A DNA stretch of 64,000 nucleotides from Desertimonas flava (lineage in GTDB: Bacteria; Actinomycetota; Acidimicrobiia; Acidimicrobiales; Ilumatobacteraceae), in the NCBI RefSeq assembly GCF_003426815.1, contig NZ_QKYK01000002.1, positions 1-64,000 of the forward strand, written 5' to 3'. Every line of letters begins with the position of its first letter. The stretch's first letter is position 1. The position numbers and the translations under genes are program-made. This document shows, one piece after another, positions 1-64,000 of this stretch. Below the pieces are notes generated by a model, which worked only from the letters and a program-made list of their open reading frames with translations, ran no database searches and was not told the origin of the DNA.

Positions 1-109
1 CACGACGAACCAGCGCCGACCCCGGCACCCACACCAAAACCGCCTAACCAACCACCACCCAGCCACCCCGACACGCCCCCACACCCCCCACGACGGTGAG
101 TCGCTCCCG

Positions 110-510
110 GGGAACCCCGACCGGTCGGCACCGCCGACCCGAACCCGAGCACCGGCAAACCGAACACCTACCCCATCAAGGCCAACCGGCGAACGCCACC
201 GAGCGACCGAACCCGAGTACCGGTGAACCGCACGACGACCCGTCGGAACTCGCCAGAACCCGCTCACCTTCGCAGCCAGTCGGCCACCGCCGACCCGAAC
301 CCGAGTACCGGCGAACCGAACACCCACCCCATCAAGGCCAACCGGCGAGAGCGACACAACGACCGAACCCGACACACAACGACCAGCAAGACGGCCCCTC
401 GGAGCTCTCCAGAATCGCCCGTCGCCCACGAGCCTCACGAAGCGACCGAACCCGACGACCGGCGAACCCGAGCGCCCACCCCATCAAGGCCAACCGACGA
501 AAGGCACGAA
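110..510. repeat. Decayed ~155-bp tandem repeat, about three units
   Basis: The segment CCCCATCAAGGCCAACCGGC recurs starting at 171 and 327, with a slightly diverged copy at 479, so the period is 152-156 bp. The first two units also share the preceding stretch of about 40 bases (CCGCCGACCCGAACCCGAG and the following GAACCGAACACC). The whole of 1-560 is strongly C-rich and G-poor on this strand. Open frames cross it, but their proteins are Arg/Pro/Thr low complexity, none has a ribosome binding site, and all three frames stay open, as expected of biased repeat DNA. No gene is supported in 1-571. Confidence 0.7.
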
Positions 511-571
511 GCGACCGAACCGGACGCACGGCGCCGGTCGCTGTCGGCCCTGCGTCGTGACCGGTCAGCGG

Positions 572-1003
572 TTACACACGCTGGGTGAGGCTGTTGCGGT
601 CGGGGACTTCGCCGCAATGGGCGCACACGAGCGTCGGCTCGAGCACCTCGCCGCACGAGTGCACGAAGACGGCTGGTGGGCCGTCGGGCCCGGCGAGGTG
701 GCGGTCGCCCCAGTCGCGCAGGGTGGTGAGCACGGGCTGGAGTGACCAGCCCAGGTCGGTGAGCTGGTACTCGCTGCGCGGTGGGCGCTCCTGATACTGC
801 TCCCGCGTCACGAGGCCGCTCGCCTCGAGCTTGCGGAGGCGCGTCGTCAGGATGTCGCGCGGGGCCCCGGTCCTGGAGGCGATGGCATCGAACCGCCGGT
901 TCCCGAGCATCAGCTCACGGATCGCCAGAACCGTCCATCGATCGCCGATCACGTCGAGCGTTCGTGCGATCGAGCACTCGCGGACGTCCTTCTCCCGTGC
1001 CAC
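572..1003 (-). CDS. HxlR-family winged-helix transcriptional regulator
   Basis: The protein of about 143 residues has the HxlR signature near its N-terminus: a conserved Cys in ECSIARTLDVIGDRW, then the recognition region FDAIASRTGAPRDILTTRLRKL and the wing around EYQLTDLG. The C-terminus carries an HSCG and a CAHC motif, a possible metal or thiol-sensing addition. I chose the GTG at 1003. A TTG at 1033 would add ten residues but falls inside the presumed operator. It is transcribed away from the SDR/MFS pair, which it probably represses in response to a small reactive or aromatic compound. The ligand is not deducible. Confidence 0.85.
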   Translation of the reverse strand: MAREKDVRECSIARTLDVIGDRWTVLAIRELMLGNRRFDAIASRTGAPRDILTTRLRKLEASGLVTREQYQERPPRSEYQLTDLGWSLQPVLTTLRDWGDRHLAGPDGPPAVFVHSCGEVLEPTLVCAHCGEVPDRNSLTQRV

Positions 1004-1020
1004 GGGATCAAGCCTACTGG

Positions 1021-1035
1021 GTTTGAATATCAAAC
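1021..1035. promoter_or_regulatory. Likely HxlR operator in the divergent promoter
   Basis: GTTTGA-ATA-TCAAAC is a perfect 6-bp inverted repeat in the short gap between the HxlR gene and the SDR gene. A second weaker palindrome, GGTT-N9-AACC, follows at about 1048-1064. Their position between divergent genes suggests autoregulation and control of the efflux pair. The binding itself is inference. Confidence 0.5.
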
Positions 1036-1085
1036 TCAGAGCGAGTAGGTTGCGAAACCCAACCGACTCATCTCAGGAGACCCTC

Positions 1086-1793
1086 ATGCAACTGTCCTCC
1101 GCCGTGGCCCTCGTCACCGGCGCCAATCGCGGCCTCGGTGTCCATCTCGCCCAACAGCTCCGGGATCGCGGCGCGACCGTGTACGCCGGGGCACGCGACC
1201 CGGAGGCCATCACCTATCCCGGCGTCACGCCTGTCCGTGTCGATGTGACCGATCAGGCCTCGATCGATGCCGCCTTCGAGGTCACCGGACCGGTCTCCGT
1301 CCTCGTCAACAACGCCGGCTCGTCGACCGGCGCCACGCTCCTCGACGGAGACCTCGACCAGATCGGCGTCGAGTTCGACACCCACGTCTTCGGCAGCCTG
1401 GCCATGATCCGCCGCTACGCGCCGGCGATGAACGCGTGGTCCGAGAGCGCCGTCGTCAACATCCTGTCGGTGCTGTCCTGGTTCACCATCCCCCGGGTTG
1501 GCGCCTACTGCGCCGCCAAGTCGGCGGCGTGGTCGATGACCAACTCCATTCGTCAGGAGCTGCTTCCGCAGGGGACTCGGGTCACCGGGCTGCACGTGGG
1601 CTACATGGACACCGAGATGGCGCGAGGGATCGACGCGCCGAAGTCCGACCCTGCCGACGTCGCCCGCCTCGCCGTCGACGCGATCGAGCGGGGCGAGTTC
1701 GAGGTCATCGCCGACGACATCTCGCGGTTCGTCCGCGCCGGGCTCTCCGGCGGCGTCGGCGAGCTCTATCCGACCCTCGTCACCGCTCGCTGA
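1086..1793 (+). CDS. Short-chain dehydrogenase/reductase (SDR)
   Basis: This 235-residue classical SDR has the cofactor motif TGANRGLG near residue 12, the structural NNAG motif (LVNNAG) and the catalytic Tyr-x3-Lys as YCAAK after an active-site Ser (ILSVLSW). It should oxidise or reduce a hydroxyl/carbonyl group using NAD(P). The ATG at 1086 follows the ribosome site CAGGAG with good spacing; a longer open frame from 831 overlaps the HxlR gene and was not used. It is followed 14 bp later by an MFS exporter and is probably co-transcribed with it under the divergent HxlR regulator. The substrate is unknown. Confidence 0.9.
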   Translation: MQLSSAVALVTGANRGLGVHLAQQLRDRGATVYAGARDPEAITYPGVTPVRVDVTDQASIDAAFEVTGPVSVLVNNAGSSTGATLLDGDLDQIGVEFDTHVFGSLAMIRRYAPAMNAWSESAVVNILSVLSWFTIPRVGAYCAAKSAAWSMTNSIRQELLPQGTRVTGLHVGYMDTEMARGIDAPKSDPADVARLAVDAIERGEFEVIADDISRFVRAGLSGGVGELYPTLVTAR

Positions 1794-1807
1794 GCAGCGG
1801 TCTCGAC

Positions 1808-3253
1808 ATGACGGTCCTTCAGACCCTGGCGCCCACGCGCCGCGACGCATCACCCAACCAAGTCCTCCTGATCGTGTCGGCCGGCGTCGTGCTGTCGTCG
1901 ATCGACGTGTTCATCGTCAACGTCGCCCTGCCCCAGATCGCCAGCGACCTCGACGCGTCAGGAATCGGGGCACTCTCGTGGGTCCTGAACGCCTACGCGA
2001 TCGTGTACGCCTCGCTGCTCGTGTTCTTCGGCCGGCTCGCCGACAGGTATCGACGCGATCGCGCCTTCCTGCTCGGTGTCGCCGTCTTCACCCTCGCCTC
2101 GGCGGGGTGTGCGGCGTCGACGAGCATCGAGATGCTCGTCGCCTTCCGAGTCGTGCAGGCAGCCGGCGCGGCGCTGCTCACTCCGACGTCGCTCAGCCTG
2201 CTGCTGGCCACCTTCGCCCCCGACAAGCGGGCCGGCGCAGTCCGCGCATGGACGGCGCTCGGGGGTGTCGCAGCGTCGCTGGGACCCGTGGTCGGCGGGC
2301 TGCTCGTCACCGCCGATTGGCGATGGATCTTTCTCGTCAACCTGCCGATCGGCGTTGCCGCGGTGATCGTGGGATGGCGGCGGCTTCCCGAGGTCCCCGG
2401 TCACGACATCGAGCGTCCCGACCCCCTCGGCACGATCCTCGCAACCGTCGGCATCGGCGCCCTGACGCTCGGCCTGGTCGAGGGTGGGACGTGGGGATGG
2501 TCGTCAGCGCGGCTCGTCGTGACGCTCGTGATCGCTGCCGTGCTCGTCGCCGGCTTCGTCGTGCACACGATGGTGAGCACGACCCCACTCGTCGATCCGG
2601 ATCTCTTCCGCGCCCCGACGTTCACCGGCGCCTCCATCCTCGCCGTGTTCTTCTCCGCTGGGATGGGCGCCATGCTCCTGTCGATCGTCCTCTGGGAACA
2701 AGACGTGTGGGGCTGGTCAGCGCTCAAGGCCGGCCTGGCCATCGCTCCCGGCCCGTTGATGGTGCCGCCCGTGTCGTTCGTCGCCGTCGGACCGCTGATC
2801 GCCCGATTCGGCGCCGCCGTCGTCGCAGCGTGGGGGAGCATCGCGTTCGCCGTCGGCGTCGCCTGGTGGGCGATCGCCGCGACGACCGAACCCAACTACT
2901 GGTCGGGGATCTTCGGCGGCATGATCCTGACTGGCATCGGGGTGGGCCTGACCCTCCCGACGATGATGGCGACCGCGTCGTCAGCACTCCCACCGCAGTC
3001 CTTCGCGACCGGCTCGGCCGTCGTCAACATGATCAGGCAGACCGCCCTCGCCCTCGGCGTCGCGGTCGCCGTCGCCGTGCTCAGCACGTCCACCGGCACG
3101 TCCGACGAGATACGCGACGCGTTCCGGACGACCTGGTGGATCACCGCCGCGATCAGCTTGGGCGGCACGATCCCGGCCCTGAGCATCCTCCGCACGCGGC
3201 AGCGCAAGGCGCCGGCCACCAGCGGAACGCTCGGCGGCCACGGCTCACGATGA
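1808..3253 (+). CDS. MFS transporter, DHA2 (EmrB/QacA) family
   Basis: The 481-residue protein has the length and hydrophobic pattern of 14-helix drug:H+ antiporters. Motif A appears as GRLADRYRRDRAF between helices 2 and 3, and motif C-like glycine-rich sequence (LGGVAASLGPVVGGLL) lies in helix 5. It presumably exports organic toxicants from the cytoplasm. It sits directly behind the SDR gene, and the pairing with an HxlR regulator suggests a toxicant-responsive modification/export unit. The substrate cannot be read from sequence. Confidence 0.9.
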   Translation: MTVLQTLAPTRRDASPNQVLLIVSAGVVLSSIDVFIVNVALPQIASDLDASGIGALSWVLNAYAIVYASLLVFFGRLADRYRRDRAFLLGVAVFTLASAGCAASTSIEMLVAFRVVQAAGAALLTPTSLSLLLATFAPDKRAGAVRAWTALGGVAASLGPVVGGLLVTADWRWIFLVNLPIGVAAVIVGWRRLPEVPGHDIERPDPLGTILATVGIGALTLGLVEGGTWGWSSARLVVTLVIAAVLVAGFVVHTMVSTTPLVDPDLFRAPTFTGASILAVFFSAGMGAMLLSIVLWEQDVWGWSALKAGLAIAPGPLMVPPVSFVAVGPLIARFGAAVVAAWGSIAFAVGVAWWAIAATTEPNYWSGIFGGMILTGIGVGLTLPTMMATASSALPPQSFATGSAVVNMIRQTALALGVAVAVAVLSTSTGTSDEIRDAFRTTWWITAAISLGGTIPALSILRTRQRKAPATSGTLGGHGSR

Positions 3254-3289
3254 CGTGCGCTGCAGGCCGGGGTCGCTCCATGCGACCCA

Positions 3290-3760
3290 TCAGTCGCGGA
3301 TGAACTCGAGCAGGTCGGCGTTGATCTCTTCGGCGTTGACGACGCACATCCCGTGGGACAGACCGGGGTAGACCTTCAGCGTCCCCTGCGTGAGGACTTC
3401 GATCGATCGTTCCGCCGAGCCGGAGCTCGGTACGACCTGGTCGTCGTCGCCGTGCATGACCAGCGTCGCCACGCCCATCGCACGGAGATCGTCGGTGAAG
3501 TCGGTCTCGGAGAACGCCGCGACGCCGTCGTAGTGAGCCTTGGCGCCTCCGCTCATTCCTTGGCGCCACCAGTTCCAGATGACGCCCAGCTGCGCGTCGA
3601 CCCCCTCGCGGTCGAACCCGTAGAAGGGGCCCGACGCGACGTCGAGATAGAACTGCGACTCCGCGCTCAGGGGCCAGCCGTGGTGGAACACGATCGGCTG
3701 TCCGGACCCCCAGTCCTTGTAGAAGATCTCGACGGCGTCGTCGATGGTGATGGTGGGCAT
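3290..3760 (-). pseudogene. Alpha/beta hydrolase (chloroperoxidase-like) with a large internal deletion
   Basis: The frame reads as a normal chloroperoxidase-type alpha/beta hydrolase at both ends, but only 156 residues remain of the usual ~275. The N-terminus (IDDAVEIFYKDWGSGQPIVF, then HGWPLSA) jumps at about residue 33 (near 3660) straight to FYLDVASGPFYGF, which normally lies about 120 residues later. The lost part contains the nucleophile elbow GHSxGG and most of the core sheet. The later acid (HGDDDQVVP) and His (GLSHGM) segments remain. The ATG at 3760 has a GAGGAG site. Without the Ser nucleophile it should not be a functional hydrolase, so it is a remnant or a mis-assembly. Confidence 0.8.
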
Positions 3761-3786
3761 GACATCTCCTCGGTGGTTCGTGGACG

Positions 3787-4807
3787 TCAGAACGTGACCA
3801 CGGCCTTGAAGCGGGTCTTCCCGGACACGACCTTGTCGAATGCCTCGCCGACCTGCTCCTTCGGGAAGACCTCGATCATCGGCTTCACCTCGCCCCGGGC
3901 CAGGAACTCGAGCGCCTCCACGAGGTATTCGATGCCGTTGTGGGCCGACCCGATGACCTGGAGGCTGTTGGAGGTCAGTCCGAGGGCCGGCAGGTTCATC
4001 TCGTCGAAGCCGATCCCGCAGAGGATGATCTTGCCCCTCGGCTTGACGCCCTGGATGGCGTCGAGCACGAGCTCGTGGGAGCTGCTCGTGTGGAGCAGCA
4101 CGTCCACCTCGCCCGCCGCCTTGAGCTCGGCTCCGTCGGTGACGACGTCGTGGGCTCCGAGCTCGCGCACCAGGTCGTGCTTGTCGGTCGACTTGGTGAT
4201 CGCCACGACATGGAGTCCCGCCGCCTTGGCGTACTGGATCGCCAGGTGGCCGAGGGCTCCGATGCCGACCACGCCGATGCGGGCGCGGGGCTTGGGTGCA
4301 GCCCGCCGGATCGCCGCCCACACCGTGTAGCCCGAGCACAGGATCGGCGCGGCGCCTTCGTAAGGCACACCGTCGGGGAGGAGCACGGTGCCACCCACGT
4401 CGACGGCGATGTACTCCGAGAAGGCGCCGTCGACGGTCACGCCGGTCAGCTTCGGGTTCGCGCAGTTCGCTGCGGTCACGAAGCTGTTGGTGTGCTCCTC
4501 GTGGCAGAAGTCGCACACGCCGTCGGCCTTCCGCATCATGAACACACCGACCCGGTCGCCGACCTTGCGCTTGGTCACGCCCTCGCCGACGGCGACGACC
4601 TCGCCGGCACCTTCGTGGCCGAGCACCAGCGGGAAGGGCCGGAACGAGAGGGCGCCCTGGGCCAGCCACAGATCGGTTCCGCACATGCCACAGGCATTGG
4701 ATCTTGACGAGCACGTCGTCGGGGCCGAGTTCCGGGACCGGCCGTTGCTCGAGTACCCATGGTGCGTTCGCCTCGGCAACGACAGCTGTCTGCATGGTGG
4801 TCGTCAT
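3787..4807 (-). pseudogene. Zinc-dependent alcohol dehydrogenase, frameshifted near its N-terminus
   Basis: Two frames together make one medium-chain alcohol dehydrogenase of about 340 residues. From the ATG at 4807 (GGAGAG site) the first frame gives the N-terminus up to VLVKIQ. One extra base near 4694-4698 then moves the reading frame, and the rest continues as ACGMCGTDLW with the catalytic zinc Cys, GHEGAGEV, CDFCHEEHTNS and the NAD-binding VVGIGALGHLA to the stop at 3787. Simple removal of one base around the CAATGCC run restores the protein. It lies 26 bp before the deleted hydrolase. Either the gene is inactive or the base is a sequencing error. Confidence 0.85.
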
Positions 4808-4904
4808 GTCGGCTCTCCAATTCGTCGGGGGAGGATCTCGACTCCAACCAACCAGCGCGCCGAGCCTGCGTGAAGGGGCGGGTTCAACCCCTGGTTCTGC
4901 AGAA

Positions 4905-5071
4905 CTAGTGCCGTGACCACAAACGTTCGCACGCCACGACGGCCGGATGACGCCGCTGGCTGCGTTGCTGCTCCTCGTGGTTGGACAAGGCAGGCACTTC
5001 GTCGCCGCGCCTTGCCAGCGACGCCCCCGACTCGCCGTGGACGAGGCGACCGTTCATGGCCACGGCACTAG
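4905..5071. mobile_element. CTAG-bounded palindromic element, copy A (MITE-like)
   Basis: This 167-bp segment starts with CTAGTGCCGTGACCACAAACG and ends with the complement of CTAGTGCCGTGGCCATGAACG, giving long imperfect terminal inverted repeats with CTAG at both tips. Its interior, read on the minus strand, shares GTCGCTGGCAAGGCGCG, GACGAAG, CGAGGAG and AGCAACGCAGCCAGCGGCG in the same order with a second copy at 44426-44591. The conserved CGCTGGC/GCCAGCG pair forms an inner stem, so the whole element can fold into one long hairpin. It has no coding capacity. It could be a miniature transposable element with a CTAG target site, or a structured-RNA gene. Confidence 0.75.
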
Positions 5072-5246
5072 GTCTGCCGAGACCACCCTCGCCGCGAGCG
5101 AGGGCCCGCTACCTCGACGGCGAGAGACTGACGTCCGGCGAGCAGCGCGGCGGGATGGGTGTCACGTCTGAGAGTGCTGTGTCGTCAGGTTCGGCGAGCG
5201 GGCCGTCGCATTTGTCGAGGGCCGGGTGAGGAAGGAGCCAGCTCAG
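5072..5246. other. Intergenic DNA upstream of the epimerase/ECF unit
   Basis: Apart from the ECF41-type promoter at 5160-5186 and the ribosome site GAAGGAG at 5231, nothing coding is visible here. Short open frames are Arg-rich and lack start signals. Confidence 0.5.
5160..5186 (+). promoter_or_regulatory. ECF41-type sigma factor promoter
   Basis: TGTCACG at 5160-5166, a 16-bp spacer and CGTC at 5183-5186 match the promoter reported for ECF41 sigma factors (TGTCACA, 16 bp, CGTC) with one base difference. It stands about 60 bp before the start codon of the epimerase-like gene, whose downstream neighbour is itself an ECF41-type sigma factor. This is where the family's target promoter is expected, so the match is unlikely to be chance. 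Confidence 0.75.
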
Positions 5247-6197
5247 ATGAAGATGTTCGTGGTCGGCGCGACCGGAGTCGTGGGTCGGCGCGTGGTGGCG
5301 CAGTTGGTCGGCGACGGTGTGGAGGTCACCGCGGTCGCTCGGACGCCGGCCAAGGCCGATGCAGTGCGCTCCGCCGGCGCGACGCCGGTGCACGTGAGCC
5401 TGTTCGTTCGGGAGGCCCTGGCCGCAGCCGTCGCCGGTCATCACGTCGTGGTGAACCTGGCCACAGCCGTTCCATCGGGCGAGCGGTCGGCTGACGCCGC
5501 GGCGTGGAGCGAGAACCACCGCATACGACGCGAGGGTGCCCGGAACCTCGTCGACGCGGCGCTCGCGTCCGGCGTGCCGCGCTACATCCAGGAGTCGATC
5601 TCGTTGTTGTACGCCGACGGCGGTGACCGGTATCTCGACGAGTCGGCGCCGCTCGACCCGACGGACATCACCGAGCCGGCGCTCGCCGCCGAGGCCGAGG
5701 CGGCGCGCTTCGCGCAACACGGCGCCGTTGGCGTCGCCCTTCGCTTCGGCACGTTCTACGGCTTCGACAGTGCCCACACGATCGAGACGATCGACGCTGC
5801 CTCTCATGGCGTGTTCGCCGTTCCCGGACCCGCCGACGCGTACTGGCCGTCGGTGACCACCGACGACGCGGCGTCTGCCGTGGTCGCCGCGCTGCGAGCG
5901 CCGAGCGGTGTGTACAACGTGGCCGAGGACCATCCGCTGACGAGAGCCGAGCACGCGGATGCGCTGGCGGCTGCGCTCGGGATCGGCGCGTTGCGTCTGA
6001 GTGCCGGCGATGGGCTGCCCGCCGATCTGTCCATGATGTCGAGGTCGTTGCGGGTGAGCAGCCAGTTGTTGACCGCCCTGACGGGATGGCACCCTCGATT
6101 CACGAGCGCACGTCAGGGGTGGCCGGCGGTCGTCGCCGCGACCCGTCGCAGTAGGGGTGACGTGTTGCCGCTCGACGACCGCAGGGAGACGACGTGA
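5247..6197 (+). CDS. NAD(P)-dependent epimerase/NmrA-like oxidoreductase, ECF41 partner
   Basis: This 316-residue atypical SDR begins with the Rossmann motif VVGATGVVGRR and has the extended-SDR layout, with a variable C-terminal substrate domain (SVTTDDAASAVVAAL, then GVYNVAEDHPLT). A clear YxxxK is not visible (YIQESISLLYADGG instead), so catalysis is uncertain. The ATG at 5247 follows GAAGGAG. Its stop overlaps the GTG of the sigma gene by four bases. Genes for carboxymuconolactone decarboxylases, oxidoreductases or epimerases (COE) are the known genomic partners and targets of ECF41 sigma factors, and this gene fills that place. What it acts on is unknown. Confidence 0.85.
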   Translation: MKMFVVGATGVVGRRVVAQLVGDGVEVTAVARTPAKADAVRSAGATPVHVSLFVREALAAAVAGHHVVVNLATAVPSGERSADAAAWSENHRIRREGARNLVDAALASGVPRYIQESISLLYADGGDRYLDESAPLDPTDITEPALAAEAEAARFAQHGAVGVALRFGTFYGFDSAHTIETIDAASHGVFAVPGPADAYWPSVTTDDAASAVVAALRAPSGVYNVAEDHPLTRAEHADALAAALGIGALRLSAGDGLPADLSMMSRSLRVSSQLLTALTGWHPRFTSARQGWPAVVAATRRSRGDVLPLDDRRETT

Positions 6198-7195
6198 GCA
6201 GCCGGACGGACGTCGCCTTGACAGCACCCCGTCCACAGTCTGGACTCGGTGCGACCGTCTCCCCACGCGTCGCCCGGCGTCACCAGCCCGGCCCTCGCGA
6301 CCATCCCGTCCCGATGCATCCCGACACGCTCGCCCGAGACTTCAACGAGTACCGACCCCGGCTGCTCGGCATCGCCTATCGCATCCTCGGCAGCGCCTGG
6401 GACGCCGAGGACGTCGTGGCCGAGGCGATGATCCGGTGGATGGCGGTGGATCGCGAGCAGGTACGAGAGCCGATGGCCTTCCTGACGACGATCGTGACCC
6501 GCTTGGCGATCGATCAGCTTCGCTCGGCACGCGCAAAGCGTGAAACCTACGTGGGGGAGTGGCTCCCCGAGCCGCTGTTGACGGACGGCAACCGACTCGG
6601 GCCGCTCGACACCGTGGAACGACGTGACAGCGTGTCGCTGGCGACGTTGCGCATGATGGAAGCGCTGACACCTCCGGAACGGGCGGTGCTCGTGCTCCAC
6701 GAGGCCTTCGGCATGAGCCACGCCGAGGTCGCCGAGATCCTCGGGATCAACGAGGTCGGCGCACGCCAACACCTTCGCCGGGCCCGGCGCCACCTCGATC
6801 GTGACGGCGCTCCCTCCGCGCGCGCCGTGCACGACGACGTCCTCGACCGGTTCCTCACGGCACTGGAGAACGGTGACCTCGCCGAGGTGCAGGATCTCCT
6901 CGCTGCGGACGTCGCGAGCTACAGCGATGGTGGCGGACGGGTTCATGCCGCTCGCCATCCCGTCGTCGGTGCCGAGCGCGTCGTCCAATACGTCAATGGT
7001 CTCCGACGGCGCCTGCCGATCACCGGCATCCGTCGCGTCGACGTCAACGGACTTGGCGCCGTCACCCTTCGGTTCGGCCGTCAGTCCGCGGTGCTCGCCC
7101 TCGACGTCCGGGGCGACCTGATCCGCGAGATCCACTGGATCATGAATCCGGACAAGCTTCGCTACCTCAACCGGCAACTCGCCGACGTGGGCTGA
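6194..7195 (+). CDS. ECF41-type RNA polymerase sigma factor with SnoaL-like C-terminal domain
   Basis: Region 2 is seen as FNEYRPRLLGIAYRILGSAWDAEDVVAEAMIRW (quoted in part: IAYRILGSAWDAEDVV) and region 4 as PPERAVLVLHEAFGMSHAEV with a helix-turn-helix ending ARQHLRRARRH. After this comes an NTF2/SnoaL-like domain holding the DGGGR motif typical of ECF41, the fused regulatory extension of the group. The GTG at 6194 has an AGGGAG site and overlaps the previous stop; an ATG at 6313 would give the more usual ~293 residues. No anti-sigma gene is adjacent, as expected for ECF41. It probably activates the promoter at 5160. Confidence 0.9.
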   Translation: MSSRTDVALTAPRPQSGLGATVSPRVARRHQPGPRDHPVPMHPDTLARDFNEYRPRLLGIAYRILGSAWDAEDVVAEAMIRWMAVDREQVREPMAFLTTIVTRLAIDQLRSARAKRETYVGEWLPEPLLTDGNRLGPLDTVERRDSVSLATLRMMEALTPPERAVLVLHEAFGMSHAEVAEILGINEVGARQHLRRARRHLDRDGAPSARAVHDDVLDRFLTALENGDLAEVQDLLAADVASYSDGGGRVHAARHPVVGAERVVQYVNGLRRRLPITGIRRVDVNGLGAVTLRFGRQSAVLALDVRGDLIREIHWIMNPDKLRYLNRQLADVG

Positions 7196-7315
7196 CGAGC
7201 GCCCGCGGGCCGACGAACCGACGAGCTCGGCGAGTCATGCGGGCGTGCCGCCGAGTGACGGGGTCAGCTGTCTCGAACTCGATGCCGGCTTGGCCCGCTC
7301 CAGCCAGGGAGAAGG

Positions 7316-7891
7316 TCAGGCGGCGTCAGGCTGGTGGACGGCGGAGACCTCGAACTCGAGGGTGACCTTCTCGCCGACGAGCACCCCGCCGGCTTCGAGG
7401 GCGGCGTTCCAGGTGATGCCCCAGTCCTTGCGGTTGACCGTGGTCGTTCCTTCGAGGCCGATGCGAGTGTTGCCGTACGGGTCGACGGCCGTGCCGTTGT
7501 ATTCGAACTCGACGGTGACGGGCTTGGTGACGCCCTTGATGGTCAGGTCGCCGGTCACCTTGAACTCGTCGTCGTCGGTCTGCTCGACGGCGGTCGACAC
7601 GAACGTGATCTCGGGGTACGTGTCCATGTCGAAGAAGTCGTTGGTGCGGAGGTGGGCGTCGCGGTCGGCGTTTCGGGTGTCGATGCTGGCGGCCTGGATG
7701 GTCAGCTGCACGCTCGAGTTGGCCGGGTTGGCGGTGTCGAAGTGGCCGGAGCCGTCGAACTGGTTGAACGAGCCGCGGACCTTGGTGACCATGGCGTGGC
7801 GGGCGACGAACCCGATCCGGCTGTGGGTCGGATCGATGACGTAGGTGCCGGCGGGTGCGGTGGCGGGGGTGGCGGTGGTGGTGGTGCTCAT
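7316..7891 (-). CDS. YceI-family protein
   Basis: The 191-residue protein is a YceI lipocalin-like beta-barrel: YVIDPTHSRIGFVARHAMVTKVRG at the N-terminus (VIDPTHSRIGF), the paired TNDFFDMDTYPEITF segment and TIKGVTKPVTVEFEY near the C-terminus. YceI proteins bind isoprenoid or amphiphilic ligands. There is no signal peptide, so this copy is cytoplasmic. The ATG at 7891 has a GAGGAG site; an upstream ATG at 7927 lies in the operator region. It is divergent from a MarR regulator that probably controls it. Confidence 0.9.
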   Translation of the reverse strand: MSTTTTATPATAPAGTYVIDPTHSRIGFVARHAMVTKVRGSFNQFDGSGHFDTANPANSSVQLTIQAASIDTRNADRDAHLRTNDFFDMDTYPEITFVSTAVEQTDDDEFKVTGDLTIKGVTKPVTVEFEYNGTAVDPYGNTRIGLEGTTTVNRKDWGITWNAALEAGGVLVGEKVTLEFEVSAVHQPDAA

Positions 7892-7912
7892 GGTCGGTGT
7901 GCTCCTCTGGAG

Positions 7913-7951
7913 TAGTGGATATGTCACCTAACATAGTGGACGTGTCATCTA
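7913..7951. promoter_or_regulatory. Two direct 18-bp repeats, likely MarR operator
   Basis: TAGTGGATATGTCACCTA (7913-7930) and TAGTGGACGTGTCATCTA (7934-7951) agree at 15 of 18 bases and begin 21 bp apart, two helical turns. They fill the gap between the divergent YceI and MarR genes. The arrangement suits two dimers of the MarR protein on one face of the DNA. Binding is inferred. Confidence 0.6.
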
Positions 7952-7971
7952 TTCCCAACTAGGCTGATCGC

Positions 7972-8457
7972 ATGGAACGCGTCGAGTGGTTGACCGAACG
8001 TGAGGAGCGGGCCTGGCGCGCGCTGCAGTTCATGCAGATGCGGCTCGACGGTGAGCTCGCGCGCCAGCTCGCCACCGACTCGGCCCTGTCGTATCCCGAC
8101 TACCGGGTGCTGGTGGCCCTCACGGACCGTCCGGATGGCCGTCTTCGCTTGTTCGAGCTCGCCGCGGTGCTCGGGTGGGAGAAGAGTCGCGCATCACACC
8201 ATGTGGCGCGGATGACGAGCCGCGGCCTGGTCGACAAGGAGCCATGCGACGACGACCGTCGGGGTGCCTTCGTGGTGATCACCGAGCGCGGTCGACGTGA
8301 GCTCGCCGACGCGGCGCCGGGACATGTCGCCACGGTCCGACGGCTGTTCGTCGATCTGCTCAGTGATGACCAGCTCGACTCGATCGCCGACGTCGCCGAG
8401 AGCGTGCTCGCCAATCTCGTCCGCCGGGAGCCTGCGGCAAGCAGAATGCGTCTGTGA
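7972..8457 (+). CDS. MarR-family transcriptional regulator
   Basis: The 161-residue protein has a MarR winged helix: LFELAAVLGWEKSRASHHVARM is the recognition region (GWEKSRASHHVARMTSRG) and DDRRGAFVVITERG the wing, with the conserved DxRG-like DDRRG. N- and C-terminal helices would form the dimer interface. The ATG at 7972 lies just after the direct repeats. Its end overlaps the GTG of the next gene by four bases, so the PLP enzyme is part of the same transcript. It likely represses itself and YceI. Confidence 0.88.
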   Translation: MERVEWLTEREERAWRALQFMQMRLDGELARQLATDSALSYPDYRVLVALTDRPDGRLRLFELAAVLGWEKSRASHHVARMTSRGLVDKEPCDDDRRGAFVVITERGRRELADAAPGHVATVRRLFVDLLSDDQLDSIADVAESVLANLVRREPAASRMRL

Positions 8458-9521
8458 CCTCCACCTGGCTCGCCAACCACCGTGACCCCCGGTGGGTCGG
8501 GTTGCTTCCGTCCACCGAGGCGACCGAGTTCCACCGGGCACTCCCGGGGTACGAACCCACTCCGCTCGTCGAGCTGCCGCAGATCGCGCGGAGCCTCGAT
8601 GTCGGGCGGGTCTTCGCCAAGGACGAATCGCGCCGCTTGGGACTTCCGGCGTTCAAGGGCCTCGGGGCTTCATGGGCGATACGCAAATTGCTCGACCGCA
8701 TCGGAACGGCGGCTGCGATCACCGTCGTGACCGCCACCGACGGCAACCACGGACGCGCGGTCGCGCGCTGGGCGCTGCACTTCGGGCAACGAGCCTGCGT
8801 CGTCGTTCCCGACGGTGTGCACCCCGCCGCACTCGCGGCGATCCGTTCGGAAGGCGCCGACGTCGTCGAGGTCGAAGGCAGCTACGACGACGCCGTGCAG
8901 TTGGCTGCCCGTGTGGCGCGCCAGGCCGATCACGTGTTGGTGCAGGACACCGCCTGGCCCGGCTACGAAGAGATTCCCGGCTGGATCGTCGAGGGCTACG
9001 AAACGATGTTCGCCGAGATCGACGAGCAGCTCAGCGAACGCGGTGCGGGCCAGCCGGATCTGATCGTCGTTCCGACCGGAGTCGGGTCGCTGCTGCAGGC
9101 AGCGCTCGTGCACCACCGAGCGCCGCGTTCTTCTGGAGCGGCCGTGGTGTCGGTCGAACCCGACAGCGCTGCGTGTGTGTACGCCAGCCTGGCCGCAGGG
9201 CGACCGGTCTCCGTCCCGACGCGCTTCACCACGATGGCTGGGCTGAACTGCGGGACGATGTCCACGCTGGCGTGGCCGCTCGTTTCAGCGGGCGTCGACG
9301 GAGCGCTCGTCACGGACGATGCGGCCACCGGGCGCGCCGTCGAGGTGCTGAAGGCGTCAGGTCTCGATGCCGGGCCGTGCGGTGCTGCGACGCTGGCGGT
9401 GAGCGGCATCAGCCGGCGCGAGATGGGTGCGTTCCGACGCCATGTGAGGCTGCACGAGGATTCCACGGTGGTTCTCCTCGTCACTGAAGGCTCGGCTGAG
9501 AACCCACATCTCGCGAGCTGA
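8454..9521 (+). CDS. PLP-dependent lyase, diaminopropionate ammonia-lyase-like
   Basis: This 355-residue fold-type II PLP enzyme resembles diaminopropionate ammonia-lyase. FAKDESRRLGLPAFKGLGAS carries the Schiff-base Lys (LPAFKGLGAS), TATDGNHGRAVA is the phosphate/substrate loop, and VPTGVGSLL is the glycine-rich PLP phosphate site. GTMSTLAWPL and the CGAATLA near the end are typical of this branch. The predicted reaction is alpha,beta-elimination of 2,3-diaminopropionate to pyruvate and ammonia, but threonine dehydratase-like activity cannot be excluded. It is translationally coupled to the MarR gene. Confidence 0.85.
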   Translation: MTSTWLANHRDPRWVGLLPSTEATEFHRALPGYEPTPLVELPQIARSLDVGRVFAKDESRRLGLPAFKGLGASWAIRKLLDRIGTAAAITVVTATDGNHGRAVARWALHFGQRACVVVPDGVHPAALAAIRSEGADVVEVEGSYDDAVQLAARVARQADHVLVQDTAWPGYEEIPGWIVEGYETMFAEIDEQLSERGAGQPDLIVVPTGVGSLLQAALVHHRAPRSSGAAVVSVEPDSAACVYASLAAGRPVSVPTRFTTMAGLNCGTMSTLAWPLVSAGVDGALVTDDAATGRAVEVLKASGLDAGPCGAATLAVSGISRREMGAFRRHVRLHEDSTVVLLVTEGSAENPHLAS

Positions 9522-9583
9522 GCACCCACCTTCGATCCGCTGCGCACCATCCGGTCGATGGGTTCACCTCGGGGCAAAGCGAC

Positions 9584-11509
9584 TCAGAGGAGCTCGTACT
9601 CGCTCGGATCGACCTCGCGGGTGCGCGTCCAGTAGTCGAGCAGCGGGAACGGCCAGTTCTGGGCGACGCGGCCGCTGTCGCTCTTGTACCACGAGTTGAC
9701 GGTCGACACGCCCCACGCCATGCGCAGGTTCTCGGCGTCGACCTCCTCGTTGAAGCGATCGTGCACCTCCTCCCTCACGTCGAGCGCGCGGTGCCGGCCC
9801 GCGAGGACGTGGCGGATGCAGTCCATCACGTAGCGCACCTCGCACTCGCTGAACCAGATGATCGATCCGTTGACGACGATGTTGGTGTTGGGCCCGTAGA
9901 GCATGAAGAAGTTCGGGAACCCGGGCACGGTGACACCGAGGTAGGCGCGGGCGTCGCCCGCCCACCGTTCGTGCAGCTCGACGCCACCGCGGCCGACCAC
10001 CTTCATCGGCGTGAGGAACTTCGACGGTTGGAACCCCGTGCCGTAGAGCAACACGTCGAACTCGTGCAGCTCGCCGTCGACGGTCACAACACCTTCGGGC
10101 ACGATCCGGTCGATGCCGGTGGTCGTCAGCGTGACGTTGTCGCGGTGCAGCATCTCGGCCCACGAGCCGTCGTCGACGATGATCCGCTTCGACGCCGGCG
10201 GGTACTGCGGGATCACCTTGGGGATGAGATCCGGGCGGTCCTCGTATTGCGGGAGCATCGCCTCGGTCAGCATCTGACGCAGCAGGTCGTTGCCCTCGCC
10301 GACCGACGTCGACATGTCCGGCCACTCGGGGTCCACTTCGGCCATCGGGCGCAGCAGTTCGGCCGACTTCCAGAACAGCCAGAAGCGATACCACTGGCGG
10401 TAGTACGGCACGTGCTGGAGGAGGTACTGGAAGCCCTGCGGCACCTCGTGCCGGTAGTGCGGCACCGGGAACTGCCAGTTCGGCGTGCGCTGGAAGATCT
10501 CGAGGTGACCGACCTCCTCGGCGACGAGCGGGGCGAACTGCGCGGCGCTACACCCCGTGCCGATGACGCCGACCCGCTTACCGGACAGGTCGACGTCGTG
10601 ATCCCAGCGGGCCGAGTGGAACGCCGGCCCGGCAAACGACTCGCGACCCTCGATCTGCGGCAGCTGGGGCCGGTTGAGCTGACCGACGGCGCTGATGACG
10701 GCGTCGGCCTCGATGGTGCGCTCGTTGCCGTCGGCGTCGACGGTGCACACGGTCCAGCGGGCCGTCGCGTCGTCGTACTCGACCGACGACACCTCCGTGT
10801 CGAAACGGATGTTGGGGCGGATGCCGAACTCGTCGACGCACCGGCGGAAGTACGCGTAGAGCTCCGACCGCGGGCTGTAGTAGAGCGGCCAGTCGGCGCG
10901 CTGCGCGAACGAGTAGCTGTAGTAGTGGTTCGGGATGTCGACCCGGCAGCCCGGGTAGCTGTTCTCCAGCCACGTCCCGCCGACGTCGGCGTTCTTGTCG
11001 AGCACGACATACGAGACCCCGGCCTCGGCCAACCGGTAGGCGGCGACGATTCCTGACATGCCGGCGCCGATGACGACCACCTCGAACGGCCGGTCCGGGG
11101 CGACGTCGTCCTTGTGCCAGTGGGGAGCTCGGAGGTCGGAGTCGAGGGCCAGTTCCTCGCGCATCATCGGCAGGTAGTCGTCGATGTCCAGCCCGCCCGC
11201 CATGAACTGCAGGATCACCCGCAGGTCGGGGCCCGTCGGCATCGGTGCAGCCACGCTGCCGCCGTCCCGGAAGGCGATCAGCGTCTCGAGGGCGAGGGCG
11301 CGGATGGCGCCCTGCTGCTCGGGGGTGAGACCGCCCTGGTCCTCACCCATGAGCGTGGCGTCGACGCGGAGTTCCTCGCGCAGCAGTCCGAGATCTCCGG
11401 TGACGTGGGCCAGGGCCGGCAACAGCGCGGGGAGATCGGCGACCTCGAGCGCGTCACGTAGCTCCCCGTCACTTGCGGTGATCGGCTCGATCGGTCGGGC
11501 CAAGGTCAT
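9584..11509 (-). CDS. Flavin-containing (Baeyer-Villiger type) monooxygenase
   Basis: This 641-residue protein has an FAD-binding GAGMSGIVAAYRLAEAG around residue 152, the GGTWLENSYPGCRVDIPNHYY stretch typical of BVMOs (GGTWLENSYPGCRVD), and the fingerprint FAGPAFHSARWDHD, matching FxGxxxHxxxWD. A second Rossmann motif, VGVIGTGCSAAQ, binds NADPH. About 130 extra N-terminal residues precede the FAD domain, as in a subset of actinobacterial BVMOs. It should insert oxygen into a ketone or oxidise a soft nucleophile. The start has a GGGGG site. It is divergent from the branched-chain transporter operon. Confidence 0.9.
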   Translation of the reverse strand: MTLARPIEPITASDGELRDALEVADLPALLPALAHVTGDLGLLREELRVDATLMGEDQGGLTPEQQGAIRALALETLIAFRDGGSVAAPMPTGPDLRVILQFMAGGLDIDDYLPMMREELALDSDLRAPHWHKDDVAPDRPFEVVVIGAGMSGIVAAYRLAEAGVSYVVLDKNADVGGTWLENSYPGCRVDIPNHYYSYSFAQRADWPLYYSPRSELYAYFRRCVDEFGIRPNIRFDTEVSSVEYDDATARWTVCTVDADGNERTIEADAVISAVGQLNRPQLPQIEGRESFAGPAFHSARWDHDVDLSGKRVGVIGTGCSAAQFAPLVAEEVGHLEIFQRTPNWQFPVPHYRHEVPQGFQYLLQHVPYYRQWYRFWLFWKSAELLRPMAEVDPEWPDMSTSVGEGNDLLRQMLTEAMLPQYEDRPDLIPKVIPQYPPASKRIIVDDGSWAEMLHRDNVTLTTTGIDRIVPEGVVTVDGELHEFDVLLYGTGFQPSKFLTPMKVVGRGGVELHERWAGDARAYLGVTVPGFPNFFMLYGPNTNIVVNGSIIWFSECEVRYVMDCIRHVLAGRHRALDVREEVHDRFNEEVDAENLRMAWGVSTVNSWYKSDSGRVAQNWPFPLLDYWTRTREVDPSEYELL

Positions 11510-11725
11510 GGTGACCCCCTTCGTTGACGTTCCCCCTGCGGGCCACCGCAGCCAGCGGCCGGCGGCGGTCCATCCGCGAACGTACCCCTCGACCGGGTCC
11601 GGCCCCGAGCGCAGCGGTCGCTCCGCGTTGCGCCGGGCGGCGGCGGAGGAGTAAATAGACCGTACGACGGCCGCTCGGCCGGCGTTCGGGTCTCGGGGGA
11701 GGCCACGAAGAAATTGGGGGAAGCG

Positions 11726-13003
11726 ATGTCGGTATCAAAGAAGGCCGTCGCTCGTCTGCGCCGGCGGAGTGTCGTCGCGGTCGCCGCCGTGGCCGTGTTG
11801 ACGGCCGCAGCCGGCGGAACGACCGCAGCAACCTCGGGAGGCGAGGACACGGCGGCAGGCAGCGCCGCTGCTCCGTCGGGCGACCCGATCAAGATCATGG
11901 TGTCGGCGCCCGTTGACACGCAGCTGCCTCCGTACCCGAACATCCCGGGCGCGGCGGAGGTCTACGAACAGTGGGTCAACGCCAACGGTGGTGTCGCCGG
12001 CCGCCCGCTCGAAGTCATCACGTGCGACAACAAGGGCGACCCCAACGAGGGCGCCAACTGTGCCCGTCAGGCCGTCGAAGAGAGCGTCGTCGCAGTCGTC
12101 GGCTCGTTCACGTTCGATGCCAGCCGCATCATCCCCGTGCTGGAGGAGGCGAACATCGCCTGGTTCGGCGCGTGCTGCCCGCTGGTCGCCCAGGAGTTCT
12201 CCAGCCCGATCTCGTTCGTCCTCGGCTCGCTCCTGCCGGGAATGGGAGCCGGCCTCGGCTGGAAGATGGCCCAGGACGGGTGCGAGAACCCGGTGAACCT
12301 CGTGATCGACATCCCCGCAGGTGACGTCGCGTTCCCGGCGGTGCAGGCCGCCTACGCCGTCGGCGGCGGCGACCCCGAGGCGATCCGCATGGTCAAGATC
12401 CCGGCGATCCCGCAGGACTACAGCGCCCAGGTCGCCGAGGCGACCGAGGGCTCGGACTGCATCGCCGGCGGCATCTCGGACTCGAACTGGGCGGCCTGGC
12501 TCCCCGCGATGGCGGCGGCCGGCGCCAACCAGCGCCTGTACGGCCTGCAGGGCAACCTCAACAGCAAGATCGTCGAGCAGTTCCCGGAGCTCACCGAAGG
12601 TGCGGTCGTCTCCGGCTCGTATCCGAACATCGCCGGTCCGATGTGGGACGACTACCGGGCGGCGCTCGAGGAGTACGACGCTCCCGATCTCGATTGGAAC
12701 AGCCTGGCCGGTCTCGGGACGTGGGCCGCTCTCACGGCGTTCAAGATCATCGTCGAAGGCATCGACGGCGACATCGACAACAACACGTTCATCGACGCGG
12801 CCAACGCCACCACCGAGCTGGACACCGGCGGGATGATCGGTGTCCTCGACCTCACCCAGCCGTACACCGGATTCGGTGGCGCGTTCCCGCGGGTGTTCAA
12901 CCGCACCGTGTTCTTCGACGTGGCGTCGGGCGGGGAGCTCACCGCGCTCGACGACCAGGCCTACGACATGACCGGCCCCATCGACGGCGAACCGATCGGC
13001 TGA
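11726..13003 (+). CDS. livK: Branched-chain amino acid-type ABC transporter, substrate-binding protein
   Basis: The 425-residue protein starts with a basic Sec signal (KKAVARLRRRSVVAVAAVAV) and an Ala/Gly/Thr linker, followed by a type I periplasmic-binding fold of the LivJ/LivK family (INTPGAAEVYEQWVNANGGVAGRPLEV pattern, seen as YEQWVNANGGVAGRPLEV). No lipobox Cys is present, so it is probably secreted or held by its signal anchor. The ATG at 11726 follows GGGGAAG. It captures a solute outside the cell for the LivHMG/LivF system behind it. Ligands of this family range from branched-chain amino acids to amides and aromatics; the specific one is unknown. Confidence 0.88.
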   Translation: MSVSKKAVARLRRRSVVAVAAVAVLTAAAGGTTAATSGGEDTAAGSAAAPSGDPIKIMVSAPVDTQLPPYPNIPGAAEVYEQWVNANGGVAGRPLEVITCDNKGDPNEGANCARQAVEESVVAVVGSFTFDASRIIPVLEEANIAWFGACCPLVAQEFSSPISFVLGSLLPGMGAGLGWKMAQDGCENPVNLVIDIPAGDVAFPAVQAAYAVGGGDPEAIRMVKIPAIPQDYSAQVAEATEGSDCIAGGISDSNWAAWLPAMAAAGANQRLYGLQGNLNSKIVEQFPELTEGAVVSGSYPNIAGPMWDDYRAALEEYDAPDLDWNSLAGLGTWAALTAFKIIVEGIDGDIDNNTFIDAANATTELDTGGMIGVLDLTQPYTGFGGAFPRVFNRTVFFDVASGGELTALDDQAYDMTGPIDGEPIG

Positions 13004-13016
13004 TCCAACCGGCCCT

Positions 13017-13053
13017 GCCGTGTCCGGCGCTCGATGCGAGCGCCGGACACGGC
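13017..13053 (+). terminator. Strong intercistronic hairpin between livK and livHMG
   Basis: GCCGTGTCCGGCGCTCG (13017-13033), a 3-nt ATG loop and the exact complement at 13037-13053 form a perfect 17-bp stem. No U-tract follows. Its place between the binding-protein gene and the permease gene suggests partial termination or protection of the upstream message, giving more binding protein than membrane components. Confidence 0.75.
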
Positions 13054-13095
13054 GGACGTCGTCATCGCGGCCACCCGTTCGGAGGTTCCCGGCCC

Positions 13096-15816
13096 GTGCA
13101 ACAAGTGATCCGGTTCGCGCTGCTGGGCCTCGGCCTCGGCTCGCTCTACTCCCTGGCCTCCCAGGGACTCATGGTGATCTACCGAGGGTCGGGCGTGCTC
13201 AACTTCGGCCACGGCGCGATCGGCATGGTGGGGGCGTACATCGCGTGGGAGTTCCGCAGCAACGGTCACAACGTCGCGGTCGCCTGGACGGCGGGCATCC
13301 TCGCATGCGCGCTGCTCGGCGCCCTCACGCACCTCCTGATCATGAGGCGCCTGAGACGGGCGTCGCCGCTGGCGCGCATCGTGGCCACGCTCGGCGTGCT
13401 GATCATGCTCCAGGCCGGCGCGGTGTTGCGGTACGGATCGGCGATCACGTTCGTCACCTCGGAGCTCCCCGTGACGGTGCTGAAGCCGTTCGGGATCACG
13501 ATCTCGCTCGACCGGTTCATCCTCGTCGGCATCGCCGCAGTCTTCAGCGCCGGGCTGTGGGGGCTCTACCGCTACACGAAGTTCGGCATCGCCACGACCG
13601 CCGTCGCCGAGAACCAGCGAGCGGCGTCGGCGATCGGACTGTCGCCCGACTGGATCGCCACGCTCAACTGGGCGCTCGGTTCGGCCCTCGCGGGGGTCGC
13701 CGCGATCCTCATCGCCCCGATCGTGCAGCTGCAGGTGGCGACGATGACGAACCTCGTGCTGGCCGCCCTGGCGACCGCGCTCGTGGCCGGGTTCCGCTCG
13801 TTCCCGATCGCCTTCCTCGCCGGGATGCTGATCGGCATCGGCCAGAGCGAGCTGACCCGGTACGTCAAGACGCCGGGGGTCGCCACGTCGCTGCCCTTCG
13901 CGGTCATCGTCCTGTGGATGCTGCTGCGGGGCCAGGCGCTCCCGCTTCGCGACTACTTCCTCCAGCGGCTCCCGGCTGTCGGCACCGGGCGCGCCCATCC
14001 GATCGCCGTCGCCGTCGCGTGTGTGGTCACCTCCCTGGTCATCCTCGCCGTTCCGGTGCGCTGGCAGGACGCATTCGTCACCACGTTCGCCATGGGCTTC
14101 ATCCTGTTATCGGTCGTGGTGATCACCGGGTACGCCGGGCAGCTCTCGTTGGGCCAGTTCGCCCTCGCCGGATTCGGTGCGTGGGTCGCGGGACGGCTCG
14201 TCGATGCCGGCGGCTGGCCGTTCTGGCTCGCCCTGGTCGCCGGGGTCGTGGCGACGATCCCGGTCGGTGCCCTCTTCGCCATCCCCGCGGTGCGAGCCCG
14301 GGGCATCAACCTCGCCATCGTGACGTTGGGGCTGGGCTCGGCGATGGAGTTGATGATCTTCAACAACGGCGACCTGGTCGGTGGGTTCGCCGGCACCGAG
14401 GTCGGCAAGGCGTCACTGTTCGGCTGGGACATCAACGCGATCAACCATCCCGGTCGCTACGCCATCGTGTCGATGGTCGTGCTCGCCGCGGTGAGCTTGA
14501 TGGTGGCCAGCTTGCGTCGGGGACGCTCGGGCCGGCGGTTGCTCGCCGTGCGGACCAACGAGCGGGCGGCGGCGGCCCTCGGCATCAGCGTGCCGGGGGC
14601 CAAGATCTACGCCTTCGCCGTCTCGGCGGGCATCGCGGCGATCGGCGGGGTGATGCTGGCGTTCCGCAAGGACGTGATCCTGTACGGCTCGGAGTTCACC
14701 AACTTCACCTCCATCCTGGTCGTGGCCTGGTCGTTCATCGGCGGCATCGGCTTCCTGCTCGGGCCCATCTTCGGGTCCACGCTCGCCCCCGGCTCGCTCG
14801 GCTCGCAGCTCACCAACACGATCCTCGACAGCATCACCCAGTACATCCAGCTGATCGGCGGCGTGCTCGTGGTGCTGCTCGTGTTGCAGAACCAGGACGG
14901 CATCGCCAAGGAGTCGATCGATCAGGCGAAGTGGCTGGCCGGCAAGGTTCGCTCCCGGCTCGCCCGCACGGAGCGGCGCGAGCCCGAGACCGTCGTGCTT
15001 CCTGGCGAACGTCGCGAGCCCGTCCCGCCGCGCACGCTCGAGGTGCGGGAGCTCAACGTCCGCTACGGCGGGGTGCTCGCCGTCAACGACGTGTCGTTCA
15101 CCGTGCGCCCGGGACGCATCACCGGTCTGATCGGGCCCAACGGTGCCGGCAAGACGTCCGTGATCGATGCCGTCACCGGCTTCACGCGTGTGTCGTCGGG
15201 GTCGGTGCTGCTCGACGGCGTCGAGCTGGTCGGACTCAATGCCACCAAGCGGGCCCGGGCCGGTCTGAGCCGCTCGTTCCAGTCGCTCGAGCTCTTCGAG
15301 GATGCGACCGTGCTCGACAACCTGCGCGCGGCGTCGGATCCACGCGATCGCCTGTCGTACGTGCGAGACCTCATCCATCCCGTGACCCCCGAGCTCCCTG
15401 GCCAAGTGGTCGCGGCGATCCGTGAGTTCCGCCTCGAGGACGATCTGCTGCGCCGCGTGCAGGACCTGCCCTACGGCCAGCGCCGTCTCTTGGCGATCGT
15501 GCGCGCGGTCGCCACGCGGCCGAGCGTGCTGCTCCTCGACGAACCGGCTGCCGGTCTGAGCGACGTCGAGACGGGCGAGCTGGCCCACCTCGTGCGCCGG
15601 TTGGCCGACGACTGGGGGATCGCCGTGCTCCTCGTCGAGCACGACATGTCGTTCGTGATGAGTGTCTGTGACGACCTTGTCGTGCTCGACTTCGGGACGA
15701 CGATCAGCACGGGCACGCCGCAGGAGGTGCGCCATGACCCCGTCGTCATCGCGGCCTACCTGGGGGAGTCCGAGGAGGAACCGGCCCTGGCGCCGGTTGC
15801 CGGGGGCGACGCATGA
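13096..15816 (+). CDS. Triple fusion LivH-LivM-LivG: two permeases and ATPase in one chain
   Basis: The 906-residue protein joins three components that are usually separate. Residues ~1-295 are a LivH permease (SGVLNFGHGAIGMVGAYIA), ~298-620 a LivM permease (GQLSLGQFALAGFGAWVAG, EAA-like ALGISVPGAKIYAF), and ~648-895 a LivG ATPase with Walker A GPNGAGKTS, a degenerate signature YGQRR and Walker B LLLDEPAAGLS. A GTG at 13096 after GGAGG gives this start; the open frame extends further upstream, overlapping livK, and is not used. With LivF it forms the inner-membrane importer for the solute caught by the binding protein. Confidence 0.92.
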   Translation: MQQVIRFALLGLGLGSLYSLASQGLMVIYRGSGVLNFGHGAIGMVGAYIAWEFRSNGHNVAVAWTAGILACALLGALTHLLIMRRLRRASPLARIVATLGVLIMLQAGAVLRYGSAITFVTSELPVTVLKPFGITISLDRFILVGIAAVFSAGLWGLYRYTKFGIATTAVAENQRAASAIGLSPDWIATLNWALGSALAGVAAILIAPIVQLQVATMTNLVLAALATALVAGFRSFPIAFLAGMLIGIGQSELTRYVKTPGVATSLPFAVIVLWMLLRGQALPLRDYFLQRLPAVGTGRAHPIAVAVACVVTSLVILAVPVRWQDAFVTTFAMGFILLSVVVITGYAGQLSLGQFALAGFGAWVAGRLVDAGGWPFWLALVAGVVATIPVGALFAIPAVRARGINLAIVTLGLGSAMELMIFNNGDLVGGFAGTEVGKASLFGWDINAINHPGRYAIVSMVVLAAVSLMVASLRRGRSGRRLLAVRTNERAAAALGISVPGAKIYAFAVSAGIAAIGGVMLAFRKDVILYGSEFTNFTSILVVAWSFIGGIGFLLGPIFGSTLAPGSLGSQLTNTILDSITQYIQLIGGVLVVLLVLQNQDGIAKESIDQAKWLAGKVRSRLARTERREPETVVLPGERREPVPPRTLEVRELNVRYGGVLAVNDVSFTVRPGRITGLIGPNGAGKTSVIDAVTGFTRVSSGSVLLDGVELVGLNATKRARAGLSRSFQSLELFEDATVLDNLRAASDPRDRLSYVRDLIHPVTPELPGQVVAAIREFRLEDDLLRRVQDLPYGQRRLLAIVRAVATRPSVLLLDEPAAGLSDVETGELAHLVRRLADDWGIAVLLVEHDMSFVMSVCDDLVVLDFGTTISTGTPQEVRHDPVVIAAYLGESEEEPALAPVAGGDA

Positions 15817-16541
15817 ACGCGATCGAGCCGGACGGCATCCCGGCCCTGGAGGCCCGGGGGGTGTCGGCGGGCTACGGGCCGCAACCGGTGATCCACGATG
15901 TGGACGTCATCGTGCAGCCGGGGGAGGTGGTCGGCCTGCTCGGGGCCAACGGGGCCGGCAAGACCACGACGCTGCTCGCCCTGGCCGGCGAGCTCCCGCT
16001 CCTGTCGGGTGAGGTGCTGATCGATGGTGCGGCGACGACCGCACCGCTGCACAAGCGGGCGCGCCAGGGCCTGACGTTCGTCACCGAGGAGAAGTCGGTG
16101 TTCATGGGGTTGACCGCCCTCGACAACCTCCGCGTCGCAGGGGTCGACGCCGAGACGGCGCTCGACCTGTTCCCGGAGCTGGAGCGCCTCCTCGGCGTAC
16201 GTGCCGGGCTGCTGTCGGGCGGCGAACAGCAGATGCTCACCCTGGCCCGGGCGATGAGCCGCAAGCCGCGGGTCCTTCTCGCCGACGAGCTGTCGATGGG
16301 CTTGGCGCCGCTCATCGTGCGGCGCCTGCTCGAGTCCGTGGTACGTGTGGCTCGTCAGCAGGGGACCGCCGTGCTGCTCGTCGAGCAGCACGTTCGCAAG
16401 GCGCTGCGCTACTGCGACCGCGCCTACGTCATGCACCGGAGTCGCATCGAACTCAGCGGATCGGCGAGCGAACTGCTCTGCCGGATCGGCGAGATCGAGG
16501 ATCGCTACCTGAGCACGGGAGCGGCTGCCGTCGCCGACTGA
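15813..16541 (+). CDS. livF: Branched-chain-type ABC transporter ATP-binding protein LivF
   Basis: This 242-residue ATPase has Walker A GANGAGKTT, the signature LSGGEQQ, a Walker B ending LLADELSMGLAP (DE retained, the usual following Pro replaced by Leu) and the H-loop VEQHV. Its ATG overlaps the stop of the fusion gene by four bases, so the two ATPases are made together. It pairs with the LivG domain of the fusion to power uptake. Confidence 0.92.
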   Translation: MNAIEPDGIPALEARGVSAGYGPQPVIHDVDVIVQPGEVVGLLGANGAGKTTTLLALAGELPLLSGEVLIDGAATTAPLHKRARQGLTFVTEEKSVFMGLTALDNLRVAGVDAETALDLFPELERLLGVRAGLLSGGEQQMLTLARAMSRKPRVLLADELSMGLAPLIVRRLLESVVRVARQQGTAVLLVEQHVRKALRYCDRAYVMHRSRIELSGSASELLCRIGEIEDRYLSTGAAAVAD

Positions 16542-16581
16542 TTCCGACGCCCGCTACTGCGTGCCGACGGGCCGCAACCCC

Positions 16582-16613
16582 CACGTCGTGAGTTCGCATC
16601 TCACGTCGTGAGT
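16582..16613. promoter_or_regulatory. Repeated CACGTCGTGAGT sites upstream of the methyltransferase
   Basis: CACGTCGTGAGT occurs at 16582-16593 and again at 16602-16613, exactly 20 bp apart. The second is part of the near-perfect palindrome CTCACG-T-CGTGAG (16600-16612), and a further CTCACG follows at about 16620. This looks like a multi-site operator in the promoter of the next gene. The protein that reads it is unknown. Confidence 0.45.
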
Positions 16614-16686
16614 CGGATTCTCACGCCGAAGAGGTGGATGTCGTCACCCGACGCGTCCGCGATCCCCCGACGTGGAGGAACCACTC

Positions 16687-17607
16687 ATGACACTCCCTCA
16701 GCTCAGCGGCGACAAGCCGTTCATCACCGATGGAGGGCTCGAGACGTCACTCGTCTTCCAGGCTGGACTCGAGCTCCCCGACTTCGCGGCGTTCCCGCTG
16801 CTCGACTCCGAGTCGGGCCGAGCGGCGCTCGCCGACTACTACGCCCCCTACCTGTCCATCGCGCACCGCCTCGGCGTCGGGGTCGTGGTCGACACTCCCA
16901 CTTGGCGGGCCAACCTCGACTGGGGCGCCCGCATCGGTTACGACGATCTGCGCCTGGCGGCGGTGAACCGCGACGCCGTGCGCTTCGTCCGCGATCTCGC
17001 CGCGGAGCGGTCGGGCCTCGTCGCCGTGACCAACGGGGTGATCGGCCCGCGGGGTGACGGCTACGTCGTCGGCTCCACGATGTCGACCGCAGAGGCCGCC
17101 TCCTACCACGGCGTCCAGGCGCGGGCGTTCGACGAGGCCGGGGCCGACATGATCAGCGCGATCACGATGACCTACGCGGCTGAGGCGATCGGTATCGTTC
17201 GGGCGGCGGTCGCCGTCGGGCTGCCGGTGGTCGTGTCGTTCACCGTCGAGACCGACGGTGTGCTCCCGTCGGGGCAGACGCTCGGAGGAGCGATCAGCGA
17301 GGTCGATGCCGCCACCGATGGCGCGCCGGCGTACTACATGATCAACTGCGCGCACCCGACGCACTTCGCGGCGGCGCTCGAGACCGATGCCGCGTGGCTC
17401 GCGCGTGTGAAGGGTGTCCGGGCCAACGCCTCGCGGCTCAGCCACGAAGAGCTCGACGCAGCCGACGATCTCGACCGCGGCGACACCGCCGAGCTCGCCG
17501 AGCACTACCGCGAGCTGGGGTCCACACTCGACCTGCGGGTCGTCGGTGGGTGCTGTGGCACCGACCACGAACACGTCGCCGCGATCGCCGAGAGGCTCGT
17601 CGCGTGA
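16687..17607 (+). CDS. Homocysteine S-methyltransferase-family protein
   Basis: The 306-residue TIM-barrel protein begins ITDGGLETSLVFQAG as in the betaine/S-methylmethionine-homocysteine methyltransferase family. The three zinc-binding cysteines are present: one in MINCAHP and the pair in GGCCGTDHEHV. It could transfer a methyl group to homocysteine or act on a related thiol; many family members have unassigned donors. ATG 16687 follows GGAGG. The hydrolase gene overlaps its end by four bases. Confidence 0.85.
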   Translation: MTLPQLSGDKPFITDGGLETSLVFQAGLELPDFAAFPLLDSESGRAALADYYAPYLSIAHRLGVGVVVDTPTWRANLDWGARIGYDDLRLAAVNRDAVRFVRDLAAERSGLVAVTNGVIGPRGDGYVVGSTMSTAEAASYHGVQARAFDEAGADMISAITMTYAAEAIGIVRAAVAVGLPVVVSFTVETDGVLPSGQTLGGAISEVDAATDGAPAYYMINCAHPTHFAAALETDAAWLARVKGVRANASRLSHEELDAADDLDRGDTAELAEHYRELGSTLDLRVVGGCCGTDHEHVAAIAERLVA

Positions 17608-18428
17608 GCACCCCGACGACGGAGCTGCACGGCGGCACTACCCGCATGACCCGGGACGGGATCTGGATCGACGATCGCGGCACAGGTGACGCGGTGCTGC
17701 TGATCGCCGGGCTCGGCGATCCGGCCGAGGCGTGGGAGATGCAGCTCACCGGCCTGTCGCCGACCCACCGGGTCGTCGCGTTCGACAATCGCGGGGTCGG
17801 CCGGTCGGAGTTGCCGGCAGGAGGGCTCACCGTCGCGTCGATGGCCGCGGACGCCGTCAGCGTGCTCGACGACCTGGGTCTCGACACAGCGCACGTCGTC
17901 GGGTTCTCGGGCGGCAGCGCCGTGGCGCAGGAGGTCGCCATCCGCCACCCGGGACGGCTCGACAGCCTCACCCTGATCGGCACGTGGGCGGCAGCAGATC
18001 CACTGATGCTGGCCATGGCCGACGCCTGGTCGTGGATGGCCGACCGCGCCCCGTCGGAGCGGGCGTTCTACGAGGCCTTCTTCGTGTGGGTGTACTCCAA
18101 GCGGGCCCACGAGACAGGGCTCGTCTCGATGCTGGTCGACGAGGCCCTGACGTTTGCCCATCCCCAGACCACGGCCTCGTTCCATGCTCAGTTGGCTGCG
18201 TTCCGAGCCCACGACACCACCGATCGGCTCGGTCGGATCGCCGTGCCGACGTTGGTCGTCGCCGGCGGCCAGGACATCATCTGCCCGCCGCGTCTGGGTC
18301 GCCTCGTCGCCGATGCCATCCCCGGGGCGCGGTTCGTCATCCTCGAGGAGGAGGCCCATCAGCCGTTCCAGGAGTCGCCCGAAGAGTTCAACGCCCTCCT
18401 GCGCGAGTTCTGGGCAGGAATTCGCTGA
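17604..18428 (+). CDS. Alpha/beta hydrolase
   Basis: This 274-residue hydrolase shows the oxyanion-side AGLGDPAEAWE, the FDNRGVGRSE strand, the nucleophile elbow GFSGGS, an acid in GGQDIICPP and the catalytic His in EEEAHQPF. Its GTG start is coupled to the preceding methyltransferase gene, suggesting one pathway. The substrate is not identifiable; 3-oxoadipate enol-lactonase-like and ester hydrolases share this layout. Confidence 0.85.
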   Translation: MSTPTTELHGGTTRMTRDGIWIDDRGTGDAVLLIAGLGDPAEAWEMQLTGLSPTHRVVAFDNRGVGRSELPAGGLTVASMAADAVSVLDDLGLDTAHVVGFSGGSAVAQEVAIRHPGRLDSLTLIGTWAAADPLMLAMADAWSWMADRAPSERAFYEAFFVWVYSKRAHETGLVSMLVDEALTFAHPQTTASFHAQLAAFRAHDTTDRLGRIAVPTLVVAGGQDIICPPRLGRLVADAIPGARFVILEEEAHQPFQESPEEFNALLREFWAGIR

Positions 18429-18451
18429 CTCGGAGACGCGTTCGGCGGTCC

Positions 18452-21133
18452 TCAACCGGGCGGGCCGACGGAACTCCACAGGGTGGGCCACGGTGGCCGG
18501 TACCGGCAGTGGATACCCGTCTGGATCGACGCGTCGAGGTGGTCGGCGAGGCCGGGATGGGACGCGCGGAGGCGTCGGATCGTCGAGCGGATGAGCTGGG
18601 TGACCGCCGAGCGGGCGCGTTCGGTGGTGTCCCGTTCCCGCCGCGTGCGCCCCCCGAGACCGACGGCCGCGGTCAGATGGTCGACCAGGGTGTCGAGCTC
18701 GGCATGGGCGCGCTCGGCGCGGAACAGGTCGGCGTCGGCCTCGGCCTCGTCAACCTCGGCCTGGAGCTCGCGGATGCGCTGCTCGTACGCCCGCCGGGCG
18801 GGGGCGTCGATGACGTCGCCGGTCGGCCGGTCCTCCACGCCGGCGTCGGCGAGGTCGAGGCAGTGGATGTCCGTTCCCGGAGCAGCCAGGAGGCGGCCGA
18901 TGGTTCGCAAGCCCTTCGACGAGGGCACGCGCACGGTCACGCCGGCGTACGTGAGCCTCCAGAGCTCGCCCTCTGGGCACCACTCGTTCACCTCCGGTGC
19001 GCGGTCGTCGACGGCGATTCGGCCGGGCCGCAGGGGCTCGGCCTCGCCGTGCCGGACGCGATCGAGCCCCCGGCGCGCGGCGGACACGGCGGAGCGCAAC
19101 TCCATCGGAGTGCCGTGCGCGCGAGGGAGGACGGTCCGCTCCCGCCCGGGCAGCGAGAACAAGCTCACCACCGGCAGGTCGTCGACTGTCGCGGCAAGGT
19201 CCTCCCATGCCGGATCGCCGTGCCGTTCGAGCAGCGCGGCTGCGAGGCGCAGGCCGTTGCGCAGCTCGCACTCAGCGCCCCGGGCGACCAGACCGTCGAT
19301 CAGAGATCTCGTCGACGCCGCTGCGGCGACGAGATCTCCGGCGCCGAGCGCGAGTGTGGCGAGCGTGTGGAGGTTCACCGACTCGGCAGCCGGATACGCC
19401 GCCGCAGTCGCTTGATCGAGTGCCCGCTGCGCCGCCGCCTGTGCCTGAGTCTCGTCCACCCTCGTGAGCACGCTCGCCTCGACGGACCGGGCCCAGATCT
19501 CGTTGACCGACGCCCCGGCCCGTTCGGCGGCCGTCGCGATGCGCCGCACGATCGCCAGCTGCTCGGCACACACTGCGGGACTGTCCGGCGTGCGGTCGGC
19601 GAGCGTCACCGACAGCTCGGCGCAACTGACCGTCATCTCCGCCGCCAGTGCCGGCACGCGCTCGTTGGCGAGCTCGATCGCCGACGACAGTTGCTCGATC
19701 GCTCGCGGGAGATCCCCGATGGCGACGAGGGAGTGGGCGATCACGCGTCGCAGCGTGCACGGCGCATAGGGCGATTCCGATGAGTCGGGCAACGCCCGCT
19801 CGGCGAGCGCGATCGCGTCGGCTGGCCGCCCGGCGAGGTACCGGCACGTGGCAACCGTCGCCGCGGCGTCCGCCCAGACCGGCGGCGTCGGCTCGTTCCA
19901 TCGTTCGAGCGCGAGCTCCGCGAGCGGGGCGATCTCTCCGGCCCGAGCCTGATGGACGACGCCCCAGAGCGTCGCCACGAGGATCAGCGATCGAGCCGGC
20001 CGATCGTCGTGCTCGAGACACCAGCGGAGGGCGGCGAGGTGCTGATCGAGCCGGCTGATCGTCGTGGCGAGCGACGTTCCTCCCCAGGCGGTGGCGGCGT
20101 CGGTGGCGATCGCCGTCGCCCGCTCGGTCACGAGGTCGACGAAGCGTTGCCAGGTGGCGTCCCACTCGCCGGAGGCGACGAGGCGCTCGCGTGCGTAGGC
20201 GCGCACGACCTCCAGCTGTCGGTAGTGGGTGACGCCAGCGACGGACGACGTCGCGAGGAGTGAGTCGGACACCAGCCGGTCCAGGCGATCGAGCGTGTCG
20301 TTCGTGTGGCCGTCAGCGCCGACCACATGGGCGTCGTCGATGGTGAACGGGCCCGTCAGCACCGACCACCGGTCGAAACACCTCTGGTCGTCGTGGTCGA
20401 GCAGGGCGTACGACCAGGCGATCGTGTCGCGCAGACTGCGGTGCCGGGTGGCGCCGCGAGAGCGCGAGCGTCGGAACGTGTCGAGGTCGCCGAGCCGTTC
20501 GAGGAGCTCGACCGGGCTGAGCACGCGTGTCCGTGCGGCCGCGAGCTCGATGGCCAGCGGCACGCCGTCGAGCAGCTCACACAGGCGGGCGACAGTCGCC
20601 ATGTCGGCATCGGCCACGCCTGCGCCGCTCTCGGTGGCTCGGCGCAGGAACAGCTGGACCGCTGATGACTCCCGCTCGTCGGTGCCGGCCGCCGGCAGGT
20701 CGAGAGGCCCGAGGACGACCACCGATTCGCCTCGGATTCCGAGCGGCGACCGGCTGGTCGCCAGGACGGTTGGCGAGGCACACGCAGCGAGCAGGGTTTC
20801 GATCGCTGTTGCGGCGGCCTCGAGCACGTGTTCACAGTTGTCGATCACCACCAACGCCGCCTGATCTGTCGGCGAATCGAGCAATGCCCGGAACGAGCCG
20901 AAGCCGAGCTGTGCGGCCATCGCCGAGCCGACCTCGCGCTCGTCGTCGATCAGCGTCAGGTCGACGCGGGCCGAGCCGAGCGGGTAGCGGTGGGCCTCGG
21001 CCAGGAGGGTCGCGTCGGCCACCGTCGTCTTGCCGATGCCGCCGGGGCCCGTGATGGTCACCAGCCGTGAGTCGCGCAGACGCCGTGCGACATCGCCGAG
21101 CACCGACGCGCGCCCGAGGATCAGGCCTGGCAT
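18452..21133 (-). CDS. Large AAA/NB-ARC-type ATPase regulator
   Basis: The 893-residue protein has Walker A GPGGIGKTT at ~29-37 and Walker B ALVVIDNCEHV with the DNCEH motif of actinobacterial regulatory ATPases, followed by PLAIELAAARTRVLS. The middle is helical repeat (TPR-like). The C-terminal ~200 residues match the domain of similar ATPases that begins LTYAGVTVRVPSSKGLRTIG, has a coiled-coil stretch (RIRELQAEVDEAEADADLFR in part) and ends in an HTH-like RSAVTQLIRSTIRRLRA. No N-terminal DNA-binding domain is present, so it may act as a signalling ATPase. It is divergent from the hydrolase at 21300. Confidence 0.8.
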   Translation of the reverse strand: MPGLILGRASVLGDVARRLRDSRLVTITGPGGIGKTTVADATLLAEAHRYPLGSARVDLTLIDDEREVGSAMAAQLGFGSFRALLDSPTDQAALVVIDNCEHVLEAAATAIETLLAACASPTVLATSRSPLGIRGESVVVLGPLDLPAAGTDERESSAVQLFLRRATESGAGVADADMATVARLCELLDGVPLAIELAAARTRVLSPVELLERLGDLDTFRRSRSRGATRHRSLRDTIAWSYALLDHDDQRCFDRWSVLTGPFTIDDAHVVGADGHTNDTLDRLDRLVSDSLLATSSVAGVTHYRQLEVVRAYARERLVASGEWDATWQRFVDLVTERATAIATDAATAWGGTSLATTISRLDQHLAALRWCLEHDDRPARSLILVATLWGVVHQARAGEIAPLAELALERWNEPTPPVWADAAATVATCRYLAGRPADAIALAERALPDSSESPYAPCTLRRVIAHSLVAIGDLPRAIEQLSSAIELANERVPALAAEMTVSCAELSVTLADRTPDSPAVCAEQLAIVRRIATAAERAGASVNEIWARSVEASVLTRVDETQAQAAAQRALDQATAAAYPAAESVNLHTLATLALGAGDLVAAAASTRSLIDGLVARGAECELRNGLRLAAALLERHGDPAWEDLAATVDDLPVVSLFSLPGRERTVLPRAHGTPMELRSAVSAARRGLDRVRHGEAEPLRPGRIAVDDRAPEVNEWCPEGELWRLTYAGVTVRVPSSKGLRTIGRLLAAPGTDIHCLDLADAGVEDRPTGDVIDAPARRAYEQRIRELQAEVDEAEADADLFRAERAHAELDTLVDHLTAAVGLGGRTRRERDTTERARSAVTQLIRSTIRRLRASHPGLADHLDASIQTGIHCRYRPPWPTLWSSVGPPG

Positions 21134-21214
21134 GCACGGATCGTAGGCTCGGCGTGCCCGGAACTGCCCGGGAGAGCGGGGGCGTCGTTGGCGACTCGTG
21201 ACGATTCCGAGTGT

Positions 21215-21229
21215 GATATATTACATATC
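21215..21229. promoter_or_regulatory. AT-rich palindrome in front of the hydrolase gene
   Basis: GATAT-ATTAC-ATATC is an inverted repeat in an AT-rich patch (TGTGATATATTACATATCG) that stands out from the GC-rich surroundings. It lies 70 bp before the start at 21300, where a promoter and operator are expected. The regulator is unknown. Confidence 0.4.
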
Positions 21230-21299
21230 GGACGGACGATCGCGGTCCGGGCTGCTGCTCGTCCGAGTGGGAGCCGAGGAGACGACTGGAAGGACAACC

Positions 21300-22010
21300 A
21301 TGAGCACCACCGAGCAACCGATCACCAACGTCGTGCTGGTGCACGGCGCGTTCGCCGACGGGTCGGGTTGGCGTGGCGTCTACGACAACCTGACCGCTCG
21401 CGGCTTCAGGGTGACCATCGTCCAAAACCCGCTCACTTCGCTGGAGGACGATGTCGCCGCGACCCGGCGTGTGCTGGACCTCCAGGACGGACCGACCATC
21501 CTCGTGGGGCACTCGTGGGGCGGAACGGTGATCACCGAGGCGGGCGTGCACCCCAAGGTTGCCGGCCTCGTCTACGTGTCGGCGCTGGCGCCCGACGCGG
21601 GCGAGACGACGGCGCAGCAGTACGAGGGCTTCGCGGCGACGCCCGAGTTCGTCATCGACACCGGCGAGGATGGCTTCGGCTTCCTCGACCCGGACGCGTT
21701 CAAGGCCGGCTTCGCGCACGACCTCACCGACGCCGACGCCGCCTTCCTGCGTGATTCGCAGGTGCCCATCAACATGGCGGTGTTCGGCACTCCGGTGAAG
21801 CACGCCGCCTGGCGGGACAAGCCCACGTGGGCGGTGATCGCCAGCGAGGACAAGGCGTTCGACCAGGCGATGCTGCAGCACATGGCCAAGCGGGCCGGTG
21901 CGCAGATCACCAACGTGCCGGCCAGCCACGCACTCTTCGTCTCGCAGGCCGGCGTCGTGGCCGACACCATCGTCACGGCCGCAGGAGGCGCCGCAGTGGC
22001 TGCAGCCTGA
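21300..22010 (+). CDS. Alpha/beta hydrolase, salicylate-esterase-like
   Basis: This 236-residue hydrolase has the oxyanion motif VLVHGAFADGSGW, a short cap and the nucleophile elbow GHSWGG, with the closing His in PASHALFVSQ. HGAFADGSGW is characteristic of the plant methylsalicylate-esterase/EstC-like branch common in soil bacteria. ATG 21300 follows GGAAGG. It appears as a single-gene unit. Confidence 0.88.
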   Translation: MSTTEQPITNVVLVHGAFADGSGWRGVYDNLTARGFRVTIVQNPLTSLEDDVAATRRVLDLQDGPTILVGHSWGGTVITEAGVHPKVAGLVYVSALAPDAGETTAQQYEGFAATPEFVIDTGEDGFGFLDPDAFKAGFAHDLTDADAAFLRDSQVPINMAVFGTPVKHAAWRDKPTWAVIASEDKAFDQAMLQHMAKRAGAQITNVPASHALFVSQAGVVADTIVTAAGGAAVAAA

Positions 22011-22213
22011 GTACGGAGCGGGTCGGACGATCCGTGGCGGACGGCCGCCCGGTTGGGAGCAGCGCCGAGACCGCCGTCGGGGCGACCGATCGGCCGTCTT
22101 GCATCGCGACCTGCACTCGTGACGATGGCCGAGCCCCGGCGAGCTAGGTTGGCCGGTAGGCGTGCCGGGAAGTCTGGTCGGCGATCACCACGACAATCCG
22201 AACAGGACGGCTC

Positions 22214-22624
22214 ATGCACCCAACCTCACGCGCTCTCCTCGTCCTCATGGACCCGGCACAGGTCGTCGACCTCACCGCCCGAACCTTGGAGATTCTGGGC
22301 TCGGGCTGCGAAGTGCTGGTCATGGAGGCTGAACGGTCTTCGATCGACCTGGACCTGGCATGGGGCACGGGGCAACCAACCGTCCAGCCGATCACGGCCA
22401 CCGAGGCCGGCGCGGTCGCTGGCCCTCAGCCGCTCGCCGAGGACGGCGAGTCCTGGAAGGCGATCGTGGAGGCGGCGTCGCGCGCGTCCGTCGACGTGAT
22501 CGTGCTCAGTCAAGATCGCACGGGAAGGCTCCGCCGGCTGTTGACAGGCTCGGCGGTCAATGATGTGGTGGCGCACGCACCGCTGCCCGTACTCGTCCTG
22601 CCGGCGTTGGGAGCGCCGTCGTGA
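22214..22624 (+). CDS. UspA-like universal stress protein
   Basis: The 136-residue protein has the C-terminal half of a Usp fold: ASVDVIVLSQDRTGRLRRLLTGSAVNDVVAHAPLPVLVL, in which G-x2-R-x3-L-x-GSAVNDVV corresponds to the ATP-type G-2x-G-9x-GS/T motif. The first glycine of the pair is followed by Arg rather than Gly, so ATP binding is uncertain. It lies 58 bp before a cation/proton antiporter and may modulate it or share its promoter. Confidence 0.7.
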   Translation: MHPTSRALLVLMDPAQVVDLTARTLEILGSGCEVLVMEAERSSIDLDLAWGTGQPTVQPITATEAGAVAGPQPLAEDGESWKAIVEAASRASVDVIVLSQDRTGRLRRLLTGSAVNDVVAHAPLPVLVLPALGAPS

Positions 22625-22682
22625 CGGGGGTCCAGGCTCACCTCGTGACCAACGGTCGAGGGACGAGTAGTCAGCCAGCCTG

Positions 22683-23903
22683 GTGGACACCTATCCGTTC
22701 GTCCTAGCGATCTTGGGGCTCGCCGTCGTGCTGGCGGCCGTCCTGCCAAAGATCGTCGAGAACGCACCGATCTCGACGCCGATGATCTACATCGCCGCAG
22801 GCATGGCGCTGTTCTCCCTACCGATCGACATTGACGCCCCCCGAGTCTCGGATGGTTCCGACATCACGCTCGCCGAGCGACTCACCGAACTGGTCGTCAT
22901 CACTTCGCTGATGGGCGCCGGCCTCAAGCTGCGTCGGCCGGTCTCCTGGCGGGGTTGGTCGAGCACCTGGCGGCTGCTCGGCATCGCAATGCCGCTCACG
23001 ATCGGCGGCATTGCCTTACTCGGCGGCGCCGTCCTCGGCCTTCCGATCGCAGCGGCTGTGCTGCTCGGTGCGGTCCTCGCGCCGACCGACCCGGTGCTGG
23101 CGTCCGACGTGCAACTGGCCGGTCCCGGGGAACACGAGGAAGACGACGCCGACGATGAGGTGCGGTTCGCCCTGACGTCCGAGGCCGGCCTCAACGACGG
23201 GCTGGCGTTCCCCTTCACCAATCTGGCCATCGCACTTGCCGCCGGCGGGGCATGGTTCGCCCGCTGGGCCGTCCACGACGTGCTCATCAAGGTCGCTGTC
23301 GGAGTCGCCGCAGGGCTGGCCCTCGGACGACTGGTGGCTCTGCTCGCCTTCCGGTCCCCGTCACCTGCCAGGCTGGCCAGTACCGGACAAGGATTCGTCT
23401 CGGTCGGGGCAACGTTGATCGTCTACGGCGTCACCGAACTCGTTCACGGTTACGGCTTCCTGGCCGTGTTCGTCGCTGCCGTCACGCTCCGCCAATCCGA
23501 GCGGGACCACGATTACCACCAAGCGCTGCACGACTTCGCGGAGACTCTGGAACGTCTCGCCAGCGTCATCTTCCTCATGCTCCTCGGCGGAGCTGCGATC
23601 GACGGAGCGCTCGGGAGCCTCGACATCCCTGCTGCCGTCGCCGCGATCGCCATCGTGCTGCTCTTGAGGCCTGCTGCCGGCTTGATCGCTTTCCTCGGCA
23701 GCACTGTCGACCGCTCCGACCGGCTGACGATCTCCTTCTTCGGCATTCGAGGGATGGGAACCATCTACTACCTGGCGCACGCCGTCACCGCAGAGCGGTT
23801 CGACCAGGCAGCGGAGATCTGGGCGGTCGCGATTCTCGTCATCCTGTTGTCGGTGGCGATCCACGGCGTCACGGCGAGCGCGGCACTTCGGCGCTCGACG
23901 TAG
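22683..23903 (+). CDS. Cation:proton antiporter (CPA1, NhaP-like)
   Basis: The 406-residue membrane protein has about 12 predicted helices. The family ion site is visible as VLAPTDPVLASDVQ and later the ALTSEAGLNDGLAFPF segment (Asn-Asp pair in LND). GIRGMGTIYYLAHA corresponds to the conserved Arg-containing helix of NhaP. It exchanges Na+ or K+ for H+ across the membrane. Its GTG start is taken from the frame; no strong ribosome site is seen. It is the second gene after the UspA-like gene. Confidence 0.85.
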   Translation: MDTYPFVLAILGLAVVLAAVLPKIVENAPISTPMIYIAAGMALFSLPIDIDAPRVSDGSDITLAERLTELVVITSLMGAGLKLRRPVSWRGWSSTWRLLGIAMPLTIGGIALLGGAVLGLPIAAAVLLGAVLAPTDPVLASDVQLAGPGEHEEDDADDEVRFALTSEAGLNDGLAFPFTNLAIALAAGGAWFARWAVHDVLIKVAVGVAAGLALGRLVALLAFRSPSPARLASTGQGFVSVGATLIVYGVTELVHGYGFLAVFVAAVTLRQSERDHDYHQALHDFAETLERLASVIFLMLLGGAAIDGALGSLDIPAAVAAIAIVLLLRPAAGLIAFLGSTVDRSDRLTISFFGIRGMGTIYYLAHAVTAERFDQAAEIWAVAILVILLSVAIHGVTASAALRRST

Positions 23904-23927
23904 CACGGTGACGCCAGGCCACCGTGC
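23903..23927. terminator. Bidirectional hairpin between antiporter and APC permease
   Basis: GCACGGTG and CACCGTGC form a perfect 8-bp stem with a 9-nt loop directly at the stop codon of the antiporter gene, between two converging genes. There is no T-tract. It is placed as a terminator for the antiporter transcript. Confidence 0.55.
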
Positions 23928-24027
23928 GCGATCGGTCACGGTGCCAGCACCTCGACGACGAACACATGCCGCCGGCACGCTTGCGCGGTGTTGTGCGCGG
24001 TCGTTCGACCTTGCTCCGGCGGCGGAG

Positions 24028-25308
24028 TCAGTTCGAGCGGAGCCGGTGCCTCGCGATCCACACGAGCACGCCCAGTGCGAGCACGATCAGTCCGCCGATG
24101 ACGCTGGCCGACGGCAGGGTGACGGCGAGGCCGACACATCCGATGATGCCGAGCACGGCGAGACCACGCGGCCAGCGACGTTGATGTGGGGGCAGGGTGT
24201 AGGCGGAGGCGTTGGCGACGGCGTAGTAGGTGAGCACGGCGAAGGAGCTGAACCCGATCGCATCGCGCAGGTCGGCGACGAGCACCACCGCAGCGACGAT
24301 GGCCCCGACGGTGATCTCGGCGCGATGCGGGACGCGGTGGCGCGGGTGGACGGCGTCGAGCCATCGTGGCATCTCGCCGTTGGCAGCCATGGCGAAGGTG
24401 GTCCGGCTGACGCCGACGATGAGCGACAGCAGCACGCCGAGCGCGGCGATGGTGCCGCCGACGCGCACGACCGGTGACAGAGCTTCGAGGTCGCCCGCTC
24501 GCACGGCGGTGTCGAGCGGGGCGTTCGACGCGGCGAGCGCGTCGGGCCCCGCGGCGAGGAGGGCGGAGACCGCGACCAGGGTGTAGACGACGAGCGTGAT
24601 CCCGAGGGCGAGCGGGATCGCACGAGGGATCGTGCGTTGGGGGTCGACGACCTCCTCGCCGAGGGTGGCGAGGCGGGCGTACCCGGCGAACGCGAAGAAC
24701 AGCAACCCGGCGGACTGGAGGATCCCGGTCCACCCTCCGGCCTCGGTGACGCTGTCGAGATTGCCGACGCCCGCCGTTCCGCCGCCGAGAGCGGCGACGA
24801 CTACGGCGGCGAGAGCTGCCAGGACGATCACGACGATGACGCGGGTGAGCCAGGCGGTCTTCTGCACGCCCTGGTAGTTGACGGCGGTGAGCGCGACGAC
24901 GACGCCCACCGCGATCGGGCGTTGCCAGTCAGGCCAGGCGTACGCCCCCACGGTGAGCGCCATGGCGGCGCAGCTGGCGGTCTTGCCGACGACGAAGCCC
25001 CACCCGGCGAGGTAGCCCCAGAACGGTCCGAGTCGTTCACGACCATAGACGTAGGTGCCACCGGACTGTGGGTAGATGGCGGCGAGCTGCGCAGAGGACG
25101 TGGCGTTGCAGTAGGCGACGACGGCGGCGATCCCGAGCCCGACCAACAGTCCGGTGCCGGCGGCCCGTGCTGCGGGCCCAATGGCCGCGAACACGCCGGC
25201 GCCGATCATCGCCCCGAGCCCGATCACGACGGCATCGAGCAGTCCGAGCCGGCGCTCGAGGCGGCTCGGAGGGGCAGTGTCGCCGATGGGATCGGGTGAC
25301 TGTGCCAT
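24028..25308 (-). CDS. APC-family amino acid/polyamine permease
   Basis: This 426-residue permease has 12 hydrophobic helices and the APC helix-1 motif GLGAMIGAGVFAAIGPAA (unwound GAGxF). Helix 3 and the loop YPQSGGTYVYGRERLGPFWG are also family-typical. The substrate cannot be read, but the length suggests amino acid import. I chose the ATG at 25308; a further ATG at 25362 would add 18 residues but runs into the operator repeats. It is divergent from a PadR regulator that probably controls it. Confidence 0.87.
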   Translation of the reverse strand: MAQSPDPIGDTAPPSRLERRLGLLDAVVIGLGAMIGAGVFAAIGPAARAAGTGLLVGLGIAAVVAYCNATSSAQLAAIYPQSGGTYVYGRERLGPFWGYLAGWGFVVGKTASCAAMALTVGAYAWPDWQRPIAVGVVVALTAVNYQGVQKTAWLTRVIVVIVLAALAAVVVAALGGGTAGVGNLDSVTEAGGWTGILQSAGLLFFAFAGYARLATLGEEVVDPQRTIPRAIPLALGITLVVYTLVAVSALLAAGPDALAASNAPLDTAVRAGDLEALSPVVRVGGTIAALGVLLSLIVGVSRTTFAMAANGEMPRWLDAVHPRHRVPHRAEITVGAIVAAVVLVADLRDAIGFSSFAVLTYYAVANASAYTLPPHQRRWPRGLAVLGIIGCVGLAVTLPSASVIGGLIVLALGVLVWIARHRLRSN

Positions 25309-25322
25309 CGACCGGACTCTAC

Positions 25323-25343
25323 TTCCGATATCGAATTCCGATA
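25323..25343. promoter_or_regulatory. TTCCGATA direct repeats, probable PadR operator
   Basis: TTCCGATA occurs at 25323-25330 and 25336-25343, 13 bp apart, with a CGATATCG palindrome around the first. It lies between the divergent APC permease and PadR genes. Confidence 0.4.
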
Positions 25344-25396
25344 GCAGACGTGAGAAGTCCATGGGCCCACGGAATCGTGGACGTTAGGTTGCGGGC

Positions 25397-25693
25397 ATGC
25401 GTGAGTTCGTCCGTGGCGCCGTTCGCTTGCACGTGCTTCACCATGCCGCCGACGGCGGTGTGCACGGGGCCTGGATGGCGGCGGAGCTGGCCGAGCACGG
25501 CTACTCGATCAGTCCCGGCACCCTCTACCCGACACTTCACCGCATGGAGGCAGAGGGCCTGTTGCGTTCAGCCAACAAGGTGGTCGACGGTCGGACTCGA
25601 CGCGTGTACCGGATCACCCCGGCCGGCCGCCGCGCGCTCCGCGACGCAAAGCGACTCCTCGCCGAACTCGCCGACGAGCTTCTCGACGGCTGA
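25397..25693 (+). CDS. PadR-family transcriptional regulator
   Basis: The 98-residue protein is a PadR winged helix without the long C-terminal dimer domain (subfamily with a short tail). VHGAWMAAELAEHGYSISPG is the start of the recognition unit, and TLYPTLHRMEAEGLLRS with the wing RVYRITPAGRRAL completes it. It likely controls itself and the divergent permease. Confidence 0.88.
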   Translation: MREFVRGAVRLHVLHHAADGGVHGAWMAAELAEHGYSISPGTLYPTLHRMEAEGLLRSANKVVDGRTRRVYRITPAGRRALRDAKRLLAELADELLDG

Positions 25694-25730
25694 CGCTGAT
25701 CCGCCATCTGTACGGTTCCCGCGGGCTGGG

Positions 25731-27086
25731 TCAATCAGCGACGATGTCGAGGCCGGCGTCGGCCGCGTGGTCCCAATCGTCGTCGATGTGGACGACCGCG
25801 CGCCCGGCTCGGTCCATCAGAGACGCGCCGATCGACGCGCGGTACCCCGAGACGCAATGGACCCACACCTCGCCGTCCCGGACCTCGTGCTCGCGCCCTC
25901 GCAGTTCGTAGAACGGGATGTGCACGGCACCGTCGAGGTGTCCCGAGTCCCACTCGTCGGCCCGGCGCACGTCGAGGACGACGATGTCGTGCGGACGGTG
26001 TGAGCGCTCCGCCGCCAGCTCGGCGAATGTGGCCCGGCGGTAGGTCGTGACCGTGCCGTCCGGGGTGAGATGGTGCGGCTCGCCGACCGCTGCGCCGTCG
26101 AGCTGGTCGATGCCGATGCGCACGAGTTGGCGGCGGGCGTCGCTGACCTGCTCGGCGGTGTCGCCGATGAGCGTGAGGGGAGCGCCCCAGGGAACCGTCC
26201 AGCCGAGGTACGTCGCGAACGGGTCGGCGAGCTCGATCGACACGGTGCCGGGCACGTGGCCCGCAGCGTAGGCGCGCCGGGATCGCAGATCGACGACCCA
26301 GTCGCCGTGCTCGAGCCGGTGCTGCAGCACGTGCGGATCGACGGGTTGCGGCATCGAGAGATCGGCCTCGCCAGGCCCCGCGAGATTGAGCGGGCCCATC
26401 TGCGCGTAGTACCGCGGGTAGGCGGTGAGCCCCGCCGTCAGTTCGGTGACGAATGCGTCCTCGGTCGTGGTGAGCGCGTTGTTCTGCCGCTTCTCCTGAG
26501 CGATGGTCGACTGCGTGCCCTTCGTCTCCGTCGCCGAGCAGAAGCTGCCGAATCCATGCGTCGGATAGACCTCGGTCGCATCTGGAAGCTGATCGGCGAG
26601 CCGGTGGGCGGACCGGTACTGCGCCCGGGTGAGCTCATCGGTCCGGGCCGGATCCACCAGGTCGGTGCGGCCCATCGCGCCGAAGAGCAGGGACCCGCCG
26701 GTGAAGACGGCGATCTGCTCGTCGCCGACGGCGACGACGTAGGACAGGTGCGTCGGCGTGTGGCCGGGGGTGTGGATCGCCGTGACCGTGAACGATCCGG
26801 TGGCGATGCGCTCGCCGTCGCGAATGCCGTAGCGCTCGAAGCGAACCGGGTCGTCGGCGTTGAGAACGTAGGTGGCGCCGCAGTGGTGGGCGAGTGCCAG
26901 CCCGCCCGTGACGTAGTCGTTGTGAATGTGCGTCTCGAACACGTGGGTGATCGGCACGTCGCCGGCCACGTCCAGCACGCGGTCGAAGTCGCGCTGGGGA
27001 TCGATGACGACGGCGACGGCGCCGTCGGTCACGAGATAGGTCCGGTCCCCGAGGCCCGGCGTTTCGACGATGCGAACGCTGATCAT
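25731..27086 (-). CDS. MBL-fold persulfide dioxygenase-like protein with two rhodanese domains
   Basis: The 451-residue protein joins a metallo-beta-lactamase domain (ETHIHNDYVTGG, HTPGHTPTHLSY, the GHGFGSFC-like THGFGSFC) of the ETHE1/persulfide dioxygenase type with two rhodanese-like domains. The first rhodanese (around HVPGTVSIELADPF) lacks an active-site Cys; the second has one in VHCVSGYRAS. Such fusions oxidise glutathione- or thiol-persulfide to sulfite and move sulfane sulfur. Its ATG at 27086 overlaps the stop of the CstR-like gene by four bases, so repressor and enzyme share a transcript. A longer open frame to 27251 crosses the repressor gene. Confidence 0.88.
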   Translation of the reverse strand: MISVRIVETPGLGDRTYLVTDGAVAVVIDPQRDFDRVLDVAGDVPITHVFETHIHNDYVTGGLALAHHCGATYVLNADDPVRFERYGIRDGERIATGSFTVTAIHTPGHTPTHLSYVVAVGDEQIAVFTGGSLLFGAMGRTDLVDPARTDELTRAQYRSAHRLADQLPDATEVYPTHGFGSFCSATETKGTQSTIAQEKRQNNALTTTEDAFVTELTAGLTAYPRYYAQMGPLNLAGPGEADLSMPQPVDPHVLQHRLEHGDWVVDLRSRRAYAAGHVPGTVSIELADPFATYLGWTVPWGAPLTLIGDTAEQVSDARRQLVRIGIDQLDGAAVGEPHHLTPDGTVTTYRRATFAELAAERSHRPHDIVVLDVRRADEWDSGHLDGAVHIPFYELRGREHEVRDGEVWVHCVSGYRASIGASLMDRAGRAVVHIDDDWDHAADAGLDIVAD

Positions 27087-27352
27087 CCGACCTTCATGAA
27101 CATCTTCTCGACGCGGTCGAGGTCGTAACCGGCTGCGGCAGCCTCGCGGGGATGAGCCAGGCAGTAGGTGAGGCCGGCGGCCACCAGCTTGAACCCGACC
27201 TGTTCGAGCGCCTTCGACGCCGCGGCGATCTGGGTCACGACATCGGCGCACTCGCGCTGCTCGGACAGCATGGACTGAATTCCTCGCACCTGGCCCTCGA
27301 TGCGTCGGAGGCGGCGCAAGAGGTCGGCAACGGTCTCGTCGGGCAGCTCCAT
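27083..27352 (-). CDS. CsoR-family repressor, CstR-like persulfide sensor
   Basis: This 89-residue all-helical repressor has the CsoR/FrmR layout (LLRRLRRIEGQVRGIQSML). Counting from the first Cys (RECADV, Cys36 in CsoR numbering) the second Cys falls at position 65 (LTYCLAHP), but position 61, the copper-binding His of CsoR, is Gly. Two cysteines without the His is the CstR pattern, in which persulfides bridge the two thiols and release DNA. The surrounding genes are all for sulfane sulfur, and three G/C-tract operators lie upstream. ATG 27352 has a perfect GAGGAG site. Confidence 0.85.
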   Translation of the reverse strand: MELPDETVADLLRRLRRIEGQVRGIQSMLSEQRECADVVTQIAAASKALEQVGFKLVAAGLTYCLAHPREAAAAGYDLDRVEKMFMKVG

Positions 27353-27377
27353 GTACGGCTCCTCATCACTGGTCGGG

Positions 27378-27392
27378 ATACCCCGGGCGGTA
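27378..27392. promoter_or_regulatory. CstR/CsoR-type operator 1
   Basis: ATACCCCGGGCGGTA is a degenerate copy of the ATACCCC-GGGGTAT operator, located 26 bp upstream of the repressor's start codon. It probably mediates autoregulation. Confidence 0.6.
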
Positions 27393-27422
27393 CTCAAGTA
27401 TGCCTGCGATCATGCGTCTTGC

Positions 27423-27438
27423 ATACCCCCCGGGGTAG
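27423..27438. promoter_or_regulatory. CstR/CsoR-type operator 2
   Basis: ATACCCCCCGGGGTAG has the AT-C-tract-G-tract-TA form of CsoR-family operators and is the middle of three sites spaced about 46 bp apart between the divergent sulfur genes. Confidence 0.7.
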
Positions 27439-27469
27439 CAAATTCAGGATGTGGTCGATACGTTGTCAC

Positions 27470-27485
27470 ATGCCCCCCGGGGTAT
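27470..27485. promoter_or_regulatory. CstR/CsoR-type operator 3
   Basis: ATGCCCCCCGGGGTAT is the third site, on the side of the membrane rhodanese gene. Its placement about 125 bp before that start suggests it controls the rightward sulfur genes. Confidence 0.7.
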
Positions 27486-27544
27486 CTGGGAAGCGACCAG
27501 ACAGCGACGCTGACCTCGCGATCGTCACGTCCACCGCTACCGCC

Positions 27545-27594
27545 AAACAACAACACCACCACCAACACCAACAACACCAACAACACCAACACAG
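27545..27594 (+). promoter_or_regulatory. CA-rich, G-free untranslated leader
   Basis: About 50 bases made almost only of A and C (repeats of CAACACCAA) precede the ribosome site CAGGAG of the rhodanese gene at 27610. In a GC-rich genome this is a very unusual composition. Such a leader cannot pair with itself and keeps the start site open; it may act as a translation enhancer. Confidence 0.55.
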
Positions 27595-27609
27595 TTCAGG
27601 AGCGCCTGC

Positions 27610-28224
27610 ATGACCACCACCGACACCCGACTCTCCCGGACCGCCACCATCGACATCCACGAGCTCGAGCGCATGCGGGCCGAGGACCCTGCTGTGCACG
27701 TGATCGATGTGCGATCGCCCGGTGAGTTCGAGACGGGTCACATCGAAGGGTCCTACAACGTGCCGCTCGACCTGCTCGACGAGCACGTCGCGGATCTGGC
27801 CGGGCTGGACCACAACGTCGTGCTCGTGTGCCAATCCGGAGCCCGGGCGACCAAGGCGCTCGAGCAGCTGGTGGCTGCGGGCAAATCGAACCTACGCCTG
27901 CTCCACGGCGGCATCAACGCCTGGACCGCGTCGGGCGGCCACGTGGCGCGGACCAACCAGACGCGCTGGGCCATGGACCGCCAGGTGCGCCTCGTCGCCG
28001 GGGGACTGGTCGCCGCGAGCGTCGTGGGGAGCATCTGGCTCGCGCCGGTGCGCTTCCTCGCCGGGCTCATCGGCGCCGGCCTCGTGTTCTCCGCCGTCAC
28101 CAACACCTGCGGGATGGCGAGCATGCTCGCCAAGCTCCCCTACAACCGGGGCGCCAGTTGCGACATGCTGGACGTGCTCGACCGCCTCACAACCGCCGAA
28201 GCAACCACCCGATCGGAGCGCTGA
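27610..28224 (+). CDS. Rhodanese with C-terminal membrane domain (YgaP-like)
   Basis: The 204-residue protein has one rhodanese domain with the active-site loop CQSGARA and the VIDVRSPGEFETGHIEGSYN entry motif (VIDVRSPGEFETGHI), then a DUF2892-like pair of membrane helices (RLVAGGLVAASVVGSIWLAP, VFSAVTNTCGMASML). It would carry sulfane sulfur at the membrane surface, as E. coli YgaP does. ATG 27610 follows CAGGAG after the CA-rich leader. It heads an operon with the next MBL/rhodanese gene and the TauE exporter. Confidence 0.88.
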   Translation: MTTTDTRLSRTATIDIHELERMRAEDPAVHVIDVRSPGEFETGHIEGSYNVPLDLLDEHVADLAGLDHNVVLVCQSGARATKALEQLVAAGKSNLRLLHGGINAWTASGGHVARTNQTRWAMDRQVRLVAGGLVAASVVGSIWLAPVRFLAGLIGAGLVFSAVTNTCGMASMLAKLPYNRGASCDMLDVLDRLTTAEATTRSER

Positions 28225-28226
28225 CG

Positions 28227-29603
28227 ATGATCTTCAACCAGTACTACCTCGACTGCCTGTCGCACGCCTCGTACCTGATCGGGGATGAGTCCACCGGCCG
28301 GGCCGTGGTCGTCGACCCGCAGCGCGACATCTCCGGGTACCTCTCCGACGCCGCCGCTCACGGCCTGACCATCGAGCTCGTGCTCGAGACGCACTTCCAC
28401 GCCGACTTCCTGTCCGGTCACCTCGAGCTCGCTGCGCAGACCGGCGCGGCGATCGGTCTGTCCGCCGTTGCGGAGCCGGAGTACGAGATCCGCAAGCTCG
28501 CTGACGGCGAACGGATCTCGCTGGGGGAGGTGGTGCTCGAGATCCGGCACACGCCCGGGCACACCCCCGAGTCGATGAGCATCGTCGTCTGGGAGCACGA
28601 CGGCGACGAAGCCCCCTACGGAGTGCTCACCGGGGACACGTTGTTCATCGGTGACGTCGGCCGACCTGATCTGCTCGCCTCGGTGGGCGTCAGCCGGGAG
28701 GAGTTGGCGACGAAGCTCTACGACTCGCTCCATCGCCAACTGCTGTCCCTGCCCGACTCGACACGCGTGTTTCCTGCGCACGGGGCCGGCTCGGCGTGCG
28801 GCAAGAACCTCTCGACCGAGCTGACCTCCACCATCGGCGCGCAACGGCACGAGAACTACGCCCTCTTGGCACCGGACCAGACGACCTTCGTCGAACTGGT
28901 GACGGAAGGGCAGCCGCCGGCTCCGGGCTACTTCGCGCACGACGCCGCACTCAACAAGCAGCATCGAGCGTTGATGGACGAGACCGCACTCCCGATCCCG
29001 ATGAACTGGGACGAGGTGCAAGCGGCCATGGCGAACGGCGCCCTTCTCATCGACGGCCGCGACCCCGTCGAGTTCGCTCGCGGCCATCTGCACGGCGCGG
29101 TCAACGTCGGTCTCGAGGGGCGCTACGCCGAGTTCGCCGGTTCGGTCGTCCCGTCCGACATCGACATCGTTCTGTTCGTCGAGCCAGGAACCGAGCTCGA
29201 GGCGAAGAATCGACTCGGCCGCATCGGCTTCGACCGGGTTCTCGGCCATGTCGACCGCCCGTTCGAGGTCCTCCAGACCCACCAGGATCGCGTCGACGTG
29301 GCATCACGGCTCACGCCGGTCGAGCTGGAACAGCGCCAGGAGGAGCTGAGCGAGCTTCAGCTGGTCGACGTCCGGAACCCCGGCGAGTACGCCCTCGGAT
29401 CCATACGCGGAGCGATCAACATCCCGGTGGGACAGCTCCCAGGGCGGCTGGCCGAGCTCGACCCCGAGCGCCCCACCGTCGTCTACTGCGCGGGCGGGTA
29501 CCGGTCGTCGGTTGCGGCGTCGCTGCTGCGCGCGAACGGCTTCTCCGACGTGAGCGACATCGTCGGCGGCTACGGGGCCTGGACACAGGTCGTTCATCGC
29601 TGA
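28227..29603 (+). CDS. MBL-fold hydrolase/persulfide dioxygenase with rhodanese domains
   Basis: This 458-residue protein is a second MBL-rhodanese fusion: VLETHFHADFLSGH and HTPGHTPESM are the metal motifs, PAHGAGSACG closes the site, and FARGHLHGAVNV with VDVRNPGEYALGSIRGAINI (VDVRNPGEYALGS) mark two rhodanese domains. Only the last has an active-site Cys (YCAGGYRSS). It begins three bases after the rhodanese stop. Together with the leftward homologue it suggests two persulfide-oxidising enzymes with different control or partners. Confidence 0.88.
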   Translation: MIFNQYYLDCLSHASYLIGDESTGRAVVVDPQRDISGYLSDAAAHGLTIELVLETHFHADFLSGHLELAAQTGAAIGLSAVAEPEYEIRKLADGERISLGEVVLEIRHTPGHTPESMSIVVWEHDGDEAPYGVLTGDTLFIGDVGRPDLLASVGVSREELATKLYDSLHRQLLSLPDSTRVFPAHGAGSACGKNLSTELTSTIGAQRHENYALLAPDQTTFVELVTEGQPPAPGYFAHDAALNKQHRALMDETALPIPMNWDEVQAAMANGALLIDGRDPVEFARGHLHGAVNVGLEGRYAEFAGSVVPSDIDIVLFVEPGTELEAKNRLGRIGFDRVLGHVDRPFEVLQTHQDRVDVASRLTPVELEQRQEELSELQLVDVRNPGEYALGSIRGAINIPVGQLPGRLAELDPERPTVVYCAGGYRSSVAASLLRANGFSDVSDIVGGYGAWTQVVHR

Positions 29604-29702
29604 TGAGCCAGGCGACAGAGCCACAGCCATGAGCGACACCGCCGGGCGCATCGCGATGGACGCCAGAGCTCGGCATGGTCGACGCGACGAGGTCGACCTC
29701 CC

Positions 29703-30545
29703 GTGAACCTGCGCGCGCTCCTGACATCGCCGCTCGGGTTCCTGATCGGTGTGTCGCTCGGCGCCCTCGGCGGCGGCGGCTCGATCCTCGCCGTTCCGGT
29801 CCTCGTCTACGCCGCCGGTCAACCGGCTCGAAGCGCCACCACGACGAGCCTCATCCTCGTGGGGATCGCATCGCTCGTCGGTATGGCATCGCACTGGCGC
29901 GCCGGTCGAGTGCGCGTCGGCACGGGCGTGGTGTTCGGGCTCACCGGCATTGGCGGATCACTCGCCGGATCAGCGCTCAACCAACGGATCGACCCCGACG
30001 TCCTGCTGCTGTCGTTCGCCGGGCTCGTGTGCGTCGCGGCGTGGCGGATGTTGACCGGTTGCCCGACCTGCACCAAGGTCGGCGAGGCCACCGCCCTCCG
30101 GCAGGGCTCCGCCGAGGCACCATCGACCCTGTCCGCTGCGGCGATGTCCGTGAGGCGCCGTGTGGACGTCCGCTCCGTGCTCACCGTGTTGGCGGCTGGG
30201 ACCGCCGTCGGCTTCCTGACCGGCCTCTTCGGCGTCGGAGGGGGCTTCGTCATCGTCCCCGCCCTCACCCTCGTCCTCAAGCTGCCGATGCCCGAGGCGA
30301 TCGGAACCTCGCTGTTGGTGATCGCGATCAACGCAGCCGTGGCCTTGAGCACACGGCTGGCGACCACGTCGATCGACTGGGGCATCACGTTGCCGTTCGT
30401 GATCTCCGCCATCGCCGGAGTCCTGGCCGGCGGCCGCGTCGCCGATCGTCTCGATCCTCGGCGAAGCCTGCGATGGTTCGCCGCCCTCCTCGTCGCCGTG
30501 GCCGTCTACACAGCGGTCCGCGCCACCGCCTCGCTCGTCTCGTAG
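29703..30545 (+). CDS. TauE/SafE-family sulfite exporter
   Basis: The 280-residue membrane protein has about eight helices with the duplicated family motif: GALGGGGSILAVPVLVY in the first half and GLFGVGGGFVIVPALTLVL in the second. A cytoplasmic CPTC pair lies in the central loop. It would remove the sulfite made by the persulfide dioxygenases. The GTG at 29703 overlaps the stop of a 25-codon open frame (ATG near 29628) that may only serve to couple translation. Confidence 0.85.
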   Translation: MNLRALLTSPLGFLIGVSLGALGGGGSILAVPVLVYAAGQPARSATTTSLILVGIASLVGMASHWRAGRVRVGTGVVFGLTGIGGSLAGSALNQRIDPDVLLLSFAGLVCVAAWRMLTGCPTCTKVGEATALRQGSAEAPSTLSAAAMSVRRRVDVRSVLTVLAAGTAVGFLTGLFGVGGGFVIVPALTLVLKLPMPEAIGTSLLVIAINAAVALSTRLATTSIDWGITLPFVISAIAGVLAGGRVADRLDPRRSLRWFAALLVAVAVYTAVRATASLVS

Positions 30546-30566
30546 CTCGGGCGCCACCGTGTACCG

Positions 30567-31025
30567 TCAGCGCTCGAAGACCGGATAGCCGCCGAACCGG
30601 ATGCTGGCACCGGCAAGGACGAAACCGACCGCGGCGAGGGTGACGATCCGGATGTGCCAGGCGAGCGTCGGCAGGGTGTCGTCGGTGAGCTTGGGGATGA
30701 CCCGAAACCGGGCGTGGATGGCGAGCGCCGCCGTGATGGCGAGGAGGCCGAGCTTGACCTGGACGGTTCTGGCGATGCCGCTGGAGCCGAACCAGTTGTC
30801 CGGTGATCCGAGGAGGTTCTCGGCGAGCCAGAGTCCGGTGAGGATCTGAACGGCGAGCGCGGGGAGGCCGATCCGCTCGAACCGCCGCTCGAACTCGCTG
30901 ACCGTCGCAGCACGCTTCTTGCGGAGTGCATCGGGCAGGATCGTGACGGCGAGCACGAGGTGCCCTCCCGCCCAGATGGTGGCCCCGAGAACGTGCAGGC
31001 TCAAGGCGATGTAGTAGTCGGACAT
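30567..31025 (-). CDS. CopD-like small membrane protein
   Basis: The 152-residue protein has four helices and the early His/Trp motif LHVLGATIWAGGHLVL seen in CopD/DUF2269-type proteins, with a further His in WHIRIVTLA. Such proteins are often linked to copper or heme handling, but this is only family-level evidence. ATG 31025 has a GAGGGGG site. It is the last gene of a leftward set with YwiC, the NnrS-like protein and the globin. Confidence 0.65.
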   Translation of the reverse strand: MSDYYIALSLHVLGATIWAGGHLVLAVTILPDALRKKRAATVSEFERRFERIGLPALAVQILTGLWLAENLLGSPDNWFGSSGIARTVQVKLGLLAITAALAIHARFRVIPKLTDDTLPTLAWHIRIVTLAAVGFVLAGASIRFGGYPVFER

Positions 31026-31070
31026 GTCAGACCCCCTCTCCGGCTCGGATCCGGAGACGACTCGATTGGT

Positions 31071-31895
31071 TCACGTGGGCACGGCGATGGCGGTGACGAC
31101 GATCACGGCGATGCCGAAGAGCATCTGCTGCAGCCCGACGATCTTGGCCGGGCGGGGTGCTGCACGCACGGCTCCGATGTTGAACGTCGCGACGGCGGCG
31201 ATCGCGACCAGGGACGCGATCGGCGCGGCTCCGGGCAGCCACGCGACCGCGACGGCTGCCACCGCGACGATCTGGGCGAGATCGCTGTGCCAGAGCCGGT
31301 GAGGGCGATGGCGGGCGCGGAAGACCTGTGTACGTGCGTAGGGGATGGCCGCGGACGCGCGCGCCGCGACGACGGCCCACAGCCCCAACGCCAGCGTGGC
31401 ATCGGCGCCGTCGGCCAGTGCGATCATCGCGGCGACCGACCCGATGCCGACGGTTCCGGCGAGCTCGGGCAGGAGCCGCCGGCTGCGGCTGCGCATGTCG
31501 AACCACAACTCGATGGTCACCAAGGGCGCGGCAGCGAGCAACGGCCACCAGAACCTCGAGTCGGCATCGAACGTCGCGAGGACGACGAGCGCTGCGAGGG
31601 CGAGGATTTGCACGGTCGCGACACGAGCGGCCACCGAAGTCCGTGGCAGCCAGCGTCCGCGCCACCGGTCGACGAGCACCAGCTTGAGCGGCGTCCGCGC
31701 CAGGAACGCCAGCATCGCAGCCGCACCGATCGCCAGTCCGGGCCATGACCATGCCACCAACAGGCCGAGCACGACCGGCTCCAGGGTCAGGCTCCACCCA
31801 CCGTGCTCGGTCGGCATGGCCACTGCCCGCAGGGTGGACCGATCGCCGGGTCCCGCCGCACGGGCCTCGCGATGGCTGATGGCGTGGAGTGTCAT
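31071..31895 (-). CDS. YwiC-like membrane protein
   Basis: The 274-residue protein carries the MPTEHGGWSLTLEPV motif that defines the YwiC family and about nine hydrophobic helices. Its biochemical role is not known; B. subtilis ywiC lies by the anaerobic nitrate genes. The ATG at 31895 has a GGGAGG site. Gene order puts it with the NnrS-like protein and the globin. Confidence 0.8.
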   Translation of the reverse strand: MTLHAISHREARAAGPGDRSTLRAVAMPTEHGGWSLTLEPVVLGLLVAWSWPGLAIGAAAMLAFLARTPLKLVLVDRWRGRWLPRTSVAARVATVQILALAALVVLATFDADSRFWWPLLAAAPLVTIELWFDMRSRSRRLLPELAGTVGIGSVAAMIALADGADATLALGLWAVVAARASAAIPYARTQVFRARHRPHRLWHSDLAQIVAVAAVAVAWLPGAAPIASLVAIAAVATFNIGAVRAAPRPAKIVGLQQMLFGIAVIVVTAIAVPT

Positions 31896-32009
31896 GGTGC
31901 CTCCCGGGGTTCGTCCGACTGATCTCCACGGTGCGGCGGGCGAGCAGGCCGGTTGGTCCGGATCGGCCCCGTCCGCAGCAGGAGTTGCCCGCGCCGTGGG
32001 TGGTGGTGC

Positions 32010-33263
32010 TCAGACACGCGCCCCGCCCCTCGAGGAGCCCAGCAGCCGCCCGGTGCGGAGCACGAGGTCGGCGAGCCAGATCGCCAGCACGAGGACGAGG
32101 ATCCGGTCGCGGCCGGCGAGGGCGGCGAGCGCCGCCGCGTTGCCGGCGGCCAGCGACACCCACGAGCGCGTGATGGTGAATCCGGCGGTCAGTTGACGGT
32201 GCCCGCCGCCGCGCAGGACGGGGCCGAGGTAGGCGAGCGATGCGATGAGGATCTGCGCGAATCCACCGATCACGAGGGTCTGGAGGACCGCTCGGTCGCT
32301 GGCCTCGCGGAGGGTGGTGACGGCCAGGCCCACCGTCATCGCTGCCCACCAGACGAGCCCGGCGGTCAGCTGCAGGAGCCGGGGTCCGGCCCACGACAGG
32401 CGGCTGCGGGCGTAGATCGGCAGGATCGCGCCGACGGCGAGCAGTCCCAGCGCGTACGCCGAGAGTCCGGCTGCGGCGATGCCCGGTCGAGCGGTGAGAT
32501 GGCCGACCGCGGTGATACCGGTCGCGGCCGTGAGTACCGCGGACGTCGTCCGCATCACGTTCGGTGTGGCGTACGGCGACATCTTGGTGCGCACCTGGGT
32601 GGCGGCGAAGAAGGGCAGCGTGCCGGCCACGACCAGCCCGACGAGCCCGAACAGGTTGAGCGTCAGATGGACGTCGCGGAGTTCGACGAACTTCGACCCG
32701 CCTCGTCCGGCGCCGAGGAAGATCCCGATCGTCATCCCGGCGGCACCGGCGACGACGGCGGCGACATAGGCCTCGATCGCCGGCGCGAATCGTGGGGTGA
32801 CCGCCGCTCGTCGGATGCCGAGGAGGATCGCCGCCAGGCCGAGCATCGCCCCGACCACCGCCACCCCGCCTGCGGTGAACATCCACGTCCGGTCGGTTTC
32901 ACGACCGGTGACCAACCCGATGGTTCCGGCGGCGAGGAGCCATCGCTGGGTCGCAACCACCGTCGCCCGGGGGGCGGCAGCGGCCGACCAGGTGACGGCC
33001 AGCATCTGCGTGACGGCGGAGATCGCGCTGAGCAACCCGCCGGCAACGAAGAGATGCAGCGGCAGCCACCAGTCGCGACCGACGCCCGTGATGGCGGTCA
33101 CGACCCCGGCGGCGGCGAACGCCGCCGTCACGACGAGCCCGCGACGGGTCTGGGCATGCACCTCCGCCACCCGTCCGGCGGCTCCGCGTGCTTCTGCGCG
33201 GACGGCCGCGCCGTCGGTCGCGCTCGACCTCGGTGCCGGGCCGTTCATGGCCGTCCTCGTCAT
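32010..33263 (-). CDS. Polytopic membrane protein, NnrS/heme-copper-oxidase-like (tentative)
   Basis: The 417-residue protein has about 12 helices. Conserved-looking His residues sit in helices (LPLHLFVAGGLLSAISAVT, VHLTLNLFGLVGLVVAGT, GHLTARPG), recalling NnrS and subunit I of heme-copper oxidases. Several helices end in Gly/Ala-rich stretches. I infer a heme- or copper-related function in nitric oxide stress from these His residues and from the neighbouring globin and Fe-S repair genes. The ATG at 33263 overlaps the globin stop by four bases; the longer open frame to 33512 is a shadow through the globin gene. Confidence 0.55.
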   Translation of the reverse strand: MTRTAMNGPAPRSSATDGAAVRAEARGAAGRVAEVHAQTRRGLVVTAAFAAAGVVTAITGVGRDWWLPLHLFVAGGLLSAISAVTQMLAVTWSAAAAPRATVVATQRWLLAAGTIGLVTGRETDRTWMFTAGGVAVVGAMLGLAAILLGIRRAAVTPRFAPAIEAYVAAVVAGAAGMTIGIFLGAGRGGSKFVELRDVHLTLNLFGLVGLVVAGTLPFFAATQVRTKMSPYATPNVMRTTSAVLTAATGITAVGHLTARPGIAAAGLSAYALGLLAVGAILPIYARSRLSWAGPRLLQLTAGLVWWAAMTVGLAVTTLREASDRAVLQTLVIGGFAQILIASLAYLGPVLRGGGHRQLTAGFTITRSWVSLAAGNAAALAALAGRDRILVLVLAIWLADLVLRTGRLLGSSRGGARV

Positions 33264-33688
33264 GACCCCGCGCTCGGAGCGACCGCGATCGCCTGTCCCA
33301 GGAGCTGGCGGCTGTGGACTCGAGCGACGTTGTCGGCGAGGTCGTGAGCCCGTTGTGCGTTCGGCCCGATCCAGCCGAGGTCGAGGGTCTCGTGAAACAG
33401 GGTCAACCACCGTTCGAAGTGCGCCGGGGTGAACGCCCGCTGGGCATGGACGAGTAGGTGGGCGCGAAACGGGTTGCCCTGATAGCCGGTCATGCCGAGC
33501 AGCGCGCGGCACCAGAAATCGGTCAGCTTGGGCAGATGCTCGGACCAGTCGACGCGCGCGACCTCGTTGAACATCGGACCGAGCAGGTCGTCCTGGGCGA
33601 CGTCGGCGTAGAACTGTCGGACCATCTCGGCGATCTGCTCGTGGGTGTCCAGATCGCGGCTCGGCGCCGGTCGCGGTCGGTCTCGCAT
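33260..33688 (-). CDS. Group III truncated hemoglobin
   Basis: The 142-residue globin matches group III: MVRQFYADVAQDDLLGPMF and FWCRALLGMTGYQGNPFRAH, with the proximal His in FRAHLLVH (about residue 77) and the C-terminal HFERWLTLFHETLD. Group III globins are linked to nitric oxide and nitrosative stress. ATG 33688 has a GGGAG site. The gene is divergent from the suf operon across an AT-rich promoter containing a GTTCG-N10-AGCAT site. Confidence 0.88.
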   Translation of the reverse strand: MRDRPRPAPSRDLDTHEQIAEMVRQFYADVAQDDLLGPMFNEVARVDWSEHLPKLTDFWCRALLGMTGYQGNPFRAHLLVHAQRAFTPAHFERWLTLFHETLDLGWIGPNAQRAHDLADNVARVHSRQLLGQAIAVAPSAGS

Positions 33689-33709
33689 CGTGTTGCTCCC
33701 ATCGGACAC

Positions 33710-33729
33710 GTTCGGAATATTTCTAGCAT
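33710..33729. promoter_or_regulatory. GTTCG-N10-AGCAT site between globin and sufB
   Basis: GTTCG-GAATATTTCT-AGCAT lies in the AT-rich gap between the divergent globin and suf genes. It agrees, with two weaker positions, with better sites GTTCT-N10-AGAAT at 39362 and GTTCT-N10-AGAAC at 53602. A shared Fe-S- or redox-responsive regulator is possible. Confidence 0.3.
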
Positions 33730-33767
33730 AGAGTGTGAGAAAGCCGACTGCGAGGGAGGAGCACGAG

Positions 33768-35203
<1,436 letters not shown>

Positions 35204-35204
<1 letters not shown>

Positions 35205-35953
35205 TGCTGCACATCGCCGACCTGCGCGCATCGGTGGGAGGCCGCACGATCCTCGACCGATTCGACCTCGACGTCCCCTCCGGCGAGGTCCACGCCATCA
35301 TGGGCCCCAACGGATCCGGGAAGACCACGCTCTCCAACGTGCTGTCGGGCCGTGACGGGTACGAGATCACCGGCACGGTCACCTTCGACGGTGCCGACCT
35401 GCTCTCGCTCTCACCCGAAGACCGTGCGGCAGCAGGGCTCTTCCTCGCCTTCCAGCACCCCGTCGAGATCCCCGGCGTGGGCAACATGTACTTCCTGCGC
35501 ACCGCCGTCAACTCGATCAGGGCCCGGCGAGGGCTGCCCGAGCTCGGGGCAGTCGAGTTCCTCGGCCTGGCCAAAGAGCACATGGCGCTCCTGGCGATGG
35601 ACCCGGCGTTCTTGAGCAGGTCGGTCAACGCCGGCTTCTCCGGCGGGGAGAAGAAGCGCAACGAGATCCTGCAGATGTCGATGCTCGAGCCGCGGTTGGC
35701 GATCCTCGACGAAACCGACTCCGGACTCGACATCGACGCCCTCCGTGTCGTCGCCCAGGGGATCGAACGACTCCGCAGCCCCGACCGTTCGATGCTGATC
35801 ATCACCCACCACACCCCACTCCTCGATGACGTGCGGCCCGACCGCGTCCACGTGCTCCGAGCCGGCCGCATCGTGCGGTCCGGCGGCCTCGAGCTCGCTC
35901 ATCAGCTGGAAGCCGGCGGGTACGGCGCCCTCCCCGTCGAGGCGCCGGTGTGA
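35204..35953 (+). CDS. sufC: Fe-S cluster assembly ATPase SufC
   Basis: The 249-residue ABC-type ATPase has Walker A GPNGSGKTT, the SufC-specific signature FSGGEKKRNEILQM and Walker B LAILDETDSGLDIDAL. It hydrolyses ATP to open the SufBD scaffold. The ATG shares its first base with the last base of the sufB stop. Confidence 0.95.
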
Positions 35954-37137
35954 CCGTGACCGAGGCGCGTATCGAGCTCCCGACAGAGCGCGACGACCGG
36001 TGGCACTATGCGCCGCTCGACGAGATCACGGACCGCGTGGCCCGATCGGTCCGCCCGTCGGCCGGGGTCCCGACGTCGGTGTCGCCATCGCTGATCGAGT
36101 CGATCGTCGGCACCGCCGGACCGCGGATGGTGTTCGTGAACGGCTACTACGTCGCCTGGCTCTCGGACCACGGTGCGCTCCCGGCCGGTGTGCGGTGTGA
36201 TGTCTCCGACGCGGACCACGCCGACCGGGCAGGCGCGGCGGTGGTGTCGGTCGGCGACGGCGTGCGGTTCGAGGAACCGATTCACGTCGTTCACCTCGCC
36301 GTCCCCGGCGCGGTCGATGAACCCGGCGCGCTGGTGTCGGCCCGCACGATCGTCGACGTGGGTGCCGGCGCCCACGTGACCGTCGTGGAGGCCTACGCCG
36401 GTCTCGACGGCCCGTCGGTGGCAGACGTCACGACGTCGATCCGCGTCGGCGACCGTGCCGACGTCGCCCACTACCGGATACAGAACGAGGCGTCGGCAGC
36501 GACGCACATCGGTCGCACCCGCATCGACCAAGGGGCGGATTCCGCCGTCCGCACGACGTCAGTGACGGTGGGCGGTGACGTCGCCCGCAACGCCATCGAG
36601 GTGCACCTCGGCGCACCGGACGCACGCATCGAGATCTCCGGGATCAGCGTCACCGGCGGACACCAACGGCACGACACGGTCGTGACCGTCGATCATGCTG
36701 CATCGAACTGCGCCAGCAGCCAACGCTTCATCGGTGTCGTCGACGACCACGGCCGGGGAGCGTTCAGCGGCGAGATCATCGTGCGACCCGGGACCACGGG
36801 CACCGACGCCCACCAGACGAGCCGCAACCTCGTCCTCGACCCGAACGCCGAAGCGGACGCCCGTCCGTGGTTGACGATCCTTGCGGACGACGTGCGCTGC
36901 ACCCATGGCGCGACCGTCGGCCGTCTCGACGAGGAAGCGCTGCACTACCTGCGTAGCCGAGGCATCGCGCTCGGCGACGCGCGGGCCATGCTGATCGACG
37001 CATTCGTCCGGGACGTCACCGACGCGATCTCCCACGAGCCGTTGCGGGAGCACGTCGCAGCATTGGTCGCCGCCGCGGCGTCGAACGCATCGACGACGCC
37101 CGCAATCGACTCGGCACGATCGACGGCGCGGCCATGA
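35950..37137 (+). CDS. sufD: Fe-S cluster assembly protein SufD
   Basis: The 395-residue protein is the second beta-helix scaffold subunit, with the SufD stretch HQTSRNLVLDPNAEADARPW and the CTHGATVGRLDEEALHYLRS motif (THGATVGRLDEEALHYLRSR). It starts at a GTG overlapping the sufC stop by four bases. The length is usual for SufD in this group. Confidence 0.93.
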   Translation: MTVTEARIELPTERDDRWHYAPLDEITDRVARSVRPSAGVPTSVSPSLIESIVGTAGPRMVFVNGYYVAWLSDHGALPAGVRCDVSDADHADRAGAAVVSVGDGVRFEEPIHVVHLAVPGAVDEPGALVSARTIVDVGAGAHVTVVEAYAGLDGPSVADVTTSIRVGDRADVAHYRIQNEASAATHIGRTRIDQGADSAVRTTSVTVGGDVARNAIEVHLGAPDARIEISGISVTGGHQRHDTVVTVDHAASNCASSQRFIGVVDDHGRGAFSGEIIVRPGTTGTDAHQTSRNLVLDPNAEADARPWLTILADDVRCTHGATVGRLDEEALHYLRSRGIALGDARAMLIDAFVRDVTDAISHEPLREHVAALVAAAASNASTTPAIDSARSTARP

Positions 37138-37676
37138 CGGGCTGGAACCCGGTGGAGCTGACCCGCGAGTGCACGGCCACGACCGTTCCCTATGGCGATC
37201 GGGTCGTTCTCGACGCCGGCGGCCTCGTCCAAGTCGTCCAGCGGCTCGGGGCAAGCATCACGGTGCGCACCCAGATGGGAGCGCTGCTGCGGATCGACGG
37301 CACCGACGCCGACGCGCTCGGCCTCGATCCGGTCGAGGCCAACCGGGTGACCGCCGGCGGGCCGTTCGAACTCGGCCAGGTCGTCGACGCCCTGCAACAG
37401 ATCTACGACCCGGAGATCCCCGTCAGCATCGTCGAGCTCGGTCTCGTCTACCGCTGCGAAGAGGTGCGGGCCGATGACGGCACCCGCCGGATCGAGATCG
37501 ACATGACGATGACCGCGCCGGGCTGCGGCATGGGTGACGTCCTGCGCGCCGACGCTCTGCGAGCGGTGCGCTCGATCCCGGGCGTCGACGACGTCGACGT
37601 GCGCATCGTCTTCGATCCGCCGTGGAACGTCGGACGCATGTCGGAAGCCGCACGCCTCCAACTGGGGCTGATGTGA
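37134..37676 (+). CDS. sufT: SufT/MIP18-family Fe-S assembly factor
   Basis: The 180-residue protein has an N-terminal SufT extension and a C-terminal MIP18 (DUF59) domain with DALQQIYDPEIPVSIVELGL, DMTMTAPGCGMG and the active Cys in PGCGMG. SufT helps mature Fe-S proteins. Its ATG overlaps the sufD stop by four bases, where many actinobacteria would have sufS and sufU. Confidence 0.9.
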   Translation: MTGWNPVELTRECTATTVPYGDRVVLDAGGLVQVVQRLGASITVRTQMGALLRIDGTDADALGLDPVEANRVTAGGPFELGQVVDALQQIYDPEIPVSIVELGLVYRCEEVRADDGTRRIEIDMTMTAPGCGMGDVLRADALRAVRSIPGVDDVDVRIVFDPPWNVGRMSEAARLQLGLM

Positions 37677-38212
37677 CCGCACCCCCTGTACTCCCCGGCT
37701 CCCGGGACCTCCTGGGGACGCCGTCGATCGCTGCCCCGCCTGGACCTGTCTGGTCCCTGCGTCGGGTTCGGAGCCTGCCGCTGCTCGTCGCCGGCGGGAT
37801 CTCCGTGATCGCGGGCGGAGTGGCCGCGGCGGTGACGGGGCCGGCGCACTGGGGCAACGGTTCGTGGGTCGCGGCGTTCCTCGTGCTCGTGGCCGGTGTC
37901 GCCCAGCTCGGGATCGGCGCCGGCCAGGCCCATCTGCCGGCCGCGACTCCGAGCGTCGCGTTCGTCGGCGCGCAGTGCGGGATGTGGAACCTCGGCTGCG
38001 CGACGGTGATCGCCGGAACGCTGCTGTCGAGTCCCGTCATGGTGTCGGCGGGGAGTGCCCCGCTCGTCGCGGTGCTCGTGATGTCGGGTGTCGCGCTCAG
38101 AGGCCGCTCCAGGACGCAGCACTCCACCATCCTGGTCGCTTACCGGCTCCTGCTCGTCGTGGTCCTGGTGAGCGTCCCGATCGGCGTGGCGCTCGCCTTC
38201 GCCCGCCGCTGA
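37673..38212 (+). CDS. Small membrane protein of unknown function, end of suf operon
   Basis: This 179-residue protein has four or five hydrophobic helices (LLVAGGISVIAGGVAAAVTG, WVAAFLVLVAGVAQLGIGAG) and no motif I recognise. A Cys-Gly-Met-Trp-Asn-Leu-Gly-Cys segment (CGMWNLGC) is conserved-looking. The GTG start overlaps the sufT stop, so it is co-translated with the suf genes. It may be a membrane redox partner, but that is a guess. Confidence 0.6.
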   Translation: MTAPPVLPGSRDLLGTPSIAAPPGPVWSLRRVRSLPLLVAGGISVIAGGVAAAVTGPAHWGNGSWVAAFLVLVAGVAQLGIGAGQAHLPAATPSVAFVGAQCGMWNLGCATVIAGTLLSSPVMVSAGSAPLVAVLVMSGVALRGRSRTQHSTILVAYRLLLVVVLVSVPIGVALAFARR

Positions 38213-38263
38213 GCCGTCAGCGGCGAGGTCCGCGATGGACTCGATCGCCGCCTGCTCTGCGGA

Positions 38264-39268
38264 TCATCCGGCAGGTTCGGTCCGGACGGCGGGAAACAGC
38301 ACGTTGTTCTCCTTGTGCACGTGGAGATGGGTGTCGGCCTCCAGGTCGGCCAGGGCCCGGTAGCACGCGGCGTAGCTCGCGCACCCGTCTCCCGGCACCG
38401 CGTAGCCCGACGTCACGCGGCGCAGATCGTCGAGGAGCGCCCCCACCGTCTCGTGTTCGCCGGAGAGCGCCTCGATCTGCTCGACGAGCAGCCGGCTCCC
38501 GGCGGACGGCGTGTCGCCGGCCGCAGCCAGCCGGCGGATGAGGGGGAACAGCTCGCGCTCCTCCTGGGCCAGGTGCGGCTCGAGGTCGGCTCGTAGCTCG
38601 CCGTAGAGGCGCTGCACCTCGAACAGCTCGGGGTGGCGATCGCCGTGGACGGTGGCGATCTTGTCGACCAGCGCGCTGATCCGCGGCAGCTCGGCCCAGA
38701 GATGCCGGTGATGGACCTTGTCGATGTGATCGACCAACTCGGAGGGACCGAGCGAGGCCCACGCAGCAGGAGGCTCGTCGACCGCAAACCCCGACAGCTC
38801 GTCGGCGACGGCCGCTGCGTCCAGGCCCGCGGCACGAGCGGCGTCGGCGAGCGTTCGTCCGCCGTGGCAGCAGTAGTCGAGACCGCGCCGTTCCAGCTCG
38901 GCCGCGAGTGCCGGTCGGCGTGTGACGATCTCCCCGAGGGTCATCGACGGGTCGACGGTGTACCCCGCCGGGTCAGGGGTCGTGGCCGGGTCGGGCAGGG
39001 CCGGGAGGTGGTGAGCGCACGTCGTGGACAGCGGGGTCGGTTCGAGCGGAACCATGCGGATCTCGTTGGCGAACATCTCCACTGCGTGGAGGTGCTCACG
39101 GATGGTGCGGTGGATCGTCTCCAACGGGACATCGTGGTCGATCTCGAGACAGGGGCCGTCGAACGAACCGTGGACGCGCCGCACGCCGTCGACGCGGGCG
39201 AGCGCCTCGAGCGTCTCGTTGAAGCACATGGGGCAGTTCGCCCCGTCGATGCGAACCGAGGTCTGCAT
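38264..39268 (-). CDS. RIC/YtfE-like di-iron Fe-S repair protein with N-terminal HMA domain
   Basis: The 334-residue protein has three parts. An N-terminal HMA-like domain carries CPMC at residues 12-15; a ScdA_N domain follows (MTLGEIVTRRPALAAELERRG, in part, then LDYCCHGG); a hemerythrin-like domain supplies the di-iron ligands (DHIDKVHHRHL, HLAQEERELFPLI, LSGEHETVG, HVHKENNVLFP). RIC proteins repair Fe-S clusters damaged by nitric oxide or oxidants. The HMA fusion is unusual and may deliver or sense a metal. It lies next to suf genes and a Cys-rich regulator. Confidence 0.88.
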   Translation of the reverse strand: MQTSVRIDGANCPMCFNETLEALARVDGVRRVHGSFDGPCLEIDHDVPLETIHRTIREHLHAVEMFANEIRMVPLEPTPLSTTCAHHLPALPDPATTPDPAGYTVDPSMTLGEIVTRRPALAAELERRGLDYCCHGGRTLADAARAAGLDAAAVADELSGFAVDEPPAAWASLGPSELVDHIDKVHHRHLWAELPRISALVDKIATVHGDRHPELFEVQRLYGELRADLEPHLAQEERELFPLIRRLAAAGDTPSAGSRLLVEQIEALSGEHETVGALLDDLRRVTSGYAVPGDGCASYAACYRALADLEADTHLHVHKENNVLFPAVRTEPAG

Positions 39269-39361
39269 GGTCGCCTTCTTTCCTGTCAGCGAGGTGGAGG
39301 CGGCCGAACTGACGCGCCGGGTGCCTCCTCTCCGTCCAGCCTATTCGGACCAGGACGATTA

Positions 39362-39381
39362 GTTCTAGTGAATGACAGAAT
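39362..39381. promoter_or_regulatory. GTTCT-N10-AGAAT site upstream of the RIC gene
   Basis: On the RIC-coding strand this reads ATTCT-N10-AGAAC followed at once by TAATCG, a possible -10 element. The site at 53602 has the same order with TATATG. This suggests one operator overlapping both promoters. Confidence 0.4.
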
Positions 39382-39453
39382 TTTCCGCTACTCGGGTGCG
39401 CCGGCGCCCGCCCCGCCCGCGCGCCGGGTCGCTGATCGTGACCGACGGTCACG

Positions 39454-40101
39454 TCACGGTTCGACGTGGCAGCGCAGCAGGCAACCCGCGCGGCGGGGGT
39501 CGCGTGGGACGAGCTCGTCGATCACGATGCCTCCGAGCTCCTCGGCGGCGCCGTGAGCCAGACCGAGGTGCAGACCGCAGACCGTATCGGGGTCCACCAA
39601 CGCCGTTGTCGCGAACGGGCAGCTGCGCAGCACGATGTCGATGCGATTCCCTCGTCGCCTGGCGGTCGGCTCGAACCCGTGTCGCTCCATGGCATCGATC
39701 ATCCCGGCGACCGGATCCGTCGTGCCGCTCGTTGGGGGGCGGGTGTGCCGGCCGGCGCGGCGGCCGACGTCGACGGGGGAGTCCCCGGTCCGGATGATCT
39801 CCGACAGCAGCAGCGACAGTCGCTCGTACGGGCCGGTGGCCCCCCAACGGCTCTCGGCGGACGGGTCCGCCGTGTAGACGAGGCGGGGTCGTCCTCGTCC
39901 GGCCCGTGGCGCGGTGGCCTCCGAGACGAGTCCCGCCTCGACGAGCTTGCCGAGGTGCTGACGGATCGAGTTGTGGTGGAGCCCGAGGTGCTCGGTCAGC
40001 TCGACGACGTCGACCGGGCGATGGGCATCGACGATGTAACGGAACAGCTCGTGGCGGGTCGGGTCACCCAGCGCCCGCGCCTCGATCTGCAACGCATTCA
40101 T
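39454..40101 (-). CDS. SufR-like HTH regulator with C-terminal cysteines
   Basis: The 215-residue protein has an N-terminal DeoR/ArsR-like winged helix (LGDPTRHELFRYI, LTEHLGLHHNSIRQHLGKL) and a C-terminal domain with Cys residues in RSCPFATTALVDPDTVCGL and GCLLRC. The pattern C-x13-C and a later C-x3-C resembles SufR-type Fe-S sensors. It sits beside the RIC gene and the suf operon, which it may control through the GTTCT-N10-AGAAC-like sites. The cluster itself is inferred. Confidence 0.75.
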   Translation of the reverse strand: MNALQIEARALGDPTRHELFRYIVDAHRPVDVVELTEHLGLHHNSIRQHLGKLVEAGLVSEATAPRAGRGRPRLVYTADPSAESRWGATGPYERLSLLLSEIIRTGDSPVDVGRRAGRHTRPPTSGTTDPVAGMIDAMERHGFEPTARRRGNRIDIVLRSCPFATTALVDPDTVCGLHLGLAHGAAEELGGIVIDELVPRDPRRAGCLLRCHVEP

Positions 40102-40245
40102 CGGCCACCCGTCACGCTCATCGTCGAGAGAACGGACAGCGACGCCACACCTGCCAGGCTATCTCACCCATACTTCCGTCCGGCGCCAGAAAAAGTGGCG
40201 AAGCCATCTCGAGACAACGTGCGGCGCGACCCGCGCCGGGCAACG

Positions 40246-41514
40246 TCACCGCCGCACGACCGACAGGCGGGTCGGCACGCGACCGCTCGCATGGGCCACG
40301 GCGATCACCCCCGCGCAGACTGCCGCGATGGCCGCAATCGTCGCAGGCAGGCCGAGCACAGGCGCGAGGGCGGGGCAGAGAGCGACCGATGCCGCGGCGC
40401 AGACGAGCACTGCCGGATGGATCAACGGTCTGCCCATGATCGGTGCGTTGACCAACCAGACCAGCACGAGGAAGATCCCGACCGGGACGGCCACCGCCAC
40501 CGCGGCCACGGTCGACGAGACGTGCGCGTGACCGCCAACATGCGAGACCGTGACCTCGAGGCCCGCGCCGGAGGCGGCCAGCGCCGCGAAGACGCCGTAG
40601 TGGCCGTATCCCCACGCGTAGGAGCGGCGCCGGTTCGCGGCCAGCCCGCGGCCGCATGGCTCGAGGAAGTAGATCCACCACAGTGCGGCGACGAGAACGA
40701 GTCCGGCGACCGCGATCACGACGAGGGATGCGCTGAATCCGCCGGCGCTGATCGCGCGATCGAGCGCCATGGCCGGCGCGAGCACTCCCTCGCCCAGCAG
40801 GACGATCGCGAAGAGGCCGTAGCGCTCGGCGATGTGGTGCGGGTGCCAGTTCGTGGGCCGCCTCCGCTCTGCCCAAGGCGGGACCGCCAACTCGATGGCG
40901 GCGAGCACGACGAACACGGGGATCTGCGCGCGGCGGGGGAGGAGGCCGGCCTCGGCGAGGCAGAGTCGCAGCAACCAGCCGGCCGACGCCAGCAGGATCC
41001 CCGACGCGTACCGCCGCGCCGTGCCTCGGGTGCGCGGCTCCTCGGCGGCAGCCCGCATCCACTGCGCCACGAGTGCCGTCCGCATGATGAGGTAGCCACC
41101 GGTGATCGCCGTGTACCGGTCGTCCTCCAGGGCGACCGGGACGCCGGCCGCCAGCACCAGCACGCCGCCCATCTGGACCAGAGTGAGCACTCGGTACGGG
41201 ACGTCGTCGGTGTCATACGACGACGCGAACCACGTGAAGTTCATCCACGCCCACCAGATGGCGAAGAACACCTGAAGGAAGGGCACGATCAGGGCGAGCC
41301 CGTCGCCGTCCGCGATGCGCTCGGCGACCGGCCCCGTGAGACCGGCGACCGCGACGACGAACGTCAGATCGAAGAACAGTTCGAGCTGCGTGGCCCCGCG
41401 GTGCGGCTCGTCGATCGTACGCAACGTCATCGGGACGCGAACCCCGAACCGCGAGACCGGCTCGTCGTGGGGCGACGTCTCGGGCTCCAGGCCTGGCCGC
41501 GGCGCGACTGGCAT
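40246..41514 (-). CDS. Low-temperature requirement A (LtrA)-family membrane protein
   Basis: The 422-residue protein has about 11 helices and the LtrA motifs ATQLELFFDLTFVVAV near the N-terminus and HHIAERYGLFAIVLLGEGVL in the middle. LtrA was found by a cold-growth phenotype in Listeria; the molecular role is unknown. It stands as a single unit. Confidence 0.85.
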   Translation of the reverse strand: MPVAPRPGLEPETSPHDEPVSRFGVRVPMTLRTIDEPHRGATQLELFFDLTFVVAVAGLTGPVAERIADGDGLALIVPFLQVFFAIWWAWMNFTWFASSYDTDDVPYRVLTLVQMGGVLVLAAGVPVALEDDRYTAITGGYLIMRTALVAQWMRAAAEEPRTRGTARRYASGILLASAGWLLRLCLAEAGLLPRRAQIPVFVVLAAIELAVPPWAERRRPTNWHPHHIAERYGLFAIVLLGEGVLAPAMALDRAISAGGFSASLVVIAVAGLVLVAALWWIYFLEPCGRGLAANRRRSYAWGYGHYGVFAALAASGAGLEVTVSHVGGHAHVSSTVAAVAVAVPVGIFLVLVWLVNAPIMGRPLIHPAVLVCAAASVALCPALAPVLGLPATIAAIAAVCAGVIAVAHASGRVPTRLSVVRR

Positions 41515-41663
41515 CGGACGGCTCCTCTCCGCTTCGACGGCGACCCTCGCGTCGCCTGAGGTGATAGACCGAGGTACACCGCGAGTCGTGACGCGAGCCG
41601 GCGTTCATCCGCGTGCCATCCAACTGGTGCTCGTCGGCTCACACGGGTGATAATCCGGCCGGC

Positions 41664-44429
41664 ATGTTCGATGACCGGCCCTCGCTCGGGTTGCTCGATC
41701 GCGTGCGGGAACGCGATGTGATGTCCCAGGTCGTTGCCAGCGTCCGCGCGGGGCAGAGTCAGGCGTTGGTGCTCCGCGGCGAGGCCGGGACCGGAAAGAC
41801 GTCCCTGTTACGGCTCGTTCAGGACGTTGCAGCAGGGTGCACGATCATCTGGACGACCGGCGTCGAGTCCGAGATGGAGCTCGCGTTCGCCGGCCTCCAG
41901 GTGCTCTGCACGCCCTTGCTCGGGCGGCTCGGGCGGCTACCCGAGCCGCAGCGAAAGGCGCTGAGCACGGCGTTCGGGCTCGACGGCGGCCCGCCCCCGG
42001 ACCGTTTCCTCGTGGGCCTCGCCGTGCTCAGCCTGCTGGCCGAGAGTGCCGAGGAGCAGCCGATCATGTGCATCGTCGACGATGCACAATGGCTCGACAG
42101 CGTCTCGTCCGAGACGCTCGCGTTCGTCGCGCGTCGCCTGCTCGCGGAGCGGGTGGGACTCTTGTTCGCCCTGCGCGACACCGGCGCTGCCCACGTTCTC
42201 GATGGGCTGCCAGATCTCGTCGTCGAAGGCCTCCCCTCCGACGACGCGCGGCTTCTGCTCGACGCGATGGTTCCCGGCCTGATCGATGACCACGTCAAGT
42301 CGCGCATCCTCGACGAAGCGCGGGGCAACCCACTGGCGCTCATGGAGTTGCCTCGTGGGGTGACCCCGGCCGAGCTGGCGGGAGGCTTCGGCCTGCCCGA
42401 CTCGCGATCGCTCGCCAGCCGTATCGAACAGCGATTCGTCGAGCGGATCGAGGCGCTCCCGCGTCCGACACAGGTCCTGCTCCTGCTCGCCGCGGTCGAG
42501 CCGCTCGGCGACGTTGGTCTCCTGTGGCGTGCCGCCGCACGCATCGGAATCGGTGACGACGCCGCCCTGCCGGCCGAAGCTGCCGGCTTGATCGATTTCG
42601 GCGTCCGTGTGCGCTTCTCTCACCCGCTCGTTCGCTCGGCGGCGCACCGCGCGTTCGATCCGGCCACCCGGCGCAGCGTGCGACAGGCCCTCGCCGACGC
42701 CACCGACCCGCACCTCGACCCCGACCGACGAGCCTGGCACCGGGCGTACGCCACGGCGACGCCCGACGAGGCGGTCGCCGAGGAGATGGAGCGGTCCGCC
42801 GGCCGTGCGCAGTCCCGTGGAGGGCTCGCCGCGGCAGCTGCGTTCCTGCAGCGCGCCGCAGAGCTCACACCGGATCGTGCCCAGCGAGTCGAGCGGTCAT
42901 TGGCGGCAGCACAGGCGAAACTCAGGGTCGCTGACGCACGGTCGGCGACGACGCTGCTCGACGCCGCCGAGCTCGGCCCGCTCGACGACCTCCAACGGGC
43001 GCGGATGGAACGGCTCCGGGCACAGGTGACGTTCCTCACCCGACGGGGGCGCGACGCGCCTGCCCTGCTGTTGGAGGCGGCCAGCCGCCTCGAGCCCCTC
43101 GACGCGACACTCGCCCGGGACACGTACCTCGAGGGGATCTCGTCGGCGATGTTCACCGGACGGTTCCGGCGCGGTCCCGGAGAACGCGAGCTCGCCGAGG
43201 CCGCGTCGAACGTCGTCGGCGAGTCGAACGATCTCAACACGGCCGAACTCCTCCTCGGCGGTCTCGTCGCGCGCTTCACCGACGGCTACGCCGCCGGCAT
43301 GGCCCCCCTCTCTCGAGCGCTCCGGGCGTTCCGGCACAGCGACGGCAGGGAGGACGACCATCAGTGGTTGTGGCTGGCGTGTCGCCTCGCGCAGGACCTC
43401 TGGGACGACGAATCGTGGTTCGAGCTCGCCACGCTCGGGGTGCGCGTTGCACGCGACACCGGTGCCCTCGCCCTGCTCCCCAACGCGTTGAACCACCTGG
43501 CAGCGCTCAACGTGCACTCGGGGGCGTTCGCCGCGGCCGCCGTCCTCAGCGACGAGGTCCGTGTGATCGCGCGCTCGATCGGGCTACCGCCCCTCGACTA
43601 CTCGAGATACAAGCTGTCGGCGAATCGGGGTGATCGGTCGGCCGTTCAGGCGCTGGTCGAGGGGCCGTTGAAGGGCGCAGCCCATCGTGGTGAGGGCGCG
43701 GCGATCGGTATGCATTGGGCGCTCGCAGCGCTCATGCACAACAGCTACGGCGAGTACAACGAGGCCGTCGCGGCCGCGCAAGCGGGCTGCGAGTTCGAGG
43801 AGGTCATGGCGTACAACGGCTCGCTCGTCGAGCTGGTGGAGGCCGGCGTCCGCAGCGGACAGCGCGAGCTTGCCGATGCCGCGTTCGACAGCCTCCGCGA
43901 GCGCACTCAGGCGAGCGGCACCGCGTGGGCACTCGGCGTGGAGTCGCGCTGCCGCGGATTGCTGACCGATGACGAGGATGCCTACCGCGAGGCGATCGAG
44001 CACCTCGCCCAGAGCCGCGCGACCGTCGAGCTGGCACGCAGCCGGCTCGTGTACGGCGAATGGCTCCGGCGCGAGGGCCGGCGGGTGAATGCCCGCGAGG
44101 AACTGCGCGCCGCACACGAGAGCTTCAGCCGCATGGGTGCCGACGCGTTCGCCGAACGGGCGCGCCGCGAACTCCTCGCCACTGGCGAGACCGCGCGCCA
44201 GGTCACCGCCGACAACTGGCATGCGTTGACTCCGCAGGAGCTCCAGGTGGCGCGGCTCGCGCGCGATGGATACACGAACTCGGAGATCGGTGCTCGGCTC
44301 TTCGTGAGCCCGCGCACCGTCGAGTACCACCTGAGCAAGGTCTACCGGAAGCTCGACGTGGACAGCCGACGGGGCCTGCGCGAGGTGTTGAACGACCCGT
44401 CCCACCAGCTGGCGCTGGGCTACGTCTAG
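41664..44429 (+). CDS. LuxR-family ATP-dependent regulator (LAL/MalT-like)
   Basis: The 921-residue protein is a large ATP-binding LuxR regulator: Walker A GEAGTGKTS at residues 39-47, Walker B PIMCIVDDAQWLD, a long helical-repeat middle and a C-terminal LuxR helix-turn-helix (LTPQELQVARLARDGYTNSE, then ARLFVSPRTVEYHLSKVYRK). It probably binds a small inducer through the middle. ATG 41664 gives this start. The stop codon TAG is the first part of the palindromic element at 44426, so the last few residues may have been changed by the insertion. Confidence 0.9.
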   Translation: MFDDRPSLGLLDRVRERDVMSQVVASVRAGQSQALVLRGEAGTGKTSLLRLVQDVAAGCTIIWTTGVESEMELAFAGLQVLCTPLLGRLGRLPEPQRKALSTAFGLDGGPPPDRFLVGLAVLSLLAESAEEQPIMCIVDDAQWLDSVSSETLAFVARRLLAERVGLLFALRDTGAAHVLDGLPDLVVEGLPSDDARLLLDAMVPGLIDDHVKSRILDEARGNPLALMELPRGVTPAELAGGFGLPDSRSLASRIEQRFVERIEALPRPTQVLLLLAAVEPLGDVGLLWRAAARIGIGDDAALPAEAAGLIDFGVRVRFSHPLVRSAAHRAFDPATRRSVRQALADATDPHLDPDRRAWHRAYATATPDEAVAEEMERSAGRAQSRGGLAAAAAFLQRAAELTPDRAQRVERSLAAAQAKLRVADARSATTLLDAAELGPLDDLQRARMERLRAQVTFLTRRGRDAPALLLEAASRLEPLDATLARDTYLEGISSAMFTGRFRRGPGERELAEAASNVVGESNDLNTAELLLGGLVARFTDGYAAGMAPLSRALRAFRHSDGREDDHQWLWLACRLAQDLWDDESWFELATLGVRVARDTGALALLPNALNHLAALNVHSGAFAAAAVLSDEVRVIARSIGLPPLDYSRYKLSANRGDRSAVQALVEGPLKGAAHRGEGAAIGMHWALAALMHNSYGEYNEAVAAAQAGCEFEEVMAYNGSLVELVEAGVRSGQRELADAAFDSLRERTQASGTAWALGVESRCRGLLTDDEDAYREAIEHLAQSRATVELARSRLVYGEWLRREGRRVNAREELRAAHESFSRMGADAFAERARRELLATGETARQVTADNWHALTPQELQVARLARDGYTNSEIGARLFVSPRTVEYHLSKVYRKLDVDSRRGLREVLNDPSHQLALGYV

Positions 44430-44591
44430 TGGTCTGTCGCCGAGTTGGTGAGGTGGATCGCGCCGCTGGGCTCGTCGCTGGCAAGGCGCGAGGACGAAGG
44501 AATACGCCCGGTCTTTCGAGGAGGAGCAACGCAGCCAGCGGCGAGGTCCAGCAAGCGAGACACCCTTACCAATCCGGCGACAGACCACTAG
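44426..44591. mobile_element. CTAG-bounded palindromic element, copy B (MITE-like)
   Basis: This 166-bp segment begins CTAGTGGTCTGTCGCCG and ends with its exact 17-bp complement (44575-44591); pairing continues to about 28 bp with three mismatches and then through most of both arms. The interior shares four blocks in the same order with copy A, including GTCGCTGGCAAGGCGCG and AGCAACGCAGCCAGCGGCG. The outer arms differ from those of copy A but pair with each other. It supplies the stop codon of the LuxR gene. Nothing coding is inside. Confidence 0.8.
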
Positions 44592-44635
44592 GTCGTGCGT
44601 CCGGCACGGGCTGTGCCGGCGCGTACGCTCCGACC

Positions 44636-45079
44636 ATGCGCACCGTGGACTCGAACTTGGGCGGTCGATGCGACCAACTTCGCTCGTTGCACCGGCGGGG
44701 AGCGCCCCTGTTGCTCCCCAACGCATGGGATGTCGCGACCGCACGCGCAGTCGCCGCGGTTGGGTTCCCCGCGGTCGGCACGACCAGTTGGGGGGTCGCA
44801 GCTTCACTCGGGTACGAAGATGACGAGCGCGCGCCCGGCGACGAGATGCTGGCGGCTGCGGCCCGGATCGTCCGCGGCGTCGACGTCCCTGTCACCGTGG
44901 ACGCAGAGGCCGGCTACGGACTGAGCCCGACCGAGCTGGTCGACGCGCTCGGGCGGGCTGGCGCGGCCGGGTGCAACCTCGAAGACACGGATCACCGCGC
45001 CGGCAGGCTGCGCGACCGCGTGACGCCGGTCGTTCATGTCATGCGATCGTGCCCGGTCAGGCGCTGTGCCAGGACGTGA
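44636..45079 (+). pseudogene. Isocitrate lyase/PEP mutase-family fragment
   Basis: The frame begins like a normal member of the isocitrate lyase/phosphoenolpyruvate mutase family: PLLLPNAWDVATARAVAAVG, FPAVGTTSWGVAASLGY, VPVTVDAEAGYG and GAAGCNLEDTDHRAGRLRD. At about 45020 homology ends and an unrelated short tail (VTPVVHVMRSC) leads to a stop, so only ~130 of the usual ~260 residues are present. The active-site KKCG region, where present in the family, is lost. It lies 44 bp from the palindromic element and faces another truncated gene. Confidence 0.8.
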
Positions 45080-45197
45080 ACGACACTGTCCTCCGGGATC
45101 GTGTGGAGGCCGAACCGGTGTGAGCACCGACGGGTCGAGCGGGTCACCCGCCGGGCGTGGTCGCGGTGGAGGCCGTCGAGCTGCGTGGTGCGCGCGG
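45034..45197 (-). other. Junction DNA between two truncated genes
   Basis: This stretch belongs to neither neighbour. On the minus strand one frame (TTQLDGLHRDHARRVTRSTR, ending LAQRLTGHDRMT and stop at 45034) has coding-like codon use but no recognisable family. It may be the tail of a third broken gene brought in by a deletion. Confidence 0.3.
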
Positions 45198-45437
45198 TCA
45201 GGCGTTCGGGGCGCCCACCGGTGGCACGGTGCCGAGATACCCGTCGCGGTGCCGGGCGAGCAGGCTCAGATCATCACCCACGACGTGGGTGGTGAGGCCG
45301 AGCACCGACCATTCCGGGCACGCTGACGGGCGGCTCCAGTCATCGGCCTCCAGGCCGTGGAGGAGATCCAGCAGCGCCGCGCGCTCTCGGCTGAAGCAGT
45401 CGAGCGCGTCCGCAGGAGGTTCGACCGGCCAAGCCAT
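45198..45437 (-). pseudogene. TIGR03083/maleylpyruvate isomerase-like fragment (N-terminal part only)
   Basis: The 79-residue frame WPVEPPADALDCFSRERAAL with WSRPSACPEWSVLGLTTHVV is the N-terminal DinB-like helical part of TIGR03083 proteins, including the W-x2-PT/S-x-CPEW-x-V motif and a metal His in THVVGD. It then stops at GTVPPVGAPNA, about a third of the usual length. It is probably a broken gene. Confidence 0.7.
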
Positions 45438-45573
45438 CGAACCATTGTGACCGCTCTGCCGCGTGCGCTCGCCGACCAATACGGCCGTCGCGCCGACAGC
45501 AACGACCTGTCACCGGTACCCGGCGAACGGCGTCACGGTTGCCAGATTGTCAAGCATCACCTAAATTTAGGAC

Positions 45574-46140
45574 ATGGTGAATGATGTGGTGATCAGCCCG
45601 AACCCCGTCGATCTCTATCGGCGAGCAACGTCTCGCGCGGTCGGGGTCGCCACCCGGGTGAAACCCGCTCAGCTCGCCGACCCGACACCTTGCTCCGCCT
45701 GGAGCGTGCAGGATCTGATCGACCACCTCACCGGTGGGACCGAGTATCTGCTGGCTGCGCTCGAGCGGCGGGAACCAGCGCCACGCCGGGCGACGACGGC
45801 GGCCGACTTCGAGTCGGGTGTCGCGTCGGTGCTCGGGGGCGTGGCGGCGGCAGGGGCCCTGGATCGGACCTGCATGTCCCCGCTCGGGTTCGAGTGGACC
45901 ATCGGCCAGGCCGTCGCTGGAACCTTCATGGACGTCCTGATCCACACCGTCGACCTCGCCCGGGCCACGGGGCAGGACGAGCGCCTCGACCCGGAATTGG
46001 TGGACGCCTGCATTGCGATGTTCCTGCCCGAGATGCCTGAACGGGGCCGAGAGGCTGGGATCATCGGACCGGCCGTCCCGATCGAGCCCGATGCCGCACC
46101 ACAGAGCCGGCTGCTGGCGGCGATGGGGCGCACGCCGTGA
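45574..46140 (+). CDS. TIGR03086-like DinB-superfamily protein
   Basis: This 188-residue four-helix protein has the mycothiol-dependent maleylpyruvate isomerase-like N-terminus with LADPTPCSAWSVQDLIDHLT and a second metal His in FMDVLIHTVDLARATG. Such proteins bind a divalent metal and often use mycothiol. The ATG at 45574 follows an AT-rich region. The ArsR gene overlaps its end by four bases, and together they begin a four- or five-gene cassette with SRPBCC proteins. Confidence 0.82.
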   Translation: MVNDVVISPNPVDLYRRATSRAVGVATRVKPAQLADPTPCSAWSVQDLIDHLTGGTEYLLAALERREPAPRRATTAADFESGVASVLGGVAAAGALDRTCMSPLGFEWTIGQAVAGTFMDVLIHTVDLARATGQDERLDPELVDACIAMFLPEMPERGREAGIIGPAVPIEPDAAPQSRLLAAMGRTP

Positions 46141-46478
46141 CAGCGACCGCCCTGGAAGACGCGATCCGGGCACTCGCCCACCCGGGCCGGCGAGCGATGC
46201 TGCGCCTCGTGTGGGATGACGAGCGGCCGGCCACCGCCCTGGCCGAGGCCGCCGGGTTGTCGAAATCCGCCGCCAGCCAACACCTCAAGCTCCTGCGCGA
46301 GGCGGGTCTCGTGCAGGTCCGGGTCGACGCCACCCGGCGGCTCTACCGCGCCGACCTCGCCAAGGTGGCCGAGGTGGCCGGGTTCCTCGACGACTTCTGG
46401 GCGACGCCGCTGGAGCGGCTGAAGGAAACGGCCGAGACCCGACATCGCACGGGCCGGACGAAGGGACGGGGGGCATGA
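46137..46478 (+). CDS. ArsR-family transcriptional regulator (SRPBCC-linked)
   Basis: The 113-residue winged helix has IRALAHPGRRAMLRLVW, LAEAAGLSKSAASQHLKLLR and the wing VDATRRLYRADLA. It has no metal-site cysteines, as usual for the ArsR subgroup next to AHSA1/SRPBCC genes, whose inducers are unknown. It overlaps genes on both sides by four bases. Confidence 0.88.
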   Translation: MTATALEDAIRALAHPGRRAMLRLVWDDERPATALAEAAGLSKSAASQHLKLLREAGLVQVRVDATRRLYRADLAKVAEVAGFLDDFWATPLERLKETAETRHRTGRTKGRGA

Positions 46479-46942
46479 AGCTCGCTGTCCAAGAGCTCGT
46501 GGTCCACGCTCCGATCGATCAGCTCTTCGAGCTCCTGATCGACCCGGAGCTGTTCGTGATGTGGATGGCCGAGGACGCGACCTTGGACCCGGTTCCCGGC
46601 GGGGTGGTCCGCTGGACCCACGCCAACGGCGACACTTGCTCGGGGGCCTACGTCGAGGTCATCCGCCCGAACCGGGTCGTGTTCACCTACGGATGGGAGC
46701 GTGCCGAGGTGGAGATCCCACCGGGATCGACCACGGTCGAGATCGATCTCACCGCCCAGCCGGACGGGTCCACTCACCTCCGGCTCGTCCACCGCGGCCT
46801 CGACGACGCCGCGGCCGACGCCCACGAGGGCGGCTGGGGCCACTATCTCGACCGGCTGCGCCGCGCCGCCGAAGGCGAGCTCGTCGGCCCCGATCCGTGG
46901 GCCGGCCGTCGTGTTCCCACCCCCGAGGAACTCGCCAGGTGA
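46475..46942 (+). CDS. SRPBCC (AHSA1-like) protein
   Basis: The 155-residue START/SRPBCC-type protein has APIDQLFELLIDPELFVMWM, the central VIRPNRVVFTYGWE and the C-terminal GGWGHYLDRLRRAAEG motif typical of AHSA1-like proteins. It would bind a hydrophobic ligand. Its ATG overlaps the ArsR stop. Confidence 0.85.
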   Translation: MKLAVQELVVHAPIDQLFELLIDPELFVMWMAEDATLDPVPGGVVRWTHANGDTCSGAYVEVIRPNRVVFTYGWERAEVEIPPGSTTVEIDLTAQPDGSTHLRLVHRGLDDAAADAHEGGWGHYLDRLRRAAEGELVGPDPWAGRRVPTPEELAR

Positions 46943-47295
46943 CGGCGGCGTCGACAGACGGCGAACAGGAGGCGGACTTCTGGGCGCTCGCCGAACCGAT
47001 GCTCGCCCGGGCGGGGGTGTCGCGCTCCACGATGATGGGCCTGCCGTGCCTGCGCATCGACGGCCGGTTCTTCGCGTCGTTCGACCGGCGTGCCGGCGAT
47101 CTGCTCGTGAAGCTGCCCGAAGCCCGCGTCGATCGACTCGTCGCATCCGGGCGGGCGCACTCGTTCGCCCCCGCGGGCCGGCGGTTCCGGGAGTGGGCGG
47201 CCGTGGGCCGTACTCGGCGACGGAGCTGGCCGGCGCTGCTCGACGAGGCACTCGCCTTCGTCGCTTCGCAACCATCGCCGACGAAGCACCGGTGA
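46939..47295 (+). CDS. MmcQ/YjbR (TfoX-N)-like protein
   Basis: The 118-residue protein resembles TfoX N-terminal/YjbR proteins: MGLPCLRIDGRFFASFDRRA, LLVKLPEARVDRLVASG and FREWAAVG. The function is unknown; it may bind DNA or a ligand. The GTG start overlaps the preceding stop, and the next start overlaps its own end. Confidence 0.75.
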   Translation: MTAASTDGEQEADFWALAEPMLARAGVSRSTMMGLPCLRIDGRFFASFDRRAGDLLVKLPEARVDRLVASGRAHSFAPAGRRFREWAAVGRTRRRSWPALLDEALAFVASQPSPTKHR

Positions 47296-47530
47296 GGCGT
47301 GCAGAGCGCGACCTGAGGATCGAACGGATCCTCGAGGCACCGGTGGCGGTGGTCTGGCAGCTGCGGACGGATCCCGAGCATTTCAAGGCGTGGTGCGGCC
47401 CCGAAGGCGTCACCATGCCGTCCGTGACGATGGAGGTTCGCGTCGGCGGATCACGCCACGTGTGCATGGAGATCCGCACCCCGAACGGGCCGATGCAGAT
47501 GTGGTTCGCCGGCGAGTACCGCGAGGTCAT
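47292..47530 (+). pseudogene. Second SRPBCC (AHSA1-like) gene, truncated
   Basis: From the GTG at 47292 the frame gives a good AHSA1 N-terminus (IERILEAPVAVVWQLRTDPE, WCGPEGVTMP, VGGSRHVCMEI, MWFAGEYREV), then at about 47528 loses homology and runs on into the convergent epimerase gene. Around 70 C-terminal residues, including the GGW-type helix, are missing. Confidence 0.75.
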
Positions 47531-47572
47531 CGCACGGTTGTCCGGTCGCCGGTCGTCCTCTTGTCGAAGGAC

Positions 47573-48391
47573 TCAGAGGATCCCATCGTGGGCTGCCGCC
47601 TGGATGGTTTGCACGGTTGGCCGGAAGCCGAACTCGCGCAGGAGCGTGCCGTCCATGCGTCCTGACCACGGATTCGTGAGGGGCTCGGCGCTGACCGGGA
47701 CGGGGTGCCCGCCGAGCTCGGCCATCTCGTAGACGGTGACGGGTGCGTCGTCGGTGACGTTGACGATCCTTCCGTCCATGGCGCCGGTCAGGGCGAGTTG
47801 GATGACGGCCGCGACGTCGCGGTGGTGGGCGACGGAGTAGGTGTGGGCGGGGTGCAGGCCGAACCGTTCGGCGAGCGCGCCCATCGAGGCGAGGTGGCCG
47901 TCGCCGTCTCCGTAGACGAACGGCAACCGCAGGATGTTCCATGTCAGGCCACTGTCTCGGAGCAGGCTCTCGGCGGCGATCTTGCTGGCCGGGTAGGCGA
48001 GTGTCGGTGAGCAGGTGTCGGTCTCTCGCGCGGGCCGTGCCGCGTCGGCGTCGTAGACGTTCCCCGTGCTGGCCATGACGAACCGGGCTCGCGGTGAGTG
48101 CGTGCGGACGGCGTCGATGAGATTGCGGGTGCCATCGAGGTTGGCGCGCCAGATGGCGTCCTGGTCATCGGTGCGGAACAGGGCTGCGAGATGGACGACG
48201 GCGTCGACGCCTTCCGCGGCAACCTGGAGCGAGCCGGGTTCCGCGAGGTCGCCTCGTACGGCGGTGGTGCCGGGCGGCAGGTCGAGGTCGCTGCGGACGA
48301 GGGCGCGGCAGTCGAACCCGGATGCGGCCAGACGTGGCAATGCCCGCGATCCGACGAGTCCGCTGGCTCCGGTGATCAATACAGCTGTCAT
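47573..48391 (-). CDS. NAD-dependent epimerase/dehydratase
   Basis: This 272-residue extended SDR has the Rossmann motif LITGASGLVGSRAL, VVHLAALF, an active-site Ser in MASTGNVYD and a YPASK motif (YxxxK). It should be NAD(P)-dependent on a sugar nucleotide or related substrate. ATG 48391 has a GAGGATC site. It is divergent from a MarR gene across a perfect palindrome. Confidence 0.87.
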   Translation of the reverse strand: MTAVLITGASGLVGSRALPRLAASGFDCRALVRSDLDLPPGTTAVRGDLAEPGSLQVAAEGVDAVVHLAALFRTDDQDAIWRANLDGTRNLIDAVRTHSPRARFVMASTGNVYDADAARPARETDTCSPTLAYPASKIAAESLLRDSGLTWNILRLPFVYGDGDGHLASMGALAERFGLHPAHTYSVAHHRDVAAVIQLALTGAMDGRIVNVTDDAPVTVYEMAELGGHPVPVSAEPLTNPWSGRMDGTLLREFGFRPTVQTIQAAAHDGIL

Positions 48392-48405
48392 GATGATCCT
48401 CTCAA

Positions 48406-48432
48406 CTGATCGTCAGTTCTACTGACGATCAG
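48406..48432. promoter_or_regulatory. Perfect MarR operator palindrome
   Basis: CTGATCGTCAG-TTCTA-CTGACGATCAG has exact 11-bp arms and a 5-bp spacer, located 15 bp from the epimerase start and 23 bp from the MarR start. It is the clearest operator in the window and probably lets the MarR protein control both genes. Confidence 0.8.
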
Positions 48433-48454
48433 CCTAACCCTACACTTCCGCGAT

Positions 48455-48907
48455 GTGACAAGAGAGGCGGACATCGGACCACGGCTCAGCCGGCGGTTGG
48501 CGTACCTGCTGAAGCGCGCGCTCATCGATCTCGAGGACCTCCACCGCGAGCACTTGGACCCGTTGGGGATCAACGGCCGCGAGCTCTCGGTGCTGTTGCT
48601 GCTGCAGGCCCGGGAACCAGAATCGCAACAGCAGACGGCCGAGCGGCTCCAGGTCGACCGCACCACCATGGTCGCCTTGCTCGATGGACTCGAAGCAAAG
48701 GGTCTCGTGGCACGTGAGGCCGATCCGGCCGATCGGCGCCGGAACGTCGTTGCGCTCACCGACGCAGGCCGACGGACGCTCGAGAAGGCCGTTCGCGCCA
48801 GCGACAAGGCTGAGCGTCGACTACTCCGAGCGTTGGACGAGTCGGAGCGAACGCAGCTGCGCGCACTGCTCGCCCGCGTCGCCGCAGATGAACACGAGAG
48901 CCCTTGA
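48455..48907 (+). CDS. MarR-family transcriptional regulator
   Basis: The 150-residue protein has a MarR winged helix: QQQTAERLQVDRTTMVALLD as recognition unit and DRRRNVVALTDAG as the wing with the DxR motif. The GTG start has no ribosome site and may be leaderless. It likely represses the divergent epimerase. Confidence 0.87.
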   Translation: MTREADIGPRLSRRLAYLLKRALIDLEDLHREHLDPLGINGRELSVLLLLQAREPESQQQTAERLQVDRTTMVALLDGLEAKGLVAREADPADRRRNVVALTDAGRRTLEKAVRASDKAERRLLRALDESERTQLRALLARVAADEHESP

Positions 48908-49176
48908 TCAGCGCGACGGCCTGACAAGACAGTCCCTGGCGCGTGGTCACCCGGCCGCTGATGTCGGTGCGGGCCAGGTCGGCGTCGATGCCCGCAACGA
49001 CGTTGCGAACGTTCGCGATCGAGCCTGCCGGTACCGTCGCCTTCGTGCGCCGCGTCCCCCGTGCACGCCCGTCGGCCCGGGGAGTACCCTTTTGAGGATC
49101 GCCCCGACGGGAGAACACCGGTGATGCGCCTCGACCCCACACCGCGCCGCGGCGCGCATCTCCCACGACCGTCACG
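48908..49176. other. Intergenic region upstream of the P-type ATPase
   Basis: No clear gene. The minus-strand frame has one coding-like segment (VRNVVAGIDADLARTD, GRVTTRQGLSCQAVALI) without a start or a known family; it could be a remnant. A promoter for the ATPase gene must lie here. Confidence 0.35.
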
Positions 49177-51999
49177 GTGACCACACGTACCGGCGTCGAT
49201 CCTCCGGGTCCTCCGACCCCGTGGCTCGCCGACCCAGCCACGCTCGCGGCTGGGCTGGGAACCGATTCGGCCCAAGGATTGTCGAGCGCTGAAGCGGCAG
49301 AGCGGCTCGCCCGGGGAGGCCCCAACCGCCTCGACCCCAAGCCTCCTGCGCCGTGGTGGCGGAAGCTGGCAGCACAGTTCGTCGACCCGCTTGTGTTCCT
49401 GCTCCTCGCCGCAGTGGCGATCTCTCTGGTGACGTGGGTGATCGACGGGGCGCGCGGCGTGCCGTTCGAGGCTCTGGTCGTCGCCGTGATCCTCGCGGCC
49501 AACGCGGTGCTCGGCTACGTGCAGGAGGCGCGGGCCGAGCAGGCGGTCGCCGCCCTCCAGCGCATGGCCGCGGCAACCTCCGCCGTCGTGCGCGACGGCA
49601 CCGTCCGCCGTGTGCCCGCCGCTGAGGTGGTCTCGGGGGACGTGCTGCTGCTCGCCGAGGGCGACGCAGTCAGCGCGGACGCCCGCCTGGTCGAGGCTGC
49701 GGCGCTGACCGTCGCCGAGTCGGCGCTCACCGGGGAGAGCGAGCCCGTCCTGAAGGACGTCGCGACCTTGGCGGGCGAGGTCGCCCTGGGTGACCGGGTC
49801 AACATGGTGTTCAGCGGCACCGCGGTCACCCGGGGCCGGGGCCGGGCGCTCGTCACGGCCACCGGGATGGCGACCGAGATGGGTCGCATCGCCGGCCTGC
49901 TCGAGGCCGCCGAGGACGCCCCGACGCCGCTGCAGCGCGAGATCGCCCGCGTAGGTCGGCTCCTCGGCGTCAGCGTCTTGATCATCGCCGCCGTGGTCGT
50001 CGCCGTCATCCTGCTCACCTCCGACATCCGCCGCGCCTCCGACGTGGTCGACGTCCTGCTGGTCGGGGTGTCCCTGGCGGTGGCGGCCGTGCCCGAAGGA
50101 CTGCCCGCGGTGCTGTCGGTGGTGCTCGCCCTCGGCGTTCAGCGCATGGCCCGCCACAACGCGATCGTCACGCGACTGTCGTCGGTCGAGACGCTCGGCT
50201 CGGCGTCGGTCATCTGCTCGGACAAGACCGGCACGCTGACCCGCAACGAGATGACGATCGAGCGGATCATCACCTGCTCCGGCGCCGTCACCCTGACCGG
50301 AAGCGGCTACACGCCCGAGGGTCAGCTCCTCGTCGACGGGTGGCCGCTCGAGCTCGGCCCGCTCGCCGACGAGGTACGGGTCGTGCTCACCGGCGGCGCG
50401 CTGGCCGGCGACGCGTCGATCCGCGAGGTCGACGGCACCTGGGTCGCGATCGGCGATCCGACTGAGGCGGCGTTCGTCGTCGCCGAACACAAGGCCGGGT
50501 TCGCGCAGGCCCGCAGCGGCCGGTTCGAGCGGGTCGGGGAGGTGCCGTTCACCTCCGAACGGAAGCTCATGACGACCGTCGAATCCGACCGCGACTTCGC
50601 CGGCCTCGTCCGCGTCATCACCAAGGGCGCGCCTGACGTGCTGCTCGCCCGCTGCACCCACGAACGGGTCGGCGCCGGCGAGCAGCCGCTCGACGACGTT
50701 CGACGCGTCGAGATCCTGGCGACCGTCGACGACCTCGCCCGCCAGGCGTTTCGCACGCTCGCAGTCGCCCACCGGCCCCTCGCGGAGGCCGACCGTGACG
50801 CGGTGGGAGAGCAACTCGAGCGGGACCTGATCTTCGCCGGCGTCGTCGGGATCATCGACCCGCCGCGCCCGGAGGCCAGCACGGCGATCTCCGAGGCGCA
50901 CGCCGCCGGCATCCGGGTGCTGCTCATCACCGGTGACCATCCCCTCACGGCGGCCCGCATCGCCGGCGACCTCGGCATCGCGCCGACTGGGACGCAGGCC
51001 GTCACCGGCATCGAGCTCGAGCGCCTCGACGACGAGGGTCTCCGCGACGCCGTCGATCGGTCCGACGTCTACGCGCGCGTCGCGCCGGAGCACAAGCTGC
51101 GCATCGTCGCCGCTCTCCAGGCAAACGGGAACATCGTCGCCATGACGGGCGACGGCGTGAACGACGCCCCGGCGCTCAAGACCGCCGACATCGGGGTGGC
51201 CATGGGGCTGACCGGGACCGATGTCACCAAGGAAGCGGCGAACATGATCCTCGCCGACGACAACTTCGCCACGATCGTCGCCGCCGTGCGCGAGGGCCGT
51301 GGGATCTTCGCCAACATCCGCACGTTCCTCCGCTACCTGCTGTCCTCCAACGCGGGCGAGGTCCTGACCATGCTCCTCGGGGTGCTGCTCGCCGGCGCCA
51401 TCGGCCTCGACCAGTTCGGCGGCGCCGTCGCGGTGCCTCTCCTCGCCACCCAGATCCTGTGGATCAACCTGCTCACGGACGCCGCCCCTGCGCTCGCCAT
51501 GGGCCTCGACCCGCCACCCGACGACGTGATGGCCCGGCCGCCGCGGCGCCTCACCGACCGCGTCATCGACCGGGAGATGACTCTCGGTGTCGTGTTCGTC
51601 GGCGCCGTCATGGCCGCGGCGACACTGCTCGTGCTCGACATGCGCCTTCCCGGTGGGTTCGTGAACGGCGGCGGGACGCTGACCGAAGCCCGCACCCTGG
51701 CCTTCACCACGCTCGTGCTCGCCCAGCTGTTCAACTGCTTCAACGCCAGGTCCGACCGCACGAGCGCGTTCCACCACCTCTTCACGAACCGCTACCTGTG
51801 GGCCGCGATCGGCCTGTCGCTGGCGCTGCAGGTCGCGGTCGTCTACATCCCGTTGCTCAACGACGCCTTCGACACGGCCCGCATCGGCGCCGCCGATTGG
51901 CTGCTGTGCGCCGCCATGGCCAGCACCGTCTTGTGGGCCGACGAACTCCGCAAGCTCGCCAGCCGGCGGCGCCGAGGCTCACGACCTGACTCGCGCTAG
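49177..51999 (+). CDS. P-type cation-transporting ATPase (PMR1/SERCA-like)
   Basis: The 940-residue pump has the actuator motif LTGESEPV, the phosphorylation site CSDKTGTLTRNEM with the Asp at residue 349, KGAPDVLLARC in the nucleotide domain, the hinge MTGDGVNDAPALKTADIGVA and ten predicted helices with a C-terminal cation ATPase domain. The PEGLP in helix 4 (AAVPEGLPAVLSVVLALGVQ) is the Ca2+/Mn2+-type motif. It probably exports Ca2+ or Mn2+. The GTG at 49177 is used; no ribosome site is strong. It is a single unit. Confidence 0.92.
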   Translation: MTTRTGVDPPGPPTPWLADPATLAAGLGTDSAQGLSSAEAAERLARGGPNRLDPKPPAPWWRKLAAQFVDPLVFLLLAAVAISLVTWVIDGARGVPFEALVVAVILAANAVLGYVQEARAEQAVAALQRMAAATSAVVRDGTVRRVPAAEVVSGDVLLLAEGDAVSADARLVEAAALTVAESALTGESEPVLKDVATLAGEVALGDRVNMVFSGTAVTRGRGRALVTATGMATEMGRIAGLLEAAEDAPTPLQREIARVGRLLGVSVLIIAAVVVAVILLTSDIRRASDVVDVLLVGVSLAVAAVPEGLPAVLSVVLALGVQRMARHNAIVTRLSSVETLGSASVICSDKTGTLTRNEMTIERIITCSGAVTLTGSGYTPEGQLLVDGWPLELGPLADEVRVVLTGGALAGDASIREVDGTWVAIGDPTEAAFVVAEHKAGFAQARSGRFERVGEVPFTSERKLMTTVESDRDFAGLVRVITKGAPDVLLARCTHERVGAGEQPLDDVRRVEILATVDDLARQAFRTLAVAHRPLAEADRDAVGEQLERDLIFAGVVGIIDPPRPEASTAISEAHAAGIRVLLITGDHPLTAARIAGDLGIAPTGTQAVTGIELERLDDEGLRDAVDRSDVYARVAPEHKLRIVAALQANGNIVAMTGDGVNDAPALKTADIGVAMGLTGTDVTKEAANMILADDNFATIVAAVREGRGIFANIRTFLRYLLSSNAGEVLTMLLGVLLAGAIGLDQFGGAVAVPLLATQILWINLLTDAAPALAMGLDPPPDDVMARPPRRLTDRVIDREMTLGVVFVGAVMAAATLLVLDMRLPGGFVNGGGTLTEARTLAFTTLVLAQLFNCFNARSDRTSAFHHLFTNRYLWAAIGLSLALQVAVVYIPLLNDAFDTARIGAADWLLCAAMASTVLWADELRKLASRRRRGSRPDSR

Positions 52000-52107
52000 C
52001 TCGGCGGCCGCTCGTCGGCGATGTCGCGGAAGCTCGTGCCGGGTCACCCAGCGCGCGCGCCTGGTCCGCAGCGCGCTCGTCGACGGCCCCCGACGGCTGC
52101 GCCGCTG

Positions 52108-53529
52108 TCACGTTCGGGGTTCGGTTCCGTCGTCCACCCCCGCGTCCGGAGCGTAGGTCCAGTCCGGCTGCTTGCGCCAGAAGGACTCGTCGTAGACCGC
52201 GCGGCCTCCGTCGAGGTCGATCAGCTTGGGAATCGGCAGGCGCCGTGGGCGTGGACACCGGCCGAGCGCGAGATGCTCGGCGAACTCCTCCGGGAACGCT
52301 CGTAGGACGCTCGACACGACGATCTGTTCCTCGGTCGCGAGGAAGCAGCGGCTCCCGTCGGTGACGTGGTCCAACCAACCGGTGATCGCATCGAGGTCGC
52401 TCGAGGTGCCGGCGCCGGTCTCGATGCGCTCGAGGTGCCCGGTGATCGCGCTCGAGCCAAGTTTGCACGGTGGGCACTGCCCGCACGACTCGATCGACAA
52501 GAACCGCGAGAAGCGGTAGGCGGCATCGGCCATGCAGGTCGTGTCGTCGTACACGATGAACCCTGCCGAGCCGATGCCGCTCCCGATGGCCTGGAGCCCC
52601 TCGTAGCTGACCGGCACATCGAGGTCGGCCGCGGTCACGACGGCGTTGGCGACGCCGGAGAACACCGCCTTGACCGACCGCCCCGCAACCAGCCCGGACC
52701 CGACGACGTCGATCACGTCCCGCAGGGGCGTACCCATCTCGACCTCGCCGACATCGGGGGCGACCACGTCACCGACGACCGTCGTCACGATCGTGCCGGG
52801 CGACTCGACGGTGCCCATCGAGCGGAACCACTCGGCGCCGCGCGCCACGATGTGCGGAACGTTCGACAGCGTCTCGACGTTGTTCACCAGTGTCGGGTTC
52901 GAGCCCGCCGTGCCATCGGTCGGGTCGATCCGGTCGTGAGACTGCCACCCCAGCTGAGGAGCCGTCGCGAACAGCCCGTGCAGGTACGGCGGAAGCCATC
53001 GAGGCAGCGGCTCGTTGCCCTCGATCACCTCCAGCATCGCCTTCTCCTCACCGAACAGATACTCGTCCGGCCCGGCCACGATCGTGACCGTGCAGTCACC
53101 GCACAGCCCCGCCTGCTGGAACTCCTGCACCGCACGTGTGACCGCCTCGATCTCACGGCGGAAGCTCGCCTTCAGGCACACGAACGCCTCCGCCGCGCCG
53201 ATCGCGAACCCGGCGATCGCCACCCCCTCGACCAGCTGATACGGGTTCGCACGCAACAACGCTCGGTCCTTGAACGTGCCGGGCTCTCCTTCGGCCCCGT
53301 TGCACACCAGATATCGCCGGCCGCCTGTCTGAGCTGCCACGCCGGCCCACTTCTGACCGGTGGGAAATCCGCCGCCTCCGCGACCCCGCAACCCGGCCTG
53401 CGACACCAGATCGATCGTGGCGCTCGGACCCAGCTCGTGAGCGCGACGGATCCCCGACCCGCCGATGCCGTTCGCCAAGTACATGTCGATCGACGTGATC
53501 GGGTCGTTCGGCAACAGGAACGTCGTCAT
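52108..53529 (-). CDS. NuoF/HoxF-like NADH-binding diaphorase subunit, unpartnered
   Basis: The 473-residue protein matches NuoF: the NADH/FMN loop GLRGRGGGGFPTGQKW, NGAEGEPGTFKDR, VNNVETLSNVP and the 4Fe-4S ligands SCGQCPPCKLG with a fourth Cys in SRCFLAT. It would pass electrons from NADH through FMN to an Fe-S cluster. No NuoE/HoxE-like thioredoxin-fold partner or other complex I gene is nearby, so it may serve as a diaphorase for another acceptor. ATG 53529 has a GGGAGG site, and a GTTCT-N10-AGAAC site covers its promoter. Confidence 0.9.
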   Translation of the reverse strand: MTTFLLPNDPITSIDMYLANGIGGSGIRRAHELGPSATIDLVSQAGLRGRGGGGFPTGQKWAGVAAQTGGRRYLVCNGAEGEPGTFKDRALLRANPYQLVEGVAIAGFAIGAAEAFVCLKASFRREIEAVTRAVQEFQQAGLCGDCTVTIVAGPDEYLFGEEKAMLEVIEGNEPLPRWLPPYLHGLFATAPQLGWQSHDRIDPTDGTAGSNPTLVNNVETLSNVPHIVARGAEWFRSMGTVESPGTIVTTVVGDVVAPDVGEVEMGTPLRDVIDVVGSGLVAGRSVKAVFSGVANAVVTAADLDVPVSYEGLQAIGSGIGSAGFIVYDDTTCMADAAYRFSRFLSIESCGQCPPCKLGSSAITGHLERIETGAGTSSDLDAITGWLDHVTDGSRCFLATEEQIVVSSVLRAFPEEFAEHLALGRCPRPRRLPIPKLIDLDGGRAVYDESFWRKQPDWTYAPDAGVDDGTEPRT

Positions 53530-53601
53530 GTGGGATCCTCCCGTGAGCGCTCGTCACGGACGCACCGCGATGCCGCTCACAGCGACACTACCTCACATAT
53601 A

Positions 53602-53621
53602 GTTCTGTTCAAGACTAGAAC
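53602..53621. promoter_or_regulatory. GTTCT-N10-AGAAC operator upstream of the NuoF-like gene
   Basis: GTTCT-GTTCAAGACT-AGAAC is an exact 5-bp inverted repeat with a 10-bp spacer. On the gene's strand it is followed directly by TATATG, a plausible -10 element. Related sites lie upstream of the RIC gene and between globin and sufB. Confidence 0.45.
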
Positions 53622-53681
53622 AAATAAGGTGATGGGTGGACGTCGACCGTCGAGCTGATCGTGTGCGGCGATGCCGGTTGG

Positions 53682-54899
53682 TCATCGGAGCTCGCCGAGC
53701 GGGACGTCGCGGTCGGCGAGGCGGGTCGGGTCGGTTGGCGCACGGGCCGCGACGATGGCCCTGAGGTCGTCGACCACGTCCCACGTGTTCACGTTCATCG
53801 CTGCGGTCACCACGCCGTCGCGGTGCCAGAAGGCGACGAACTCGCGGGTGGCGAGGTCGCCACGAACCGTGACATGGTCGCCCGCGTCGCCGTAGCCGAC
53901 GTACTCCATGCCGAGGTCGTACTGGTCGGAGAAGAAGTACGGCAGGCGCGCGTAGATGTCTCGGTTGCCCGCGGCGTTGCGCCCGGCGGTGATGCCTTGG
54001 TTGAGGGCGTTGGCCCAGTGCTCGACGCGCAGGTTCCGGCCGTAGTGCGGGTGCCATGCGTTGGCGGCGTCACCCGCGGCATAGACGCCCGCGACGCTCG
54101 TCTCGAGGTGCTCGTCGGCGAGGATGCCGTTGTCGACCCGCAACCCGGCCGCCTCGGCGAGCTCGGTGCGGGGGGTGACGCCAACGCCGACGACGACGAC
54201 GTCGGCGACCTCGACTCGGCCGTCGGCGAGGACGACTGCCTCGACGGTCTCGGTTCCCCGCAGCTGTGCGACGCCGACGCCGAGGCGCAGGTCGACGCCG
54301 TGTTCGGCGTGCAGGTCGCGGAAGACCCCACCGATCCGATCGCCGAGCACCCGCTGCAGCGGCACCGGCGCAGGGTCCACGAGGACGACGCGTGCGCCCA
54401 TCTGGCGGGCGGACGCCGCCACCTCGGAGCCGATCCAGCCGCCTCCGATCACCGCGACGCGGCTGGCGCCCCGGATGGCGTCGCGCAGTCGGGCAGCGTC
54501 GGCGATGGTTCGGAGGTAGTGGACGCCGTCGAGGTCGGCGCCGGGAAGCGGGAGCCGCCGTGGGGCCGCGCCGGTGGCGAGGACCGCGGTGTCGAAGTCG
54601 ATGCCCGCGCCGCCGGCCAACTCGACGCGGCGAACGCCGAGGTCGAGGTGCTCGGCGTGGTCGTTGATCAGTTCGATGTCGTGGGCGGCGTAGAAGCCGA
54701 CGGGATGGACGTGCGCGGTGTCAGGGTCCTTCTCGCCGCGCAGCACCGCCTTGGACAGCGGCGGGCGCTCGTAGGGTGCGCCGGGTTCGTCGCCGACGAG
54801 GACGATGCGACCGTCGAAGCCGGCCTCGCGTGCCGCCTCGGCTGCCTTGGCGCCGGCGAGGCCGGCCCCGATCACTGCAAGCGTCGGGCTGCTGGTCAT
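53682..54899 (-). CDS. Ferredoxin-reductase-like FAD/NAD(P) oxidoreductase
   Basis: This 405-residue flavoprotein has FAD-binding AVIGAGLAGAKAAEAAREAG, YERPPLSK, the NAD(P)-binding VAVIGGGWIGSEVAASAR and the second FAD motif VAGVYAAGDAANAW. It belongs to the rubredoxin/putidaredoxin reductase-type family and should reduce a ferredoxin partner. ATG 54899 has an AGGAG site. It lies between DoxX and NuoF genes, all leftward, but each has a wide gap in front. Confidence 0.9.
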   Translation of the reverse strand: MTSSPTLAVIGAGLAGAKAAEAAREAGFDGRIVLVGDEPGAPYERPPLSKAVLRGEKDPDTAHVHPVGFYAAHDIELINDHAEHLDLGVRRVELAGGAGIDFDTAVLATGAAPRRLPLPGADLDGVHYLRTIADAARLRDAIRGASRVAVIGGGWIGSEVAASARQMGARVVLVDPAPVPLQRVLGDRIGGVFRDLHAEHGVDLRLGVGVAQLRGTETVEAVVLADGRVEVADVVVVGVGVTPRTELAEAAGLRVDNGILADEHLETSVAGVYAAGDAANAWHPHYGRNLRVEHWANALNQGITAGRNAAGNRDIYARLPYFFSDQYDLGMEYVGYGDAGDHVTVRGDLATREFVAFWHRDGVVTAAMNVNTWDVVDDLRAIVAARAPTDPTRLADRDVPLGELR

Positions 54900-55071
54900 G
54901 GGTGATCACTCCTGTTCCAGGTGGGCGGCGGCTGGGGTTGGTGGTGTGGCGGTGAAGCGACAGGAACCGCTCCTGGTGCGTCAGGCCGGGCCCGCCATCC
55001 TGGAGCCAGCGTTCAGTGACGTTTCGGGCGCGCTCGACGAGCAGCGCGCCGTCACGGATCGCCGGAGCGCG
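54900..55071. other. Gap between DoxX and ferredoxin reductase genes
   Basis: About 170 bases without a recognisable gene. The end holds the AGGAG site of the reductase gene; nothing else is evident. Confidence 0.4.
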
Positions 55072-55530
55072 TCAGTCTCGAGCGGGACGACGGTCGAACG
55101 CGGTCGCCAGGCGGGCCAGGGTCAGGGCTGCGAGCAGGAGGCCGAAGTCCCGCAGGGCGACGTCGTAGAAGTCGGCCTGCAACAGCAGGTTGGTGATGAT
55201 GCCGGCCAGCCATGCGGCCACGACGTACCCGCCGATCTTGGGGCGGACGGCGACGATGAGACCGGCGGCGATCTCGATGATCCCGACGACGAGCAGTGCC
55301 TGGTGCGCGTTCCCCGGCACGAGGTCGTCGATCTCCGGTGCCAGGTAGATGCGCCAGTCGACGAACCAGTCGAGGAACTTGTCGATCCCGAACAGGATCG
55401 GGGCGACGGTGAACCCGATGCGCAACAACATGAACGCCTGGAAGGCAGGGTCGCGGAGCTGGACGGCGGAGCCGAAGCGGCGCTCGGCGGTACCGAGGGT
55501 CGTGGTTCGGTCGGTGGTGATGGTGGACAT
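55072..55530 (-). CDS. DoxX-family membrane protein
   Basis: The 152-residue protein has four helices with FMLLRIGFTVAPILFGIDKF, GIIEIAAGLIVAVRPKIGGY and the late ADFYDVALRDFGLL typical of DoxX/DUF-type small quinone-linked proteins. Its role may be thiol or quinone redox balance. ATG 55530 has a GAGGAGG site. It is divergent from a SufR-like regulator that probably controls it. Confidence 0.8.
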   Translation of the reverse strand: MSTITTDRTTTLGTAERRFGSAVQLRDPAFQAFMLLRIGFTVAPILFGIDKFLDWFVDWRIYLAPEIDDLVPGNAHQALLVVGIIEIAAGLIVAVRPKIGGYVVAAWLAGIITNLLLQADFYDVALRDFGLLLAALTLARLATAFDRRPARD

Positions 55531-55615
55531 CGAAACCTCCTCTATAAGTAACTAATTTTGACGGTACAACGCATCGGGTGTTTCGTCAAGAAGATTGTGT
55601 TTTAGGATGTGCGGC

Positions 55616-56326
55616 ATGGAACCGGCAGAGGACCTCGAGCGGCGCATCAGCGGCATCGCCGCTCTCGACCAGCCGCTGCGGCGCCGCGCGTACCGGCTGT
55701 TGTCGGAGCGCGGCGGTTGGGTGACCCGCGACGAGGCCTCCGACGCGCTCGGCGTCCCGCGCTCGGTCGCGGCCTTCCACCTCGACAAGCTGGTGGAGGC
55801 GGGCGTGGTCGACGTCACCTTCGAGCGCACCACCGGGCGCACCGGCCCGGGCGCAGGGCGACCGGCCAAGCTCTATCGGCGAGGGACCAGCGAGGTGTCG
55901 GCGTCGGTGCCCGAACGCCGCTACGACCTCGCCGGCTCGCTGCTCGCCACCGCCATCGCCGGGGCCGAGCGCACGGGCGCCCCGGTCGCCGAGTGCCTCA
56001 GCGCCAGCGCACGCACCGCTGGCCGCGTCATCAGCGAGCAGGCCGTGGAGGCGACGGGCGGTCTCGCGACACGTGAGGCGCGACTGCAGGCGGTGTTCGA
56101 CCTCCTCGTCCGCCACGGCTACGAGCCGATGGTGGGCCAGCGGGGGGAGATCTCGCTGGTGAACTGTCCCTTCCATCGCCTCGCCGAGGAGCACCGCAGC
56201 CTCGTGTGCGGTATGAACCTCGACTTCCTCGCCGGGCTGCTCGAAGGGATCGGACCGGCCGACGGGCTCGACGCCCGACTCGCGCCCGAGTCCGGCTATT
56301 GCTGCGTGCGCATCAAGGCGGCGTGA
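55616..56326 (+). CDS. SufR-like HTH regulator with C-terminal cysteines (second copy)
   Basis: The 236-residue protein has a winged helix (RRRAYRLLSERGGWVTRDEA, LGVPRSVAAFHLDKLVEAGV) and a C-terminal domain with Cys residues in LVNCPFHRL, SLVCGMN and GYCCVRI. The pattern is like that of the regulator at 39454 (both with NCPF/SCPF, then C, then a pair near the end). I infer an Fe-S or thiol sensor of the SufR group. It is divergent from DoxX and two genes from the NuoF-like diaphorase. Confidence 0.78.
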   Translation: MEPAEDLERRISGIAALDQPLRRRAYRLLSERGGWVTRDEASDALGVPRSVAAFHLDKLVEAGVVDVTFERTTGRTGPGAGRPAKLYRRGTSEVSASVPERRYDLAGSLLATAIAGAERTGAPVAECLSASARTAGRVISEQAVEATGGLATREARLQAVFDLLVRHGYEPMVGQRGEISLVNCPFHRLAEEHRSLVCGMNLDFLAGLLEGIGPADGLDARLAPESGYCCVRIKAA

Positions 56327-56395
56327 AACGGCGGCCACCCGGCCGTCGCTCACGCGTTCGGACGCACACGATCGAAGACGCCTCCGAGAGCGTCG

Positions 56396-56611
56396 TCACG
56401 CGAGGCGCGGGTCGACCGCGTCGGGATCGATGCCGTAGCGGTTGATCGCGTCCGCCACTGCGACCGGGTCGAGCCGGCCCGTCCGGGCCAGCGCGTGGAG
56501 GACTGCGACGGTGATGTGGGCCGCGTCGATCTCGAAGTGGCGGCGCAGCGCGCAGCGCGCGGCGCGCTTGTCGGGCAGCGCGCCGATCGTCTCCGGCGTG
56601 GCTGCGCCTGA
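56396..56611 (-). pseudogene. C-terminal coding remnant of unknown gene
   Basis: A minus-strand frame ending at 56396 has coding-like codon use (C/G at third positions) and a globular look: ETIGALPDKRAARCALRRHF, then EIDAAHITVAVLHALARTGR and VADAINRYGIDPDAVDPRLA. There is no start codon; an in-frame stop lies just upstream near 56612. It appears to be the tail of a broken gene. I do not recognise the family. Confidence 0.45.
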
Positions 56612-56755
56612 CGCTCACACCTCTCTGAAGGTTCGCTCGCAACGGTCGGAGGCCCTCTCCGACTTCTCGGCAGGGGCCCGACTCGCCCCAAACCCCCACC
56701 TCACGGGAGACACCTGGAGCGGGCTCGCTCGCCCCGCGGTCGATGCGCCGCTTCG

Positions 56756-56941
56756 TCAATCGCTCGGCGCGCCGCGAGGCCGAAGCCGGAGAAGGGCTGT
56801 CCGCAACCTCGGCCGGCGTCGAGAACGCGGATTGCTCGCCGGCGACGACGGAAGGGCGCTGAAGGCAACGGAGTCCGCGAACGGGACTCGGTCCGTTCGG
56901 CTCGCCGTCAGCGCCGCCGCGAGTAGTCCTTGCTGATCCAT
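56756..56941 (-). pseudogene. Possible gene start with a strong ribosome site, then degraded
   Basis: An ATG at 56941 has an excellent AGGAGGG site and begins MDQQGLLAAALTASRTDRVP, but soon becomes Arg/Pro-rich and stops at 56756. It may be the start of the same broken gene whose tail is at 56396, divergent from the CGNR gene. The region between (56612-56755) has nothing recognisable. Confidence 0.35.
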
Positions 56942-56981
56942 CTGATCCCTCCTGGTGTTTCTAACAAAACGATGATAGCCG

Positions 56982-56998
56982 GAAACACTTGGTGTTTC
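56982..56998. promoter_or_regulatory. GAAACAC-TTG-GTGTTTC operator of the CGNR gene
   Basis: The palindrome has perfect 7-bp arms and ends six bases before the CGNR start codon. A further half-site GGTGTTTC lies at 56954-56961. It probably allows the CGNR protein to control itself and the divergent broken gene. Confidence 0.6.
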
Positions 56999-57003
56999 AA
57001 GCT

Positions 57004-57594
57004 ATGCTCGGTTCGGTGGAATCCGAACGCTGGGGTCGCCTTGTCGGCGGACATCTCGCGCTCGACTTCGTCAACACCGACATCGTCTCCGAGCACGATC
57101 GTTCCGAGGACGTGCTGCGCAGCGCCGACGAGTTCGTGGCCTGGTGCGTGTACGCCGCCGTCCCCGGCGCAGTCTCCACCGTGCCGACTGGGGGCGCTGA
57201 TGACGTACTCGCCGACGCACTGTCGCTCCGCGAGGCGTTGCGGGCGTCGATGCGGGCAATCGCTGCCGGCGAGACACCGAAGGAGCGTGACCTCGCCACG
57301 GTGCAGGCGATGTACGCGAGGGCACTCGGCAGTGCCACGATGTCGATCAGCGGCGGTGTCCTCTCTTGGCGATGGGCGCCCGGGAGTCCGGCCATCCTCG
57401 TCTGGGAGATTGCGGTGCAGTCTGTCGATCTGCTGCGAGGAGGATCCATCGACCGGATCAAGGCCTGCCCCGCATGCGGGTTCGTGTTCATCGACGCCAC
57501 GAAGAATCGCAGCCGACGATGGTGTTCGATGGACGACTGCGGCAAGCAGGAGAAGATCCGCCGGTATGTCACCAAGCGAGCGCAGGCCCGATGA
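57004..57594 (+). CDS. CGNR zinc-finger/ABATE-domain transcriptional regulator
   Basis: The 196-residue protein has an N-terminal ABATE domain (GGHLALDFVNTDIV) and a C-terminal CGNR zinc finger: CPACGFVF, then RRWCSMDDCGKQEKIRRYVT, where the four cysteines bind zinc. The canonical CGNR is CGKQ here. These proteins are thought to be stress-linked DNA-binding regulators. The ATG at 57004 lacks a ribosome site, so it may be leaderless. Confidence 0.88.
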   Translation: MLGSVESERWGRLVGGHLALDFVNTDIVSEHDRSEDVLRSADEFVAWCVYAAVPGAVSTVPTGGADDVLADALSLREALRASMRAIAAGETPKERDLATVQAMYARALGSATMSISGGVLSWRWAPGSPAILVWEIAVQSVDLLRGGSIDRIKACPACGFVFIDATKNRSRRWCSMDDCGKQEKIRRYVTKRAQAR

Positions 57595-57702
57595 CAGGAT
57601 CGGATCGCTGCTCGATCACAGCTTCGACCGCTGGACGTCGTGCGCGCCAGCTCTGCTCGAACGCTGAACGTGGGCGGCTCAGTACAGCGCGACTGTCCCG
57701 CT

Positions 57703-57813
57703 GTGACGGTGGCTACCCGTTGCCTGGTCTGCTTCCCGAGTGCCGCCGAGCTCGTCATGGGCCGCACCCCGACCGACCCGCCGTGGGACCATGACCTGCA
57801 CACCGATTGCTGA
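57703..57813 (+). other. Short Cys-containing open frame, possible remnant
   Basis: A GTG-started 36-codon frame reads VATRCLVCFPSAAELVMGRT and ends DPPWDHDLHTDC. Its CxxC and terminal Cys and its place just before an arsenite methyltransferase remnant suggest the tail of an ars gene such as a Cys-bearing ArsR. No ribosome site was seen. Weak evidence. Confidence 0.3.
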
Positions 57814-57825
57814 GCGGAGCACACG

Positions 57826-57954
57826 ATGAGCACGACACCCGAACGCATCTACCTCGAGGTGCGCGACCACTACGCCGACGCGGCACGCACCGCACGGTCC
57901 CTGGCCGCGATCGATATGGTCAGGGCCAGCGCGCCTTCCAGATGCTCTGGGTGA
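57826..57954 (+). pseudogene. N-terminal fragment resembling arsenite methyltransferase ArsM
   Basis: After a GGAGCACACG leader the ATG at 57826 starts TPERIYLEVRDHYADAARTA, very like the beginning of ArsM proteins. After ~25 residues the match ends and the frame stops at 57954. The S-adenosylmethionine domain and all As(III)-binding cysteines are gone. Confidence 0.5.
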
Positions 57955-57974
57955 GGTGCGCGTTCGGTCGATGC

Positions 57975-58057
57975 CTACGCCGGCTTGATGGCCTTGACGA
58001 TGGCGCTGTGAACGCCGTCGCCGACCTCGTTGGTGGTCAGCGCGACGAGCGGCACGA
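57975..58057 (-). pseudogene. C-terminal remnant of unknown gene
   Basis: A minus-strand frame ending at 57975 reads TVIVPLVALTTNEVGDGVHS and IVKAIKPA before its stop. It has the look of a true protein end but no start, and directly abuts the end of the MFS gene. It may belong to the same collapsed ars locus as the ArsM-like fragment. Confidence 0.4.
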
Positions 58058-59290
58058 TCACCGTTTGCCGACCGGCCGAGAATGTTCCGTCGTGCCGACG
58101 GATCGTCCGAGGGCGACGTAACGCTCGCCGGCGACAGCGAAGGCGGTCAGGCAACCGACCCACGCGGCGGGCCAGCCGAGCCCCGTGGCCGCCACGCCGA
58201 GGGCGAGCGGTGCCGCCGCACGTGCGACGGTGGAGGCGCGTTGGAGGCGAGCGTTGGTGGCGGCGAACGGGGCGGCACCGACGAGTTCCACCACGATCAG
58301 AGGCCGCAGCACCGTCGTTGCCCCGGACGCCGCCCCCACGACGAACATGGTCGCCACCAACATCCCCGTGCCGGTGACGGCGAGCGGTAGTGCGAGGCCG
58401 ACGAGCTGGGCCACCGTGCACATGGTGGCGAGAGTGGTCAACGACCGTCGTCCGATCGGACCAAGGAGCAGGAGACGGCCGGCGACCTTGCCGAGGCCCA
58501 TCACACCCAGCGCGGCCGACGCGACGCCGATCTCGACGCCCCGGTCGACGAGCATCGAGATCAGGTAGGCGGTGGTGGCGATCATGGCGGCCTGCTCGAA
58601 CAGCACTGCGCTGCGCATCAGTCTGAGTGGCTTGTCGACGGGTGGCGCCGGGACGTGTGCGACCTGAGTCTCGGTTCGGTGGGCGTGGGCCGACGGGAGC
58701 ACGACTGCGTGCAGCACAGCGGTCACAACGCCGCCGCCGACGCCGAGCACGGCAAGCGCGTGACGCCAGCCGAGCGCGGCGACGAGCCAGCCGGCGAGGG
58801 GAGCGAACACAGTGCTGGCGAGTCCGCCGGCAACGGTGACGACGGCGAGTGTGCGGTGACGTCGAGCGGGGTCGAGGGCGACGAGCACGGCCATCGCCGG
58901 CTCGTAGAGCGTGGCGGCCATCGCTCCACCGATCACGATCCACGCCAGGTACAGCACCACTGGGTTCGGTGCTGTGGCGAACGTGAGCACCCCGAGCATG
59001 CCGACGATCGAACCGGTGGTGAGGACCAGCCGCGGGTCGAAACGGGCGAGCGCGCGTGCGATCGGTGGCGCCCCCACACCGGCGATCAGCAGGCCGAGCG
59101 CGAACGCACCGGAGACGACACCGTCGGACCATCCGGTGTCGTCAGTGATCGCGGGTGCGGCGACGGCGAATCCGTAGAAGAGCACACCCCACGACACGAG
59201 CTGCGAGATCGCCAGCGTGAGGGTCGCCCGGCGCAGCGCCGACGATCCCCACCCGATGGTGCTGTCAGTTGCAGCAGGCGCCGGCCGCAT
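58058..59290 (-). CDS. MFS transporter in the arsenic-type cluster
   Basis: The 410-residue protein has 12 helices; MFS motif A appears as ALARFDPRLVL and GKVAGRLLLLGPIGRR. Its start overlaps the stop of the upstream flavoprotein gene by 26 bp, so the two are translationally coupled. MFS exporters of this kind often occur with ars genes and may export an organic or oxidised arsenical. The substrate is inferred only from context. Confidence 0.8.
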   Translation of the reverse strand: MRPAPAATDSTIGWGSSALRRATLTLAISQLVSWGVLFYGFAVAAPAITDDTGWSDGVVSGAFALGLLIAGVGAPPIARALARFDPRLVLTTGSIVGMLGVLTFATAPNPVVLYLAWIVIGGAMAATLYEPAMAVLVALDPARRHRTLAVVTVAGGLASTVFAPLAGWLVAALGWRHALAVLGVGGGVVTAVLHAVVLPSAHAHRTETQVAHVPAPPVDKPLRLMRSAVLFEQAAMIATTAYLISMLVDRGVEIGVASAALGVMGLGKVAGRLLLLGPIGRRSLTTLATMCTVAQLVGLALPLAVTGTGMLVATMFVVGAASGATTVLRPLIVVELVGAAPFAATNARLQRASTVARAAAPLALGVAATGLGWPAAWVGCLTAFAVAGERYVALGRSVGTTEHSRPVGKR

Positions 59291-60584
59291 CCGGGACCGT
59301 GATCAAGGAGCGCTCGACGGTGGTCGCACCCGGTGGCGTGCGATCGAGTGAGCAGACACCGGTCTCGGGCAGGATCAGCTGCACGTCATCGGCGGCGGCG
59401 CGGTCGCCGGCGAGTTCGGCGACGACGGATCGGACTTGCTCGTAGCCGGTGGCGAGCAGGAACGTCGGTGCCCGCCCGTAGCTCTTGGCGCCGACGATGA
59501 ACAGGCCGGGTTCTGGATGGGCAAGCTCGGCTGCGCCATGTGGCGGGACCGACCCGCAGGAGTGCACGTTGGGGTCGATCATCGGTGCCAGAGCGCGGGC
59601 GCTCTGCAGCACCGGGTCGACGTCGACACGCAACTCCGACAACATCTCCAGGTCCGGGCGGAACCCGGTGGCGTTGACGATCCTGTCGAACGGCCCGGCC
59701 TCGCGGCCGTCGACGGCGACGAGGGTCGCCCCATCGGGGCCGTGTGTGATGCGATCGGTCCGGAACCCGGTGACGAGTTGCACGACGCCATTGTCGACGA
59801 CGTGTTGGGCGTCCGCGCCCAACCTGCCGCGTTCGGGCAGCTGATCGTTCGCCTTGCCGCCGAACATCTGCCCCGGGTCGGACCGGCGAACGATCCACGT
59901 GACCTCGGTCCCGAGAGCGCGGTCGGCCAGCGCGGCGAGGTCACGTACCGCGTTCTGGGCGGAATGACCGGAGCCGACGACCGCGACGCGACGCTTCGCG
60001 TAGCGACGCCGATCACGGCCGAGCACATCGGGGATGCCGGCCTCGATCAGGTCTCCGGCGTGACGCTCTCCGATCGCCGGCCGGCCATCCGCGCCGACAG
60101 GATTCGGCGTCAACCACGTGCCGGTGGCGTCGATCACGGCTCGGGCGAGGGTCCGTTCGGGCCCGAACGGGCCCTCGGTCGTGACCGAGAACGGTGTCTC
60201 GCTGCGCTCTGAGTTGGTGACCTTGTCGGTGCCGACACGAGTGATGCCGGTGACCAGACGGTTGGTCCGCAGGGCACCACCGATTGCTGGCAGCAGTGCC
60301 AGGGGCACGAGGTAGTGCTCGATCAACTCGCCGCCGCTGGGGTGCTCATCGTCGTCCGGCGCAGACCAGCCGTCGGCCTCGAGCAGGCGCCGGGCGGCGG
60401 GGTCGATGTTGTAGCTCCATGGCGAGAACAGCTGCACGTGCGCCCACTCGCGAATGCTGGTGGCGACGTCGTCGCCGACTTCGAACACCACGAACGGGAT
60501 GCCGCGTTCGTGGAGGTGGGCGGCGGCGGCGAGGCCGACCGGTCCGGCTCCGATCACCGCAACGGGAAGGCTGGTGGGATTCAT
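59265..60584 (-). CDS. FAD/NADPH monooxygenase-like flavoprotein with Cys-rich tail (ArsO-like)
   Basis: The 439-residue flavoprotein has FAD motif AVIGAGPVGLAAAAHLHERG, NADPH motif VAVVGSGHSAQNAVRDL and the late GLFIVGAKSYGRAPTFLLAT. The C-terminal tail adds VCSLDRTPPG and ends AGACCN, cysteines that could bind As(III) or another thiophilic metalloid. Such flavoproteins are frequent in actinobacterial ars operons. ATG 60584 has an AGGAGACG site. It forms an operon with the MFS gene and is divergent from the sigma factor. Confidence 0.8.
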   Translation of the reverse strand: MNPTSLPVAVIGAGPVGLAAAAHLHERGIPFVVFEVGDDVATSIREWAHVQLFSPWSYNIDPAARRLLEADGWSAPDDDEHPSGGELIEHYLVPLALLPAIGGALRTNRLVTGITRVGTDKVTNSERSETPFSVTTEGPFGPERTLARAVIDATGTWLTPNPVGADGRPAIGERHAGDLIEAGIPDVLGRDRRRYAKRRVAVVGSGHSAQNAVRDLAALADRALGTEVTWIVRRSDPGQMFGGKANDQLPERGRLGADAQHVVDNGVVQLVTGFRTDRITHGPDGATLVAVDGREAGPFDRIVNATGFRPDLEMLSELRVDVDPVLQSARALAPMIDPNVHSCGSVPPHGAAELAHPEPGLFIVGAKSYGRAPTFLLATGYEQVRSVVAELAGDRAAADDVQLILPETGVCSLDRTPPGATTVERSLITVPDAAGACCN

Positions 60585-60587
60585 GAA

Positions 60588-60630
60588 TGCGTCTCCTTGA
60601 AGGGGTTCGATTGGTGTCAGTTGAGACGCA
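60588..60630. promoter_or_regulatory. Inverted repeat between the flavoprotein and sigma genes
   Basis: TGCGTCTC (60588-60595) and GAGACGCA (60623-60630) are exact complements 27 bp apart in the divergent promoter. The first arm overlaps the ribosome site of the flavoprotein gene. It could be an operator or a leader stem. Confidence 0.35.
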
Positions 60631-60699
60631 CCGTGCGCGGGTGGGATGCTTTTCGGGAAACGTTGCGTCCGTCGCTGGTCGGCGAGCGTCTGCAGGACC

Positions 60700-61320
60700 A
60701 TGGAGATGACGATGACGCGGGACCGGACCAGTGACCGAGCAACCGATCTGACCACGCTCTGGGCCGAGGTCGGTGCGTCGATCGAACGCTTCGTGCGCCG
60801 CCGGATCAACGATCCGCACCAGGCCGACGACGTCGTCGCGGACGTGATGTTGCGGATCCACCAGCACCTCGGGGCCCTCGACGACCGGGAGCGGGTCACG
60901 GCATGGGTGTTCCGGATCACCCGCAACGCGATCACCGATCACTACCGTCGCACCGGTCGTCGCCGCGAAGTGCTCACCGCGGACATCGAACCCGACGCCG
61001 ACCCGAGCGCCGATGCGTGGCTCGACGACCAAGACGCGACCCTCTCCCAACTCGCCGCCTGCATCCGACCACTCGTGCACGCGCTCCCCGCCGACTACAG
61101 GCGTGCCCTCGAACTGACCGACTTCGAAGGTCACACGCAACTCGACGCGGCCCAGATCGAAGGCATCTCGCTGTCGGGGATGAAGTCGCGCGTGCAGCGT
61201 GGCCGTCGCCAGTTCGCCACGCTCGTCAAGCAATGCTGCGACGTCACCACTGACAGCCGCGGCGAACTGGTCGACTTCAACATGCGTGCCGACGGCTGCG
61301 GCTGCCCGCCCGCCACCTGA
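60700..61320 (+). CDS. ECF sigma factor with C-terminal Cys motif (SigZ-like)
   Basis: The 206-residue sigma factor has region 2 (SIERFVRRRINDPHQADDVV, ITRNAITDHYRRTGRRREVL) and region 4 (HALPADYRRALELTDFEGHT, then LSGMKSRVQRGRR). After region 4 a tail KQCCDVTTDSRGELVDFNMR ends DGCGCPPAT, with four Cys. This matches the SigZ-type architecture. The cysteines, in an arsenic-type island, may sense As(III) directly without an anti-sigma. Several ATGs (60700, 60706, 60712) compete for the start. Confidence 0.85.
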   Translation: MEMTMTRDRTSDRATDLTTLWAEVGASIERFVRRRINDPHQADDVVADVMLRIHQHLGALDDRERVTAWVFRITRNAITDHYRRTGRRREVLTADIEPDADPSADAWLDDQDATLSQLAACIRPLVHALPADYRRALELTDFEGHTQLDAAQIEGISLSGMKSRVQRGRRQFATLVKQCCDVTTDSRGELVDFNMRADGCGCPPAT

Positions 61321-61346
61321 GATCGCTCCTCGGTCCGGTCCCGTGA

Positions 61347-63107
61347 TCAGCGACCACGCTGCCAGGGCAGCAGCCACACCCGGGCGGCCGACTGCTTGAT
61401 TCGCCCGAGCATCGTCCGCTCCAGAAGCGCTCGTGCTTGGAGCACCGGGTCGGACGTGCCCGAGCCGACGAGCGTGGCGTTGACGACCCAGCCGAACGGC
61501 TCGATCCCCGCGCGCCGCAGATCGTCCTGCAGCTCGGTCGCCTCGGCGACCGGCGTCGTCTCGGCGAGCGTGACGATGAGCACTCTGCTGTACGCAGGGT
61601 CCTGGAGGCGCATCAGCGGGGTGACAGTGTTCGCGAGCTGCGTCCCGGCACCCTCCATCACCTGACGGTGGAACGCACCGGTGACGTCGAGCAGCAGCAG
61701 GGTGTGACCGGTGGGTGCGGTGTCGATCACCACGAACTCACGGCGAGCCCGGTTGAGCAGCTGACGGAAGGCCTGGAACACCGCGACTTCCTGCGAGCAC
61801 GGTGACCGCAGGTCCTCCGCGAGCAGATCGAGGCGCGGCTGGTCGAGACCCCTCCGCACCGCCGCTTGCAGGCGGCCGTCGATATAGGTGCGGGTGGCCG
61901 CGTCGGGGTCGATCGCGCTCGTGGTCAACCCGGGCACCTCGGCGAGCGCGGCGTGCCCGGCCGGGTCGGTGGTCGACAGGTGAACCGGATGCCCGCGTCG
62001 CGCCAGGCCGACCGCGACGAGGTTGGCCACGGTGGTCTTGCCGACCCCACCTTTCCCGGTCACGAGCACCACGCCGTGCCCAGCTCGTTCGAGCTCGTCG
62101 ACCAGTTCGTCGATCGAGGAGACGGGTTCGAGCGCACGCTCTGGACTCGGGGGCGAGGCTGGAATCGGCGACGATGTGCCGGCCCGAACCACCCGTCGAA
62201 GGGCGTCGGCACCGACCAGGTCGAACGCCAGGAGCGGAGCCAGCGTCGCCTCCATCTGGTCGAGCGGCGCTGGAAGCGCAGCGAGCGCCCGACGTTGCGC
62301 GGAGGCGTAGGCCTCGGCGACCGGATCGCCGGCCATCGGCTCGACGAGGACACCGTTGATCACGAGCGTCTGGTTGCCGATGCCGAGTTCTTCCAGCTCA
62401 CGCGCCGCTGTCGCGGCGACGGCCAACGCTCCCTGATCGGGTCGCGACACCAGCACGACGGTCGTCCGGGTGCCGTCACGCAACGCCTCGACCGCAGCCG
62501 CATAGGTCGGCCGGTCGTCCTGCAGGCCGGCCAACGGGCCGAGGCAGCTCGTCGCATCGGGGTTCGCCCCGAGGTAGTCCGACCATGCCGCAGGCAGGCT
62601 CAGTAGGCGCAGCGTGTGGCCGGTCGGCGCCGTGTCGAACAGCACGTGGTCATAGGCGCCGATCGAGTCGGGTCGCGCGAGCAGGCGGGCGAACGTGTCG
62701 AACGCGGCCACCTCGACCGTGCACGCACCCGCCAGCTTCTCCTCCAGTGACGCCACCTCAGCTTCCGGCAGAACGCCCCGGTACGGGTCGATCACCCGCG
62801 CCCGGTAGCTGTCGGCGGCTTCGTGCGGGTCGAGGTCCATCACGTCGAGGCCGGCAACACCGGGCACCGGTGCCGGCACCTGGCCGGTCGCCATCTGGAA
62901 GACATCGGCGAGGTTCGAGGCGGGATCGGTCGACACGAGCAGCACCCGACGACCGGCATCAGCCAGAGCGACCGCCGTGGCCGATGCGACCGTGGTCTTC
63001 CCGACGCCCCCCTTGCCCGTGAACAAGACCAGGTGGGTCGGCACGGCGGTCCAGTCGACACGGCCGATCGTCTCCACATCTCGCTCATCGACCGGCACTA
63101 CGTCCAC
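61347..63107 (-). CDS. arsA: Arsenical pump-driving ATPase ArsA
   Basis: The 586-residue protein has two homologous halves, each with a deviant Walker A (FTGKGGVGKTTVASATAVAL and VTGKGGVGKTTVANLVAVGL) and the DTAPTGHTLRLL/DTAPTGHTLLLL signature. The three As(III)/Sb(III)-binding cysteines of E. coli ArsA are all represented: LAGACTVEV, ATSCLGPL and RSPCSQEV. It couples ATP to an ArsB/Acr3-type channel in the membrane. No arsB, acr3 or arsD is seen in the window. The start is a GTG at 63107 without a strong ribosome site; convergent with the sigma gene. Confidence 0.93.
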   Translation of the reverse strand: MDVVPVDERDVETIGRVDWTAVPTHLVLFTGKGGVGKTTVASATAVALADAGRRVLLVSTDPASNLADVFQMATGQVPAPVPGVAGLDVMDLDPHEAADSYRARVIDPYRGVLPEAEVASLEEKLAGACTVEVAAFDTFARLLARPDSIGAYDHVLFDTAPTGHTLRLLSLPAAWSDYLGANPDATSCLGPLAGLQDDRPTYAAAVEALRDGTRTTVVLVSRPDQGALAVAATAARELEELGIGNQTLVINGVLVEPMAGDPVAEAYASAQRRALAALPAPLDQMEATLAPLLAFDLVGADALRRVVRAGTSSPIPASPPSPERALEPVSSIDELVDELERAGHGVVLVTGKGGVGKTTVANLVAVGLARRGHPVHLSTTDPAGHAALAEVPGLTTSAIDPDAATRTYIDGRLQAAVRRGLDQPRLDLLAEDLRSPCSQEVAVFQAFRQLLNRARREFVVIDTAPTGHTLLLLDVTGAFHRQVMEGAGTQLANTVTPLMRLQDPAYSRVLIVTLAETTPVAEATELQDDLRRAGIEPFGWVVNATLVGSGTSDPVLQARALLERTMLGRIKQSAARVWLLPWQRGR

Positions 63108-63499
63108 GTTCCAAGCATGCTCGCCGAGCAGCCCGGGGCACAGAGTCGATCGTCACCTCCCTTGCGTCGTGGGTGGATGGCGCAATGCCGAGTCGGCTGG
63201 TTCGACCGGACTACGACGGGGGAGGCCGCGGTGACACTCATCGGTGGCTGCTGCCAACAAGCACCGAAGCACTCTGACCCGACTCACCGCTCGCAGCCTG
63301 CCCGTCACGCGCCCCGGCGGCTTCGGCGCTCCGCAGGAGGCCGCACCGTCGGGCGGGGTACGCGGCGTCGATTGTCGGTGTCGTCTGCTGTGGCCGCGGG
63401 ATGCAAGGCGCCAAGGCGGTGGAGTTCGGCAATGGTCGACGCAAGGCGGTGACGCTCTCGGCGTCCCCGGGTGCTCGTGATCGGCCACCCGACACGTGT
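63108..63499. other. Intergenic region between arsA and the DUF305 gene
   Basis: About 390 bases with no recognisable gene on either strand. Open frames are low-complexity Arg/Ser-rich. Promoters of both divergent genes must lie here. Confidence 0.4.
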
Positions 63500-63523
63500 A
63501 TCCGTACGGAGATACGGATACCA
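63500..63523. promoter_or_regulatory. Operator palindrome upstream of the DUF305 gene
   Basis: GTATCCGTA-CGGAGA-TACGGATAC has perfect 9-bp arms and is followed by a further half-site (AATACGG at 63527-63533). It lies 28 bp before the DUF305 start, over the expected promoter. The likely reader is a metal- or stress-responsive repressor not encoded in the window. Confidence 0.7.
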
Positions 63524-63550
63524 ATACGGGGCACGTCAGGAGGACTTCGC

Positions 63551-64000
63551 ATGGACGAACAGCCGACCGCCCGCCAGCCACGGTTGACCGCCAGGGACGA
63601 GAGCGCATCGGACGCGTCGACGACGGACGCAGTCGAGTCAACGACCAACTCGCCAGACGAGGCGTCGGACAACGGTCACGAGGCGAGTGCCGGGCATCGG
63701 CAGTACTGGCGTTTCGGGGCGATGATCGCCACGTCGAGTGTGGTCATGTTTGTGCTCACCTACACCAACGTCTACTCGTGGGACCACGTTCGGTGGAGCG
63801 AAGAGCGGCTCTACATGGCCTTGTTGATGGCCGGGGCGATGGCGATCGTGATGCTCGGGTTCATGTGGGGCATGTACAGCGACACTCGAGTCAACGTGGC
63901 GATCGTCGCGGGTGGCCTGGCGTTGATGGGCTCGGCACTGTGGCTGTCGCGCTCGCAGTTCTTCGTCGACGACCGCGAGTACATGAAAGGCATGATCCCG
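63551..64000 (+). CDS. DUF305-family membrane protein (cut by window end)
   Basis: The frame is open to the window end: 150 residues are visible. A polar Ser/Asp/Glu-rich N-terminus of about 50 residues is followed by three helices (WRFGAMIATSSVVMFVLTYT, YMALLMAGAMAIVMLGFMWG, VNVAIVAGGLALMGSALWLS) and then the start of the DUF305 domain, DDREYMKGMIP, where HH would follow. Such proteins are linked to metal handling. ATG 63551 has a CAGGAGG site. Confidence 0.82.
   Translation, partial: MDEQPTARQPRLTARDESASDASTTDAVESTTNSPDEASDNGHEASAGHRQYWRFGAMIATSSVVMFVLTYTNVYSWDHVRWSEERLYMALLMAGAMAIVMLGFMWGMYSDTRVNVAIVAGGLALMGSALWLSRSQFFVDDREYMKGMIP

Follow-up and report, generated by a model that had tools for sequence, protein, structure and literature searches.

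A CTAG-bounded miniature inverted-repeat element of Desertimonas flava with a structured core that recurs across bacterial phyla

Miniature inverted-repeat elements (MITEs) are usually seen as deleted remnants of insertion sequences (ISs) with a meaningless interior. RUP of Streptococcus pneumoniae, a 107-bp element carrying no gene, has IS630-like ends, targets TA, and is described as a MITE thought to be mobilised by IS630-Spn1 (PMC2229807). ERIC and Correia/NEMIS, which the cited accounts report from enterobacteria and Neisseria, respectively, are likewise small; they have inverted repeats and tips with TA, and they give rise to transcripts that adopt long hairpin folds (PMC2229807, PMC10969869). 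The element analysed here was found as two copies in a stretch of 64,000 nucleotides from the actinobacterium Desertimonas flava (positions 1 to 64,000 of contig NZ_QKYK01000002.1, assembly GCF_003426815.1; hereafter, the window). As a non-autonomous, TA-duplicating palindrome, it is of the known kind represented by RUP, ERIC, and Correia elements. It differs from RUP, for which the cited account names one species and describes no signature of structure or function, in that one core is found across phyla under differing ends. It is set apart from ERIC and Correia/NEMIS by description rather than by alignment, and the type of core found in Herbaspirillum gave no match among E. coli genomes. With REP/REPIN, the element shares hairpin units, some of them in inverted pairs; unlike REP/REPIN, which go with RAYT transposases of the Y1 type, it shows target duplications, and the Y1 loci that were tested revealed no association with it. 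As in the RNA families of Rfam, there is a structured, covarying motif with a near-invariant internal loop. No family of Rfam release 15 reached its gathering score in the window, and in 20 element-bearing loci searched at a relaxed E-value, all matches were far below gathering, including two microRNA families lying over elements. No published description of this family was recognised in the open-licence literature of PubMed Central, which is weak evidence of absence. Judging from that literature and Rfam 15, a structured core that is conserved and covaries across phyla under changing ends is apparently undescribed, and the core is possibly a new class of structured nucleic acid.

A sequence-only reading of the window had pointed out two palindromes of similar length in opposite orientation. 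Both are real, and each has CTAG on both tips. The features, in window coordinates, are as follows.

4905..5071, minus strand (the strand whose fold is selected): element copy A of subfamily A, full length 167 bp, from sequence and core-model match.
4951..5023, minus strand: structured core of copy A, 73 nt, matched by covariance model R1 at 83.0 bits.
4906..4907: TA on the left side of copy A, a presumed target duplication, within CTAG 4905-4908.
5069..5070: TA on the right side of copy A, a presumed target duplication, within CTAG 5068-5071.
41613..44429, plus strand: LuxR-type regulator gene with AAA_16 and GerE domains, context only and outside the element; its TAG stop is inside the left end of copy B.
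44426..44591, plus strand (fold strand): element copy B of subfamily B, full length 166 bp, from sequence and core-model match.
44427..44428: TA on the left side of copy B, a presumed duplication; TAG 44427-44429 doubles as the stop of the upstream gene.
44473..44543, plus strand: structured core of copy B, matched by covariance model R1 at 81.4 bits.
44589..44590: TA on the right side of copy B, a presumed duplication, from sequence.

The opposite orientation of the two copies was borne out by the core model, which matches copy A on the minus strand and copy B on the plus strand far above chance; the third-best match in the window has 19.4 bits. The inverted arms of copy A extend over 35 nt with 83% complementarity, including 9 bases per side outside the element, and those of copy B over 28 nt with 89% complementarity. 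The outer arms do differ between the copies (A, GTGCCGTG..; B, GTGGTCTG..), each arm being complementary to its own partner. Neither copy encodes a transposase; they are short, have terminal inverted repeats, and belong to multi-copy groups, which are the general marks of MITEs. A 74-aa frame lies over copy A, and two mechanical open reading frames, 44060-45079 on the plus strand and 43584-44807 on the minus strand, run across copy B; a codon-bias gene finder passed over both of the latter. Next to copy A, the zinc alcohol dehydrogenase gene at 3290-4807 (minus strand) has an apparent frameshift near its start, at about 4690: the ATG at 4807 opens one frame, and the alcohol dehydrogenase domains match the frame 3787-4779. 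Beyond copy B, a PEP mutase-like frame of 147 aa (44636-45079, plus strand) covers only positions 1-116 of the 240 of its domain and looks truncated or frameshifted.

The genome of D. flava, searched as a 6.22-Mb draft of 73 contigs, contains many further copies, and the counts given here are lower bounds because a limited number of candidates was scored per genome. Subfamily A comprises six full copies and one half copy, the window copy included; five of them, again with the window copy, are 97-100% identical (97-98% for the four others), and one has diverged to 86%. Subfamily B has at least 14 full copies, that is, 13 and one more on contig C56, with the window copy among them, and additional B copies are interrupted by contig ends. 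Except for the diverged A copy, the arms are near-identical inside each subfamily. The difference between the arms of A and B, which had been taken as a sign of arms changing together and staying complementary, is therefore by itself a contrast between two multi-copy subfamilies and no covariation at one element. Further copies with identical arms had been named, together with clean target duplications and no transcription, as the mark of an ordinary MITE, and the near-identical arms within A and within B speak for that side.

Partial forms of subfamily B also occur in this genome. Two derivatives without the core (G000 C67:177124-177217, about 94 bp, and C42:17770-17844, about 75 bp) still have their two ends, with a change at one tip of the latter, and each is present as a single copy. 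Nine solitary B-type ends are found at G000 C34:34684, C56:107073, C8:20156, C23:111397, C24:26188, C17:45311, C72:86283, C4:14035, and C1:135083; their 14 terminal bases are exact in five of the nine and have one mismatch in four. Four of the solitary ends are located at predicted stops, and another three lie within 50 bp of the 3′ end of a gene. They may be relics or independent binding sites; neither a second end nor a transposase, which would mark them as ends of the autonomous element, was found with them. Only close matches to the B end are meaningful, because a pattern allowing up to three mismatches in 16 bases gave 69 + 82 places, against 76 + 81 for a reversed control. Another search gave 12 places, all of them elements by their sequence, versus 100 for its reversed control, whose higher number is due to its lack of CTAG.

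In the usual actinobacterial build, a core of 73 nt is flanked by arms of about 43-48 nt, the tips of which are mostly TAGTG..CACTA or TAGGG/TAGGAG. On the fold strand, the core is composed of a ten-pair stem leading to an internal loop, GCAAGGCGC facing GCAACGCNGC, and then to a variable apical hairpin. The internal loop (5′-GCAAGGCGC / 5′-GCAACGCNGC on the fold strand) is asymmetric and nearly invariant. In an alignment of 67 sequences, three letters on its left side (A, G, G) and three on its right side (A, C, and a G) are identical in every sequence; the neighbours of these six letters are nearly invariant, and most stem pairs vary on both sides. Between the internal loop and the hairpin, many copies have single Watson-Crick pairs amid tandem G.A mismatches, and others have ordinary pairs. 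The arms of the Herbaspirillum copies are short, copy-specific, and mostly well paired. In several families, GCACCGAGAGCG stands opposite a TTCGAA-containing stretch at 24-35 nt from the outer tip, a zone of the arms where a further conserved motif of non-canonical pairs may lie. Some proteobacterial loci (L266, L282, L278, L288, L365, and L366) carry the structured unit in inverted pairs spaced by about 35-40 nt; the layout resembles that of a REPIN or BIME, and the second unit in L365 and L366 scores only about 20 bits.

Beyond D. flava, it is the centre of about 71 nt, not the arms, that matches other genomes by BLAST. Such matches were obtained in four of 61 genomes, the own genome included, one of them (G037, 31 bp) being no element, and within the class in seven of 296 genomes, again including the own one. 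A stricter exact pattern found no stretch genome-wide, versus 13 stretches for a looser, degenerate pattern, distributed over Acidimicrobiia, an actinobacterium, Candidatus Poriferisocius, a Planctomycetota MAG, a Gemmatimonadetes MAG, and Herbaspirillum. The covariance search that had been suggested for the core reached further. Model R1, which describes the 73-nt core and was built from 18 cores, matched 36 of the 396 genomes searched in the phylum of D. flava, that of D. flava among them, and 17 of 398 genomes of the phylum of Herbaspirillum, Herbaspirillum included, at an E-value of 0.001 per genome; the chance expectation is well below one genome for each phylum set. At an E-value of 0.01, the model matched all five genomes found with the pattern; the Planctomycetota MAG had 62 matches and Herbaspirillum sp. 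3R11 had 14. In a specificity control of 291 kb made up of the window, own-genome sequence, and transposase loci, the two window copies scored above 80 bits, one match in an element-bearing genome had 28.9 bits, and the rest had at most 19.4 bits. Certain core matches, for example L159, L163, and L174, have no recognisable ends. As for mobile replicons, the B element had no match in plasmid and phage collections, an element of a proteobacterial genome discussed below (G1048) had no plasmid match, and two exact pattern scans of viral contigs gave none, while the Herbaspirillum-type core matched three plasmid records, two of Eleftheria terrae and one of Massilia litorea.

Two tests bear on the question of whether the fold is maintained. 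In the core, the 67 sequences contain 261 cells changed on both sides of a pair, against 75.1 in shuffles, and the covariation score is 0.444, against 0.116 in shuffles; slid controls of either alignment gave at most 0.075. For both measures, the 67-sequence set and a set of 18 sequences exceeded all 500 shuffles and every slid control. The number of pairs with a double change in the 67-sequence set is less extreme (20 versus 17.1, a value reached by four of the 500 shuffles). The 18 sequences were hand-picked and aligned with plain MAFFT, the structure having been read off these same sequences; the 67 are spread over genomes, and their alignment was fitted to the model and is thus biased toward the structure. 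The arms are absent from the core model, and their mispairs were tallied after aligning left and right arms with strand-symmetric scoring in 73 of 105 elements (terminal inverted repeat score of at least 9, arm of 42-54 nt). Read on the fold strand, these mispairs are 293 G.T and 100 A.C, where composition predicts a ratio of 1.24, and in the outer 18 nt they are 96 and 8 (12:1). Counted by genome, G.T exceeds A.C in 32 of 35, falls below it in one, and ties in two; these 35 genomes are not mutually independent, and the shuffle controls of the core likewise ignore relatedness. The excess is gone at 24-29 nt from the tip (30 G.T versus 27 A.C) and reversed at 30-35 nt (14 versus 53). RNA and DNA parameters alike give the fold strand the higher stability in all 73 elements, a result to which the core contributes through the choice of strand. 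In folded single-stranded DNA, too, G.T is better tolerated than A.C, so that the bias cannot separate RNA from DNA. If a palindrome merely decayed, or if one arm were corrected from the other, there would be no obvious reason for a strand preference, so that the G.T bias speaks for a fold. Taken with the covariation of the core, this one-strand bias shows statistically that the single-stranded fold of one strand is under selection.

Selection is not seen in the same way in recent copies. Among the 14 B copies, 31 changes from the consensus were counted over 124 paired and 42 unpaired sites, of which 13 break a pair, 8 keep it, and 10 are at unpaired sites; these are raw counts from a small set. 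Young B copies are apparently not clearly constrained at their insertion sites. The earlier proposal of a selected fold is supported by the covariation of the core and the one-strand G.T bias of the arms; selection site by site is not visible in young B copies. Fold and MITE had been offered as alternatives, and both are supported together, the elements having the traits of MITEs as well as a selected fold.

The insertion sites were compared in 80 distinct elements, leaving out those with a score below 7, seven without assignable ends, and repeated identical ends, with a rule for placing the ends that favoured TA. TA is present on both sides in 37 of the 80, including both window copies; in these 37, C precedes the left TA in 31 and G follows the right TA in 21. 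Equal 3-bp flanks were seen in nine of the 80 (TTA four, TAA four, CAA one), and 34 have neither arrangement. Genes were called on both sides of 91 of 96 elements with a home-made gene finder. Among these 91, 48 of 103 gene 3′ ends facing an element are within 8 bp of it, compared with 8 of 79 5′ ends, and the fold strand runs antisense to the genes on both sides in 39 and sense to both in 22, a mild lean. Of the 96, 12 have a predicted open reading frame of more than 150 aa that spans the core. CTAG itself is rare: the window has 11, four of them within the two elements, where composition predicts 180, an approximately 16-fold depletion. In 243 kb of own sequence, a non-random sample in which 11 of 12 stretches were chosen for holding element ends, 38 CTAG sites comprise 11 predicted stops, 20 intergenic sites, and 7 inside predicted genes. 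Insertions are thus found at stops and between genes probably because the CTAG target is nearly absent inside genes. Landing at a stop codon or between genes would do little harm, and the scarcity of CTAG in genes offers a simple reason for it.

A cognate of the elements was seen in one genome only, the proteobacterial G1048. There, a 1,192-bp element extending from TA to TA, with the ends CTAGTGTGGTGTTTCAGAA, encodes a 365-aa protein that matches PF13358 (DDE_3) with an E-value of 1.2e-22, and its ends are identical over 19 bp to those of two among the three hairpin copies fetched from this genome; the remaining copy departs from them by one base, at one end. IS630 reportedly prefers CTAG, as the title of a reference has it. 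IS630-family elements are described as inserting into TA, which is duplicated (PMC2170065). From the shared 19-bp ends, the TA target, and the precedent of RUP, the family is read as moved by IS630-type enzymes. In D. flava, the mover acting in trans is likely a transposase of the IS630/Tc1-mariner type, a view extended from the matching ends of one other genome. No DDE_3 transposase was detected at an E-value of 0.001 in 17 of 26 genomes with core matches, including the 73-contig draft of the own genome, where a cognate IS630 was sought, and there was no DDE_3 match in Herbaspirillum. Comparison of 15 of 16 DDE_3 loci revealed no matching IS ends beyond G1048. The equal 3-bp (TNA) flanks differ from what is expected of IS630, and the TNA duplications may reflect a different transposase in some families. 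Targets of the IS5 family include CTAG/TA and TNA, so that the nine 3-bp duplications, along with one DDE_Tnp_1 match in the own genome, would suit the IS5/IS427-type transposase that the sequence-only reading had considered for a MITE. However, DDE_Tnp_1 (PF01609) is present in just 6 of 14 genomes with core matches, and in 14 of 18 fetched DDE_Tnp_1 loci that were checked, the sole element ends flank a neighbouring IS630-type gene. This is the locus of G1048, where the IS630-type element adjoined the DDE_Tnp_1 gene under inspection. The ends in G1048 indicate IS630 (PF13358) instead, and an IS5/IS427-type mover appears very improbable. The same low standing is given to a REP/REPIN-like nature of the element, with a Y1 transposase that would move it by way of single-stranded DNA. 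HUH enzymes read a fold of one strand, which suits the selected fold, and the inverted units about 35-40 nt apart in some Proteobacteria would also fit; yet Y1_Tnp (PF01797) was found in 14 of the 25 core-bearing genomes searched, 27 of 30 fetched Y1 loci tested for element ends gave only chance-like partial matches, none convincing, and direct TA or TNA duplications are unexpected under Y1 transposition. An attC-like recombination site, considered for the Herbaspirillum arms (CTAAC..GTTAG), was set aside on general grounds, since it is the centre that is conserved and this motif is absent from the other families.

The organisation of the element, about 167 bp long, is best described in three layers. 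The outermost 19 bp or so would be recognition ends for a transposase that a different element supplies. This enzyme, most probably one of the IS630/Tc1-mariner type, would insert the element into the TA of CTAG and duplicate TA. The inner arms form a second layer that varies and remains complementary. The third layer, the central 73 nt, is the conserved structured core with its covarying stem, near-invariant internal loop, and variable apical hairpin. Differences between subfamilies would come from ends that track different transposases around a core that is retained. The fold would most likely act in cis for the spread of the element, as single-stranded DNA or RNA during or around transposition, and not for the benefit of the host at individual sites. 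Since young copies seem unconstrained and the fold of the lineage is kept across phyla, multiplication of the element would, most simply, require the fold. In agreement, the B derivatives lacking the core are single-copy, in two cases only. A transposase-dependent element of three layers whose fold has a role in mobility in cis is the account to which somewhat better than even confidence is given. A structured regulatory RNA, in which the fold strand is transcribed and serves host genes as a hairpin bound by a protein, a site of processing, or a UTR element, transposition being the mere means of spread, is unlikely but deserves some weight. G.U-compatible drift on one strand together with covariation is typical of RNA, and ERIC and Correia elements are described as transcribed and processed (PMC10969869, PMC2229807). 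Four of six Herbaspirillum copies examined are flanked on both sides by genes sense to the fold strand, two of these four with a predicted start no more than 20 nt away. The Herbaspirillum arms, short, copy-specific, and complementary, would fit selection per site better than selection for spread. On the other hand, the 91 elements show no preference of the fold strand for the sense orientation relative to neighbouring genes (22 sense to both, 39 antisense to both), and young B copies have no clear excess of changes that keep a pair. These young copies would agree with an ordinary IS630-type MITE, whose hairpin is a by-product of inverted ends and whose core is neutral filler, as would the clean multi-copy families, the CTAG/TA sites, and an IS with shared ends. 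Such an origin of the core is nevertheless improbable, as neutral filler is already contradicted by the covariation in 67 sequences and by the G.T bias of the arms genome by genome, which reaches 12:1 on one strand in the outer arms. Likewise, the internal loop is kept across phyla, and the two core-less B derivatives have remained single copies even though they keep both ends, one tip being altered.

With the mobility account preferred, the element departs from the usual picture of a MITE. Here, the interior is the best-kept part, the ends change, and the constraint acts on one folded strand, which is unusual for elements this small. That the fold was kept across several phyla while the ends changed suggests a function for the fold as such. 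It is conceivable, at somewhat less than an even chance, that the core belongs to an undescribed class of structured nucleic acid that travels through Actinobacteria, Planctomycetota, Gemmatimonadota, and Proteobacteria as selfish cargo, keeping its fold and near-invariant loop for very long periods and swapping its ends to parasitise different transposases, with the folded strand (RNA or single-stranded DNA) enabling spread, perhaps via a conserved host factor. If this is true, the element would parasitise transposases and yet contribute a functional component itself, and its internal loop, GCAAGGCGC / GCAACGCNGC, would provide a concrete motif with which to search for its partner.
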